48,835 nucleotides of DNA. Source: an uncultured Bacteroidota bacterium. GTDB taxonomy: Bacteria; Bacteroidota; Bacteroidia; Flavobacteriales; Flavobacteriaceae. The notes beneath the pieces were generated by a model. It was not told the origin of the DNA. It did no database searches and worked only from the letters and a program-made list of their open reading frames with translations. Location: NCBI GenBank assembly GCA_902618245.1, contig CACMZR010000011.1, forward strand, positions 1 through 48,835, given 5' to 3'. The position numbers and the translations under genes were made by a program. This document shows positions 1-48,835 of this stretch, piece after piece (the stretch's first letter is position 1; each line of letters starts with the position of its first letter).

Positions 1-1017
1 TGGTTCATAAACTTCCAAAGTATTAGGAACATTAATAGTAGGTAAATTAAAAAGCTTTAAATTACCTTCTCCCTTAACTTTTATTTTTGCCTGGAATGAT
101 TCTGAAGCTTTCAACAAATCTTTATTTAATATCACATCAAAATCAAATTGCCCTACTGCCCCAGAAAAATTTTCAGGTTTATTATTTTTCGGTAGGTCTT
201 TTACTGCTATAACTTTTTCTCCAGTTGTAATTGTTTTTTGAGTCTGGGTCATAATACGTCTTCCAAACAGGTCTCGCCTATTACTGGGTATATTCAAGCT
301 AAGGTTTAAAGTTAGTGGTTCAAGAACTAACTTTCCTGTTTTTTGCGGATACAAAACCGCTTTTCTCCAAATCACCTCATTATAAGGTTCCCCCTTATAT
401 GAACCACGCATGTTGATTTCTGCTCTTCCAATTTTAATTAGATGACTCCAAAAGTCACCATATGAGGGTGACTCTAATTCTGAAACATCTGAAACCGAAA
501 TAGGGTTTCTAAAATAGAGCTTATAAATTACTGTTATTCCCTCATTTAGATAAGGAGCTGATTTGGAAACTTCTGCCACAAGATGAATGTTCCCATCTAC
601 AACATTATCAACATTATTTGGATCATTTGGCTTTTTGACTGAATTGGTTACTTCAATTTCAACTGGAGTTGTTTTATATATTTCTCCCCCAATAGTAACG
701 ACAGCCTGCCCAATGGTCACTTTACCCTTAATTTTTGGAGTTAAAAAGTAAGTGTATGTTTTTGAAAAACTTTGAACCCCATTAACCCAAGAACGACTTA
801 CAGCTTGTTGTGGACCACTTACAACCAGAAAATTTGAAAAAGAAGGTGGATTGAAATTATCTCCATTTTCATTCATTTCAAAATCAACTCTTAACCTTTC
901 ATTAAGACCCAATCTCTTCTTACTAACTTTAGCTTCAAAAGTTACTTGTGCCTCCATTAGAAAATTAAACCCCAATAGAAAGCACAATAAATATTGGACT
1001 GAGAACTTAATCGACAT
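1..1017 (-). CDS. batD: BatD family protein, 3'-truncated by the window edge
   Basis: The reading frame is open from an ATG at 1017 to the left edge, giving the first 339 residues; the C-terminus lies outside the window. It begins with a signal peptide (MSIKFSVQYLLCFLLGFNFL, cleaved near EAQ) followed by repeated beta-rich segments such as FEAKVSKKRLGLNERLRVDF and YLNEGITVIYKLYFRNP, which are typical of BatD. Known BatD proteins are periplasmic beta-domain proteins anchored by a C-terminal helix and act with BatA and BatB. The gene starts 2 bases after the batC stop, so it is the last visible gene of the moxR-bat operon. Start choice and family are well supported; the exact role of Bat proteins is not settled. 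Confidence 0.88.
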   Translation of the reverse strand, partial: MSIKFSVQYLLCFLLGFNFLMEAQVTFEAKVSKKRLGLNERLRVDFEMNENGDNFNPPSFSNFLVVSGPQQAVSRSWVNGVQSFSKTYTYFLTPKIKGKVTIGQAVVTIGGEIYKTTPVEIEVTNSVKKPNDPNNVDNVVDGNIHLVAEVSKSAPYLNEGITVIYKLYFRNPISVSDVSELESPSYGDFWSHLIKIGRAEINMRGSYKGEPYNEVIWRKAVLYPQKTGKLVLEPLTLNLSLNIPSNRRDLFGRRIMTQTQKTITTGEKVIAVKDLPKNNKPENFSGAVGQFDFDVILNKDLLKASESFQAKIKVKGEGNLKLFNLPTINVPNTLEVYEP

Positions 1018-1019
1018 AT

Positions 1020-1835
1020 TTACCAATCTTTTTTCCCTTTTATAGGTACTCCTTTTAATTTTTTTGCGTTTATTTTATCTTGAACTTTTTCCTCTTCGTT
1101 ATTCATTGCCTCTAACAAGCTCTGTACTTGTTGAGGAGAAAGTTGTCCTTGTTTTGGTGTCTGTTTTTTATCTTCAGGTTTTCCCTGTTTTTGATCCTGA
1201 TTTTTATCTTTTTTTTGATCTCCTTCATCTTTAGGTTCATTTTCTTTATTAGATTCTTCCCCATCATCTCCATCATTTTTTGGATCCTCATTCTTCTGAT
1301 TTTGATTTCCCTTATCTTGTTCTTTTTCATTTTGATCCTCTTTTTTTTCTTGATCTTTTTTATCTTTTTCTTGCTCTTGTTCTTCTGGAGGTTTATCTTT
1401 CTCTAGAAGCTCCTTTGCGAGGGCATAGTTATACCTTGTTTCTTCATCAGAGGGATCATTTCTCAGTGCATTTTTATACGCTTCAACTGCATTTTGATAT
1501 TCTTTTTTTTGCATATATACATTCCCCATATTATGGAACGCACGATGCTTTGATTCTTTATTTTTTGCAAACTTCTGAGATTGAAAAAATCGTTGTGAAG
1601 CTTCATCATATTTTTCATCTAAAAAATGTGTATTCCCAAGATTATATAAAGCTTCAGATTTTTCTGGTGCTAAAGAAATAGCTTTCCTATAGGATTTCTC
1701 AGCCTCTACATAAGCTTCTGTTTTCACTTTTTTATTTCCTTCATAAATGTGGTTAGTAACTTCTCCCGTTTGAGAGATTCCAAATTTGAATGTTATCAAT
1801 ACAAAAAGATAAAATAAGTCAATTTTCATTTTCAT
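1020..1835 (-). CDS. batC: BatC, exported TPR protein with a charged low-complexity tail
   Basis: The 271-residue product has an N-terminal signal peptide (hydrophobic stretch around residues 4-20, then SQTGEV). Tetratricopeptide repeats follow between about residues 27 and 145, with canonical pieces such as ALYNLGNTHF and AFHNMGNVYM. From about 147 to 235 the protein is almost entirely K, E, Q, D and N, a disordered tail seen in many BatC proteins. It ends in a short basic segment (GVPIKGKKDW). It overlaps the batB stop by 17 bases and should be coupled to it. BatC is thought to act as a periplasmic scaffold in the Bat complex. This is family knowledge, not visible in the sequence. Confidence 0.9.
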   Translation of the reverse strand: MKMKIDLFYLFVLITFKFGISQTGEVTNHIYEGNKKVKTEAYVEAEKSYRKAISLAPEKSEALYNLGNTHFLDEKYDEASQRFFQSQKFAKNKESKHRAFHNMGNVYMQKKEYQNAVEAYKNALRNDPSDEETRYNYALAKELLEKDKPPEEQEQEKDKKDQEKKEDQNEKEQDKGNQNQKNEDPKNDGDDGEESNKENEPKDEGDQKKDKNQDQKQGKPEDKKQTPKQGQLSPQQVQSLLEAMNNEEEKVQDKINAKKLKGVPIKGKKDW

Positions 1836-2859
1836 TAAATAAGTTTAGTTTTTGAACCCACTTTGTTTTAGTTTCAAACAAAAATAGGTCGATTAAAAGA
1901 AAAATTAAAGCAGCTAATAAAAAAGCTTGAAAACGATCTTTAAAGCTTACAAATTTTTTAGCTTCAAACTCTTTTTTGTCCATCGCTTTTAATTGTTCTG
2001 AAACAAAATCTAAAACCTTTTGTGTATTATTACCATCTTGATAAATCCCCCCTGTGCTCGCAGCAATATTCTGCAAAATATTTTGATTTAATTTTGTTAT
2101 CACAACTTCTCCGTCAGAATCTTTCTTATACGACTCTATAATACCATTTCTTTTTAATGGAATTGGAGCTCCGCTTTCCGTTCCAACACCAAAAGTGAAA
2201 ATTTTGATCCCTAATTTAGCTGCTCTTGATGCAGCATTTGATGCCTCCTCAGAATGATCCTCTCCATCAGATATTAAAAAGATTACTCGATTGGTTTGAT
2301 CTTCATCATCAAAAAAAGTTCCCGCAAGATCAATTGCACTGTCTAGAGCGGTTCCTTGTGAGGAGAGCATATCTGTATTTATGGCTTGTAAAAACATTTT
2401 TGCAGCAGCATAATCTGTTGTAATAGGTAATTGAGGTACTGCTTGAGCAGCATAAGCGATAATTCCACCTCTGTCGCTAGCCAATTGATTAACAATAGCC
2501 GACACTAAACGCTTTGACTTTTCAATTCGATTCGGTGCAATATCTTCAGCTAACATACTTCTAGATACATCCATCGCAAAAACTATATCTACCCCTTCCC
2601 TTTTAACAGTCTCAAGTTGTGTTCCTATTTTAGGGTTCATTAACCCTAATACTAATGAAACAATTGATAGGCTTAAAAGAATTATTTTAAAAGTTGGTTT
2701 AAATTTAGAACGATTAGGACTTAACAGTTCCAATAATTCTGGTCTTGCAAAACTATTCTGAGTTTTTCTTTTCCAGCGAACTAATAAAGCGTAGGTAACC
2801 CATAACAATGGAACGATACACAGAAGATAAATATATTGGAATGCGTCTATTTGATACAT
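1819..2859 (-). CDS. batB: BatB, membrane-anchored von Willebrand A domain protein
   Basis: The product is 346 residues. Two N-terminal membrane helices (about residues 8-27 and 57-75) precede a VWA domain that starts near residue 88. The metal-ion-dependent adhesion site motif DxSxS is DVSRS at 97-101, with the later MIDAS Asp in LISDGED. A C-terminal helix near 310-328 re-anchors the protein, so the VWA domain should face the periplasm. The start ATG at 2859 shares its last base with the batA stop region, as expected for coupled translation. BatA and BatB are paralogous VWA proteins, needed for oxidative-stress tolerance or virulence in some Bacteroidota; mechanism unknown. Confidence 0.92.
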   Translation of the reverse strand: MYQIDAFQYIYLLCIVPLLWVTYALLVRWKRKTQNSFARPELLELLSPNRSKFKPTFKIILLSLSIVSLVLGLMNPKIGTQLETVKREGVDIVFAMDVSRSMLAEDIAPNRIEKSKRLVSAIVNQLASDRGGIIAYAAQAVPQLPITTDYAAAKMFLQAINTDMLSSQGTALDSAIDLAGTFFDDEDQTNRVIFLISDGEDHSEEASNAASRAAKLGIKIFTFGVGTESGAPIPLKRNGIIESYKKDSDGEVVITKLNQNILQNIAASTGGIYQDGNNTQKVLDFVSEQLKAMDKKEFEAKKFVSFKDRFQAFLLAALIFLLIDLFLFETKTKWVQKLNLFNENEN

Positions 2860-3863
2860 TAAATAAAACTTTTAAAAACTGTACTTCTGAGAATCCACTC
2901 AAAAACAATTAAAGCTAAAGCTAATACTATAAGAGAGCGATACTTTTCTTCGTAATTATAATATTTAAATTCTTCTATCTCGGTTTTCTCTAACTTATTG
3001 ATTTCATCATAAATTTCTTCAAGTTTTTGATTATCAGTTGCTCTAAAATATATACCTCCTGTCTTTTGTGAAATTTCTTTTAATAAAACTTCATCTATCT
3101 CTACTTTGGTGAGTCCATATTTGAATTTTCCATTTGGAAGAATTCCAACTGGTGCTAATGCGGTACCATTACTTCCAAGGCCAATTGTATAAGTCTTAAT
3201 TCCAAACTCTACTGCCAAATCTGTAGCAATTTTTGGGTCAATAAATCCTGAGTTGTTTACACCATCCGTTAGTAAAATAATGATTTTACTTTTGGCTTTG
3301 CTATCTTTTAATCGATTAACTGAGGTCGCTAGACCCATTCCAATTGCCGTTCCATCTTCTATAAGACCTTGGAAATTTATTTCGCCTAGAGATGATTTTA
3401 CTATACTCTTATCACTTGTAATTGGAGTTTTTGTGTAGCTTTCACCGGCATATACAACAAGACCTATTCTATCAGACCTTCGGTCTTCAATGAATTCTCC
3501 AGCAACTCTTTTCAACGCAACTAAACGATTTGGTTTCAAATCTTGTGCTAGCATACTTGATGAAACATCTATAGCCATTACAATATCAATTCCTTTATTA
3601 GTTTTTGTCCTTGTTGAAACATCAACTGTTTGAGGTCTAGCAATTGACAAAATAATCAAACCAATTGCCAATAAACGAAATACATAAAGCAATGGATAGA
3701 GTTTTGCCAAAAAAGAAAAACTAGTCTTAAAATTTAGAAGACTAGGCATTTTTAATGTTGGTTGTTTTTTTTTCCAGGTTAATATATTCCATACAACCAT
3801 AATAGGAATAATTAAAAGAAGCCAGAGATAATTTGGGTTTGCAAAATAAATTCCTTCAATCAT
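2859..3863 (-). CDS. batA: BatA, membrane-anchored von Willebrand A domain protein
   Basis: The product is 334 residues with the same plan as BatB. There are helices at about 11-28 and 57-75, a VWA domain from about residue 90, an intact MIDAS motif DVSSS at 99-103, a second motif LLTDGVNNSG, and a C-terminal helix near 308-328. Intact MIDAS residues suggest it binds a divalent metal and a protein ligand. The gene begins 2 bases after the stop of the upstream two-helix protein gene. Assignment as BatA rather than BatB rests on gene order (upstream of batB, after moxR-DUF58), which is the conserved Bacteroidota order. Confidence 0.92.
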   Translation of the reverse strand: MIEGIYFANPNYLWLLLIIPIMVVWNILTWKKKQPTLKMPSLLNFKTSFSFLAKLYPLLYVFRLLAIGLIILSIARPQTVDVSTRTKTNKGIDIVMAIDVSSSMLAQDLKPNRLVALKRVAGEFIEDRRSDRIGLVVYAGESYTKTPITSDKSIVKSSLGEINFQGLIEDGTAIGMGLATSVNRLKDSKAKSKIIILLTDGVNNSGFIDPKIATDLAVEFGIKTYTIGLGSNGTALAPVGILPNGKFKYGLTKVEIDEVLLKEISQKTGGIYFRATDNQKLEEIYDEINKLEKTEIEEFKYYNYEEKYRSLIVLALALIVFEWILRSTVFKSFI

Positions 3864-3865
3864 TT

Positions 3866-5488
3866 TTATAACTCTTTTATCAATTCTATGCTATTAATAA
3901 TGCGCTGTTCTATTCTTGGAGCATAACGATCTTCTTTTTCATACATTATTGTAAGGATAATTGTGCCCTCCTCAAAAGTAAATAGTAAAGCATTAAATGA
4001 GCATCTAATCCGATCTGATAATCCTTTTTTGGGATAATCTAAAGTTCCAAAAACTTTAGCTACCGATAGACCAGAAGGGAGTTCTACTGCATCATTTTTT
4101 ATTAGAATATTTACAGCTCCTTTAGATTCAAAATTTGAAATTATTGAATTTACCAAAGCTTGTCCTTTTTCTAGGTCAGCTTGCTTAGGATCTAAGTTAG
4201 AAGACTGAGGTTTTTGTGAATTTCTAGATTGGAAATCAAATAGTAAATCGATATAGAATGGACTGTCGAAAGTTCCCAATCCGAATTGTTCAATATTTTT
4301 TTCTTCTCTAGAAAAACGCTCAAGAACCTCTGGTGTCTCAATTTTAAGTGGAGGAGTACCATATTGACTTGAAATCCATTGACCGCTATAAAGTCCTTTA
4401 GTTGGATACAACAAAATAGTATCTCGGACAGGATAATAGCCATAAATAAGCATACTTAAAACAAGTGCAAATGATGTAAGAATACCAACCCCAGAAAACC
4501 CCCAAATCCACAGTTCTTTTCTGCGTTTTTTTGCTAAATATTCTTGATAGGCTGCTTTTTCTTTAAGTTCTTCTTCAGTAGGTTCTGGTAAAGCTTCTTT
4601 AGTCTCAATTACTACAGTCTCAACTACTTTTCTGTCCTCATTTGCTATACGATATTCTGGCATAGATTTAGCAAATTTTACCAAATCAGCATTTTGTAAA
4701 ACCTCTTTGAGACTCAAAAGTGTTTTTCTATCCAAATCAAGAGTTCCAGCATCTTTTCGAATTTCCAGTTTTTCTAAAAGTTCATCTGAAGTACTTTCAA
4801 GTGCATCTATTTTTGCATCTTCTTGAAGATATACTCTTATAACCTCAATTAACCTTGAATAATATCTTTTATACTCTTCTTGTTTATTTAAATTCTCATT
4901 TTCGAGAGCTCTAAGTTGCTCAATGGCTTTTTCAAAAGGGGGTAGGTCACTTTCTTTAAATTCTTTCCTCCTTTTCTTAAATAAATATGTATAAAATATC
5001 CCAAATAAAATAATTATAACTACTATTCCCCATAGAATTCGAGCAACTAATTTTTCATAATTTTTTTGTACTTCCTCTAATGGCTTTATATCATATAGTT
5101 TTTGCTTTAGAGTGTCCACTTTTATAGCATTCACTCTAATTGGAATTAATTTGGAAATTTTTGAGAACCCATTAATTAATACTTGTTGTTGTGGAATATA
5201 AAAATCTCCAGAATCAAATTGAATTAGTGAATATTTTTTAGTGTATAAATAGTGATCAGAAGTTTGAAAAGTATCAACAGGACTTGACTCTAATAGTTCA
5301 AAAGGTGCAAACAAGGATTGTTCAGGAAAAACAACTTGAGCGCTAGTATCTGCTTTTACTTGAAGAAAATAATTTATTTGTTCACCTATTCTTACAACTG
5401 TAGAATCTACTGATACGATTAATTTTTCACTTTTTTGAGCAATACAAATAAAAGATATTCCAAAAAAAACAATTGTTTTTTTAAACAT
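3866..5488 (-). CDS. Bat-operon membrane protein with BatD-like N-terminus and DUF4381-like cytoplasmic segment
   Basis: This 540-residue protein lies between the DUF58 gene and batA. A signal peptide (residues 1-17) is followed by a beta-rich periplasmic part, a membrane helix at 151-170, and a long charged cytoplasmic segment (171-325). That segment contains ESTSDELLEKLEIRKDAGTL, which resembles DUF4381 proteins. A second helix lies at 327-351, followed by a C-terminal domain of about 190 residues that should return to the periplasm. I do not recognise that C-terminal domain. The start ATG at 5488 directly abuts the DUF58 stop. Its place in the operon implies a structural role in a Bat/MoxR complex; no catalytic motif is visible. 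Confidence 0.75.
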   Translation of the reverse strand: MFKKTIVFFGISFICIAQKSEKLIVSVDSTVVRIGEQINYFLQVKADTSAQVVFPEQSLFAPFELLESSPVDTFQTSDHYLYTKKYSLIQFDSGDFYIPQQQVLINGFSKISKLIPIRVNAIKVDTLKQKLYDIKPLEEVQKNYEKLVARILWGIVVIIILFGIFYTYLFKKRRKEFKESDLPPFEKAIEQLRALENENLNKQEEYKRYYSRLIEVIRVYLQEDAKIDALESTSDELLEKLEIRKDAGTLDLDRKTLLSLKEVLQNADLVKFAKSMPEYRIANEDRKVVETVVIETKEALPEPTEEELKEKAAYQEYLAKKRRKELWIWGFSGVGILTSFALVLSMLIYGYYPVRDTILLYPTKGLYSGQWISSQYGTPPLKIETPEVLERFSREEKNIEQFGLGTFDSPFYIDLLFDFQSRNSQKPQSSNLDPKQADLEKGQALVNSIISNFESKGAVNILIKNDAVELPSGLSVAKVFGTLDYPKKGLSDRIRCSFNALLFTFEEGTIILTIMYEKEDRYAPRIEQRIINSIELIKEL

Positions 5489-6358
5489 TTAAATACGTGT
5501 TTTAAAATACCCTAATAACTTCTTTACATAACTTTCTTCAACACTACAACTTAGGTGTCCCGCACCGTTTTTGCTAAATAATTCCTCGTATTTTTTTACT
5601 TTTTTCCCATATTCATCTGCATATATTTTTCGTGTTGATTTAGAAAAGGTATTTATCCATCTTACAATTTTTGTTTCAGCATCTTGCATTGGAACTATTC
5701 CTAAATTTGGTAAGACTGCTTCGATTGGATCAAAAACCCTAATTCCAGTTAAATCGTGTTTTTTTGCCACAATGCGCAAGGTCTTTTCATAACCCTCATC
5801 CATAAAATCTGAAAGAACAAATACAATGGCTTTTTTCTTTAAAACACCTGAAAGGTATTCAAAAGTTATCGCTATGTCTGTTTTAGAGCTTTTTGGTTGA
5901 AACTCTAATAATTCCCTAATGATCCTTAATATATGTGATTTACCTTTTTTTGGTGGAATAAAAAGTTCCACATTATCAGAGAATAATAGTAACCCTACTT
6001 TGTCATTATTTTGAAGTGCAGAAAAAGCAAGTGTTGCAGCAATCTCAGTTAATATTTCTCTTTTAAATTGAGTCTTTGTTCCAAAAGATTCAGAGCCACT
6101 AACATCCACTACAAGCATCATTGTTAGTTCACGTTCTTCTTCGAAAACTTTCATAAAAGGCTCATTATAACGTGCTGTCACATTCCAATCAATTGCTCTT
6201 ACATCATCTCCATATTGATACTGTCTAACTTCACTAAAAGTCATTCCACGTCCTTTAAAAGTAGACTGATATTCCCCTCCAAAAATATTATCACTTAATC
6301 GGCGGGTTTTGATTTCAATTTTACGAACTTTTTTCAATAGGGCTTTTGTATCCATCAC
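5489..6358 (-). CDS. DUF58 domain protein of the MoxR-Bat operon
   Basis: The 289-residue protein carries the DUF58 signature GRGMTFSEVRQYQYGDDVRA and IDWNVTARYNEPFMKVFEEE between residues 36 and 85. A degenerate VWA-like fold follows, with DVSGS at 85-89 (MIDAS-like DxSxS). No membrane helix or signal peptide is seen, so it should be cytoplasmic. DUF58 proteins are regularly encoded directly after moxR and are thought to be partners or clients of the MoxR ATPase. It begins 33 bases after the moxR stop. A second ATG two codons later is an equally possible start. Confidence 0.9.
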   Translation of the reverse strand: MMDTKALLKKVRKIEIKTRRLSDNIFGGEYQSTFKGRGMTFSEVRQYQYGDDVRAIDWNVTARYNEPFMKVFEEERELTMMLVVDVSGSESFGTKTQFKREILTEIAATLAFSALQNNDKVGLLLFSDNVELFIPPKKGKSHILRIIRELLEFQPKSSKTDIAITFEYLSGVLKKKAIVFVLSDFMDEGYEKTLRIVAKKHDLTGIRVFDPIEAVLPNLGIVPMQDAETKIVRWINTFSKSTRKIYADEYGKKVKKYEELFSKNGAGHLSCSVEESYVKKLLGYFKTRI

Positions 6359-6391
6359 CTGCTGTATTAATTAAAATAAAGTCAATCTTTC

Positions 6392-7399
6392 TTATGGAAC
6401 CTCTACCTCATTAATAATTTGCGTTATTATTTCTTCTGAGGTAATGTTTTCTGCTTCTGCCTCATAGGTTAGTCCTATTCGGTGTCGAAGTACATCATAT
6501 ATAACAGCTCTAACATCTTCAGGAATAACATAACCTCTATGCTTTAGAAAAGCGTAACATTTCGATGCCGTGGCAAGATTAATACTCCCTCTTGGAGAGG
6601 CACCAAAACTAATCATAGGCTTTAGTGATTCCAGTTTATAGTTTTCCGGATAGCGAGTAGCAAAAATTAAGTTAAGAATATAATTTTCAATTTTTTCATC
6701 CATATATACTTCATGAACAGTCTCTTGGGCAGAGATAATTTGCTTAGTGTTAATTACAGGTTTAATATTTTTGGTAGAACTGTTGAGATTAGTACGCATA
6801 ATTAGTTGCTCCTCATTAAGCTTGGGATAGTCAATTACAGCTTTAAGCATAAATCGATCAACTTGTGCTTCTGGTAGAGGATAGGTACCCTCCTGTTCTA
6901 CGGGATTTTGAGTAGCCATAACCAAAAAAGGAGCTTGGAGCTTAAAACTTGTATCTCCGATTGTTACCTGTTTTTCTTGCATTGCTTCAAGTAAAGCAGA
7001 TTGAACTTTAGCTGGAGCTCTATTTATCTCATCTGCCAGAACAAAGTTGGCAAAAATTGGACCTTTCTTAATAGAAAAATCATTTTCTTTAATGTTATAA
7101 ATCATCGTCCCAATTACATCGGCAGGAAGTAAATCCGGTGTAAACTGAATTCTGCTAAAACTTCCTTTTACCGATTTACTTAAAGTGTTTATAGCTAGAG
7201 TTTTAGCGAGCCCTGGAACTCCTTCAAGTAATATATGACCTTTACCTAAAAGCCCAATTAAAAGGCTTTCAACCATGCGCTTTTGTCCAACAATTATTTT
7301 ATTTATTTCTAATGTGAGAAGATCAATAAAAGAGCTTTCTTTTTCAATTTTCTCATTAATTGACTTTATGTCAATATTTTGATTTTTAGTTTCTTCCAT
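6392..7399 (-). CDS. moxR: MoxR-family AAA ATPase
   Basis: The 335-residue protein has a Walker A motif GVPGLAKT at 60-67, a Walker B motif LADEIN at 121-126, a sensor segment in MATQNPVEQEGTYPLPEAQ, and the arginine-finger stretch QVDRFMLK. It ends with the winged lid that is typical of MoxR. These ATPases act as chaperone-like remodelers for VWA-domain proteins. Here the DUF58 protein, BatA and BatB are encoded in the same transcript and are the probable clients. It is the first gene of the Bat operon, preceded by a good Bacteroidota promoter 34-64 bases upstream of its ATG. Confidence 0.95.
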   Translation of the reverse strand: MEETKNQNIDIKSINEKIEKESSFIDLLTLEINKIIVGQKRMVESLLIGLLGKGHILLEGVPGLAKTLAINTLSKSVKGSFSRIQFTPDLLPADVIGTMIYNIKENDFSIKKGPIFANFVLADEINRAPAKVQSALLEAMQEKQVTIGDTSFKLQAPFLVMATQNPVEQEGTYPLPEAQVDRFMLKAVIDYPKLNEEQLIMRTNLNSSTKNIKPVINTKQIISAQETVHEVYMDEKIENYILNLIFATRYPENYKLESLKPMISFGASPRGSINLATASKCYAFLKHRGYVIPEDVRAVIYDVLRHRIGLTYEAEAENITSEEIITQIINEVEVP

Positions 7400-7432
7400 A
7401 GATTTTTACAATATTTTTTTGACAACAAAATT

Positions 7433-7463
7433 CAAAAATAAATTACCACTTAGCTGTTAACAA
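7433..7463 (-). promoter_or_regulatory. Promoter of the moxR-bat operon
   Basis: Read on the minus strand, TTG (7463-7461) is followed by 20 bases and then TATTTTTG (7440-7433), an exact fit to the Bacteroidota -33 TTG / -7 TAnnTTTG architecture. Transcription would begin near 7427, leaving a leader of about 25-30 bases before the moxR ATG at 7399. The -33 TTG sits inside an imperfect inverted repeat (TTAAC...GTTAA) that could bind a regulator. Motif match only; no transcript data. Confidence 0.6.
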
Positions 7464-7548
7464 TTGGTTAAAAATTGAACAGATATCATTTAGCTTAAAT
7501 CTGAATTGTTGCTAATTTAGGTGTTAAAATTAATCAATTGATATTCTC

Positions 7549-8415
7549 GTGAAGCCCTTTTCAAGAATAATTTGTGGAACCATGAGTTGGGGAGATTGGG
7601 GTAAAAAATTTTCAATACCTCAAATGCAAGAGTTAATTGAAAAAGCAGTAGATATTGGAATTCATACATTTGACCACGCTGATATATATGGGGGATATAC
7701 AACAGAGAAAAGTTTTGGTGAAGCTTTTAAAAAGAGTTCTTTAGCTAGAGAAAAAGTACAGTTTATTACCAAATGTGGTATACAAATTCCATGTGAAGCC
7801 CGGCCACTTGAGGTTAAACACTATGATTATACTGCTTCTCACATTCAACTTAGTGTAGATAACTCTTTAAAAAACCTTAATACTGAATACATTGACGTTC
7901 TTTTACTTCATAGGCCAAGTCCACTTATTGATGAAAATATCATTAATGAAGCTATCAGAAAATTACAAAGAGAAGGGAAAGTAAAAGAGTTTGGAGTTTC
8001 AAATTTTGCTCCATCTCAAATGGATTTAATTCAACAAAATATTTCGTTGGCCTGGAATCAGATAGAGTGTTCACTAACTCACGAAGCACCAATGTTTGAT
8101 GGTACTTTAGATCACATGAAAATTAATGGTGTAGGTACTATGGCTTGGAGTCCTTTAGGCACATATTTTAAAGAAAATTCTTCTCAAAAAAAGAGAATAA
8201 AAAAAATTTTGTTGCAATTATGTGAAAAATATAATTCTAGTGAAGATCAGATATTAATTGCATGGCTTTTATTCCATCCTTCAAAAATCTATCCTGTGGT
8301 GGGAACCACTTCCCTTAAAAGATTAAAAAGAGCTTTTGAAGCCATAAAAATTAAATTAGAAATTAGTGATTGGTTTTTACTCTTAGAAGCCAGCATGGGA
8401 AAACCTATACCTTAA
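7549..8415 (+). CDS. Aldo/keto reductase family oxidoreductase (YdhF-like)
   Basis: The 288-residue protein has the AKR catalytic tetrad. Asp and Tyr are in FDHADIYGGY, Lys is in FITKCGI, and His is in VLLLHRPSP. The opening SRIICGTMSWGDWG matches the YdhF-type subgroup, which is shorter than most AKRs. It should be a cytoplasmic NADPH-dependent carbonyl reductase; the substrate is unknown. The start is a GTG at 7549, because an in-frame stop (TAA, 7531-7533) lies just upstream and no ATG fits. It is followed 3 bases later by a short-chain dehydrogenase and probably shares its transcript. Confidence 0.9.
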   Translation: MKPFSRIICGTMSWGDWGKKFSIPQMQELIEKAVDIGIHTFDHADIYGGYTTEKSFGEAFKKSSLAREKVQFITKCGIQIPCEARPLEVKHYDYTASHIQLSVDNSLKNLNTEYIDVLLLHRPSPLIDENIINEAIRKLQREGKVKEFGVSNFAPSQMDLIQQNISLAWNQIECSLTHEAPMFDGTLDHMKINGVGTMAWSPLGTYFKENSSQKKRIKKILLQLCEKYNSSEDQILIAWLLFHPSKIYPVVGTTSLKRLKRAFEAIKIKLEISDWFLLLEASMGKPIP

Positions 8416-8418
8416 ATT

Positions 8419-9171
8419 ATGAAGAATAAAATTGTTTTAATCACCGGAGCAACAAGTGGAATAGGATGGGCTACAGCCCTAGAATTTAAAAAAGCTGGGG
8501 CAAAATTAATTTTATGTGGCAGAAGAAAGGAAAGGCTAGAGCTTCTTGACAATAAATTGGGCGGAGAACAAAAATTATTGAATTTTGATGTTCGTGACAA
8601 AAATGACGTATTTAAATCATTTGAAAGCCTCCCAGAAAATTGGAAAGATATCGACCTATTAATCAATAATGCTGGAAATGCACATGGCTTAGATCCAGTA
8701 CAATCTGCAAGCCTTGAAGATTGGGATTCTATGATTGATGGAAATGTTAAAGGTTTAATGTATGTTACAAAAGCTGTTCTTCCAAGTATGATTAAGCGCA
8801 AGAAAGGCCATATAATTAATTTAGGTTCGATTGCTGGTAAAGAAGTATATCCAAACGGAAGTGTATATTGCAGCAGCAAAGCGGCAGTAGACTTTTTTAC
8901 ACGCGGATTAAGAATTGATCTCAACCCACTTGGTATTAGAGTTGGAGCAATTCATCCTGGTTTAGTTGAAACTGAATTTTCTAATGTCAGATTTAAGGGC
9001 AATAAAAAAAGGGCAAAGGCAGTTTATGAGGGAATTGAAGCACTTACAGCAGAAGAAGTAGCCAGCTCAATACTATATATGGCTAATGTTCCTGATAAAG
9101 TTACAATAGCTGACATGGTTATTTTACCAACTCGTCAAGCCAATTCTTATGTAAATAATCGTAAAAAATAA
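8419..9171 (+). CDS. Short-chain dehydrogenase/reductase (YdfG-like)
   Basis: A classical SDR of 250 residues. It has the cofactor motif TGATSGIG near residue 9, NNAG after the fourth strand (LLINNAGNAHG), the catalytic Ser in NLGSIAGKEVY, and the YxxxK pair in VYCSSKAA. The region GRRKERLELL after the second strand suggests NADP(H) preference because Arg residues follow the Gly. It is closest to the YdfG group of serine/3-hydroxy acid dehydrogenases, though that substrate is inferred. It lies 3 bases downstream of the aldo/keto reductase gene and converges with hflX, with 2 bases between the stop codons. Confidence 0.92.
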   Translation: MKNKIVLITGATSGIGWATALEFKKAGAKLILCGRRKERLELLDNKLGGEQKLLNFDVRDKNDVFKSFESLPENWKDIDLLINNAGNAHGLDPVQSASLEDWDSMIDGNVKGLMYVTKAVLPSMIKRKKGHIINLGSIAGKEVYPNGSVYCSSKAAVDFFTRGLRIDLNPLGIRVGAIHPGLVETEFSNVRFKGNKKRAKAVYEGIEALTAEEVASSILYMANVPDKVTIADMVILPTRQANSYVNNRKK

Positions 9172-9173
9172 TT

Positions 9174-10379
9174 CTAATTTATGTTTTCGGGATATAGAAA
9201 ATGATTGTATGGAAAACGTGTTACATGAATTCTACGAACAGTTTCATAAATTAAATTTAGTAATTTTCTGAAGTTTTTCTTTTTCAGCGCTGAAACAAAT
9301 ATTGATTGCTCATTTTTTTTACTTATCCAAGATTTTTCCCATTCAACTATCGTGTAATTTCTTTTGTCCCGTTTTTGAATTAATTCATTTTCATCCCATG
9401 GTAATGCCTTGTAGGCATCTATTTTATTAAAAACCATTATTGTTGGCTTTTCAATACAATTGATTTCTTTAAGAATTTGATTGACAGAATCAATATGCTC
9501 CTCAAAATTTGGATGCGATATATCGACTATATGAAGTAAAATGTCAGATTCCTTTACCTCATCCAATGTACTTTTAAATGATTCTATCAACTGCGTGGGT
9601 AATTTCCGAATAAATCCAACTGTATCACTTAGTAAAAAAGGAAGATTTTCTACCACAACTTTTCTGACAGTTGTATCCAATGTTGCAAAAAGTTTGTCTT
9701 CTGAAAAAACTTTACTTTTAGAAATTACATTCATCAAAGTAGACTTCCCAACATTTGTATAACCAACCAAAGAAACCCTTACTAATGAACCTCTGTTTCC
9801 ACGCTGTGTTAACATTTGTTTATCAATGATTTCCAACTTGTTTTTAAGCAGTGAAATTTTATTTCTTACAATCCTTCGATCAGTTTCAATCTCAGTTTCA
9901 CCAGGTCCACGCATGCCTATTCCACCTCTTTGACGTTCTAAGTGCGTCCAAAGTCCCTTAAGCCGAGGAAGCAAATATTGATATTGTGCGAGCTCAACTT
10001 GGGTTCTTGCATAACTGGTTCGGGCCCTTTGAGCAAAAATATCAAGGATAAGACCTGTGCGATCAAGAATTTTTACTTTTAATAGTTTTTCAATATTGCC
10101 TTGCTGAGTTGGTGTTAATTCGTCATCAAAAATTACTGAAGAGATTTTTTTTTCCTTAACAAATTTTAATAATTCGATAATTTTCCCTGAACCTATAAAG
10201 GTTTTTGGATTAGGAAAATCTAATTTTTGTGTGAAAGATTTGACCACTTCCCCTCCAGCGGTAAATGTCAAAAACTTCAACTCTGCTAAATATTCTTTTG
10301 ACTTTTCCTCATTTTGGTTAGAATTAATGATTCCCACCAAAACAGTTTTTTCAAGTTCAATTGATCTGCCTTCAATCAT
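9174..10379 (-). CDS. hflX: Ribosome-associated GTPase HflX
   Basis: The 401-residue product has the HflX N-terminal domain with the glycine-rich segment RGGIGMRGPGETEIETDRR (151-169). The GTPase domain carries G1 GYTNVGKST (206-214), G3 DTVGFIRKLP and G4 NKID. HflX binds the large ribosomal subunit and rescues or splits stalled ribosomes under stress; this is family knowledge. The ATG overlaps the lpxH stop by 4 bases (ATGA), so the two should be translationally coupled at the end of an operon beginning with the cystathionine synthase gene. Length and motifs are normal. Confidence 0.95.
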   Translation of the reverse strand: MIEGRSIELEKTVLVGIINSNQNEEKSKEYLAELKFLTFTAGGEVVKSFTQKLDFPNPKTFIGSGKIIELLKFVKEKKISSVIFDDELTPTQQGNIEKLLKVKILDRTGLILDIFAQRARTSYARTQVELAQYQYLLPRLKGLWTHLERQRGGIGMRGPGETEIETDRRIVRNKISLLKNKLEIIDKQMLTQRGNRGSLVRVSLVGYTNVGKSTLMNVISKSKVFSEDKLFATLDTTVRKVVVENLPFLLSDTVGFIRKLPTQLIESFKSTLDEVKESDILLHIVDISHPNFEEHIDSVNQILKEINCIEKPTIMVFNKIDAYKALPWDENELIQKRDKRNYTIVEWEKSWISKKNEQSIFVSALKKKNFRKLLNLIYETVRRIHVTRFPYNHFLYPENIN

Positions 10380-11140
10380 TTACACTTATTCCATTTTTTA
10401 AGTTCAAATTTTCTCCCGTCAAAAACACCGTAAGTAAAATGCGTAATCCAATCCCCTAAGTTAATGTAAGTTGAACTTTTATCTAACCTAACATTTAAGG
10501 GAAGATGACGGTGGCCAAAAATAAAATAATCCCGATGCCTTTGTTTTAACTTACGCTTGGAATATTGAATTAATAATTCTTTATCCTCACCTAAATATTT
10601 CATTTCATTATCTCCTGATATCCATTTATTTTTAAGAGATAAAAATTGACCCATTCTGATTCCTAAATCAGGATGTAGTATTTGAAAAAGTTTCTTAGCT
10701 ATAGGATTTTTAAAAACTTTCTTTATCAGTTTGTAAGAAATATCTCTTGGTCCAAGCCCGTCACCATGACCAATAAAAAAAGAAACATTGTTATATGTAA
10801 AATCTTTTGGTTCGTAATACATTTTGATGTTTAATTCTTTTTCAAAATAATCTCTTACCCAAAGGTCATGGTTTCCAACAAAATAATGAACTGGAATACC
10901 GGAATCTGTTATGGCGGCCAATTTCCCTAGGACCCTAACAAAACCTTTAGGAACCACTTTGCTATATTCAAACCAGAAGTCAAATAAGTCTCCTAATAAA
11001 AAAAGTTCTGAACCTTCTTTTTCTACCATATGAAGCCAATTGATAAAATGTCTTTCTCTTTCTGCACTAAGATTTTTATTTGGGGCTCCAAAGTGCTGGT
11101 CTGATGCAAAATAAATTTTTTTGATTTTAGTTACTCTCAT
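10376..11140 (-). CDS. lpxH: UDP-2,3-diacylglucosamine diphosphatase LpxH
   Basis: The 254-residue metallophosphoesterase has the ordered metal-binding motifs: DQH at 14-16, GDLFD at 50-54, GNHD at 89-92, GHGDGLG in the middle, and GHRHLP near the C-terminus. LpxH hydrolyses UDP-2,3-diacylglucosamine to lipid X, a committed step of lipid A synthesis at the inner face of the cytoplasmic membrane. This agrees with a Gram-negative envelope. The gene starts 9 bases after the cystathionine gamma-synthase/lyase gene and overlaps hflX by 4 bases. Some Bacteroidota paralogues with the same fold have other substrates, so the assignment is strong but not absolute. Confidence 0.9.
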   Translation of the reverse strand: MRVTKIKKIYFASDQHFGAPNKNLSAERERHFINWLHMVEKEGSELFLLGDLFDFWFEYSKVVPKGFVRVLGKLAAITDSGIPVHYFVGNHDLWVRDYFEKELNIKMYYEPKDFTYNNVSFFIGHGDGLGPRDISYKLIKKVFKNPIAKKLFQILHPDLGIRMGQFLSLKNKWISGDNEMKYLGEDKELLIQYSKRKLKQRHRDYFIFGHRHLPLNVRLDKSSTYINLGDWITHFTYGVFDGRKFELKKWNKCK

Positions 11141-11149
11141 TAATTGAAA

Positions 11150-12301
11150 CTAACCAATTGCTTGCTTCAAATCAGCAATTAGATCATCAACATGTTCTAT
11201 TCCAACACTCAATCGAATTAAAGCATCAACAACACCACTCTTTTCTCTTATTTGTTTGGGTATCGAAGCATGTGTCATGCTTGCAGGATGACCAGCCAAA
11301 CTTTCAACACCCCCTAAGGATTCAGCAAGAGTAAATATTTTCAATTTCTCAACAATCTTTATCGCTGATTTATAATCTGCTCCTTTAGTAACAAAAGAGA
11401 GCATCCCTCCAAAATCTTTCATTTGACTTCTTGCTATATTATGGTTAGGATGAAATTTAAACCCAGGCCAATATACCTTTTCAATTTTCTTGCTTTCTTT
11501 CAAGAAATTTGCAATTTGAGCAGTATTTTCACAATGCCTTTGCATTCGTACATGTAAAGTTTTTATTCCCCTAAGCGTTAAAAAACTGTCCATTGGTCCA
11601 CAAACAGCACCACTAGCATTTTGTATAAATCTGAGACGTTCTGCTAAGTTCTTATCATTAACTATTAAAGCACCCAAGATAACATCTGAATGTCCAGCTA
11701 GATATTTAGTCGCAGAATGCATTACAATATCTGCTCCAATTTTTAGTGGTTGTTGAATGTAGGAAGAAGCAAAAGTATTATCAACTGCTACTAAAATATT
11801 TTTGCCTTTAACTAAATCAACAACAGATTTAATGTCGATTATATTCATCATTGGGTTAGTTGGGGTTTCAATCCAAATTAACCTAGTTTTGTCATTTAAA
11901 ACATTAGAAATATTTTTTGTATCATGCATTGATACGAAGTGAAAATTTAGCCCAAAATCTTTAAATATTTTGGTAAATAATCGGTATGATCCTCCATAAA
12001 GATCATCAGTTGAAATAATTTCGTCACCAGGTTTAAGAGTTTTCAGAACTGCATCCATAGCTGCAAGCCCTGATCCAAAAGCAAAAGCAAAATTACCATA
12101 TTCAATACTAGCTAAAGATTTTTCTAATGCTTCTCTAGTTGGGTTGTGAGTACGACTATATTCAAATCCTTTGTGCTTTCCTGGGCTTTTTTGAGCGTAG
12201 GTTGAGGTTTGGTAAATTGGAGGCATTACTGCTCCATAGGCTTTATCTGGAGATTGACCTCCATGAATAGTAGCTGTATTAAAATGAAGTTCTTCTTTCA
12301 T
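11150..12301 (-). CDS. Cystathionine gamma-synthase / gamma-lyase family PLP enzyme
   Basis: The 383-residue fold-type I PLP enzyme has the schiff-base lysine at K199 in HSATKYLAGHSDV. It also has the PLP-phosphate loop FGSGLAAMDA, the Asp partner in VAVDNTFAS, and the conserved ESLGGVESL segment near the end. Members of this family carry out transsulfuration: either cystathionine gamma-synthase (methionine synthesis) or gamma-lyase (cysteine synthesis). The two cannot be separated by sequence inspection alone. It is the first gene of a three-gene minus-strand operon with lpxH and hflX. A perfect 18-base palindrome lies 68-85 bases upstream of its start. Confidence 0.9.
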   Translation of the reverse strand: MKEELHFNTATIHGGQSPDKAYGAVMPPIYQTSTYAQKSPGKHKGFEYSRTHNPTREALEKSLASIEYGNFAFAFGSGLAAMDAVLKTLKPGDEIISTDDLYGGSYRLFTKIFKDFGLNFHFVSMHDTKNISNVLNDKTRLIWIETPTNPMMNIIDIKSVVDLVKGKNILVAVDNTFASSYIQQPLKIGADIVMHSATKYLAGHSDVILGALIVNDKNLAERLRFIQNASGAVCGPMDSFLTLRGIKTLHVRMQRHCENTAQIANFLKESKKIEKVYWPGFKFHPNHNIARSQMKDFGGMLSFVTKGADYKSAIKIVEKLKIFTLAESLGGVESLAGHPASMTHASIPKQIREKSGVVDALIRLSVGIEHVDDLIADLKQAIG

Positions 12302-12368
12302 TGTTGTATTTAATATGGGGTAAAGTTATTTGATTTTACAAAAACTATACTGTTTAGAGTAAAATGAT

Positions 12369-12386
12369 TTTTCTTTGCAAAGAAAA
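12369..12386. promoter_or_regulatory. 18-base perfect palindrome, candidate operator
   Basis: The sequence TTTTCTTTGCAAAGAAAA reads identically on both strands. It lies 8-25 bases upstream of the preferred ATG (12394) of the ArsC-like gene and within the divergent region shared with the cystathionine synthase gene. The symmetry and position suit a dimeric transcription factor, or a hairpin that affects translation. No T-run follows the dyad, so it is not a standard terminator. Function is inference. Confidence 0.4.
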
Positions 12387-12393
12387 TTTTAAT

Positions 12394-12750
12394 ATGAGAT
12401 TATTTTATTATTTAAGTACATGTCAGACATGTAAACGTATAATCAAGGATCTTGATTTAGATGATTCAATTAAAAAAATAGATATCAAAAAAAATCCTAT
12501 AAATAAGGATCAATTAAATTATTTATACAAAATTGAAGGGTGTTATGAAAACTTAATCAATAAAAGAGCGCAGCTTTTTAAGACTCTCGGTTTAAGCAAC
12601 AAAGTCTTTGGAGAAAATGATTTTAAGAAGTTACTTTTGAAACATTACACTTTTCTAAAAAGACCTGTGCTTGTTTATGATAATTATCTTTTTATTGGAA
12701 ATTCTTCTAATGTGACTATTGAGATGAAAAAGTTTTTAAGTGAACAGTAG
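12394..12750 (+). CDS. ArsC/Spx-family thioredoxin-fold protein
   Basis: From the ATG at 12394 the product is 118 residues. It opens with a thioredoxin-like strand and a CxxC motif (LSTCQTCKRII). The family sequence follows, including KRAQLFKTLG and the late segment LLKHYTFLKRPVLVYDNYLFIGN, where RP marks the cis-proline loop of ArsC-like proteins. An ATG 30 bases upstream would add ten unlikely residues encoded by a palindrome, so I prefer the later start. Relatives reduce arsenate or act as Spx-type regulators; nothing here marks an arsenic locus. It overlaps the following transporter gene by 11 bases. Confidence 0.8.
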   Translation: MRLFYYLSTCQTCKRIIKDLDLDDSIKKIDIKKNPINKDQLNYLYKIEGCYENLINKRAQLFKTLGLSNKVFGENDFKKLLLKHYTFLKRPVLVYDNYLFIGNSSNVTIEMKKFLSEQ

Positions 12751-13645
12751 AATATTAGCTTTTTTTGCTGCTTTTGGCGCTACAACCATTTATGGTTTGA
12801 ATCATACTATAGCAAAAGTAGTTATGCCACATTATATTGGCCCCTTTGGATTTATAATGTTAAGAGTGTTTGGTGCTGGATTTTTGTTTTGGCTTGTGAG
12901 TTTATTTATAAAAAATGATAAAATTCATCGTGAAGATTATTTTAGAATAGCCTCAGCTGCACTTTTGGGAATGTGCATTAATATGTTAATGTTTTTTAAA
13001 GGACTTCAGTTATCTACACCTATTAATAGTGGTGTAATTGTAACTTTAACACCAATTATTATTTTGGTTCTTTCAGCATTTTTTTTGAAAGAAAAATTGA
13101 CCACTCAAAAGGTCATAGGTATTTTTTTAGGTTTTGTAGGTGCCGTAATGCTCGTTATTTATGGAAGCAATTCAAAGGTTATAAATGCGCCAAATATTTC
13201 ATTTGGTAATATACTTCTTTTAATTAATGCAATTAGTTTCGGAGCATATCTTGTAATAGTTAAACCAATCACAAAAAAATACCACACAATCACACTAATG
13301 AAATGGATGTTTCTGCTTGGAATGATCTACACTTTCCCATTTACATACAATGAATTTAGTCAGGTATCTTGGCGTGCACTCCCGTTTGAGGCAATTTGGC
13401 GAATGAGTTTTGTAGTAATTGGAACCACTTTTTTAACTTACATGCTTAATGTTTATGCTTTAAAAAAATTACCCCCAACCGTAATTGGTAGCTTGACTTA
13501 CTTACAGCCACTAATAACTATAATTTATGCTGTAATTACTGGGAATGATATTTTAGACAGTGTTAAGTTTTTTGCTTGTATTTTAGTTTTTATTGGAGTT
13601 TATCTGGTTTCAAAGAAAAATTCAAAAGTTGGTCTTGAAGAATAA
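12740..13645 (+). CDS. EamA/DMT-superfamily transporter
   Basis: The 301-residue protein has ten hydrophobic helices arranged as two EamA repeats. Typical first-repeat signals include TTIYGLNHTIAKVV and LLGMCINMLMFFKGLQLS, and the second repeat contains LTYLQPLITIIYAVI. It is an inner-membrane drug/metabolite transporter whose substrate cannot be deduced. The start is a GTG at 12740 inside the end of the ArsC-like gene, an 11-base overlap that implies coupled translation. It converges with the thioesterase gene, with 14 bases between them and no evident terminator hairpin. Confidence 0.9.
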   Translation: MNSRILAFFAAFGATTIYGLNHTIAKVVMPHYIGPFGFIMLRVFGAGFLFWLVSLFIKNDKIHREDYFRIASAALLGMCINMLMFFKGLQLSTPINSGVIVTLTPIIILVLSAFFLKEKLTTQKVIGIFLGFVGAVMLVIYGSNSKVINAPNISFGNILLLINAISFGAYLVIVKPITKKYHTITLMKWMFLLGMIYTFPFTYNEFSQVSWRALPFEAIWRMSFVVIGTTFLTYMLNVYALKKLPPTVIGSLTYLQPLITIIYAVITGNDILDSVKFFACILVFIGVYLVSKKNSKVGLEE

Positions 13646-13659
13646 AAATCTTTTAAAAT

Positions 13660-14139
13660 TTATTTATCTAAATTTTTAGGTTCTCTATTCCATCTTCTTG
13701 TATCCTTAGATGTAATTTCTTTGAATGAACTTGTCTTATTACTTATCTGAAATTTTTTCAAGATATCTATGGGTAAAGAAGTAAGTTTTCTTGATTTAAG
13801 ATTTATCCATCCCCCCGACATTTCACATCTTGCTAAATTTTCGCCCTTGCCATTATAATAATTGTGCTCAAATTCAAAAAAAGTACCGTCCTTACTCAAA
13901 GCCGCTAATTCAAATGAAACTTTAATTTTCTCATCTGGTAGAATTTCTTTAAAATAGAAGAGATGTTCATTGAAAACTACAGGTCCAATAGATAATTGCA
14001 TTAACTTTGAATGTGATAACCCTATATTTTTTAAAAATTTCATACGTGTATCACTTGCAAAACTTAAAAATGAAATATTCGCAAGATGCCTATTTGCATC
14101 AAGGTCATTCCACCTAATTTCAAATTCTTTTAAAAACAT
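13660..14139 (-). CDS. Hotdog-fold acyl-CoA thioesterase
   Basis: The 159-residue protein has the 4HBT signature RWNDLDANRHLANISFLSFA at residues 9-28. The Asp is the expected catalytic residue, and the His/Asn pair lies in the D-x-N-x-H-x-N pattern. The family is cytoplasmic and hydrolyses acyl-CoA or acyl-ACP thioesters. The substrate is not predictable here. It is a single minus-strand gene, divergent from the azurin gene across a 51-base AT-rich gap. Confidence 0.85.
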   Translation of the reverse strand: MFLKEFEIRWNDLDANRHLANISFLSFASDTRMKFLKNIGLSHSKLMQLSIGPVVFNEHLFYFKEILPDEKIKVSFELAALSKDGTFFEFEHNYYNGKGENLARCEMSGGWINLKSRKLTSLPIDILKKFQISNKTSSFKEITSKDTRRWNREPKNLDK

Positions 14140-14177
14140 AAAATCTTTTTTATAAATCTATTCTTTTTCTATTTTTT

Positions 14178-14190
14178 AAAAAAAAAAAAA
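14178..14190 (+). repeat. A13 homopolymer directly before the azurin start codon
   Basis: Thirteen consecutive A residues, preceded by six T residues, end at the base before the ATG at 14191. There is no Shine-Dalgarno sequence. A-rich leaders are known to favour initiation in Bacteroidota, so this may be the translation-enhancing leader. The length of such a run is also prone to sequencing error and replication slippage. Confidence 0.9.
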
Positions 14191-14676
14191 ATGAAAAAGA
14201 TTATTTATTTTTTGTTGCTGGGATTAATAATAAATGCCTGCGGTGAATCAAAACCATCACAAAAACAAACAACTAGTAAAACTGAACAAAACTCAAAAGA
14301 AGAATTAAGCACAAACATTGTCATTAACTCTGATGATACAATGAAGTTCGATAAGAATATATTATTGATACCAGCAGGTAAAAAAATTACTTTAACACTC
14401 AACCATAATGGTAAATTCCCAAAAGTTGGGATGGGTCACAATTTTGTGCTTTTAAAAGCTGATACTAACGTGAGTGAATTTGCTGAAAAAGCCGCCATGG
14501 CTAGAAAAACAGATTACATTCCTGAAGGAGACCAAACCATTGCTTACACGAAGCTTTTAGGGGGAGGTGAAAGTGACACCATAACCTTTGATGCGCCAAA
14601 AAAAGGATACTATACTTTTTTATGCACGTTCCCTGGTCATTGGCAATTAATGAAAGGCAAATTAATAGTGAAATAA
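14191..14676 (+). CDS. Azurin-family blue copper lipoprotein
   Basis: The 161-residue product has a lipoprotein signal peptide with the lipidated cysteine at C17 (LIINACGES), then a polar linker of about 25 residues. All azurin copper ligands are present at the classical spacing: G82-H83 in MGHNF, then C145, H150 and M154 in LCTFPGHWQLM. The matching Pseudomonas spacing is Cys112-His117-Met121. The protein should be a membrane-tethered periplasmic or surface electron carrier. It converges with the small subunit of the flavin dehydrogenase, with 3 bases between stop codons. A role in accepting its electrons is possible but unproven. Confidence 0.93.
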   Translation: MKKIIYFLLLGLIINACGESKPSQKQTTSKTEQNSKEELSTNIVINSDDTMKFDKNILLIPAGKKITLTLNHNGKFPKVGMGHNFVLLKADTNVSEFAEKAAMARKTDYIPEGDQTIAYTKLLGGGESDTITFDAPKKGYYTFLCTFPGHWQLMKGKLIVK

Positions 14677-14679
14677 AAA

Positions 14680-15264
14680 TTATTGAAGGGACCAAGCTTT
14701 ACCTCCAGTTGCTTCATCAAGATCGACGCAACCCACATTTCTTCCTGGAACTGGTTGATAAGCAAGGACATTTTCACCAATATATTCATTGGTCCGAAAC
14801 GCATTGATAGTTAGATTTCTTAACTCAGTGGTAAAACTAGCAGCAATTTTTTCTTCATCACTATTAATATCTTTACTTTTTAAAAATTTGTCTAATAGTT
14901 TATCTAACTCATCAAATCTTAAATCCCTTGTTGGTTTTTGTCCAAATTTAGTTTTTGCAACATCCTTAAAAAGCTTAAGGCTCTTGTTTATATTTTCTTT
15001 TGATTTTTTGTCCCATACTGCATCAATATAATTATCTACAAATTCTGGAAGTTTAAGTTCTATAGCTCCAGGAATGTCTGTTTTTGGAATTATAATTTCC
15101 ATAAGGCGAGAAATCAAATTAAAATCTTCTGATTTAAAAAAAGTTGGGTTGAAAGTTTTAGAAGATTGGCATCTTTGAAATATACTAACTATTGAAGGAG
15201 TTACTATTATAGTCCCAATCCCTTTACCAATGTTCCCTAAAGCCTTTCTCCTATCCATTTCCAA
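14680..15264 (-). CDS. Gluconate 2-dehydrogenase subunit 3 family protein (dehydrogenase small subunit)
   Basis: The 194-residue protein begins with a twin-arginine-like signal (DRRKALGNIGKG, Arg5-Arg6) and a hydrophobic stretch. Its C-terminus carries the family hallmark PVPGRNVGCVDLDEATGGKA. In characterised flavin GMC dehydrogenases of this type, the small subunit supplies the Tat signal and carries the signal-less catalytic subunit to the periplasm. The gene starts 5 bases after the stop of the GMC gene, as expected for such a pair. The real start could be M1 or M3, both just before the twin arginines. Gluconate itself need not be the substrate. Confidence 0.88.
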   Translation of the reverse strand: MEMDRRKALGNIGKGIGTIIVTPSIVSIFQRCQSSKTFNPTFFKSEDFNLISRLMEIIIPKTDIPGAIELKLPEFVDNYIDAVWDKKSKENINKSLKLFKDVAKTKFGQKPTRDLRFDELDKLLDKFLKSKDINSDEEKIAASFTTELRNLTINAFRTNEYIGENVLAYQPVPGRNVGCVDLDEATGGKAWSLQ

Positions 15265-15269
15265 TAAAT

Positions 15270-16961
15270 TTATAAATTTTTCTTATTTAACTCTTGAATT
15301 GCGTGTTTTACAGCTCTTGCTGTGAGGGCCATATATGTTAGTGAAGGATTTGCATTTCCAGAAGAGGTCATACATGATCCATCTGTTACATAAACATTTT
15401 TTACTGCATGAATTTGATTATGTTTATTTAAAACAGAATTTTTAGGGTTGTCACCCATCCTAGCTGTTCCCATTTCATGAATACCATTCCCAAAAATATA
15501 TTTTTTATCATATGGTACTATTTCTTTTGCTCCAGCTGCTTCAAACATTTCAATAGCTTGTTGCATCATGTCTTTTCTCATATTGAGCTCATTTTCCTTT
15601 ATCTCTGCATCAAATACTACCTTTGGTAATCCCCAACTGTCTTTATCATCCTGATCCAGATACATTTTATTTTCATGATATGGTAAAATTTCACCAAATG
15701 CTTGCATTCCAATACTCCATTCACCTGGTTTTGTAATTGATCTTTTAAAGTCTGACCCATATCCGAGTTCTAAAGCATTCTTAGATACTCCTCCTCTGCT
15801 TGCATCTCCCTGATAACCATATCCACGAGTATAGTTTTTTTGATTTGAGTCCCCCCCTACATTTCTAAATCGTGGAATATAAAATCCAGCTGGTTTTCTT
15901 CCTATATAATATTTTTCTTCAATCCCCTCTATTATTGCATCTGCTCCTACTTGAAAATGGTGATCCATAAGATTGTGCCCTAATTCCCCAGAATCATTTC
16001 CCATCCCATTTGGAAAGCGTTCAGATATTGACTGCATTAATATTGACGTCGAACCAACTGTAGATGCACAAAGAAAAATTACTTTTGCCTTGTAATCGAA
16101 AACTTCTTTTGTATTAGAATCGATTACACGGACTCCAATTGCTTTTCTAAGATTTTTATCATAAATAATTTCATGAACTAGAGAGTTGGGCTTAAGTGTC
16201 ATATTACCAGTAAGCTCTGCTGCTGGAAGGGTTGAAGAGTTACTGCTAAAATAGGCTCCATATGGACAACCCCTTCTGCATCTATTTCTGTACTGGCAAC
16301 TAACTCTTCCCAAGCCAGGTTTAGTACCTTCAGTAATGTGAGCAATCCTTGCATTAGAGACTATTCTGTCATCAAATGAATTATTGACTTTTTTTTGGAG
16401 AACTTCTTCTGCACAATTAAGTTCCATAGGCTTTAAATATATCCCATTTGGAAAGTGGGGGAGGTTTTCATTTTTCCCACTAACACCGATATATCGCTCA
16501 ACATAATCATACCAAGGTGCAATATCTTTATATCTAATGGGCCAATCAATTGCTATGCCTTCTTTTAAATTAGCATTAAAATCAAAATCTGTTAATCGAT
16601 AAGTATGCCTAGCCCATAGTAGGGACCTTCCACCCACGTGATACCCTCTTATCCAATTAAATGGCTTTTCTTCCTTGTATGGATGTTCTAGATCGTTTAC
16701 AAAAAAATGTTTTGTAGATTCACTGTTTACATAATCTGTTCTACTCTGTTTTGGTTGTACCCTTTTAATTTCTTGGGTGATGACGTCCCCATTTTTGTAA
16801 TCCCAAGGATCATCATTCATTGTGGTATAATCTTCGATGTGTTTTATCATCCTTCCACGTTCCAATACTAAGGTTTTCAATCCTTTTTCACAAAGTTCTT
16901 TGGCTGCCCAACCACCACTTATACCGGTTCCTATAACAATGGCATCAAATTCGGTTTCCAT
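15270..16961 (-). CDS. GMC-family flavin dehydrogenase, probable glycoside 3-dehydrogenase large subunit
   Basis: The 563-residue protein has the FAD Rossmann motif GTGISGG at 11-17. The GMC segment YHVGGRSLLWARH is at 107-119, and the catalytic pair is H495 (HEMGTARMG) and N538 (NANPSLTYMAL). It also has C222-x5-C228-x3-C232, a cysteine pattern like that which holds the 3Fe-4S cluster in flavin glucose and glucoside dehydrogenases. No signal peptide is present, consistent with export together with the Tat-type small subunit encoded next. The divergent genes (DUF1080, Gfo/Idh/MocA, TIM-barrel proteins) point to oxidation of sugar C3 hydroxyls rather than gluconate; substrate inferred. Confidence 0.88.
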   Translation of the reverse strand: METEFDAIVIGTGISGGWAAKELCEKGLKTLVLERGRMIKHIEDYTTMNDDPWDYKNGDVITQEIKRVQPKQSRTDYVNSESTKHFFVNDLEHPYKEEKPFNWIRGYHVGGRSLLWARHTYRLTDFDFNANLKEGIAIDWPIRYKDIAPWYDYVERYIGVSGKNENLPHFPNGIYLKPMELNCAEEVLQKKVNNSFDDRIVSNARIAHITEGTKPGLGRVSCQYRNRCRRGCPYGAYFSSNSSTLPAAELTGNMTLKPNSLVHEIIYDKNLRKAIGVRVIDSNTKEVFDYKAKVIFLCASTVGSTSILMQSISERFPNGMGNDSGELGHNLMDHHFQVGADAIIEGIEEKYYIGRKPAGFYIPRFRNVGGDSNQKNYTRGYGYQGDASRGGVSKNALELGYGSDFKRSITKPGEWSIGMQAFGEILPYHENKMYLDQDDKDSWGLPKVVFDAEIKENELNMRKDMMQQAIEMFEAAGAKEIVPYDKKYIFGNGIHEMGTARMGDNPKNSVLNKHNQIHAVKNVYVTDGSCMTSSGNANPSLTYMALTARAVKHAIQELNKKNL

Positions 16962-16993
16962 AAAAATTCAATTCGCTCAACTATCTAGTTATT

Positions 16994-17001
16994 CAAATAT
17001 A
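16994..17001 (-). promoter_or_regulatory. -7 element for the GMC dehydrogenase operon
   Basis: The minus strand reads TATATTTG here, an exact TAnnTTTG match that would give a leader of about 25 bases to the ATG at 16961. It lies within a 14-base AT palindrome (16995-17008) in the 118-base region shared with the divergent sugar operon. No TTG is found at the usual -33 spacing. On the plus strand only a one-mismatch -7 (TAAATTTA, 17034-17041) is seen. Confidence 0.4.
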
Positions 17002-17079
17002 TATATTTTCTTTATTGATCATCATAAATTACATAAATTTAGGAACGTGTTACAATAATGAATAAAACAAACAAAGTAT

Positions 17080-18039
17080 ATGAAACCAAATATTTTTACC
17101 AAAGCCACCTTATTGATTCTTTTGATTTTCAATTTTTTGTCATGCAAAAATGAAAATAAAACTAGTAGCCCAAATCAAAAAATTTTTTTTAAGACTTCAT
17201 TAGCTCAATGGTCAATACACAATTCTATTCGTGAGGATGGAGTATCTCCATATGATTTTGCAAAAATCGCACATGATTTAGGTTTTGAAGGACTAGAATA
17301 TGTAAATGATCTTTATTCAGATGTTACTGAAAGTGAAGACAAATCTTTTGCAATAAAAGAATTTGTGTCAAAGAATAATGATCTAGCTGCTAAGTACAAT
17401 TTGAAAAATGTGCTTATTATGATTGACGGCGAGGGGGATTTAGCAAGCTCAAACTCTGAAGAAAGAATGCAAGCTGTTGAAAATCATAAATTATGGATAG
17501 ATGCCGCTAATAAAATGAATTGTTCAGCAATTAGAATAAACTTAAAAGGAGAAAAAGAAATAGAAAGTTGGATAAAATATTCGATAGAAAGTCTTAACGC
17601 CCTAGGAGAATATGCAAAGCCTCTGAACATTAATGTGATTGTAGAAAATCACGGTGGATTATCTTCAAATGCTAGTCTTCTCATGAAAGTTATAAACCAA
17701 GTAAACTTGGAAAATTGCGGCACTTTACCAGACTTTGGTAACTTTTGTATGAGTGAAGGATATGGGTCACTTAAAGACAATAATTGTGAAGACCCTTATG
17801 ATCCGTATTTAGGAGTCTCTGAGATGCTGCCCAGAGCATTTGGTCTGAGTGCAAAATCTTATGAGTTTGATTCTAATGGAGATGAGACCACCTTGAACTA
17901 CTATAAATTATTGTCAATTGCAAAAGATGCAGGATATTCTGGATATATTGGAGTAGAATATGAAGGTGAAAAACTTTCTGAAATAGACGGTATAATTGCA
18001 ACGAAAAAATTACTTGAAAAAGTAGCTTCTAAAATTTAA
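17080..18039 (+). CDS. Lipoprotein TIM-barrel sugar isomerase/epimerase-like protein
   Basis: The 319-residue product has a lipoprotein signal with the lipidated cysteine at C22 (FNFLSCKNENK), followed by a xylose-isomerase-like TIM barrel. Probable metal-binding acids lie in NVIVENHGG, TLPDFGNF and GVEYEGE. Where many relatives have His before the last strands, this one reads AKSYEF, so the metal site may differ. It should work in the periplasm or at the outer surface, unlike the cytoplasmic paralogue encoded from 20386. It is the first gene of the five-gene plus-strand operon. The reaction is unknown; epimerisation or dehydration of a keto-sugar is plausible. Confidence 0.82.
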   Translation: MKPNIFTKATLLILLIFNFLSCKNENKTSSPNQKIFFKTSLAQWSIHNSIREDGVSPYDFAKIAHDLGFEGLEYVNDLYSDVTESEDKSFAIKEFVSKNNDLAAKYNLKNVLIMIDGEGDLASSNSEERMQAVENHKLWIDAANKMNCSAIRINLKGEKEIESWIKYSIESLNALGEYAKPLNINVIVENHGGLSSNASLLMKVINQVNLENCGTLPDFGNFCMSEGYGSLKDNNCEDPYDPYLGVSEMLPRAFGLSAKSYEFDSNGDETTLNYYKLLSIAKDAGYSGYIGVEYEGEKLSEIDGIIATKKLLEKVASKI

Positions 18040-18041
18040 AG

Positions 18042-19253
18042 ATGACCCCTTTTAGACGTTTCCAACTTTCATTCCTTTTTTTCCTTGAGTTTTTTATTTG
18101 GGGAGGATGGTTTGTTACAATGGGAACATTTCTTTCTCAAGAATTTAATGCTTCTGGGGGTCAGCTTGCACTAGCCTATGAGACGCAGTCTATAGGTGCT
18201 ATAATTGCTCCTTTTGTAGTAGGATTAATTGCTGATCGTTATTTTGAAGCCCAAAAAATCTTGGGTATTCTTCACATTATAGGTGCGTCATTATTGTACA
18301 TGGCAAGTAACTCCGCTAGTTTTTCAAATTTTTATCCATACATTTTTATTTACATGCTTTTATATATGCCTACACTAGCTTTGTCAAATTCTGTAGCATT
18401 TCACCAAATGAAAGACCCCTCTAAACAATTTGCATCAATCAGAGTTTTGGGAAGTGTAGGTTGGATAGTCGCAGGATTAGTAATTGGTTTTTTTGCATGG
18501 GAAGGAATGCAGACATTAAAATATTCTTTTTACATGTCCTCTGGTGCTTCTGCAATACTTGGGATTTACTGTTTTATGCTTCCTAATACTCCTCCAAAGT
18601 TAGCTTCTAACAAAAAGTTATCTTTCCGAGAAATAATGGGTATTGATGCATTGTCTATGTTAAAAGATAGAGGTTTCCTATTTTTCTTTATTGCATCAAT
18701 CCTAATTTGTGTCCCATTAGCATTTTATTATCAACATGCTAATCAATTTTTAAATGAGCTAGGAATGAAAGCGGCTGCTTCAAAAATGATTTTAGGCCAA
18801 ATATCAGAAGTGTTATTTTTACTTTTGCTGCCTATTTTTATTAGAAGATATGGAATTAAAAATGCCCTTATTGTCGGTATTTTGGCTTGGGGAATACGCT
18901 ATATTTTATTTGCATATGGAAATGTAGGCACTCAAGTATGGATGTTGATTTTTGGAATCATTCTTCATGGTGTCTGCTACGATTTCTTTTTTGTTTCAGG
19001 CCAAATATATACTGACTTTAAAGCTGGTGAAAAATTCAAAAGTACTGCCCAAGGGTTAATAACTTTGGCGACTTATGGTGTTGGAATGCTGATTGGATTC
19101 CGATTTGCTGGATGGCTAACCGACCAATATGTTACTGATTCAGGTCATTTATGGAAGAATATATGGGTTCAACCTGCTATTTTTTCATTTGTTGTTTTAA
19201 CTTTATTTTTAATCTTTTTTAAGAATGAAACTATTAAAATCAAAACAGTATGA
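18042..19253 (+). CDS. MFS transporter of the nucleoside:H+ symporter type
   Basis: The 403-residue protein has about twelve hydrophobic helices. It starts with FLEFFIWGGWFVTMGTFL, and VVGLIADRYF in the 2-3 loop resembles the NupG/NHS group of the major facilitator superfamily. It is an inner-membrane proton symporter. In Bacteroidota, members of this group often sit beside Gfo/Idh/MocA and DUF1080 genes rather than nucleoside genes. Here it is 2 bases after the TIM-barrel gene and overlaps the oxidoreductase gene by 4 bases, so import of a modified sugar is more likely than nucleoside uptake. That substrate is inference. Confidence 0.85.
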   Translation: MTPFRRFQLSFLFFLEFFIWGGWFVTMGTFLSQEFNASGGQLALAYETQSIGAIIAPFVVGLIADRYFEAQKILGILHIIGASLLYMASNSASFSNFYPYIFIYMLLYMPTLALSNSVAFHQMKDPSKQFASIRVLGSVGWIVAGLVIGFFAWEGMQTLKYSFYMSSGASAILGIYCFMLPNTPPKLASNKKLSFREIMGIDALSMLKDRGFLFFFIASILICVPLAFYYQHANQFLNELGMKAAASKMILGQISEVLFLLLLPIFIRRYGIKNALIVGILAWGIRYILFAYGNVGTQVWMLIFGIILHGVCYDFFFVSGQIYTDFKAGEKFKSTAQGLITLATYGVGMLIGFRFAGWLTDQYVTDSGHLWKNIWVQPAIFSFVVLTLFLIFFKNETIKIKTV

Positions 19254-20389
19254 ATAAAATTAAACTTGGAATATTAGGTGGCGGTGGTGACTCCTTAATA
19301 GGGATACTACACCGTGTTGCCTCAAATATGTATGATCGCTATCAAATAGTCGGAGGAGTTTTTAATCCTAATTATGAAGAAAATTTGAAATTTGCTGATA
19401 AGATTGGAGTCGATACAGATAGGGTCTATATTGACTTTGATACTTTTATAGAGGAAGAAATTAAAAAATCTAGCGAGGAACGTATTGAGGTGGTTTCTGT
19501 TCTTACCCCAAATTTTTTACACTTCCCAATGGCAAAAAAACTTTTGGAGAATGGTTTTCACGTTATCTGCGAAAAACCTTTAACTACATCATATAAAGAA
19601 GCAATTGAATTAGAAACACTCCAAAAAAAACATAACTCTATTTTTGCTGTTACTTATACCTACACTGGTTATCCTATGGTACGGCACATGAAACATTTGA
19701 TAGCCTCAGGTGCCCTTGGGGAGATTCAAAAAACAGATGTGCAATATTATCAAGGATGGATAAATCCAGTCATTCATGACCCTGAAATTCGAAAGACAGT
19801 TTGGCGTCTTGATCCCAAAAAAGCAGGGATTAGCTCATGTATTGGTGATATTGGAACCCATGCATTTCAGATGACTGAATATCTAACAGGAATGGAGGTA
19901 AAATATGTACTTTCAGATCTCAATATGCTATATGATGATAATGAATTGGATCTTGACGGTACAATTCTTATTCGTTTTTCTGAAAAAGTAAAAGGAGTTA
20001 TTCGAGCAAGTCAAATTGCTACAGGAGAAGAAAACGGTCTAACTGTGGCTATTTATGGTAAAAAAGGTGCCTTCAAATGGGAGCAAGAAAATCCAAACAT
20101 ACTTTATCACATAACTGACGACGAGCCTAAAAGAATTATTAAGCCAGGACATGCATATGTTTCTGAAGTTGCGGCTGATGGAACAAAACTACCCGGCGGA
20201 CATCCTGAGGGTATATTTGATGCTATGGGTAATATCTATAAAGGTGTTGCCAAAGCCCTGAGGGACGAAACTGCATTTGATGGAGAATATCCTACGATGA
20301 ACGATGGCGTAAGGGGTATGCTATTTATTGAAAAAGTTGTTGAATCACATAAAAATGGAAATATATGGCTAAGCTTGGAAAGGAAATGA
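19250..20389 (+). CDS. Gfo/Idh/MocA family NAD(P)-dependent oxidoreductase
   Basis: The 379-residue protein has a Rossmann domain opening LGILGGGGDSLIGILHR. It carries the family motif EKPLTTSYKEA (Lys in CEKP) and the catalytic segment GDIGTHAFQM with Asp and His. No signal peptide is present, so it is cytoplasmic. Family members interconvert sugar hydroxyl and keto groups, including C3 oxidation or reduction of glucosides. In this operon it could reduce an imported 3-keto sugar. It overlaps both neighbours by 4 bases (ATGA), suggesting tight stoichiometric coupling. Confidence 0.9.
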   Translation: MNKIKLGILGGGGDSLIGILHRVASNMYDRYQIVGGVFNPNYEENLKFADKIGVDTDRVYIDFDTFIEEEIKKSSEERIEVVSVLTPNFLHFPMAKKLLENGFHVICEKPLTTSYKEAIELETLQKKHNSIFAVTYTYTGYPMVRHMKHLIASGALGEIQKTDVQYYQGWINPVIHDPEIRKTVWRLDPKKAGISSCIGDIGTHAFQMTEYLTGMEVKYVLSDLNMLYDDNELDLDGTILIRFSEKVKGVIRASQIATGEENGLTVAIYGKKGAFKWEQENPNILYHITDDEPKRIIKPGHAYVSEVAADGTKLPGGHPEGIFDAMGNIYKGVAKALRDETAFDGEYPTMNDGVRGMLFIEKVVESHKNGNIWLSLERK

Positions 20390-21447
20390 AAACAGTAAAA
20401 GGACCTGGAATTTTTCTTGCCCAATTTGTTGACAATAAAGCTCCTTTTAACACATTAGAAGGAATGTGTAAGTGGGCATCTGATTTAGGGTATAAAGGAA
20501 TTCAAATCCCTACATGGGAATCATTCTTAATTGATTTAGATAAAGCAGCTGAGAGTAAAACTTATTGTGATGAACTTAAAGGGAAAATAAATTCTTTTGG
20601 TTTAGAAATCACTGAACTTTCAACTCATCTTCAAGGTCAATTGGTCGCTGTTCACCCAGCATACGATTTGATGTTTGATAACTTTGCCCCAGACGCTTTC
20701 AAGAATAATCCTAGGGCGAGGACGGATTGGGCTGTGGAAATAATGAAAAAAGCTGCAAAAGCTAGTAATCATTTGGGCCTCAAAACACATGCGACTTTTT
20801 CAGGGGCTTTACTTTGGCACACTTGGCATCCATGGCCTCAAAGGCCTGAGGGTCTAGTAGAACTTGGATTTAGTGAATTAGCAAAAAGATGGATGCCTAT
20901 TTTGGATATATACGACGAAAATGGTGTTGACGTGTGTTATGAAATTCATCCAGGTGAGGACCTTCATGATGGTGTAACGTTTGAGCGCTTTCTTGAGGCA
21001 ACAAACAACCACAAGAGAGTAAATATTTTATATGATCCAAGTCATTTTGTTCTGCAACAGCTTGATTATATTGAGTATATTGATCACTACCACGATTTTA
21101 TTAAATCATTTCACGTAAAGGATTCTGAATTTAAACCAACGGGTAAAAAGGGGGCGTTTGGTGGTTACGGTGATTGGATTGACCGCGCTGGACGTTATCG
21201 TTCTCCAGGAGATGGTCAAATTGACTTTAAATCTATATTTACTAAACTTACTGAATATGGCTGTGATGTATGGGCAGTGATGGAATGGGAATGCTGCATA
21301 AAAAGCCCCGAACAAGGAGCTAGAGAAGGTGCTCCGTTCATTAAAAGACATATAATTGAAGCCACTCAAAAGACTTTCGATGACTTTGCAGGAGGTAAAA
21401 TCGATGAGCAATTATTAAAAAATATTTTAAACTTGAAAAAACAATGA
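20386..21447 (+). CDS. Cytoplasmic TIM-barrel sugar isomerase/epimerase
   Basis: From the ATG at 20386 the product is 353 residues. An earlier in-frame ATG at 20365 is rejected because the later one makes the ATGA overlap used throughout this operon and has GGAAAGG just upstream. The xylose-isomerase-like barrel has candidate metal ligands in order: Glu in CYEIHPGE, Asp and His in YDPSHF, His in FHVKDSEF and Glu in VMEWECC. There is no signal peptide. Homologues act as keto-sugar epimerases or isomerases. Within this operon a step after 3-keto sugar formation or reduction is likely. Confidence 0.87.
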   Translation: MKTVKGPGIFLAQFVDNKAPFNTLEGMCKWASDLGYKGIQIPTWESFLIDLDKAAESKTYCDELKGKINSFGLEITELSTHLQGQLVAVHPAYDLMFDNFAPDAFKNNPRARTDWAVEIMKKAAKASNHLGLKTHATFSGALLWHTWHPWPQRPEGLVELGFSELAKRWMPILDIYDENGVDVCYEIHPGEDLHDGVTFERFLEATNNHKRVNILYDPSHFVLQQLDYIEYIDHYHDFIKSFHVKDSEFKPTGKKGAFGGYGDWIDRAGRYRSPGDGQIDFKSIFTKLTEYGCDVWAVMEWECCIKSPEQGAREGAPFIKRHIIEATQKTFDDFAGGKIDEQLLKNILNLKKQ

Positions 21448-22166
21448 AAAATACTATTCTTATACTAATAATGATGTTTTTATTTTTGAGTAATGGAAAC
21501 GAAAATAATAATCATAACGATGCAAATGATTGGGAATCCCTTTTTGATGGTAAAACATTAAATGGATGGCATAGATACAATCGAAAGGGTGTAAAGCCTA
21601 TATGGACAGCAAAAAAAGGAGTATTGACTTTTGATCCAAATTTAATTCAGAGAGGAGACTATGTTCATGACCTTGTTACAGATAAGATTTTCAAAAGCTT
21701 TCAACTTTCAATAGAATGGAATATTTCAGAAGGTGGAAACAGTGGAATTTTTTGGGGAGTACAAGAGGGTGAAGACCTTAATAAGCCATACTCCACTGGT
21801 CCAGAAATCCAAATATTAGATAATGAACGTCATCCAGATGCAAAAGCTAACCCAAAATTTCATCAAGCAGGTGCGCTTTACGATATTGTGCAGCCTAGTA
21901 AAGATGTTTGCAAACCTGCTGGGCAATGGAATCATGTATTATTAACAGTTGATCATAGAAAAAATGAAGGTAGTGTTGTCCTTAATGGAACAAAAATTGT
22001 TGAATTCCCATTGAGAGGCGAAAAATGGGAATCTCTAATTTCAAATTCGAAATTCGGCGATAAATGCGAGTACAAAAGATTTGCTAGACTAAAATCTGGA
22101 AAAATAAGTTTACAGGACCACGGGAATAAAGTATCATTTAGAAATATTAAGATTCGAAGACTATAA
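21444..22166 (+). CDS. Exported DUF1080 protein, probable 3-keto-disaccharide hydrolase/lyase
   Basis: The 240-residue product has a signal peptide (hydrophobic residues 4-17). Its single DUF1080 (concanavalin-like) domain has the hallmarks SLFDGKTLNGWH, GGNSGIFWGVQEG, GPEIQILDNERHPDA and HQAGALYDI. DUF1080 proteins are described as 3-keto-disaccharide hydrolases and related lyases, which cleave glycosides only after C3 oxidation. It would act in the periplasm on the product of the flavin dehydrogenase encoded divergently. The gene overlaps the preceding one by 4 bases and ends 13 bases before yicC. Confidence 0.87.
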   Translation: MKNTILILIMMFLFLSNGNENNNHNDANDWESLFDGKTLNGWHRYNRKGVKPIWTAKKGVLTFDPNLIQRGDYVHDLVTDKIFKSFQLSIEWNISEGGNSGIFWGVQEGEDLNKPYSTGPEIQILDNERHPDAKANPKFHQAGALYDIVQPSKDVCKPAGQWNHVLLTVDHRKNEGSVVLNGTKIVEFPLRGEKWESLISNSKFGDKCEYKRFARLKSGKISLQDHGNKVSFRNIKIRRL

Positions 22167-22179
22167 TTAAGATAAACAT

Positions 22180-23037
22180 ATGATACTATCCATGACAGGT
22201 TTTGGAAAAAAGGAATTCCAATACAAGGACAAGTGCATTAGTGTTGAAATACGCTCTTTAAATAGTAAGAATACAGATATTACAATTAGAACTCCTAACT
22301 ACTTAAGACCTCTAGACCTTGAGATTAGAAAAAAACTTGCAATTAAGATGCAAAGGGGTAAAATTGATTTAAATATACATATTGAATTTACCAGAGATTT
22401 TGTACCTACATCGATTAACAACAAAATAGTCAAAGCTTACATGAAACAATTAGAAGAAATTGGATCGTCTACCGAAAGTGAGCGAATATCGATGGCAATG
22501 CGTCTACCTGAGGCCTTCTCTTCGGATAAAGAAGAATTGAATGAGGAAGAAAAAAAGATTCTTTTATCTAATCTAGATATAGTAATCAGCGATATAAAAG
22601 ATTTTCAAAGAAATGAGGGTGTTGAAATGCAAAAAGACATTGAATTAAGATTAAATTTAATTGATTCACATTTGAAAAATGTTATTGAATTAGAGCCTAA
22701 ACGAATTGAAAAAATGAGAGAAAAGCTTTTGGCTTCAATACAAAGTCTCAAGATTGAAATTGATGCTAACCGATTTGAGCAAGAAATGATATTCTACCTT
22801 GAGAAATTTGATATAACAGAGGAAAAAGTACGTTTAAAAAATCATATCAAATATTTTCGGGAAGTTACAAATGAAGATTCTCCTAATGGGAAAAAACTTG
22901 GCTTTATTGCTCAAGAGATGGGTAGAGAGATAAATACCATAGGTTCAAAAGCTAATGACGCTCATCTCCAAAAAATTGTTGTTCAAATGAAAGACGAATT
23001 AGAGAAAATTAAAGAGCAACTCCTTAACATTTTATAG
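22180..23037 (+). CDS. yicC: YicC family endoribonuclease
   Basis: The 285-residue protein starts with the YicC hallmark MILSMTGFGKKEF and continues through the YicC N-domain (NLRSLN-like segment EIRSLNSKN). It ends with the DUF1732 part, including FIAQEMGREINTIGSKAND. YicC proteins are cytoplasmic RNases acting on small RNAs and other RNA targets. In Bacteroidota the gene is regularly followed by gmk and nadD, as here. Only 13 bases separate it from the DUF1080 gene, so the sugar operon may read into it. Confidence 0.93.
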   Translation: MILSMTGFGKKEFQYKDKCISVEIRSLNSKNTDITIRTPNYLRPLDLEIRKKLAIKMQRGKIDLNIHIEFTRDFVPTSINNKIVKAYMKQLEEIGSSTESERISMAMRLPEAFSSDKEELNEEEKKILLSNLDIVISDIKDFQRNEGVEMQKDIELRLNLIDSHLKNVIELEPKRIEKMREKLLASIQSLKIEIDANRFEQEMIFYLEKFDITEEKVRLKNHIKYFREVTNEDSPNGKKLGFIAQEMGREINTIGSKANDAHLQKIVVQMKDELEKIKEQLLNIL

Positions 23038-23038
23038 A

Positions 23039-23608
23039 TTGGATTCAGGAAAACTTGTTGTCCTATCGGCTCCTTCAGGAAGTGGTAAAACATCACTTGT
23101 TAAAGAGCTATTAAAGGAAAAACTCAATCTTGGTTTTTCAATTTCCGCAACTTCTAGAGCTCCTAGAGGAAAAGAAAAAAATAATTTAGATTATTACTTT
23201 TTGAGTAATGATGAATTTGTTGAAAAAATCAATGAAAATGCTTTTTTAGAGTATGAAGAAGTTTATAAAGGAACCTTTTATGGAACATTAAAAAATGAGA
23301 TTAAAAGAATTTGGGAATCAGGAAAACACGTGCTTTTTGATATTGATGTTTATGGTGGTATTAAAATTAAAAACCAATATCCAGAAAATACTTTATCTGT
23401 TTTTATTATGCCTCCCTCAATAAAGGAGTTGGAAATAAGACTAAGAAAACGGGGTACGGAAAGTGAAGAAAAAATCAAACATCGTCTTAATAAATCAAAG
23501 GAAGAATTGTCCTTTTCAAAAAAATTTGATGTGGTAGTTATGAATGATGATTTTATAGAAACGAAAATTAAATTAATAGAAATTGTAAATGAATTCATAA
23601 AATCTTAA
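23039..23608 (+). CDS. gmk: Guanylate kinase
   Basis: The 189-residue enzyme has the P-loop SAPSGSGKTSL near residue 10. It also has the GMP-binding stretch SATSRAPRGKE with DYYFLS, and the catalytic segment VLFDIDVYGGIKI. It phosphorylates GMP to GDP and is essential. The start is TTG at 23039, one base after the yicC stop, since no ATG or GTG precedes the P-loop at the right distance. A weak start may set a low level relative to yicC. Length is slightly shorter than the E. coli enzyme but complete. Confidence 0.95.
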   Translation: MDSGKLVVLSAPSGSGKTSLVKELLKEKLNLGFSISATSRAPRGKEKNNLDYYFLSNDEFVEKINENAFLEYEEVYKGTFYGTLKNEIKRIWESGKHVLFDIDVYGGIKIKNQYPENTLSVFIMPPSIKELEIRLRKRGTESEEKIKHRLNKSKEELSFSKKFDVVVMNDDFIETKIKLIEIVNEFIKS

Positions 23609-23628
23609 TCATAATTGTAAATTTTAAA

Positions 23629-24213
23629 ATGAAGAGAATTGGTTTATTTTTTGGCAGCTTTAATCCAATACATAATGACCATTTAAAACTAGCTTCTTTT
23701 TTTCTTGAAAAAGCTGACCTAGATTTAATTTGGTTTTTGATTACACCTCAAAATCCATGGAAAAAAACAACTGATCTATTAGATGAAAGTGAACGTTTAA
23801 AAATAGTGTCCCAAGCGTTGGTATCTCATCCAAAATTTGAAGTGAATACAATTGAATTCAAACTGCCTAAACCAAGTTATACTTACACAACCCTCACAAA
23901 ATTAAAGAAGCAATATCCTGAAAAAGTATTTAAACTCATATTAGGGGCTGATAGTCTTATATCTTTTGATAAATGGAAAAATTATGATAAAATTTTAGAT
24001 GAATTTGAATTATTGATTTATCCAAGGAAAACCAACGAGTCAATTCCGAAAAAGTTTTTAGAGCATTCAAAAATTTTTTGGCCTGAAGCTCCAAATTTAA
24101 TAATTAGCTCCTCTGAAATAAGAAAAAAAATTCGTGAGGGTAACGATGTGAGTACTCAAATACCAATTAAAAGTTGGGAGTATATAAAAGAGAATAATTT
24201 TTATTCTACATAA
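23629..24213 (+). CDS. nadD: Nicotinate-nucleotide adenylyltransferase
   Basis: The 194-residue protein has the nucleotidyltransferase motif GSFNPIHNDH (consensus GxFxPxHxGH, with Asp replacing Gly). It also has TPQNPWKK for substrate binding, GADSLISFDKW, and the late ISSSEIRKKI motif matching the ISST-x-IR signature. It makes nicotinate adenine dinucleotide in NAD synthesis. It is the third gene of the yicC-gmk-nadD set, 20 bases after gmk. Its stop directly abuts the stop of the convergent glycosyltransferase gene. Confidence 0.95.
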   Translation: MKRIGLFFGSFNPIHNDHLKLASFFLEKADLDLIWFLITPQNPWKKTTDLLDESERLKIVSQALVSHPKFEVNTIEFKLPKPSYTYTTLTKLKKQYPEKVFKLILGADSLISFDKWKNYDKILDEFELLIYPRKTNESIPKKFLEHSKIFWPEAPNLIISSSEIRKKIREGNDVSTQIPIKSWEYIKENNFYST

Positions 24214-25500
24214 TTAGCTTTCAATTAAAACTTCTCTGATTAAACGTTTTGTGATTTCCTCGCGGCTCCAATTCTTAATATTTAATAACTTATTTTTAGG
24301 TTTTTTTACAAAATCAATTAAATTTCTCAAGTAATCTTCAATAATCTTTTTTTCATGATCTCTAGCTATACATACATTAGTGGCTTGTAACAAAAATCTA
24401 GAGGTATTAGTATCTGGGCTCCCAATGCATAGTATTGGAATTTCTGTTGCTAAATATTCTAATAATTTCCCAGATATCATTTGATTTTCAGCTTCTTTAA
24501 AAATGAAATTGCACAAAAGATCTGCACTTTTCATAAGCGCAATTGCTTTTGAATGAGATATATAACCTAAATATTCAAAATCTACTTTAGGTATTTTAGA
24601 TCTAATTACATTAATAATTTCAGAATTTATATTTCCTGCTATCGTAAAATGAATTGAATAATAATTCGAAAGCTTTTTTATAACCTCTAAAAGAACTATA
24701 TAATTATGACTTTCTGTAAGTAATCCCGTGTAAACAACGTGAAATCCATTTTTCTTGGGTAATGATTTGGTCATTTTCATGAGCCTTGAATCATAACCAT
24801 TAGGCAGAGTTATAAACTTTTGATTAGGGGCTTTCAATTTAAGTTTATCTAAAAAAAATCCACCAGCAGTAGTTATGACTCCATTTGCATATTGAATTAC
24901 TTGTTTCTCAAGTTTTTCATCTCTAGAAACAGTTTTTTTGGAACGATATAATGAAGTGTTGTAAAAAATATCTGTCCAAGGATCCCTTAGATCAACCCAC
25001 CAATTAAAATCATAATGTTTCCTTAGCCTTAACGCAACTAAATGAGTTGAATGAGGAGGACCAGTTGTTATTATTTTTTTAATTTTTTCTTCTTTAATTA
25101 AGTCAAATGCAGCTCGATATGCAAATTTGATCCAACCTATTCTTGCATCAGGTACAAAAAAATTTCCCCTGATATATGCAGCAAGTTTCATGAAAAGATT
25201 GTTTGTTTTTACTTCACCTTGTGGTATTCCAATTTTTTTATCTCCAGTAATTATCCTTGAATACCATTTTAATGGTTCGAAAGTTCCTGTTTTAATGACA
25301 TTTAAGTCTTTTGTTTCCTCATTTAAAGTGTGGTCTAGAACAGGATATGATGCTTTAGATTCATCAACTGTAATTACAAAAGGCAAATATCCTAGCTTCT
25401 TTAAATATTTAGCGAAATACATCCAACGCTGAACGCCAGACCCTCCAGATGGTGGCCAATAATAGGTGATGATTAAAATTTTGGATTTATTCCCGTTCAA
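24214..25500 (-). CDS. Glycosyltransferase, GT4-like, at the end of the SUF operon
   Basis: The preferred start is TTG at 25500, which overlaps the stop of the DUF2480 gene as TTGA and gives 428 residues. It opens with KILIITYYWPPSGGSGVQRW, the classic GT-B N-terminal motif. The C-terminal nucleotide-sugar region includes LLTESHNYIVLLE and SGKLLEYLATEIPILCIG, with the conserved Glu of the E-x7-E-like motif. An ATG at 25539 would also work, but would lie within the end of DUF2480. It is probably cytoplasmic or membrane-associated and adds a sugar to an envelope glycan; the acceptor is unknown. There is no obvious link to Fe-S assembly. Confidence 0.82.
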   Translation of the reverse strand: MNGNKSKILIITYYWPPSGGSGVQRWMYFAKYLKKLGYLPFVITVDESKASYPVLDHTLNEETKDLNVIKTGTFEPLKWYSRIITGDKKIGIPQGEVKTNNLFMKLAAYIRGNFFVPDARIGWIKFAYRAAFDLIKEEKIKKIITTGPPHSTHLVALRLRKHYDFNWWVDLRDPWTDIFYNTSLYRSKKTVSRDEKLEKQVIQYANGVITTAGGFFLDKLKLKAPNQKFITLPNGYDSRLMKMTKSLPKKNGFHVVYTGLLTESHNYIVLLEVIKKLSNYYSIHFTIAGNINSEIINVIRSKIPKVDFEYLGYISHSKAIALMKSADLLCNFIFKEAENQMISGKLLEYLATEIPILCIGSPDTNTSRFLLQATNVCIARDHEKKIIEDYLRNLIDFVKKPKNKLLNIKNWSREEITKRLIREVLIES

Positions 25501-26009
25501 TATTGTTTTTTTGCCTTCCACAGAGGTACAGATGAGCATGCCTCTCCATAGAATATACTTTTTGCAACTTTCTGTAATCGTTGTATTAAATAAATATAGG
25601 ATGCTTCTGGAATGGAATAATCCGAACAACCTTTTATAATGAGTGGTTTCCCTTTAAATTTTTCTAAATCTAATTGATCAATTGTTTTAGAAAAAAGGTG
25701 TTTTTCAAGTTCATTCAAGCTTCCTAGTATAACAATTTTTGCAAATGGTGACAAATAGGTAGTTATCAAAAGTGAAGCCCATGCAGGTAAAATTAAATCT
25801 GCAGAGCAATCCAGGGCAACCAGATGATCTTTATATTTAGTCCAATTATGCTCTTTTAGAGATTGTCTAAATACCTTTTCACGAAGTACACCCTCTTCTA
25901 GCCATTGAGAAATATCTACTAAAGTTCGTACACCTATTGATTTATAGTCCTGAAGATCAACAATAATGAGTGAACTATTAGAAACTTTATTTATAATAGT
26001 ATTATTCAT
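25497..26009 (-). CDS. DUF2480 family protein
   Basis: The 170-residue protein matches the Bacteroidota DUF2480 family. Its features are a hydrophobic start (SSLIIVDLQDY), VALDCSADLILPAWASLLI in the centre with a conserved cysteine, and a conserved IKGCSDYSIPEASYIYLI segment with a second cysteine. No membrane helix or signal is seen. DUF2480 genes sit with suf genes in many Flavobacteriia, suggesting a role in Fe-S cluster assembly or repair. No biochemical function is known to me. The conserved cysteines would suit cluster or metal binding, which is inference. Confidence 0.8.
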   Translation of the reverse strand: MNNTIINKVSNSSLIIVDLQDYKSIGVRTLVDISQWLEEGVLREKVFRQSLKEHNWTKYKDHLVALDCSADLILPAWASLLITTYLSPFAKIVILGSLNELEKHLFSKTIDQLDLEKFKGKPLIIKGCSDYSIPEASYIYLIQRLQKVAKSIFYGEACSSVPLWKAKKQY

Positions 26010-26014
26010 AACCT

Positions 26015-26338
26015 TTAGAGCATTCCTAATTCAAGCTTAGCCTCTTCACTCATTAAATCTTGTGTCCAGGGTGGATCAAAAGTTATCTCGACTTCAGCGG
26101 ACTTCACTTCATCAAGAGATTTAACTTTTTCCTCAACTTCCTTCGGTAAAGATTCAGCAACAGGACAATTCGGTGTGGTTAATGTCATCAAAATTTTTAC
26201 TTCAAAATCTTCATTAACTAAAACGTCATAAATTAATCCCAATTCATAAATATCAACAGGGATTTCGGGATCAAAAATAGTTTTTAAGGTACCAACAATT
26301 TTTTCTCCCAAAATACTAGTATCCATATCTTCTGACAT
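26015..26338 (-). CDS. SufT-like MIP18/DUF59 Fe-S assembly protein
   Basis: The 107-residue protein has the DUF59 core TIFDPEIPVDIYELGLIYDV and the conserved cysteine in TLTTPNCPVAESLP, followed by VEITFDPPWTQDLMSEEAK. This is the PaaD/MIP18 family, which helps mature or deliver Fe-S clusters in the cytoplasm. It lies 5 bases after the sufE stop and 5 bases before the DUF2480 gene within the suf transcript, which supports the role. The sequence is complete and of normal length. Confidence 0.92.
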   Translation of the reverse strand: MSEDMDTSILGEKIVGTLKTIFDPEIPVDIYELGLIYDVLVNEDFEVKILMTLTTPNCPVAESLPKEVEEKVKSLDEVKSAEVEITFDPPWTQDLMSEEAKLELGML

Positions 26339-26343
26339 AATTT

Positions 26344-26769
26344 TTAATTTAGTTGCGTTTGAAAAGCTACAGCATACATTTTTATTTGTTTGACCATCGA
26401 TACTAGACCATTTGCACGAGTAGGAGACAAATGTTCTCTAAGTCCGATGTTATCAATAAAATCTATATTCGAATCAATAATTGAGCGTGGGTGCTGATTA
26501 GAAAATACCCTTATTAAAATTGCAATAATACCTTTAGTTATTATAGCATCACTGTCTGCTGTAAACTTGACCTTATCTCCATCTAGGTGTGCGTGAATCC
26601 ATACTTTACTCTGACAACCCTTAATTATATTTTCTTCAGTTTTATGTGTCTTGTCAATCAATGGTAAAGCCTTCCCTAATTCAATCATATGCTCATAACG
26701 TTGAGTCCAGTCTTCAAAAAATGAAAACTCTTCAATAATCTCTTTTTGTATAGACTCAATTTCACTCAT
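26344..26769 (-). CDS. sufE: Cysteine desulfurase partner SufE
   Basis: Starting at the ATG at 26769, the product is 141 residues. A longer frame beginning at 26844 would run into the end of sufS and adds an unconserved basic leader, so I reject it. The sulfur-accepting cysteine is C52 in ENIIKGCQSKVW, followed by the family segment ADSDAIITKGIIAILIRVF. SufE accepts persulfide sulfur from SufS and passes it to the SufBCD scaffold. It lies 16 bases downstream of sufS. Confidence 0.93.
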   Translation of the reverse strand: MSEIESIQKEIIEEFSFFEDWTQRYEHMIELGKALPLIDKTHKTEENIIKGCQSKVWIHAHLDGDKVKFTADSDAIITKGIIAILIRVFSNQHPRSIIDSNIDFIDNIGLREHLSPTRANGLVSMVKQIKMYAVAFQTQLN

Positions 26770-26785
26770 TTTTAAAATTATTAAA

Positions 26786-28000
26786 TTATTGTAACATTTT
26801 AATTGCTTTTTGAACTCCTTTAACCATAATATCAATTTCGTCAAAGGTATTATAAAAGGAAAATGATGCTCTTACAGTACCTGGAATTTCAAAATAATCC
26901 ATAATGGGTTGCGCGCAATGATGGCCTGTTCTCACGGCAATACCCATTTGATCCAAAATACTACCTATATCATATGGGTGAACATTTTTTATATTGAATG
27001 ATATAACCGCAGTTTTTTTCTGTAAGTCACCATAAATTTTAATACCGTCAATTTTTTTTATTTCTTCAGTGGCATATTTTAAAAGATCGTTCTCGTATTC
27101 AATTATATTTTCAAATCCTATGCTGTTCATATAATCCAAAGCTGCGCCAAAAGCAATACCCCCAGCTATATTTGGAGTACCAGCTTCAAACTTATGAGGA
27201 AGATCTGCATAAGTAGTTTTTTCAAATGTAACACTGGAAATCATTTCACCTCCACCTTGGTAGGGAGGTAATTTCTGTAATAGTTCCGTTTTACCATATA
27301 GCATACCAACTCCTGTTGGACCACATAGCTTGTGAGCCGAAGTCACATAAAAATCAACATTCATTTTCTGTAAATCGGGTTTAATATGAGCACACGCTTG
27401 AGCACCGTCTATTAGAACATAAGCGCCATTTTTATGTGCCATTTCAATAATTTCATCAACTGGGTTGAGGGTGCCTAAGGCATTTGAAACATGATTTACA
27501 AAAACTAATTTTGTTTTTTTGTTAAGAATTTTATTGTAAGTCTTAATATCTAAAGTTCCCTCTTGGGTCATAGGAATAACCTTAAGTTTAGCACCTGTTT
27601 TTTCACATAACATTTGCCAAGGAACAATATTTGAATGATGTTCTAATGCTGAAATAACTAATTCATCTTCTGGTTTCAATAATTTACTAAACCCGGATGC
27701 TACTAGATTTATACTTTCTGTTGTTCCTGAGGTAAAAATGATTTCATAGGGTTTAGCAACATTAAAATGCTGTTGTATTTTTATTCTTGCTTCTTCATAT
27801 GCATCTGTTGCTTCCTGACTTAGCCTGTGAACGCCTCTATGAATATTTGAATTTAAACGTGTATAATAATCGGTAATCACATCAATTACTTGCTGAGGGG
27901 TTTGAGATGTTGCGGCATTATCAAAGTAAATAAGATTTTGTCCATTTACTTTTCTACTTAATATCGGAAAGTCTTCACGGATTTTAAAAATATCTATCAT
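26786..28000 (-). CDS. sufS: Cysteine desulfurase SufS
   Basis: The 404-residue PLP enzyme has the schiff-base lysine K224 in VTSAHKLCGPTGVG. The catalytic cysteine is C362 in VRTGHHCAQP, in the short-loop arrangement of type II (SufS) desulfurases. YFDNAATSQTP at the N-terminus is also typical. It takes sulfur from cysteine for Fe-S cluster assembly, with SufE as acceptor. The start ATG overlaps the sufD stop by one base, so translation should be coupled. Confidence 0.95.
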   Translation of the reverse strand: MIDIFKIREDFPILSRKVNGQNLIYFDNAATSQTPQQVIDVITDYYTRLNSNIHRGVHRLSQEATDAYEEARIKIQQHFNVAKPYEIIFTSGTTESINLVASGFSKLLKPEDELVISALEHHSNIVPWQMLCEKTGAKLKVIPMTQEGTLDIKTYNKILNKKTKLVFVNHVSNALGTLNPVDEIIEMAHKNGAYVLIDGAQACAHIKPDLQKMNVDFYVTSAHKLCGPTGVGMLYGKTELLQKLPPYQGGGEMISSVTFEKTTYADLPHKFEAGTPNIAGGIAFGAALDYMNSIGFENIIEYENDLLKYATEEIKKIDGIKIYGDLQKKTAVISFNIKNVHPYDIGSILDQMGIAVRTGHHCAQPIMDYFEIPGTVRASFSFYNTFDEIDIMVKGVQKAIKMLQ

Positions 28001-29316
28001 TACAATTCAAATCCTAGATTCACACCAAGCTTACTTGCAATTTGTCCATTAATTCTCTTTTTTAAAGAAGGGAGTTGTACGCTTTCAAGTACATTATTTG
28101 CAAATGCATAGGTCATTAGAGCCTTAGCTTCTTTTTTAGGAATACCTCTTGACCGAAGATAAAATAACGCTTCTTCATCCATCTGGCCAATTGTACAACC
28201 ATGGGAGCATTTTACATCATCTGCGTATATTTCTAATTGAGGTTTACTATTTACAGTTGCTTTATCATCTAATAGGACATTATTGTTTTGCTGAAAAGCA
28301 TTAGTTTTTTGTGCGATCTTCTCTACAAGTATTTGTCCATTAAAGACCCCTTCAGAACGCTCTGAGAAAATACCCTTGTAATCTTGATGGCTCTCACAAT
28401 TTGGATGAGAATGATGAACCATTGTCGAGTGATCAACGTGCTGCTTGCCTTCTAAAATTGTAACCCCTTTAAGAGTTGATAATATACGTTGGCCGGTATG
28501 ATAGTATCTCAGATTATTTCTTACTAGCTTGCCACCCAAAGAAAATGTGTGGACACTTGCATGACTATTTTTTGCTTGTTGTATGTAAGTATTATCAATT
28601 AAAGAAGCCGATGTTAAATCATTTTGCAATTTATAATAATCTACAAATGCTTCTTCGTGAACATAAACTTCTGTAACACTGTTGGTAACAACAGGGTGAT
28701 CTTTTAAACTTTGGTGCCTCTCAATAATTTGAACCTGAGAGTTTTTATCAACCACAATTAAATTTCTAGGTTGAAGCCAGAGAGAATGTTCTTCACCAGA
28801 TGCAAAATGAATAATCTCAATAGGTTTTTCAGCAACTGTTTTTTTAGGTATATAAACAAAAGCTCCTTCCTTGCTGTAAGATGTATTTAGAGCTGTGAGA
28901 CTTTCCTCTAAACTTGCGATTTTATTAAAATATGTATTTATTAAATTCCTGTATTTTGGTTTGGTAAGAGCAGCGGACATTAAACAAACATCTAAACCAT
29001 CATGAGTTGTATTTGATAAAAAAGGGCTATAAACGCCATCAATAAAAATTACTTTGTAAGTATCAGTGTCATATAGAAAGTATTTTTTTACATCCTTTAA
29101 TTCAATACTTGCTTCAGATCTTGGGAAAAGTGCATAATCAGCATTAACTAGTGCATTCAAAGATGTATACTTCCAAGATTCATCTTTTTTTGTTGGAAAT
29201 CCTTTTTTTTCGAATACTCTTAATGCTTTTGCACGAGTTTGATGTACACTGTCCAATAAATCTAAATCTCCCTCAAAAGCTAAATAGGATGAAATTAATT
29301 TCTCTTTAAATTCCAT
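28000..29316 (-). CDS. sufD: Fe-S scaffold component SufD
   Basis: The 438-residue protein has the right-handed beta-helix core shared with SufB. The diagnostic segments are VDHSTMVHHSHPNCESHQDY, YADDVKCSHGCTIGQMDEEA and FYLRSRGIPKKEAKALM, with the conserved cysteine and histidine at CSHG. It pairs with SufB and the SufC ATPase as the cluster-building scaffold in the cytoplasm. It directly abuts sufC (no intervening base) and overlaps sufS by one base. Confidence 0.95.
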   Translation of the reverse strand: MEFKEKLISSYLAFEGDLDLLDSVHQTRAKALRVFEKKGFPTKKDESWKYTSLNALVNADYALFPRSEASIELKDVKKYFLYDTDTYKVIFIDGVYSPFLSNTTHDGLDVCLMSAALTKPKYRNLINTYFNKIASLEESLTALNTSYSKEGAFVYIPKKTVAEKPIEIIHFASGEEHSLWLQPRNLIVVDKNSQVQIIERHQSLKDHPVVTNSVTEVYVHEEAFVDYYKLQNDLTSASLIDNTYIQQAKNSHASVHTFSLGGKLVRNNLRYYHTGQRILSTLKGVTILEGKQHVDHSTMVHHSHPNCESHQDYKGIFSERSEGVFNGQILVEKIAQKTNAFQQNNNVLLDDKATVNSKPQLEIYADDVKCSHGCTIGQMDEEALFYLRSRGIPKKEAKALMTYAFANNVLESVQLPSLKKRINGQIASKLGVNLGFEL

Positions 29317-30063
29317 TTATGCTAATTCTTTTATCCAATCGTACCCTTTTGCCTCCAATTCATGTGCCAACTCTTTAGTACCAGATTTTACTATCTTCCC
29401 ACCAAAAAGTACATGTACAAAATCTGGTACTATATATTCTAATAGACGTTGATAGTGTGTTATTACAACTACTGCATTTTCTTTAGCTTTAAACTTATTC
29501 ACTCCATTTGCGACTATTTTCAATGCATCAATATCTAATCCTGAATCTGTTTCATCTAATATTGCCAAAGTTGGCTCTAACATAGCCATCTGAAAAATTT
29601 CATTTCGTTTTTTTTCACCTCCAGAGAATCCTTCATTTAAGGATCGGGATAAAAATTTTGAATCAATGTCCAATAGAGTAGACTTTTCTCGTATTTTTTT
29701 TAATAATTCACTTGCTCCCAAATCACTTAAACCTTGAGCCTTCCTATTTGCATTGATTGCTGTTTTTATAAAGTTTGTAACAGTTACACCTGGTATTTCA
29801 ACAGGATATTGAAAGGATAAAAAGATTCCCAAATGTGCTCTTTCTTCTGGATCAAGCCCAGATAAATCTTTCCCTTTGAATAAAATTTTACCTTGGGTGA
29901 CATCATAATCTTCATTCCCAGCAATAACAGAAGACAACGTGCTTTTACCTGATCCATTTGGTCCCATAATTGCGTGTACCTCACCAGCTTTTACATTAAG
30001 ATCAATGCCATTTAAAATTGTTCTCCCTTCAACTTCAGCATGTAAATTTTCGATTGTTAACAT
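29317..30063 (-). CDS. sufC: SUF system ATPase SufC
   Basis: The 248-residue ABC-type ATPase has Walker A GPNGSGKST, the signature motif FSGGEKKRNE, Walker B in LAILDETDSGLD and the switch His in VVITHYQRLL. SufC drives conformational change of the SufBD scaffold and has no membrane partner. The gene follows sufB by 37 bases and is separated from sufD by none. All catalytic motifs are intact. Confidence 0.96.
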   Translation of the reverse strand: MLTIENLHAEVEGRTILNGIDLNVKAGEVHAIMGPNGSGKSTLSSVIAGNEDYDVTQGKILFKGKDLSGLDPEERAHLGIFLSFQYPVEIPGVTVTNFIKTAINANRKAQGLSDLGASELLKKIREKSTLLDIDSKFLSRSLNEGFSGGEKKRNEIFQMAMLEPTLAILDETDSGLDIDALKIVANGVNKFKAKENAVVVITHYQRLLEYIVPDFVHVLFGGKIVKSGTKELAHELEAKGYDWIKELA

Positions 30064-30100
30064 TACTTTGCTATTTGTTTTAATTTATGTCTATAAAGTA

Positions 30101-31546
30101 TTAGCCAACACTTCCTTCTAAACTAATTTCAAGAAGTTTTTGAGCTTCAACTGCAAACTCCATTGGAAGTTTATTTAGAACTTCTTTACTGAATCCGTTA
30201 ACTATAAGTGCTATGGCTTTTTCTGTATCAATACCTCTTTGATTGCAGTAAAAAATTTGATCCTCACCAATTTTACTTGTAGTTGCCTCATGCTCAACTT
30301 GAGCTGAATTATTCTTAGCTTCGATGTAAGGAAATGTGTGTGCCCCACAATTATTTCCCATTAATAATGAATCACACTGTGAAAAATTTCTCGCATTTTT
30401 TGCCCTAGACCCCACTTTCACAAGGCCACGATAACTATTCTGTGATTTCCCTGCAGAAATTCCTTTAGAAATAATAGTACTACGAGTATTATTACCCAAA
30501 TGGACCATTTTTGTTCCAGTATCTGCTTGTTGGAAGTTGTTAGTAACAGCTATTGAATAAAATTCTCCAATCGAGTTGTCTCCTTTTAAAACACATGAGG
30601 GATACTTCCAAGTAACAGCAGATCCAGTTTCTACTTGAGTCCAAGAAATTTTTGCTCGATTGTGACAAAGTCCCCTTTTAGTAACAAAATTGAAAACACC
30701 TCCTTTTCCATTTTTATCACCAGGAAACCAGTTTTGTACTGTAGAATATTTTATTTCAGCATCGTCAAGAGCTATTAGTTCAACAACCGCTGCATGAAGT
30801 TGATTTTCATCCCTAGAGGGAGCTGTACATCCTTCCAAATAACTGACATAACTTTGCTCATCTGCAATGACAAGTGTTCTTTCAAATTGGCCAGTACCAG
30901 CTTGATTAATTCTAAAATAAGTAGATAATTCCATTGGACAACGTACTCCTTTTGGAATGTAACAGAAAGAGCCGTCTGTGAATACAGCACTATTTAATGC
31001 TGAATAATAGTTGTCCCTTGGAGGTATAACGGTACCAATATATTTTTTTACTAATTCAGGATGTTTTTGAATGGCCTCTGATATAGAACAAAAAATTATC
31101 CCCTTTTTTGCCAAAGTTTCTCTAAAAGTGGTTGCAACTGAAACTGAATCCATAACAATATCTACAGCAACACCCGAAAGCTTTTTCTGTTCATCAACAG
31201 AAATGCCAAGCTTATCAAATGTTTTTAATAGCTCAGGATCAACTTCCTCAAGACTATTATACTTTGGCTTTTTTTTAGGAGCAGAATAGTATGAAATTTT
31301 TTGTAAATCTGGCTTTTTGTACTTTACATTTGACCAATCAGGTTCAACCATTTTCTTGAAACTTGAAAAAGCTTCCAAGCGCCATTTAGTCATCCAATCT
31401 GGCTCACCTTTTTTTTCTGATATTTTTCTAATTATGTCCTCATTTAAACCCACAGGAAATGTATCCGATTCTATATCTGTGTAGAACCCATACTCATATT
31501 CTTTGGTTTCTAATTCTTTTTTTAACTCTTCTTCTGTGTATGCCAT
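30101..31546 (-). CDS. sufB: Fe-S scaffold protein SufB
   Basis: The 481-residue protein shows the SufB hallmarks [40 protein letters not shown] and the strand repeat [17 protein letters not shown]. The conserved cysteines lie in EGCTAP and [16 protein letters not shown]. It is the central cluster scaffold of the SUF system. It is the second gene after sufA, 6 bases downstream. Length and motif order are normal for Bacteroidota. Confidence 0.96.
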
Positions 31547-31552
31547 AATTTA

Positions 31553-31882
31553 TTAAAGTGAAAAACTCTCCCCACAGCCACAAGTCCTTTGGGCATTAGG
31601 ATTATTAAATACAAATCCTTTACCATTTAGTCCGCCAGAATATTCCAAGACAGTACCCGCCAAATAAAGTATACTCTTTTTGTCAACTATAATTTTAACT
31701 TGATTATCTTCATAAATCTTATCCTCTTTTTTTATTTCAGAATCGAATTTTAATTCATAGGAAAGACCTGAACAACCGCCACTTTTGACACCAACACGGA
31801 CATAGTCTCTTGATGGATCATAACCCTCCTCTTTCATCAAAGTAGAAACTTTTTGTTTAGCTGTTTCGTGAACTTTTATCAT
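31553..31882 (-). CDS. sufA: A-type Fe-S carrier SufA/IscA
   Basis: The 109-residue protein has the three A-type cysteines, C37 (SGGCSGLSY) and C101/C103 (TCGCGESF), which receive a cluster from the scaffold and pass it to targets. It is the first gene of the operon that continues through sufB, sufC, sufD, sufS, sufE, the SufT-like gene, DUF2480 and a glycosyltransferase. A -7 promoter element is found 30-37 bases upstream. The name SufA rather than IscA or ErpA follows from the gene context. Confidence 0.92.
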   Translation of the reverse strand: MIKVHETAKQKVSTLMKEEGYDPSRDYVRVGVKSGGCSGLSYELKFDSEIKKEDKIYEDNQVKIIVDKKSILYLAGTVLEYSGGLNGKGFVFNNPNAQRTCGCGESFSL

Positions 31883-31911
31883 AAATAGTTAACATTACAT
31901 TTAACGGTATG

Positions 31912-31919
31912 CAAATATA
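31912..31919 (-). promoter_or_regulatory. -7 element of the suf operon promoter
   Basis: The minus strand reads TATATTTG, an exact TAnnTTTG match, giving a leader of roughly 20-25 bases before the sufA ATG at 31882. No TTG is seen at the usual -33 distance. A small inverted repeat (GTTAA, 8 bases, TTAAC) lies between this element and the start codon and could be a regulator site. It matches no operator I recognise. Confidence 0.5.
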
Positions 31920-31981
31920 CGTTATTTCTATTGATTTTATTGGTAAAGCGATTGATTTACACTATTGGCAGATTACATAAC

Positions 31982-33322
31982 TTAATACCAAATAGCTAGA
32001 AAAATATCTTTTGAACCTTTTGAATTTTGAAAAGGTTTTAAAATACTTTCTGAACTGCCAATAACTATAACTTTGTTTTGTTGACTTAAAATAACATCGT
32101 TGGCCTGATTAATACCATAATCTCCAAGAGTAGTTGTTTTAATTAAGCTCCCATTCTCAAGAGTATAGTATAATGCAATATCGTTGCCTACACTTTCCGT
32201 ATTTAAAAATGTATTTTGATTACTCGTTTGGCCAACAATAATAAGCGTTCCATCTTTACGCCTTAAAAATGAGTTTGCCTTTTCAAAGCTAGATGTTCCA
32301 ATATTTCTCAAATCTTTTAGTTTACCGTCTGATGATAATCTTGCAAGTACAATGTCTGATAATCCATACGCCGATTTTATATCACCATCTAAACTATATG
32401 TCTGACCCAAAATAAGAAAGTCCCCATTTGGAGCTTCAATTATAGCCTTTCCGCTGTCATATTCGCTACCACCGATAGATTTTTCCCAAATTAATTGTCC
32501 TTTGCCATCTATCTTTACGACCCAAATATCATAGCTACCTTTTGGATTAGTTATATCGATATCATCACTTTCTGATGAACCCAAAATTACAAATTCACCT
32601 TGAGAAGTTTCGATTGCATCATATGATCGGTCATTATTTGTACCCCCAAAATAATTTCGCCATTGCAGATTACCATTCATATCAATTTTGTGAACCCAAA
32701 ATTCTCCAACACCATGCCTTGACAAGTTGTTAGATTTGATCTTGTTTCTTCCTAAGCCTTGGGATGCAGATACATCCAAAAATCCATTAAAAAAAAGGCC
32801 TCCATTTGAAGTTTCTATTATGTTGTATGCATGATCGTGGCCCGAAAAACCAAAGCTTTTCTCCCATATTATTAAACCACTAGAGTCTGTTCTAATCAAC
32901 CAATTATCATGTTGACCCCTATTCTCACTAGAATCACCATCACTACTTTTACTATAACCAACTAATACAAACCCATCATCAGACAATTGAACTAAGTCTT
33001 GACCTCTGTCATCCTCAGAACCGCCATAAGTTTTTGTCCATTGTAGTTTTAAATTTGAGTCAAATTTCATTAAGAAAATGTCACTCCCATTTCTTTTTTT
33101 ATTTGAAAAATGACCATCAACGCTTTTTGTATTTCCTATTAATGCGAATCCTCCATCATTTGTATTAATAATTGAATTGGCAATATCCTCTTCACTACCA
33201 CCATAAGTTTTAACCTCTTGCCATTGATTCTTTGTAGGTGGCAAAAAAGACCAATTTGTTTCACTAATAGAATTACATCCTAAGAAAATTAATATAATGG
33301 GTGTAATTATGTAATTATTCAT
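31982..33322 (-). CDS. Lipoprotein with seven YGGS-type repeats, probable beta-propeller
   Basis: The 446-residue product has a lipoprotein signal with the lipidated cysteine at C16 (LIFLGCNS). The rest is seven repeats of about 55-65 residues. Each has a W-x-K-x-(Y/F)GGS-x-x-D opening, an I-x-x-x-x-DGGF-x-x-x-G strand and a DI(W/F)(L/V) strand ending at K(I/F)D. Seven such units suggest a seven-bladed propeller. No catalytic residues or type IX secretion tail are seen. The ATG overlaps the upstream gene by 8 bases, so the pair is co-translated. The function is unknown; a surface binding protein is plausible. Confidence 0.8.
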   Translation of the reverse strand: MNNYIITPIILIFLGCNSISETNWSFLPPTKNQWQEVKTYGGSEEDIANSIINTNDGGFALIGNTKSVDGHFSNKKRNGSDIFLMKFDSNLKLQWTKTYGGSEDDRGQDLVQLSDDGFVLVGYSKSSDGDSSENRGQHDNWLIRTDSSGLIIWEKSFGFSGHDHAYNIIETSNGGLFFNGFLDVSASQGLGRNKIKSNNLSRHGVGEFWVHKIDMNGNLQWRNYFGGTNNDRSYDAIETSQGEFVILGSSESDDIDITNPKGSYDIWVVKIDGKGQLIWEKSIGGSEYDSGKAIIEAPNGDFLILGQTYSLDGDIKSAYGLSDIVLARLSSDGKLKDLRNIGTSSFEKANSFLRRKDGTLIIVGQTSNQNTFLNTESVGNDIALYYTLENGSLIKTTTLGDYGINQANDVILSQQNKVIVIGSSESILKPFQNSKGSKDIFLAIWY

Positions 33323-34571
33323 CTATAGCTGATGCCTTTACTAAAAATAATCCTGAGTCTATATCACTTATAGCAATAACTCCACTTTCAAAAAATGGGT
33401 ATATGCTCCATACGCCATTAAATTTGGGATTATTATCTGATGGATATGTATCAAAAAAACCTTTTTCAAATATTGTTTTATTTTGCACTTCACTAATATC
33501 AATTACTCTAAGACCCGCACTATAATTGGCTAAAAAAAAATGTTCTCCCACTATGTAGCCATTGTGATCTATTGCATCGAAATTTGAAAAATATTTAAAA
33601 TGTAATTTAGGCTCTTTTAAGTTTGAAAAATCAAATATTCGGGTTTGAGTTTTTAATCCAAACTGCAATTCATCCAATTCATCACCAAGAAAAAAGTATC
33701 TATGATCCTCGGTTAAAAATCCTTGGTGGGTATATCCTGGACCAGAATAATCGATTGTACTTATTTTTGAAGGATTCAATTTATCAGTAACATCTAAAAT
33801 AACAATCCTATTGTTTTCTCCTCCATCACTATTACTACCAAAAAAAATTTCTTTTCCTTGAAATTCTGGGTCTGGACCTATATAGTTTACAACGTGTGCA
33901 TCATGAGTGTATCTCTCCCTAGAATAACCTCCTAAAATTTTGGGATTTTTGGGGTCACTGATATCTATAAAAACTGGACCCCCAGCATATAAACTTGAAC
34001 CCATAACATAAGCAAATGAAGATGCTTCATTAATCCAAATGTTGTGTGCATTACCGAAGTCTTCTAGAATGGCGCTTGCATCAAAAATTTCAAAATTTTT
34101 AACACTTCTTAGCTTTGTCAGATCAAAAACTTGTAAACCGTGATTTTGTGCCTCACTTACAATAAAAGCGTGGTTTTTAAATACTTTGACGTCTCTCCAC
34201 GGGCTAGTTGTTGAAGCTGTTGGTAATTTTCCCAAAAAAATAGGATTTTCCGGATTACTTATATCTATAAAAGCTGTACCGTCGTCTAGCCCTAAAAGTA
34301 CATATTCCTTTTCAGTTTCAGGATCCGTCCATCCCCAATTATCATTTGCTGAATTGCTGCCGAATTCTCTTAGAGATATTTGAGCTAATAGATCATATCC
34401 CAAACAGGGGTAATTACCTGCAAAACCGTCTAAACAGGGTTTCTTAAAATTTTTATCATCAATTACTAGACCTGTATCAAAGACTTCATTTCCTAAAACT
34501 AATTCTCCGGGTATTTCACTTTTATTACAACTCAGGGCAATTAACAAAAGATACAATGAACACTTTTTCAT
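33315..34571 (-). CDS. Choice-of-anchor B family lipoprotein (LVIVD-type propeller)
   Basis: The 418-residue product has a lipoprotein signal with the lipidated cysteine at C15 (LIALSCNKSE). It then has LVIVD-like repeats, recognisable as GTAFIDISNPENPIFLGKLP, GPVFIDISDPKNPKILGGYS and RVIDISEVQN. The choice-of-anchor B family uses different membrane or secretion anchors in different species; here the anchor is lipid. Histidine-rich stretches (NAHNIWINE, THDAHVVNY, YTHQGFL) line up between blades as in the family. The role is unknown. It is coupled by overlap to the YGGS-repeat lipoprotein. Confidence 0.83.
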   Translation of the reverse strand: MKKCSLYLLLIALSCNKSEIPGELVLGNEVFDTGLVIDDKNFKKPCLDGFAGNYPCLGYDLLAQISLREFGSNSANDNWGWTDPETEKEYVLLGLDDGTAFIDISNPENPIFLGKLPTASTTSPWRDVKVFKNHAFIVSEAQNHGLQVFDLTKLRSVKNFEIFDASAILEDFGNAHNIWINEASSFAYVMGSSLYAGGPVFIDISDPKNPKILGGYSRERYTHDAHVVNYIGPDPEFQGKEIFFGSNSDGGENNRIVILDVTDKLNPSKISTIDYSGPGYTHQGFLTEDHRYFFLGDELDELQFGLKTQTRIFDFSNLKEPKLHFKYFSNFDAIDHNGYIVGEHFFLANYSAGLRVIDISEVQNKTIFEKGFFDTYPSDNNPKFNGVWSIYPFFESGVIAISDIDSGLFLVKASAIDE

Positions 34572-34629
34572 ACGTCTAAAATTAAAAAAACAGAAATAGA
34601 ATTCATATTTTAGAATTATATAAGATGCT

Positions 34630-34637
34630 TACATTTG
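34630..34637 (+). promoter_or_regulatory. -7 element for thiL, probably leaderless
   Basis: TACATTTG is an exact TAnnTTTG match ending only 4 bases before the GTG start of thiL at 34642. Initiation at the usual distance would begin the transcript at or within a base or two of the start codon. No TTG is found at -33, so the promoter is partial by motif. Inference only. Confidence 0.4.
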
Positions 34638-34641
34638 TAAT

Positions 34642-35691
34642 GTGTTAGAGAATAAAAATTCACCCAATACTCCCTTAAGTAATCTAGGAGAGTTTGCTCT
34701 TATCGAACATTTAACAAAAAATTTTAATCTCACAAATAAGTCTAGCCTTCTTGGAATAGGTGATGATGCAGCTATTATTAATGATAAAGATAAATTGACT
34801 CTAATTACTACAGATTTGTTAGTTGAAGGAGTACATTTTGACCTTGGGTATGTCCCGCTAAAGCATTTGGGTTATAAATCAGTTATGGTCAATCTTTCTG
34901 ATCTTTATGCTATGAATGTTTATCCAAGTCAAATCACAACATCAATTGCAGTATCAAATCGTTTTTCTTTGGAAGCTCTTGAGGAAATTTATGAAGGGTT
35001 TCAACTAGCTTGTAAAAATTATAATGTAGACCTTATAGGAGGCGATACTACAAGCAGTAACACTGGTTTGATTATATCCATTACTGCTACTGGATTTAGT
35101 GATAAAAATAGAATTGTAAATAGGAAAGGTGCGAAAGAAAATGATTTATTGGTTGTAAGTGGGGATTTAGGAGGTGCATATGTGGGATTACAAGTGCTAG
35201 AACGTGAAAAAGCAGTTTTTAAAGTAAATCCAAATACCCAGCCGGATTTGAGTAAATATTCTTACTGTATTGAAAAACAATTGAAACCAGAAGCAAGAAA
35301 AGATGTAATTAAACTTTTAGATGAATTAGAAGTTATACCAACTTCTATGATTGATATAAGTGACGGGTTGTCTTCAGAAATATTACATCTTTCAAAATCT
35401 TCTAATGTAGGCTTTCACCTATTTGAAGAAAAAATCCCAATTGATCCTCATGTAAGTTTAATTTGTGAAGAATTTAAATTAAATTCTACAATAGCTGCTT
35501 TAAATGGAGGAGAGGATTATGAATTACTTTTTACAATTAGTCAAAATGATTTTGATAAAATTAAAGATCATCCTTTCCTAACAGTTATAGGTCACGCTTG
35601 TGATAAAAAAATAGGTTGCCAACTGATTACAGGTCTAGGACAACAAATAGAATTAACAGCTCAGGGATGGCAATCCTTCTCCAAAATTTGA
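34642..35691 (+). CDS. thiL: Thiamine-phosphate kinase
   Basis: The 349-residue protein has the ThiL/PurM-type motifs in order: GIGDDAAII near residue 35, VNLSDLYAMNVYP, LIGGDTTSSN for ATP and metal binding, and MIDISDGLSSEI with the metal-binding Asp residues. It phosphorylates thiamine monophosphate to the diphosphate cofactor. The start is GTG at 34642; the out-of-frame ATG two bases earlier stops after two codons. No other thiamine gene is nearby. Its stop directly abuts the stop of the convergent ZIP transporter gene. Confidence 0.94.
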   Translation: MLENKNSPNTPLSNLGEFALIEHLTKNFNLTNKSSLLGIGDDAAIINDKDKLTLITTDLLVEGVHFDLGYVPLKHLGYKSVMVNLSDLYAMNVYPSQITTSIAVSNRFSLEALEEIYEGFQLACKNYNVDLIGGDTTSSNTGLIISITATGFSDKNRIVNRKGAKENDLLVVSGDLGGAYVGLQVLEREKAVFKVNPNTQPDLSKYSYCIEKQLKPEARKDVIKLLDELEVIPTSMIDISDGLSSEILHLSKSSNVGFHLFEEKIPIDPHVSLICEEFKLNSTIAALNGGEDYELLFTISQNDFDKIKDHPFLTVIGHACDKKIGCQLITGLGQQIELTAQGWQSFSKI

Positions 35692-36510
35692 TTAGCCTAA
35701 AGATACATCTAAAGTCATCATAACAATAAAGCCTAGTATAAATCCTAATGTGGCAACATCAGTATAGTCATCTTGTTGAGTTTCAGGAATCACCTCCTCG
35801 ACAACAACAAAAATCATAGCACCTGCGGCAAATGCCATCGCATATGGAAGCAAAGGTGTAAAAAATGTTACAGCCACAGCACCAACCACAGCTGCTATAG
35901 GTTCTACTATGGCAGAAAGCTGTCCATACCAAAAGCTTTTTAGTTTTGAGACTCCTTGTCTTCTCATTGGCATTGATACCGCTATTCCTTCTGGAAAATT
36001 TTGAATTCCAATTCCTAAAGCTAAGGCAACTGCTCCGGTTATTGAGGCTTCTGGTATTCCTGCAGCTACTCCTCCGAACAGTACACCTACTGCAAGTCCT
36101 TCAGGAATGTTGTGTAATGTTATTGCTAAAACTAGTAAGGTAGTTCGATGCCAAGGGGTTTTAATTCCCTCAGATTCTTTAAAATTTATATGTACATGTG
36201 GTAATACCTTATCCATTCCAAAAATAAATAAGGCACCTAATCCAAAACCAATAGCTGCAGGTAAAACTTTTATAAATCCTTCTCCCGGACTCATATCAAT
36301 TCCAGGAGATAATAAACTCCAAAAGCTGGCAGCAACCATTACTCCACCTGTAAAACCGAGCATTCCGTCGAGTAAAGCTCTATTCATGCCCCTCACAAAA
36401 AAAACAAGAGAAGCTCCAAGTGCTGTCAGTCCCCAGGTAAATAGAGTAGCATAAAATGCCCCGTAAACAGGATTTGTACTCTTAAAAAATTCAACTATTT
36501 CTTCCACCAA
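35692..36510 (-). CDS. ZIP family divalent metal transporter
   Basis: The 272-residue protein has about eight membrane helices. The metal-path motifs are HNIPEGLAVG in helix 4 and NFPEGIAV in helix 5, where Asn replaces the second His seen in many ZIPs. A late helix carries VVEEVIPE. It should import zinc or a similar cation across the inner membrane. The start is TTG at 36510 or the adjoining GTG at 36507; no ATG is available. The charged loop KVLPHVHINFKESEG between helices 3 and 4 holds two histidines that could bind metal. Confidence 0.88.
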   Translation of the reverse strand: MVEEIVEFFKSTNPVYGAFYATLFTWGLTALGASLVFFVRGMNRALLDGMLGFTGGVMVAASFWSLLSPGIDMSPGEGFIKVLPAAIGFGLGALFIFGMDKVLPHVHINFKESEGIKTPWHRTTLLVLAITLHNIPEGLAVGVLFGGVAAGIPEASITGAVALALGIGIQNFPEGIAVSMPMRRQGVSKLKSFWYGQLSAIVEPIAAVVGAVAVTFFTPLLPYAMAFAAGAMIFVVVEEVIPETQQDDYTDVATLGFILGFIVMMTLDVSLG

Positions 36511-36590
36511 ATTAAATTTAAACGAAAATAGAGAGATTGTATGAATATTTTAACATGTACAAGTGTTTTAATTACTTTTATACTTCAACT

Positions 36591-37745
36591 ATGAACAATA
36601 AATATTTTGATTATATAATTTGTGGTGGTGGTGCCTCTGGAATACTGCTTTTAAATGCTTTACGTCAAGATAATTACTTTGAGGATCAAACAATTTTAAT
36701 TGTAGACAAAGCAATAAAAAGTGGCAATGACCGAACTTGGTGCTATTGGGAAAAGCCAATTGGCGAATTTGACTCAATTCTTTCGCAAAAATGGGATCGT
36801 GCGCAATTTAGCTCTGACATGCATACAAGTGAATTTGATCTAAATCCATTCCAATATAAAATGTTGAGATCTGGAATTATTTATGACAAATTTCATAAGC
36901 AAATTAAAAATTTTAAAAAAACAAAATTTCTTTTAGCAGAAATTAAAGATATTATTTCAAAAGGTACACACACAGAAGTAATCACAAGTTCTGGAAGCTT
37001 TAAATCAAAACGTGTTTTTAGTAGTATTTTTGATTTGAAGCCTTTATTAAACCAAAATAAATACCCCGTATTAAAACAACATTTTTTGGGATGGTTTATT
37101 AAAACAAAAAAACCCGTTTTTGATCCTAAAAAAATTATTTTCATGGATTTTAATATCCCTCAAGAAAATGAAACTCGTTTTATTTATTTGCTTCCACAAA
37201 ATAGTCATGAAGCTCTAGTTGAATATACACTTTTCTCAAAAAATCTTTTGACGATAGAAGAATACGAAAATGGCATAAAATCATATCTGGAATCTAAAGG
37301 AATAGTTGACTTTATAATTGAGGAAAAAGAAAAAGGAAGTATTCCTATGACCTGTTTCCCTTTTTATAAACTAAATACTCCTAGTCTCTTACATATTGGC
37401 ACTGCAGGCGGTTGGACTAAACCCAGTACAGGATTTACGTTTATGAATACTCGGCGAAAAATTGACAGTTTACTCTCTTTTTTAAAAACAAAAAAACCTC
37501 TTGATGTATTTAGTTTTAAAAACCGCTTTTTATTTTATGATTTATTATTTATTGATGTTTTAACAAAATATAATAATCAGGGGAGTAATTTATTTGCTCG
37601 TATGTTTCAAAAAAATCATCCTGTAGATGTTTTGCGTTTTATTGACGAAAAATCTAGTTTTTTAAAAGAACTTAAGATTTTTATCTCATTTTCATTTAAG
37701 CAACAAGTTTGGTTTCTTAACGCAATTCGCCGAAGAATTTTTTAA
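36591..37745 (+). CDS. crtY: Lycopene cyclase (CrtY type)
   Basis: From the ATG at 36591 the product is 384 residues and starts almost directly at the FAD/NAD-binding motif DYIICGGGASGILLLNAL. Upstream in-frame starts (TTG 36537, ATG 36555) would add an unconserved leader. The lycopene cyclase signature NDRTWCYWEKP and the C-terminal GTAGGWTKPSTGFTF segment are clear. It would cyclise lycopene to beta-carotene at the membrane. No crtB or crtI is in the window. It converges with the prenyl synthase gene, and their 3' ends overlap by 4 bases. Confidence 0.88.
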   Translation: MNNKYFDYIICGGGASGILLLNALRQDNYFEDQTILIVDKAIKSGNDRTWCYWEKPIGEFDSILSQKWDRAQFSSDMHTSEFDLNPFQYKMLRSGIIYDKFHKQIKNFKKTKFLLAEIKDIISKGTHTEVITSSGSFKSKRVFSSIFDLKPLLNQNKYPVLKQHFLGWFIKTKKPVFDPKKIIFMDFNIPQENETRFIYLLPQNSHEALVEYTLFSKNLLTIEEYENGIKSYLESKGIVDFIIEEKEKGSIPMTCFPFYKLNTPSLLHIGTAGGWTKPSTGFTFMNTRRKIDSLLSFLKTKKPLDVFSFKNRFLFYDLLFIDVLTKYNNQGSNLFARMFQKNHPVDVLRFIDEKSSFLKELKIFISFSFKQQVWFLNAIRRRIF

Positions 37746-38722
37746 AATTCTCTCTTCATTAAATTTTCCCCAAAATTTTTAAATATATTTTTTGCATCCG
37801 GACTGATTTCAAGATTAGAAAGTGTTTTAAATGCCTTTATTGTGTAGTCGTTTACCAATTTCATGCAAGCTTCTCCAGCATTTGTTTTGTCAAAAATAGA
37901 CTTAACTGCATCTATTTTTTCATTACCTAATGCATTACCTATTCTTTTGTCATACCATTTTAATAATTCTTTTTTTTCATTTGTAGAACCATTAGACATC
38001 GCATAATGGAACAGTATCGTCTTTTTATTTTCAATTATATCACCTCCAATTTTTTTCCCAAAAGAAATTGAATCACCATATACATCAAGATAATCATCTT
38101 GAATCTGAAAGGCTATTCCTAGTAATTCTCCAAATTCATAAATAGCTTCTAAATCATCTTGTGATGCATCTGCTATCAAAGCACCCATTTTTAAAGCACA
38201 TCCTATTAAAACCGCTGTTTTTAATCTTATCATTTCTAAATAATTATTTTGATTGACATCAACTTTCTCCTCAAAATCAATGTCATATTGTTGTCCCTCA
38301 CATACTTCTAGAGCAGTCTTATTCAATAGTTTTGTAAGTTTAGAAAAAAGTGGATTTTCGTACTCCTCTAATGCCTGATAGGCTTTTATTAGCATAACGT
38401 CACCAGAAATAATACCCGTATTAATATTCCATTTGTTATGTACTGTTACAGAACCTCTTCTTAATTCAGCACTATCCATTATATCATCATGAACTAGAGT
38501 GAAATTATGAAAAATTTCTATTGCTAAAGCAGCGCTTACTGCTTCTTTATATTTGTGCCCAAATAAATCAGCTGACATTAGTACTAATAATGGACGTATT
38601 CGTTTACCTCCTAGATTAAGTATGTATTGAATTGGTTCGTAAAGATTTTCAGGGGATTTTTTATCTAAATAATTTTTTAAGCCAGACTCGAAAGCATCCC
38701 TATATTTTTTTTCATTTTTCAT
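37742..38722 (-). CDS. Short-chain polyprenyl diphosphate synthase
   Basis: The 326-residue enzyme has both aspartate-rich motifs, DDIMD at 79-83 and QDDYLDVYGD near 211, together with GGKRIRP at 38-44. The first motif lacks the two-residue insertion of bacterial farnesyl synthases and has Phe five residues before it. This resembles short-chain C15-C20 enzymes that supply geranylgeranyl diphosphate. Product length is therefore a guess. The convergent lycopene cyclase gene makes supply for carotenoids plausible, but quinone or other isoprenoid use is also possible. Confidence 0.9.
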   Translation of the reverse strand: MKNEKKYRDAFESGLKNYLDKKSPENLYEPIQYILNLGGKRIRPLLVLMSADLFGHKYKEAVSAALAIEIFHNFTLVHDDIMDSAELRRGSVTVHNKWNINTGIISGDVMLIKAYQALEEYENPLFSKLTKLLNKTALEVCEGQQYDIDFEEKVDVNQNNYLEMIRLKTAVLIGCALKMGALIADASQDDLEAIYEFGELLGIAFQIQDDYLDVYGDSISFGKKIGGDIIENKKTILFHYAMSNGSTNEKKELLKWYDKRIGNALGNEKIDAVKSIFDKTNAGEACMKLVNDYTIKAFKTLSNLEISPDAKNIFKNFGENLMKREF

Positions 38723-38758
38723 ATAGTTATAAAATTAAGATTTTTAATAAGAAACTTT

Positions 38759-38785
38759 GGAAACTTTATTTGTATTTAAGTTTCC
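38759..38785. promoter_or_regulatory. Inverted repeat, candidate TetR operator
   Basis: GGAAACTT (38759-38766) and AAGTTTCC (38778-38785) form a perfect 8-base inverted repeat with an 11-base centre, 27 bases in all, which is a usual size for a TetR-family site. A direct copy of GAAACTTT lies immediately upstream (38751-38758). The repeat covers the -33 TTG and part of the spacer of the promoter reading into the TetR gene, so binding would block transcription. Autoregulation is inferred. Confidence 0.55.
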
Positions 38786-38798
38786 TTTTTTATATTTG
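38770..38798 (+). promoter_or_regulatory. Promoter of the TetR-RND efflux operon
   Basis: TTG (38770-38772), an 18-base spacer and TATATTTG (38791-38798) fit the Bacteroidota -33/-7 consensus exactly. The expected start of transcription is at about 38803-38806, so the TetR message would have almost no leader before its ATG at 38806. Confidence 0.6.
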
Positions 38799-38805
38799 TA
38801 GAAAA

Positions 38806-39411
38806 ATGAAGGAAAAAATCATAGATATTGCTATTACAGAATTTTCGAACTACGGTTTTAAGAGTGTTACTGTAGATGACATTGCATTGAAAATGGGTGT
38901 TTCAAAAAAAACAATCTATGCTCATTTCCCAAAAAAAGAAACTCTAGTCGAAACAAGTGTCATGAAACATTTTGACATTGTTATAAAAAAAATTCTTTTT
39001 ATTTCTAAACATTCTAAAGATCCGATTATAGAATTATACCAAATGAATAAAGAGGCTTTGAAGCATCTATCTAACGAAAAAAATTCACCTATTTATCAAC
39101 TGCAAAAATATTACAAAAACATCTATCAAAAACTGCAAACAAAGGAGTTTACCGTTCTGGGAGAAATGTTTTCTAAAAGTCTTTTAAGAGGAATTGAAAC
39201 AGGTCTTTTTCGTTCAAAAATGAATATAGATTTTGTTACTAGGATTTTTTTTAATGGCATCAGGGGGATTCAAGATCTAGAACTTTTCCCAGTTGAAAAA
39301 TATAAAAACGAAGAATTACTGATTCGCTTCACAGAGTACCATTTAAGAGCAATCTGTACTCAAAACGGAATTGAAAAATTAAATCATTATAAAAAAGAGT
39401 TAAACGTATGA
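38806..39411 (+). CDS. TetR family transcriptional regulator of the efflux operon
   Basis: The 201-residue protein has the TetR N-terminal helix-turn-helix over about residues 5-45 (GFKSVTVDDIALKMGVSKKT followed by IYAHFPKKETL). A helical ligand domain follows. A longer frame starting at 38632 is rejected because its extension crosses the promoter and the operator. It overlaps the outer-membrane factor gene by 4 bases (ATGA), so the regulator is the first gene of the pump operon it presumably represses. The inducer is unknown. Confidence 0.92.
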   Translation: MKEKIIDIAITEFSNYGFKSVTVDDIALKMGVSKKTIYAHFPKKETLVETSVMKHFDIVIKKILFISKHSKDPIIELYQMNKEALKHLSNEKNSPIYQLQKYYKNIYQKLQTKEFTVLGEMFSKSLLRGIETGLFRSKMNIDFVTRIFFNGIRGIQDLELFPVEKYKNEELLIRFTEYHLRAICTQNGIEKLNHYKKELNV

Positions 39412-40751
39412 TTTCAAAATATTATTGCATTTCATTTATTATATGTAGCTTAAATTTTACGTTTGCCCAACAACTACCCGAGCAGGTAACTCTGGAACAA
39501 GCAATAGCTTTTGGTGAAAAAAATAATCGCAATATTCGGAAAGCTAACCTTGAAATTAGAAAAGCTTACAAGGATCAATGGAGCACAATTGCTATTGGTT
39601 TGCCACAAATAAGTGCAAATGCAAACTATCAAAATTTTTTAGAATTACCTACCTCCTTGATTCCAGCACAATTCTTTGGAGGAAACGAAGGCGATTTTGC
39701 AGAAGTACAGTTTGGAACACCACAGACAATGACAGCTGGGGTTACAATTCAACAACTAATTTTTGATGGATCATACATTGTTGGTTTAGAAGCATCTAAA
39801 ATTTTCCTGAGAATATCAGAAAATATTTTTGAGAAGACTGTTCTTGAAGTTAGAAAAAATATTGTTAATGCCTATTCATCAGTCCTTTTAGCTAGGGAAA
39901 ATATTAGGTTACTAGAAAAAAATAGAGATAACTTAACCAGAACACTAAATGAGCTAAACCAATTATACCTTAATGGATTTGAGGAAGAAGAAAGTGTTGA
40001 ACAAATCCGACTAACTCTATCAGAAATTGAATCGCAAGTTAGATACGCTAGAAACATTGAGCGAATAACTTTAAATATGCTCAAATTTCTTATGGGGTTT
40101 CCAACAAACTCTCCATTGATTTTATCTGACACTTTAGATAAAATGACTAACGAAAGTCTATTTAGATTTAAGATCCCTGAAGACATGAATCTAAATAATA
40201 ACATCGACATAAAAATTGCTGAAAATAATTTACTTTCCGAGACTTTGTTGTACCGTTACGAAAAATCAAAAGGACTACCAAAATTGACTGCTTTTTTAAA
40301 TGGAAATTATACAGGAAATAGCGAAAACTTTTCTTTTACACAAACAGATCAAAAGTGGTTTGGAGCTGCACTATTTGGAGTTAATCTTCAAATCCCTGTT
40401 TTTAGTTCATTACGAAGGAGTGCCCTTTCTCAAAAAGCAAAAATTTCTGTTTCTCAAGCTGAAAACGATTTAAAAGAAACTAAAGAAAGAATTTTAATCG
40501 AGGTTAATGCTGCCAATAATGAGTACCAACTAGCAACAGAAAATTATTTTACTAATAAGCAAAATCTTGAGTTAGCTAATCGAATCGAACAGAAAAATAC
40601 AGTTAAATATTTTGAGGGAGTTGCCAGTTCTTTTGAATTAAGAGAGGCACAATTACAACTTTATAGTGCTCAAAATAAATATGTTAAATCAATTCAAGAT
40701 GTCATTCAAAAAAAATTATTTCTAGAAACCCTTATAAACACACCTCAATAA
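39408..40751 (+). CDS. TolC family outer-membrane efflux protein
   Basis: The 447-residue product has a signal peptide ending at TFAQQ. Two outer-membrane efflux repeats follow, rich in long heptad helices, such as LEQAIAFGEKNNRNIRKANL and the second-half segment YFEGVASSFELREAQLQLY. It would form the trimeric outer-membrane channel of the tripartite pump. It is coupled to the TetR gene by ATGA overlap and is followed 9 bases later by the adaptor gene. Confidence 0.92.
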   Translation: MISKYYCISFIICSLNFTFAQQLPEQVTLEQAIAFGEKNNRNIRKANLEIRKAYKDQWSTIAIGLPQISANANYQNFLELPTSLIPAQFFGGNEGDFAEVQFGTPQTMTAGVTIQQLIFDGSYIVGLEASKIFLRISENIFEKTVLEVRKNIVNAYSSVLLARENIRLLEKNRDNLTRTLNELNQLYLNGFEEEESVEQIRLTLSEIESQVRYARNIERITLNMLKFLMGFPTNSPLILSDTLDKMTNESLFRFKIPEDMNLNNNIDIKIAENNLLSETLLYRYEKSKGLPKLTAFLNGNYTGNSENFSFTQTDQKWFGAALFGVNLQIPVFSSLRRSALSQKAKISVSQAENDLKETKERILIEVNAANNEYQLATENYFTNKQNLELANRIEQKNTVKYFEGVASSFELREAQLQLYSAQNKYVKSIQDVIQKKLFLETLINTPQ

Positions 40752-40760
40752 CAAATAAAA

Positions 40761-41933
40761 ATGAAAAAAATCATCTGCCTCTTTTGCACATTTATAATCT
40801 TAATAAGTTGCAATACGGGAAAATCAGAAATTACCATTAAAGATTCTCAATCAAATAATAGTATTTCAGATCTAAATGCAAAAAAAGCGGAGTACTCCAA
40901 AAAGATAAATGAACTAAATCTTGAATTAGATAAAATAAATGAAGCTATAAAATCACTAGGTGGAGATGAGAAACGTACATTGATAACCGCTTTTGAAGTA
41001 AAAAAACAACCCTTTGAACATGAAATTGAAGTTCAGGCAAATATTAAGACTCGCCAAAATGTTTTAATATTTCCAGAATTTTCAGGAAGATTAATCGAAA
41101 TAAAAGTTACTGAAGGACAAAATGTAAAAAAAGGGAAACTTTTAGCTGTTATTGATGATGCAGGTTTGAAAAGTCAATTGGATCAAATGAAATTGGAATT
41201 ATCGTTGGCTAAAACTTCTTATAATAGGACAAAAAGACTCTGGGAGCAAAAAATTGGTTCGGAGATGATGTACTTAGAATCAAGAACTCGTTATAAAAGA
41301 GCACAAAAACAAGTTGCACAAATGAGAAAACAGTTAGCAAGGACAAAGATCTATGCTCCTTTTGATGGTATTATTGACGAAATATCAGCAAGATTAGGAA
41401 GTAATCTTGTCCCCGGGGTAACCCCTGTACTCAGAATTGTTAATCTAGATAATATGTTCGCTGAATCGGATGTTCCAGAAAACTATATTCCAAATATAAG
41501 AGTTGGAAGTAAAGCAACTGTAACAATACCTGCGTTAAATCAGTCTCAAAAAACAAAAATCGAAAATACGGGAAATTTTGTTACAGCGAGCAATAGGACA
41601 TTTCGTGTCGAAGCACCACTTAAAAATCCAAATGGATTTATAAAGCCAAATCTAAACGCAAGGCTCAATATTATAGATTATTTCAACCCTGAGGCTTTAA
41701 CAATTCCGTTAAGAGTATTAAGAGAAGATTCAAACGGACAAGTTTATGTGTTTGTGCTAATTCAACCTGAGGAAAAGGATGGTTATACAACAGAAAAAAG
41801 AAATGTCAAATTAGGTAAAAGCAAAAATGAAATAGTTGAGATTCTAAAAGGGATAACTGTGGGCGAATTAATAGTTGACGATGGAGTTAATCTCTTGGTA
41901 GATAATCAAAAAGTCAAAAGAATTATTGAATAA
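40761..41933 (+). CDS. RND efflux periplasmic adaptor (membrane-fusion) lipoprotein
   Basis: The 390-residue product has a lipoprotein signal with the lipidated cysteine at C17 (ILISCNTG). A short N-terminal coiled coil lies at about 35-66. The lipoyl/hairpin domain follows (GRLIEIKVTEGQNVKKGKLL, then the helical hairpin to RTKIYAPFDGIIDEI) and then beta-barrel and membrane-proximal domains. It bridges the inner-membrane permease and the TolC-like channel. The extra N-terminal coiled coil before the first beta strand is a common variation in Bacteroidota. Its stop overlaps the permease ATG by one base (TAATG). Confidence 0.92.
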   Translation: MKKIICLFCTFIILISCNTGKSEITIKDSQSNNSISDLNAKKAEYSKKINELNLELDKINEAIKSLGGDEKRTLITAFEVKKQPFEHEIEVQANIKTRQNVLIFPEFSGRLIEIKVTEGQNVKKGKLLAVIDDAGLKSQLDQMKLELSLAKTSYNRTKRLWEQKIGSEMMYLESRTRYKRAQKQVAQMRKQLARTKIYAPFDGIIDEISARLGSNLVPGVTPVLRIVNLDNMFAESDVPENYIPNIRVGSKATVTIPALNQSQKTKIENTGNFVTASNRTFRVEAPLKNPNGFIKPNLNARLNIIDYFNPEALTIPLRVLREDSNGQVYVFVLIQPEEKDGYTTEKRNVKLGKSKNEIVEILKGITVGELIVDDGVNLLVDNQKVKRIIE

Positions 41934-44900
41934 TGACTACACCAAAAAATATTACAAAATTTAAAGAATTTTTACTCTCCTCTTGGGCAATAGATCATCG
42001 GACAGTCATTTATGTGATTATGACTATTTTCTTTATCCTAGGAATTTCAGCGTATTTCTCAATGCCAAGGGAGGCATTCCCTGAAATAAATGATACCAAA
42101 GTTTTTGTTAGTACTATTTATCCTGGAAATACCGCTGAGGACATAGAACGTATTGTAACAGATCCCTTAGAGGAAGCATTAAAAGGCGTTTCAAACCTAG
42201 TAGAAATTAAATCTGATTCATCCGAAGATTTCTCTGTTATAGATATAGAATTCGATGAAAATATAAGTGTCGCCGATGCCAAACAAAAAGTAAAAGACTT
42301 AGTTGATGGAATTACTTCAGGTCCAGATTGGCCTGTCTTTAATAATGCTAAGATTGAACCAAACGTTTTTGAATTAGACTTTTCAGAATTTCAACCTATT
42401 CTTAGTATAAGTTTAACAGGAGACTATCCTATTGAGCAACTAAAAACCTACGCAGAAAGCATAGAAAATCAAATTGAACAATTAACCCAGGTAAAGGAAG
42501 TAAAAATTCGTGGGATTCAAACTTTTGAAGTCGAAGTTGCTGTAGACATTTACAAAATGACTGCTTCAAGAGTATCGTTTAACGATATTTTAGGTGCTAT
42601 TTCAAATGAAAACTCCACTATCTCAAGTGGGAATATAGTTATGGGGGGGCAAAGGCGTAACATACGTTTAACAGGTGAGATTGAAAGACCTGAAGAACTT
42701 GAAAATATTGTAGTAAAAACTGATGGAGGTCCAGTATATCTTGGCGAGATCGCTAAAATAAGTTTTAAAGAAAAAGAGGCAACATCATATGCGCGCTCCT
42801 TTGGTGAGAAAGCAATTTTACTAAATGTAATCAAAAGAGGGGGTAAAAATCTTATTAAAGCTTCTAGTGAGATAAGAAAAATTGTGACTAATTTAAAAAA
42901 AACTGGTTTCCCTTCAGATATTAAGGTTACCATTTCTAATGATTTATCCAATGTAACACTCAATCAGGTAAATGAGCTTGTAAATAGTATCATTTTTGGA
43001 ATTTTACTCGTGGTTACAGTACTAATGTTTTTCTTAGGATTTAGAAATGCATTATTTGTAGGATTTGCTATACCAATGTCAATGTTCATGTCGTTTATGA
43101 TACTTTCAACACTTGGATACACAATGAATACTATGGTTCTATTCGGCCTTGTAATGGGATTAGGTATGCTGGTAGATAATGGAATTGTTGTTGTGGAAAA
43201 TGTATATCGTTTAATGGAAAAGGAAGGCATGTCAAGAATATCTGCTGCAAAGGCAGGAATAGGTGAGATTGCTTTTCCAATTATTGTCTCAACTGCAACT
43301 ACTATTGCTGCTTTTGTACCTCTCGGAGCATGGCCAGGTTTAATGGGAGAATTCATGATTTATTTCCCAATTACTCTTTCTGTCGTTCTAGGCTCTTCAT
43401 TAATAGTTGCAATTTTTTTCAATTCAATGTTAGTTTCTCAATTTATGGAAATTAAGGATCGTGAAATCACAAATAAGTCCCTTTGGCGTCTAACTATCAT
43501 TTTGGGTAGTTTGGGAATTATTCTATTATTTGGAAATAAAAATTTCAGGGTTTTTGGAAATCTAATGCTACTTACACCAATATTATTTTGGATGTACAAA
43601 CTTTTTATTAAAAATTTAGCAAATACCTTTCAAAATACTTTTTTAATAAAACTTGAAAATGGTTATCGTAAGTTTTTGTCGTTTGCTTTAAGTGGTTATA
43701 AACCAGTCTATTTTCTTGGTGGGACATTTTTCTTATTATTTACTTCCTTCATTTTAATGGGAATTTTTCCACCACGTGTTGAATTTTTCCCTGAAAACCA
43801 ACCTCAACAAATACTTGTATTAATAGAATATCCTGAGGGAACTGCCATTGAAAAAACTAATCGAATTACAAAAAAAATTGAATCACAGGTTTTCCAAGTA
43901 ATGGACCGTCCTAAATACAACAAAAATAAATTTAACCTCCTAGTTGAATCAGGAGTAGCTCAAGTTGGTGAAGGAGCTGGAAATCCTTTTATTGATGGTG
44001 GAAATACAAATGAACTCCCTCATAAAGGAAAAATTACACTTACAATGCGGGAATTCAAATTGCGCGAAGGTGTATCTAGTGAAGAATTGAGAAAAGATAT
44101 TCAACAACAACTAGATGGAAAGTTTCCTGGAGTTTCTATTTCAGTAGAAAAGGATGCAAATGGTCCTCCAGCAGGATATCCAATAACTATAGAAATTACT
44201 GGAAAAGAATATATAGAATTGGTTGAAACAGCAAAATCTATGAAAGATTACCTAAACCAAATAAATATTGCTGGTGTTGAGGAACTTAAGATTGACGTAA
44301 GTAAAAATAAACCTGGAGTAAAAATTAATATTGATCGTAAAAAGGCTGGAGAGTTAGGAGTATCAACATCTCAGGTAGGACAACTTTTAAGAAGCTCGCT
44401 TTTTGGTACCAAAGCTGGGATATTTAAAAAAGACGGTGAGGATTACGAAATTAACGTTCGTTTTAACAAATCTAATCGTTACGACAATAATGCTTTATTT
44501 AACCAAAATATTATTTTTAGAGATCCAGCAAACGGTCAAATCAAAGAAATCCCTGTTACTTCATTAATTGAAAGAAAAAATATTACCAGCTTTAATGCTA
44601 TTAAACATAGACAACTTAATCGTGTAGTTACTTTATATTCTGACGTTTTAGCGGGTTTTAATGCAAATGCTGTTGTCGGTAATATAAAGAAAGCTCTTTT
44701 AAGTTTTAATTTAGAGGATAATATTCAATACAAATTTTCTGGTGAAATTGAAGAACAAGAAAAAAATATGTCTTTCCTATCTAACGCTCTACTAGCGGCT
44801 TTAGGATTAATATTATTACTACTCGTATTCCAATTTAATTCAATCTCTAAGCCTATTATTATTTTACTTTCTATTTTCCTAAGTTTTACAGGTGTGTTCC

Positions 44901-45379
44901 TTGGATTGATGGCTTTTCAAATGCCGTTTGTTATTTTAATGACCATGATGGGAATCATTTCATTAGCAGGAATTGTTGTAAATAATGGAGTAGTTCTCCT
45001 AGACTATACGCAGCTATTGATTGATAGAAAAACTATAGAGCTAAAAGTTCCTGAAGGTTTTATTTTAGAAAAAAAAGAAGCAATAAAAGCAATGATAGAG
45101 GGTGGTACCGCAAGACTAAGGCCTGTTATACTTACTGCAATAACAACTGTTCTAGGTTTAATTCCTCTTGCAATTGGTCTTAACATTGATTTTTTCTCTT
45201 TATTCTCAGACCTAGATCCAAAAATCTATATTGGAGGTGATAATGTAATTTTTTGGGGTCCTTTAGCATGGACTGTAATATTTGGCTTAACTTTTGCCAC
45301 ATTTTTGACCCTTGTAATTGTGCCTGCAACTTTTTCAATAGTATATTCAATTAAAGTTTGGCTCAAGAAAAAATTATAA
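41933..45379 (+). CDS. RND efflux permease with atypical proton-relay residues
   Basis: The 1148-residue inner-membrane pump has the AcrB-like two-fold layout, with two large periplasmic loops and helices after residues 350 and 950. In helix 4 the usual Asp-Asp pair reads D415-N416 (MLVDNGIVVVEN). In helix 10 the position of the AcrB lysine reads Asn (N1017 in GIVVNNGVVLLDY). Two extra hydrophobic segments (about 517-560) lie between helices 6 and 7. These are alignments by eye. It should be a hydrophobe/drug-type pump, but substrate and coupling ion are unknown. It ends the TetR-TolC-adaptor operon; aspS follows after 63 bases. Confidence 0.92.
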   Translation: MTTPKNITKFKEFLLSSWAIDHRTVIYVIMTIFFILGISAYFSMPREAFPEINDTKVFVSTIYPGNTAEDIERIVTDPLEEALKGVSNLVEIKSDSSEDFSVIDIEFDENISVADAKQKVKDLVDGITSGPDWPVFNNAKIEPNVFELDFSEFQPILSISLTGDYPIEQLKTYAESIENQIEQLTQVKEVKIRGIQTFEVEVAVDIYKMTASRVSFNDILGAISNENSTISSGNIVMGGQRRNIRLTGEIERPEELENIVVKTDGGPVYLGEIAKISFKEKEATSYARSFGEKAILLNVIKRGGKNLIKASSEIRKIVTNLKKTGFPSDIKVTISNDLSNVTLNQVNELVNSIIFGILLVVTVLMFFLGFRNALFVGFAIPMSMFMSFMILSTLGYTMNTMVLFGLVMGLGMLVDNGIVVVENVYRLMEKEGMSRISAAKAGIGEIAFPIIVSTATTIAAFVPLGAWPGLMGEFMIYFPITLSVVLGSSLIVAIFFNSMLVSQFMEIKDREITNKSLWRLTIILGSLGIILLFGNKNFRVFGNLMLLTPILFWMYKLFIKNLANTFQNTFLIKLENGYRKFLSFALSGYKPVYFLGGTFFLLFTSFILMGIFPPRVEFFPENQPQQILVLIEYPEGTAIEKTNRITKKIESQVFQVMDRPKYNKNKFNLLVESGVAQVGEGAGNPFIDGGNTNELPHKGKITLTMREFKLREGVSSEELRKDIQQQLDGKFPGVSISVEKDANGPPAGYPITIEITGKEYIELVETAKSMKDYLNQINIAGVEELKIDVSKNKPGVKINIDRKKAGELGVSTSQVGQLLRSSLFGTKAGIFKKDGEDYEINVRFNKSNRYDNNALFNQNIIFRDPANGQIKEIPVTSLIERKNITSFNAIKHRQLNRVVTLYSDVLAGFNANAVVGNIKKALLSFNLEDNIQYKFSGEIEEQEKNMSFLSNALLAALGLILLLLVFQFNSISKPIIILLSIFLSFTGVFLGLMAFQMPFVILMTMMGIISLAGIVVNNGVVLLDYTQLLIDRKTIELKVPEGFILEKKEAIKAMIEGGTARLRPVILTAITTVLGLIPLAIGLNIDFFSLFSDLDPKIYIGGDNVIFWGPLAWTVIFGLTFATFLTLVIVPATFSIVYSIKVWLKKKL

Positions 45380-45442
45380 AGAATACAAAATCATACTGCA
45401 AACGCATAAGGATTTTTTATTTTTACCTCAACTAGGAATATT

Positions 45443-47203
45443 ATGTATAGATCTCATAATTGTGGTGCATTAACAATCAATGACTTAAATAAAAGTGTCA
45501 CCTTGTCTGGATGGGTTCATAGGATTAGAGATAAAGGCTTTATTATATGGGTAGATATTAGAGATCGGTATGGTATTACTCAATTGGTTTTTGACGAAAA
45601 ACGAAGCCCTAGTGAAATTTTCAAAAAAGCTAGTAAACTTGGAAGAGAATTTATAATTAAAGTAAAAGGCGATGTAATTGAACGGGAAGCTAAAAATCGT
45701 AATATTAAAACTGGGGCTGTAGAGATATTAGTAAAAGATTTATCTATTTTAAATGAAGCTCTTGTCCCTCCATTTACAATTGAAGACCATACTGATGGAG
45801 GTGAAGAACTTAGAATGCGTTTTCGATATCTAGATATACGAAGAAACCCCGTTAAAAAAAAATTAATATTTCGTTCGAAAGTAACTATGTTAATTCGTGA
45901 GTACTTGATAAAAGCTGGTTTTATTGATGTTGAAACACCTTATTTAATAAAATCAACCCCTGAAGGAGCACGTGACTTTGTAGTCCCTTCAAGATCAAGT
46001 CCAGGACAATTTTATGCTTTGCCCCAGTCCCCACAAACTTTCAAGCAATTATTAATGGTTGGTGGGATTGATAAGTACTTCCAAATTGTAAAATGTTTTA
46101 GAGATGAAGACTTAAGAGCAGATAGACAACCTGAGTTTACTCAAATTGATTGTGAGATGTCATTTGTGCAGCAAGACGATATTCTAGCTGTATTTGAAAA
46201 TCTAGTAAAATATTTACTTAAAGAAATTAAAGATATAAAGATTGCTAAAATACCAAGAATGACTTACGATGAAGCAATGGAAAAATATGGAACTGATAAA
46301 CCTGACGTTCGTTTTGAAATGACCCTCACTGAGTTGAATAGCGTTACACAAGGCAAGGGTTTTGAAATATTTGATAAAAGTGATCTTGTTGTTGGAATTG
46401 TTGTCCCTGGTGCTGCAACTTTTTCAAGGAAAGATATTGATGAGTATATAAATTGGGTTAAGCGGCCGCAGATTGGGGCAAAAGGTATGATTTGGTTAAA
46501 ATTTAATACTGATGAAAGTTTTAAATCATCTGTAGATAAATTTTATACTGAAGCCGACTTAAAACTATGGGCAGAAAGATGTAAAGCTAAACCTGGAGAC
46601 TTAATTTTTGTGCTTGCTGGTGAAACAAATGCTACGCGGTTCCAAATAAGTTCTCTTCGTATGGAATTAGCAGAACGTTTGGAAATGAGAAATCCTGAAA
46701 TTTTTGCTCCAGTTTGGGTGACTGATTTTCCACTTTTTAAATGGGACACGGAAACTAAGCGTTATCAAGCCATTCACCATCCTTTTACTGCTCCAAAATC
46801 TGAACATCTTGATTTACTTGAAAAAGATCCTTCCTCAGTCAAAGCAAGTGCTTATGACTTAATAATTAACGGAAATGAAATTGGAGGTGGCTCAATACGG
46901 ATACACGATCAAGATCTTCAATCTAAAATTTTTGATTTACTTGGATTTTCAAAAAAAGATGCCTCGGAACAATTCGGTTTTCTTATGGAAGCTTTTCGTT
47001 ATGGAGCCCCTCCTCATGGTGGGATTGCGTTTGGTCTGGATCGCTTAATCGCTATTCTTGCAGGAGAAGAAATTATTCGTGATTTCATTGCCTTCCCAAA
47101 AAATAACAGTGGAAGAGATGTTATGATAAATGCGCCTTCCCATATTGACTCTGTTCAAATAAAAGAGCTCTCTCTTAAAATTGATAATACCAAAGGTGAA
47201 TGA
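45443..47203 (+). CDS. aspS: Aspartyl-tRNA synthetase
   Basis: The 586-residue class II synthetase has an N-terminal OB fold ([20 protein letters not shown]). Motif 2 is [18 protein letters not shown], the bacterial insertion (GAD) domain lies in the middle, and motif 3 is [13 protein letters not shown]. It charges tRNA-Asp in the cytoplasm. Length is normal for bacterial enzymes. It starts 63 bases after the efflux permease without a recognisable -7 element, and overlaps the next small gene by 4 bases (ATGA). Confidence 0.96.
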
Positions 47204-47433
47204 AAGTTTTTCTTCGAATCCTATTTTTCTTAATTACAATTAGCTTAAGTTATGGTCTTTATCATAAAAACTTTATTGATTTTACTTTTGGTGAAAGAGT
47301 CATTGGTTTTACAGTCATTTTTGCCGCATTTATTTACTTGCCTATTTTCCTCTATCACCGTTGGAAAGGGAAAAAACTTAAGGATTACGTGCTTAGTGAA
47401 AAGAATTTGAAAAAAATTAGAGATAGAAAATAA
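47200..47433 (+). CDS. Small two-helix membrane protein of unknown function
   Basis: The 77-residue product has two predicted membrane helices (about 5-21 and 34-54) and a strongly basic cytoplasmic tail ([20 protein letters not shown]). The start ATG overlaps the aspS stop as ATGA, which strongly suggests a real, translated gene. I do not recognise a named family. It is probably an inner-membrane protein with both ends in the cytoplasm; function unknown. Confidence 0.72.
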
Positions 47434-47521
47434 AATAGGCTTAAGTTATTTTAACAATTAGGACGAAATTTGATACTAAAAATAAAATTGTAAAAAAAGA
47501 GCTCTCCATTAATAATAAAGT

Positions 47522-47529
47522 TACCTTTG
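47522..47529 (+). promoter_or_regulatory. -7 element upstream of the cold-shock gene
   Basis: TACCTTTG is an exact TAnnTTTG match, 20 bases before the ATG at 47550, predicting a leader of about 14 bases. No TTG is present at the expected -33 distance. Such a short leader would differ from the long structured leaders of enterobacterial cold-shock genes. Confidence 0.35.
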
Positions 47530-47549
47530 GATAAATTATAAAAATAAAT

Positions 47550-47744
47550 ATGACAGGTACAGTTAAATTTTTTAATGAAGCAAAAGGATATGGCTTTATT
47601 ACCAATGATGAGTCTGGTGAAGACGTTTTCGTCCACGTATCATCACTTAACGGAATATCTTTAAAAGAAGGTTCTAAAGTAGAATATGTTGAAGAGGAAG
47701 GCAAAAAAGGTAAGCAGGCCACCAACATAACTCTTGTGGAATAA
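47550..47744 (+). CDS. Cold-shock domain protein (CspA family)
   Basis: The 64-residue protein is a single cold-shock OB fold with RNP1 KGYGFI (residues 12-17) and RNP2 VFVHVS (26-31), plus [11 protein letters not shown] at the N-terminus. It binds single-stranded RNA or DNA as an RNA chaperone. It is monocistronic, with a candidate hairpin terminator starting 14 bases after its stop. Whether it is cold-induced cannot be read from the sequence. Confidence 0.95.
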
Positions 47745-47757
47745 ACGTTTTGATTTT

Positions 47758-47783
47758 AGGAGATAGAAGGTCTATTTTCTCCT
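47758..47783. terminator. Candidate bidirectional terminator between the cold-shock gene and tadA
   Basis: AGGAGATAGA (47758-47767) can pair with TCTA (47771-47774) and TCTCCT (47778-47783) across a 3-base loop and a 3-base bulge. It is followed by T residues on the plus strand and by a short AAAA/TTTT-type tract on the other side. It overlaps the last codons of tadA. Moderate stability by eye. Confidence 0.4.
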
Positions 47784-48209
47784 TTTAGAAAAAAAACTGT
47801 CAATTAAAATTCTTGATTCTTTAGCTAAGACCCCTCCACTGTGAATTGTTTTAGGATGCAACTTTATTCCAGCTTGGCGGAAGCCTCTTTTGGAATCTGA
47901 TGCCCCATAAACTACCCTATCTATTTGACTCCAAGCTAGTGCCCCAGCACACATGACACAAGGCTCTAAAGTCACGAAAAGAGTACAGCCAACTAAATAT
48001 TTTCCATTTAAATAGTTTGCAGCAGAAGTAATAGCCTGCATTTCAGCGTGAGCAGTCACATCATTGAGTCTTTGAGTAAAATTATGAGCACGTGCTATAA
48101 TTTTTTTATTATTTACAATAACAGCACCTACTGGTATCTCACCAATTGAAGCAGCCTTTTCTGCTTCTTTTAGTGCAATTTTCATAAAATATGAATCATC
48201 AAATTCCAT
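47772..48209 (-). CDS. tadA: tRNA-specific adenosine deaminase
   Basis: The 145-residue protein has the zinc deaminase motifs HAE (H54, E56 in VTAHAEMQAI) and PCVMC (C84, C87). The rest of the TadA fold is present, including RVVYGASDSKRG. It converts A34 to inosine in the anticodon of tRNA-Arg(ACG). It is monocistronic on the minus strand and divergent from polA across about 150 bases of AT-rich sequence in which no strong promoter motif was found. Confidence 0.93.
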   Translation of the reverse strand: MEFDDSYFMKIALKEAEKAASIGEIPVGAVIVNNKKIIARAHNFTQRLNDVTAHAEMQAITSAANYLNGKYLVGCTLFVTLEPCVMCAGALAWSQIDRVVYGASDSKRGFRQAGIKLHPKTIHSGGVLAKESRILIDSFFSKRRK

Positions 48210-48358
48210 AAATTAAAAATACTTATTTAAATACTCTTAATTTATAGAATATTCCTCATTAAACTTATATATGTAATTGGATGAAAAGTTTGAAGAGTTA
48301 TTATGGAGTTTTCGATTTTTACTTTGATAAAGTTTATTAATTTAACAGAAAGAATTAC

Positions 48359-48835
48359 ATGTCTACTAAAAAACGTCTTTTTTTACTTGACGCCTACGCT
48401 CTGATTTTTAGAGGTTATTATGCATTTATCAAAAACCCTCGGATTAATTCTAAGGGAATGGATACATCAGCAATTATGGGCTTTACAAATTCGTTGTTGG
48501 ACCTAATTAATCGAGAGCGTCCTGATCATTTAGCTGTTTGTTTTGATATGGGAGGTTCGAAAAGTAGAACAGAGCTTTTTTCAGATTACAAGGCTAATAG
48601 AGAAGAAACCCCAGAGCCTATAACTGTTGCAATACCGTACATTGAAAAGCTGCTTAATGCAATGCATATACCAACAGTAGTAAAAGAAGGATTCGAAGCA
48701 GACGACATAATTGGTACCCTTGCAAAACAAGCTGAAAAAGAAGGGTATAAAGTTTTTATGGTCACTCCTGATAAGGACTTTGCACAATTAGTCTCAAAAA
48801 ATATTTTCATGTATCGCCCTTCAAGAATGGGAAAT
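48359..48835 (+). CDS. polA: DNA polymerase I, 5' portion (runs off the window)
   Basis: From the ATG at 48359 to the right edge 159 codons remain open. The N-terminal 5'-nuclease domain is evident in KRLFLLDAYALIFRGYYAF, CFDMGGSKSRTELFSDYKAN and GFEADDIIGTLA followed by TPDKDFAQLV; these carry the metal-binding Asp residues. The polymerase domain lies beyond the window. It fills gaps and removes RNA primers. No -7 element with an exact match is seen in the preceding 150 bases. Confidence 0.93.
   Translation, partial: MSTKKRLFLLDAYALIFRGYYAFIKNPRINSKGMDTSAIMGFTNSLLDLINRERPDHLAVCFDMGGSKSRTELFSDYKANREETPEPITVAIPYIEKLLNAMHIPTVVKEGFEADDIIGTLAKQAEKEGYKVFMVTPDKDFAQLVSKNIFMYRPSRMGN

Follow-up and report, generated by a model that had tools for sequence, protein, structure and literature searches.

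A predicted oxidise-then-cleave glycoside locus in the Flavobacteriaceae, with azurin or cytochrome c beside its sugar dehydrogenase

Genes at the locus and their conservation

The window, a stretch of 48,835 nucleotides from an uncultured member of the Flavobacteriaceae (contig CACMZR010000011.1), contains seven adjacent genes in two divergent halves (Table 1). An open reading frame check of the window recovered all seven frames of the original prediction. Both promoters of the divergent halves presumably lie in the 118-bp spacer, and there are four-base overlaps at the MFS/Gfo and TIM2/DUF1080 junctions. As predicted, neither a SusC/SusD pair nor a glycoside hydrolase was found in a Pfam scan of the seven genes and three neighbours, and the locus does not qualify as a SusC/SusD polysaccharide utilisation locus. 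No Rfam family reached its gathering score in the window. The azurin gene beside the Tat subunit was not part of the gene set described earlier.

Table 1. Features of the locus, with positions in the window
Feature	Position	Strand	Basis
Azurin lipoprotein (AZU), convergent with Tat subunit	14191..14676	+	TIGR02695, 107.7 bits (curated cut-off 105.1)
Small Tat-signal subunit, Gluconate_2-dh3	14680-15264	-	Pfam PF13618, 2.2e-24
Flavin GMC dehydrogenase, large subunit	15270-16961	-	PF00732 (GMC_oxred_N), 6.4e-12; PF05199 (GMC_oxred_C), 2.3e-22
Spacer between divergent halves, 118 bp	16962..17079	strandless	Coordinates and sequence; no promoter motif identified
Lipoprotein TIM barrel (TIM1)	17080-18039	+	Pfam AP_endonuc_2, 8.4e-21
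MFS symporter, nucleoside:H+ symporter family	18042-19253	+	PF03825 (Nuc_H_symport), 2.5e-110
Gfo/Idh/MocA oxidoreductase, cytoplasmic	19250-20389	+	Pfam PF01408, PF22725; PDB 3v5n, 7.5e-86
TIM2, AtHYD-family 2-hydroxy-3-keto-glucal hydratase (predicted)	20365-21447	+	AP_endonuc_2, 3.3e-37; PDB 8ro4, E 1.7e-163
DUF1080 protein	21444-22166	+	3keto-disac_hyd PF06439, 9.6e-47 (well above cut-off)

Read by eye, the small subunit of the dehydrogenase begins with MDRRKAL, whose ATG is likely to be its start; at least 97% of the 56 sequences aligned share R5 and R6. A TatC gene is found in the genome. The large subunit has no leader of its own and is presumably exported together with the Tat subunit, for which no solved structure matched at E 0.001. 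In a PDB comparison the nearest solved relatives of the large subunit are fructose and glucose dehydrogenases, the best being the fructose dehydrogenase large subunit (E 4.1e-37); these enzymes are not known to oxidise C3. His495 and Asn538, which we take to be the catalytic residues, are each found in 97% or more of 69 sequences.

The second TIM barrel had been proposed to isomerise a sugar inside the cell, and this assignment has to be revised. TIM2 is close kin to a solved 2-hydroxy-3-keto-glucal hydratase (8ro4; 547 bits over 348 residues), hence the predicted step is a hydration and not an isomerisation. Residues E193, H195, D224, H250 and E307/E309 are identical in 8ro4 and kept in the family; by analogy, they are probable metal or catalytic positions. 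Because the alignment with 8ro4 begins at residue 8, codon 8 (at about 20386) is more likely to be the true start, and its gene would then overlap that of Gfo by four bases, as at the other two junctions. Neither TIM2 nor the Gfo protein, which we propose to be a 3-keto-glucose reductase, has a leader visible by eye. The DUF1080 protein, our proposed 3-keto-glycoside lyase, has a hydrophobic N-terminus and no lipobox (also read by eye), and its predicted export is plausible; it matches PDB entries 3h3l (3.9e-40), 8rr2 (9.3e-34) and 8tda (9.8e-34). A predicted hydratase, a Gfo/Idh/MocA reductase beside it and a predicted member of a 3-keto-glycoside cleaving family (DUF1080, PF06439) are all features of a non-hydrolytic 3-keto glycoside pathway.

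The loci we studied are the best 80 matches listed of a hydratase scan, and for this reason they lean towards the Flavobacteriaceae. Of these, 56 extend over at least 18 kb. In them any tblastn match at E 1e-10 scored a gene as present, wherever it lay and even if it was to a paralogue. The hydratase is present by construction, GMC and Gfo occur in 56/56, DUF1080 in 55/56 and all seven genes in 33/56. The two divergent halves, for which a neighbourhood search had been suggested, therefore do co-occur, and since the arrangement is conserved across the family it is not due to chance. A hydratase match is found in 35 of 37 genomes of the same genus (drafts of only about 1.0–2.2 Mb).

Plasmids of Xanthomonas sacchari, Pseudoalteromonas and Hymenobacter also carry relatives of GMC, DUF1080, hydratase and Gfo grouped in one place. 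In Pseudoalteromonas, identity to the window's GMC is just 30% and the MFS does not match. A Gfo relative adjoins the hydratase relative in all eight plasmid stretches that hold one. Five of these (L148, L152–L155) gave no match to GMC, Tat, DUF1080, TIM1 or MFS at E 1e-4, hence a hydratase alone is no proof of a GMC first step. Plasmid stretch L150 has GMC, Tat and DUF1080, with the hydratase absent. None of the nine plasmid stretches gave a match to the window's TIM1.

The lipoprotein TIM barrel

TIM1 carries the lipobox FLSC (read by eye). Its profile matches 4ovx (2.7e-103), then the C-glycoside deglycosidases DgpC1 (1.2e-11) and DgpC (6.2e-11), with epimerases at 3.1e-5; a structure model (pLDDT 90.6) was compared by Foldseek. 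From its sequence TIM1 appears nearest to the alpha subunits of C-glycoside deglycosidases, yet without one metal-ligand His. The deglycosidase site is formed by an E, D, H, E metal site and a catalytic His, with residue roles as given in the accessible part of PMC10628242. If these roles are transferred by alignment, TIM1 would keep E189, D218, E293 and H191 and have Ser257 in place of the metal-binding His. AtOGE (8bvk) appeared neither among the sequence matches of TIM1 nor among the 50 Foldseek matches listed; the two may still be kin.

One could also argue that TIM1 is not a lyase but a 3-keto-glycoside epimerase that broadens the substrate range, like the E. coli 3-keto-glucoside 4-epimerase YcjR. 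TIM1 has Ser257 where the deglycosidases have a His beside a conserved Lys, the Foldseek list includes YcjR (6wn6; E 5.7e-10, rank 49), and TIM1 may be absent from the locus. Against this reading, the profile matches after 4ovx start with deglycosidases, before any epimerase, and the catalytic His H191 is retained. An epimerase is a possibility to be taken seriously, albeit one we would not bet on.

In 11 loci of a neighbouring lineage, which we treat as apart from the window's genus, TIM1 and MFS are absent from the locus; 8 of these 11 genomes hold a TIM1 relative elsewhere (48–57%; two partial). DUF1080 is missing from loci L089 and L102, but the genomes of both hold other DUF1080 genes. 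The idea that TIM1 and DUF1080 are lyases that replace each other is unsupported, as most of these genomes have relatives of the missing gene elsewhere.

The electron carrier beside the dehydrogenase

LacA and LacC belong to the GMC large-subunit and Gluconate_2-dh3 families, and LacB is a cytochrome c subunit. The window has a LacABC-type pair, a GMC large subunit with a Tat-signal Gluconate_2-dh3 subunit, and instead of a cytochrome c subunit there is an azurin at the locus. Because the cytochrome subunit is missing, we do not class the locus as LacABC proper. A cytochrome query gave only a weak match in the window's genome, inside a 445-codon frame (34%, E 3.9e-11). Many close relatives of the locus do carry the cytochrome.

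Relatives differ in the gene that converges on the Tat subunit: some encode an azurin lipoprotein there, others a cytochrome c lipoprotein. The genus is represented by 38 genomes, which divide into 12 with the azurin alone, 20 with the cytochrome alone, two with both and four with neither (Fisher p = 4.5e-5 for mutual exclusivity, relatedness ignored). All 14 azurins adjoin a GMC-Tat pair; one of them, at the edge of a contig, is a fragment of 31 residues, and there a cytochrome gene separates it from the Tat gene. One relative has kept a decayed cytochrome beside its azurin. On a tree we count at least seven switches between azurin and cytochrome. For the tree we scored each locus manually as azurin or cytochrome type, giving neither label to the 2 loci that have both carriers or to those that lack both (3, plus 6 in the outgroup). 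L073 and L028, where about 1.3 kb separates the cytochrome from the Tat gene, and L080, with 0.5 kb, went into the cytochrome class. The tree left out G452 and G020, which contributed no hydratase locus to the set, and G022, whose flank is too short; L174, L175 and L165 come from the same genomes as L100, L077 and L086.

We propose that the adjacent azurin is the electron acceptor of the sugar dehydrogenase, and infer that azurin and cytochrome are interchangeable in this role. In this small-genome marine clade of Flavobacteriaceae, the Tat-exported GMC sugar dehydrogenase would then have had its acceptor swapped repeatedly, at a single place in the chromosome, between a cytochrome c lipoprotein and an azurin lipoprotein. 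Some of these swaps would have set a different redox domain after an unchanged lipoprotein leader, and a tandem intermediate and a decaying cytochrome can still be seen. Such an exchange would be a heterotroph counterpart of that between plastocyanin and cytochrome c6, and could reflect the supply of iron versus copper in the ocean. We give this account even odds.

It is rather doubtful, by comparison, that the azurin or cytochrome c gene encodes an unrelated respiratory carrier held beside the Tat subunit by synteny alone. The gene is convergent with the Tat gene and lies outside the operon. Neither carrier was matched in the available stretch of 16/16 more distant Flavobacteriaceae loci with at least 700 bp beyond the Tat gene, three loci of the genus (L084, L157, L160) have neither beside the Tat gene, and some cytochromes lie 0.5–1.5 kb off or on other contigs. 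What speaks against an unrelated carrier is that a redox protein is swapped at one site, that in G004 an azurin is convergent with a second GMC-Tat pair (L183), and that a cytochrome gene is annotated within the Xanthomonas and Hymenobacter modules.

The repeated exchange of heme and copper carriers beside the pathway genes is the part of our results that looks new: a limited literature search, covering titles and the starts of abstracts, found no published description of it in Flavobacteriia. If the exchange is real, it ties sugar use to ocean metal supply, and sister genomes with either carrier are a clean natural experiment.

The proposed route and its known relatives

With a probability of roughly 0.8, the locus is a non-hydrolytic glycoside-utilisation locus that works by oxidation followed by cleavage, and its targets would be bonds that join a sugar to another sugar or to a plant compound. 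In the periplasm, the Tat-exported flavoenzyme formed by GMC and the small subunit would oxidise a glucosyl (or similar) residue at C3, and a lipoprotein carrier anchored in the membrane, in this case the azurin, would take up the electrons. DUF1080, and possibly TIM1, would split the 3-keto-glycoside by elimination, which would yield 2-hydroxy-3-keto-glucal and release the aglycone or the second sugar. The MFS symporter would bring in the keto-glycal or a keto-sugar, the cytoplasmic hydratase would add water to give 3-keto-glucose, and the Gfo enzyme would reduce this to glucose with NAD(P)H. The observed basis of this route is gene content, family membership, kinship to the hydratase and conserved co-occurrence; we infer the C3 regiochemistry, elimination by DUF1080, the imported species, the role of TIM1, the azurin as acceptor and the substrate.

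Alternatively, DUF1080 could be a true hydrolase of 3-keto-glycosides, in which case 3-keto-glucose would be imported and the hydratase would serve keto-glycals from a TIM1 lyase or from spontaneous elimination. We consider this improbable. The operon's hydratase has a use only with eliminative cleavage, and a Bacteroides DUF1080 enzyme is said to be a Ca2+ lyase, which also speaks against hydrolysis. In its favour, the Pfam name of the family says hydrolase, and periplasmic hydrolysis of 3'-ketolactose is proposed in the accessible part of PMC9007349. It is very unlikely that the locus is a gluconate- or fructose-type oxidation system without a link to glycoside cleavage: fructose and glucose dehydrogenases are the best solved GMC relatives, but DUF1080 and the keto-glucal hydratase share the locus across the family.

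Oxidation in the periplasm, cleavage and re-reduction in the cytoplasm, the 3-keto pathway of the original prediction, is thus supported at the level of prediction by family matches and co-occurrence. The pathway idea is essentially right, but the flavin-dependent first step and the assembled pathway, originally offered as inference, are both already published, as the accessible parts of PMC10628242 and PMC9007349 indicate; the pathway assembly itself is not novel. An oxidise-then-cleave route makes many glycosides usable with one set of oxidising enzymes and no bond-specific glycoside hydrolase. Hence, surveys that count glycoside hydrolases can miss it.

The closest counterpart is an operon of Agrobacterium tumefaciens that, in the accessible part of PMC10628242, encodes a flavin GlycDH with a Tat-signal partner, AtOGE, AtHYD and a Gfo reductase, which carry out oxidation, elimination, hydration and reduction. 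The window shares the dehydrogenase pair, the hydratase family, the Gfo reductase and the four-step chemistry as proposed. The cleaving enzyme differs: AtOGE is a Mn TIM barrel, whereas the window has DUF1080 and a TIM barrel of another kind. The MFS symporter and the azurin also set the window apart from the operon described there.

LacABC with DUF1080 in Caulobacter and Pedobacter serves lactose use and similarly combines a three-component dehydrogenase with an exported DUF1080 in one cluster, in Bacteroidota too; the accessible description mentions no azurin, hydratase or TIM1, and reports no lactose phenotype for ten DUF1080 genes of Pedobacter (PMC9007349, in part). Bacteroides thetaiotaomicron also uses a 3-keto route with a DUF1080 enzyme, BT2157, but its first step is taken by the glycoside 3-dehydrogenase BT2158, where we propose a flavin GMC enzyme (PMC9007349, PMC11300592, accessible parts). 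The window's Gfo protein scores only 31.1 of 750 bits against the NCBIfam model BT_2158_fam, far below the cut-off.

The C-glycoside deglycosidases DgpB/C, DfgA/B and CarB/C resemble TIM1 in fold, in profile and at the positions of E189, D218, E293 and H191. They differ in their beta-7 His, a Ser in TIM1; moreover, TIM1 is a lipoprotein and no small-subunit gene was seen in the locus. Finally, in phototrophs plastocyanin and cytochrome c6, a copper and a heme carrier, substitute for each other at one step. Unlike these, the carriers described here lie beside a sugar dehydrogenase in heterotrophs, and the exchange would be a gene replacement between related genomes.

Gene content and conservation of the locus

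The seven adjacent genes that the original prediction placed at 14680..22166 were all recovered there as reading frames, and they matched the families assigned to them. The frame coordinates give four-base overlaps between MFS and Gfo and between TIM2 and DUF1080. If TIM2 starts at residue 8, where its solved relative aligns, Gfo and TIM2 would also overlap by four bases. Hence, the genes of the right half look like a single operon. The draft assembly of the source genome spans 1.83 Mb at 86% completeness and includes TatC.

Genes and associated features (window positions unless a genome, G, contig, C, or compared stretch, L, is named)
Feature	Position	Family or description
Small subunit (Tat gene)		Gluconate_2-dh3, twin-arginine start
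Large subunit (GMC)		GMC flavin dehydrogenase
TIM1		lipoprotein TIM barrel
Symporter (MFS)		MFS, nucleoside:H+ type
Reductase candidate (Gfo)		Gfo/Idh/MocA oxidoreductase
TIM2		second TIM barrel
DUF1080 protein		PF06439
Azurin lipoprotein	14191..14676 (+)	TIGR02695, above cut-off
Genes directly after the locus, also in relatives	22180-23608	yicC-like and gmk-like
Second GMC-Tat pair	G004:C5, L183:1514-4217	paralogous; azurin convergent at 3' end, as at main locus
Cytochrome c remnant, neighbouring lineage	L085:5033-5275	decayed, with stops; between intact azurin and Tat gene
Second set, source genome	G000:C3:29952-36080 (L176:5953-12081)	DUF1080, Tat-type small subunit, GMC
463-codon frame, source genome	G000:C16:11599-12990 (L178:7600-8991)	two DUF1080 domains; beside genes with twin-arginine-like starts

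The divergent halves, whose co-occurrence had been proposed as a check, do stay together. We compared the best 80 TIM2 loci of named genomes with the window's proteins and based the counts on the 56 that span 18 kb or more, in which TIM2 is present by construction. GMC and Gfo occur in all 56 and DUF1080 in 55, followed by MFS (46), the Tat subunit (44, some lost past the stretch end) and TIM1 (42); 33 stretches hold the complete seven-gene set. Genera among the loci listed include Zobellia, Maribacter, Robertkochia, Galbibacter and Arenibacter. The synteny with the yicC-like and gmk-like genes behind the locus is long-lasting (yicC matches in 67 of the best 80 loci), and these neighbours look like housekeeping genes. 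TIM2 was found in 35 of 37 same-genus genomes (once as a fragment) and in none of 23 genomes from other families in the order (E 1e-20). Matches to it in 118 of 395 Bacteroidota genomes fall into two groups, at 61% identity or above and at about 31-35%.

Maribacter/Zobellia-type loci (L123, L145, L110 and others) have a second GMC paralogue (about 55-61%) between Gfo and TIM2, followed by a further DUF1080 gene in all three loci tested (L098, L123, L145).

Azurin and cytochrome c beside the Tat gene

The window's azurin gene is convergent with the Tat gene, three bases away stop to stop. At the matching spot relatives carry azurin or a cytochrome c lipoprotein, identified by PF00034 in all four tested of 13 candidates. 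Across the 38 genomes of the window's genus, with E below 1e-25 defining a clear cytochrome match, 22 carry the cytochrome (including one match of just 46% identity and one 76-residue piece that contains a stop), 14 azurin, two both and four neither; this exclusivity has a Fisher p of 4.5e-5 with relatedness ignored. In one double carrier, G009, a tandem of azurin (its last 31 residues, at the edge of the contig) followed by the cytochrome precedes the Tat gene; in the other, G004, which also holds the second GMC-Tat pair, the cytochrome lies about 1.3 kb from the main-locus Tat gene.

All 14 azurins adjoin a GMC-Tat pair, with the cytochrome intervening in G009. Cytochromes are less strictly placed, several being 0.5 to 1.5 kb off or on other contigs; in genome G008 a 24-residue cytochrome remnant abuts the Tat gene and the full gene is elsewhere. 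Neither carrier adjoins the Tat gene in three genus loci (L084, L157, L160), and neither was found at any of 16 more distant Flavobacteriaceae loci in retrieved stretches with at least 700 bp beyond the Tat gene.

Seven of 11 genomes of a neighbouring lineage have azurin. Among the other four, the azurin query matches the leader only in two (first 40-51 residues, 54-60%) and nothing in two. All 13 cytochromes examined share the leader motif F[EKQ][YF][KEN]R with 6 of the 12 azurins, and these six azurins all come from this lineage.

On a tree of TIM2 DNA with 49 rows, of which 17 are of the azurin and 21 of the cytochrome type, carrier state needs at least 7 changes. Collapsing branches whose SH-aLRT is below 90, or below 95, gives 8, compared with a range of 8 to 17 and a mean of 12.7 over 500 shuffles. 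The carrier trait is therefore partly inherited and repeatedly switched. We infer that azurin and cytochrome c are interchangeable electron acceptors of the dehydrogenase. This variation beside the dehydrogenase is apparently undescribed in the literature covered by our limited search, which found no published account of it.

Plasmid modules and further sets

Nine plasmid stretches were searched with the window's proteins. The Xanthomonas sacchari module (L147) matches GMC (54%), TIM2 (59%), MFS (54%), Gfo (28%), DUF1080 (27%) and the Tat subunit (24%); for Hymenobacter (L151) the values are 53%, 65%, 56%, 38%, 27% and 21%. Pseudoalteromonas (L149) matches TIM2 (68%), Gfo (39%), DUF1080 (37%) and GMC (30%); its annotated Tat-subunit-type and MFS genes match neither window protein. 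Five stretches (L148, L152-L155) have only TIM2 and Gfo of the window's proteins, L150 lacks these two but matches GMC, DUF1080 and the Tat subunit, and TIM1 matches none of the nine. Hence, TIM2 and Gfo form the tight unit; outside the flavobacteria the GMC/DUF1080 part often joins them but is not obligatory. An annotated cytochrome c gene lies inside the Xanthomonas and Hymenobacter modules and is absent from the Pseudoalteromonas module.

The source genome itself has six DUF1080 matches and four GMC genes. Its second set is followed by two genes resembling, by eye, carbohydrate kinase and KDPG aldolase, and may encode a 3-keto or keto-acid pathway whose last step is KDPG cleavage.

Enzyme assignments and known pathways

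The original prediction was to fall if the closest characterised homologues of GMC were alcohol or gluconate dehydrogenases lacking C3 activity. The nearest solved relatives of GMC, the large subunits of fructose (4.1e-37) and glucose dehydrogenase (7.8e-31), bear on this, but none of its 46 solved-structure matches is a named C3 dehydrogenase. C3 specificity thus rests on context, as a 3-keto intermediate would explain the presence of TIM2 and DUF1080.

TIM2 had been taken for an isomerase, which is probably wrong. Its best solved relative, 8ro4 (E 1.7e-163), is named 2-hydroxy-3-keto-glucal hydratase, and the two are identical at the probable metal/catalytic positions E193, H195, D224, H250 and E307/E309, with roles assigned by analogy. 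Judged by sequence, the step is probably a hydration.

An A. tumefaciens operon is described with a flavin dehydrogenase (GlycDH) plus Tat protein, an eliminase (AtOGE), a hydratase (AtHYD) and Gfo, acting in the order oxidation, elimination, hydration, reduction; its authors term the AtHYD evidence preliminary (PMC10628242). The same four steps are reported for levoglucosan use in Bacillus smithii (PMC7676230). In Caulobacter and further lactose-using bacteria, three-component dehydrogenases of the LacABC type are tied to DUF1080; the same account describes phenotypes of a Pedobacter putative lactose dehydrogenase, but none on lactose for that strain's ten DUF1080 genes (PMC9007349). The route and its flavin-dependent first step are therefore already known, and our locus is very probably a well-conserved member of this non-hydrolytic pathway.
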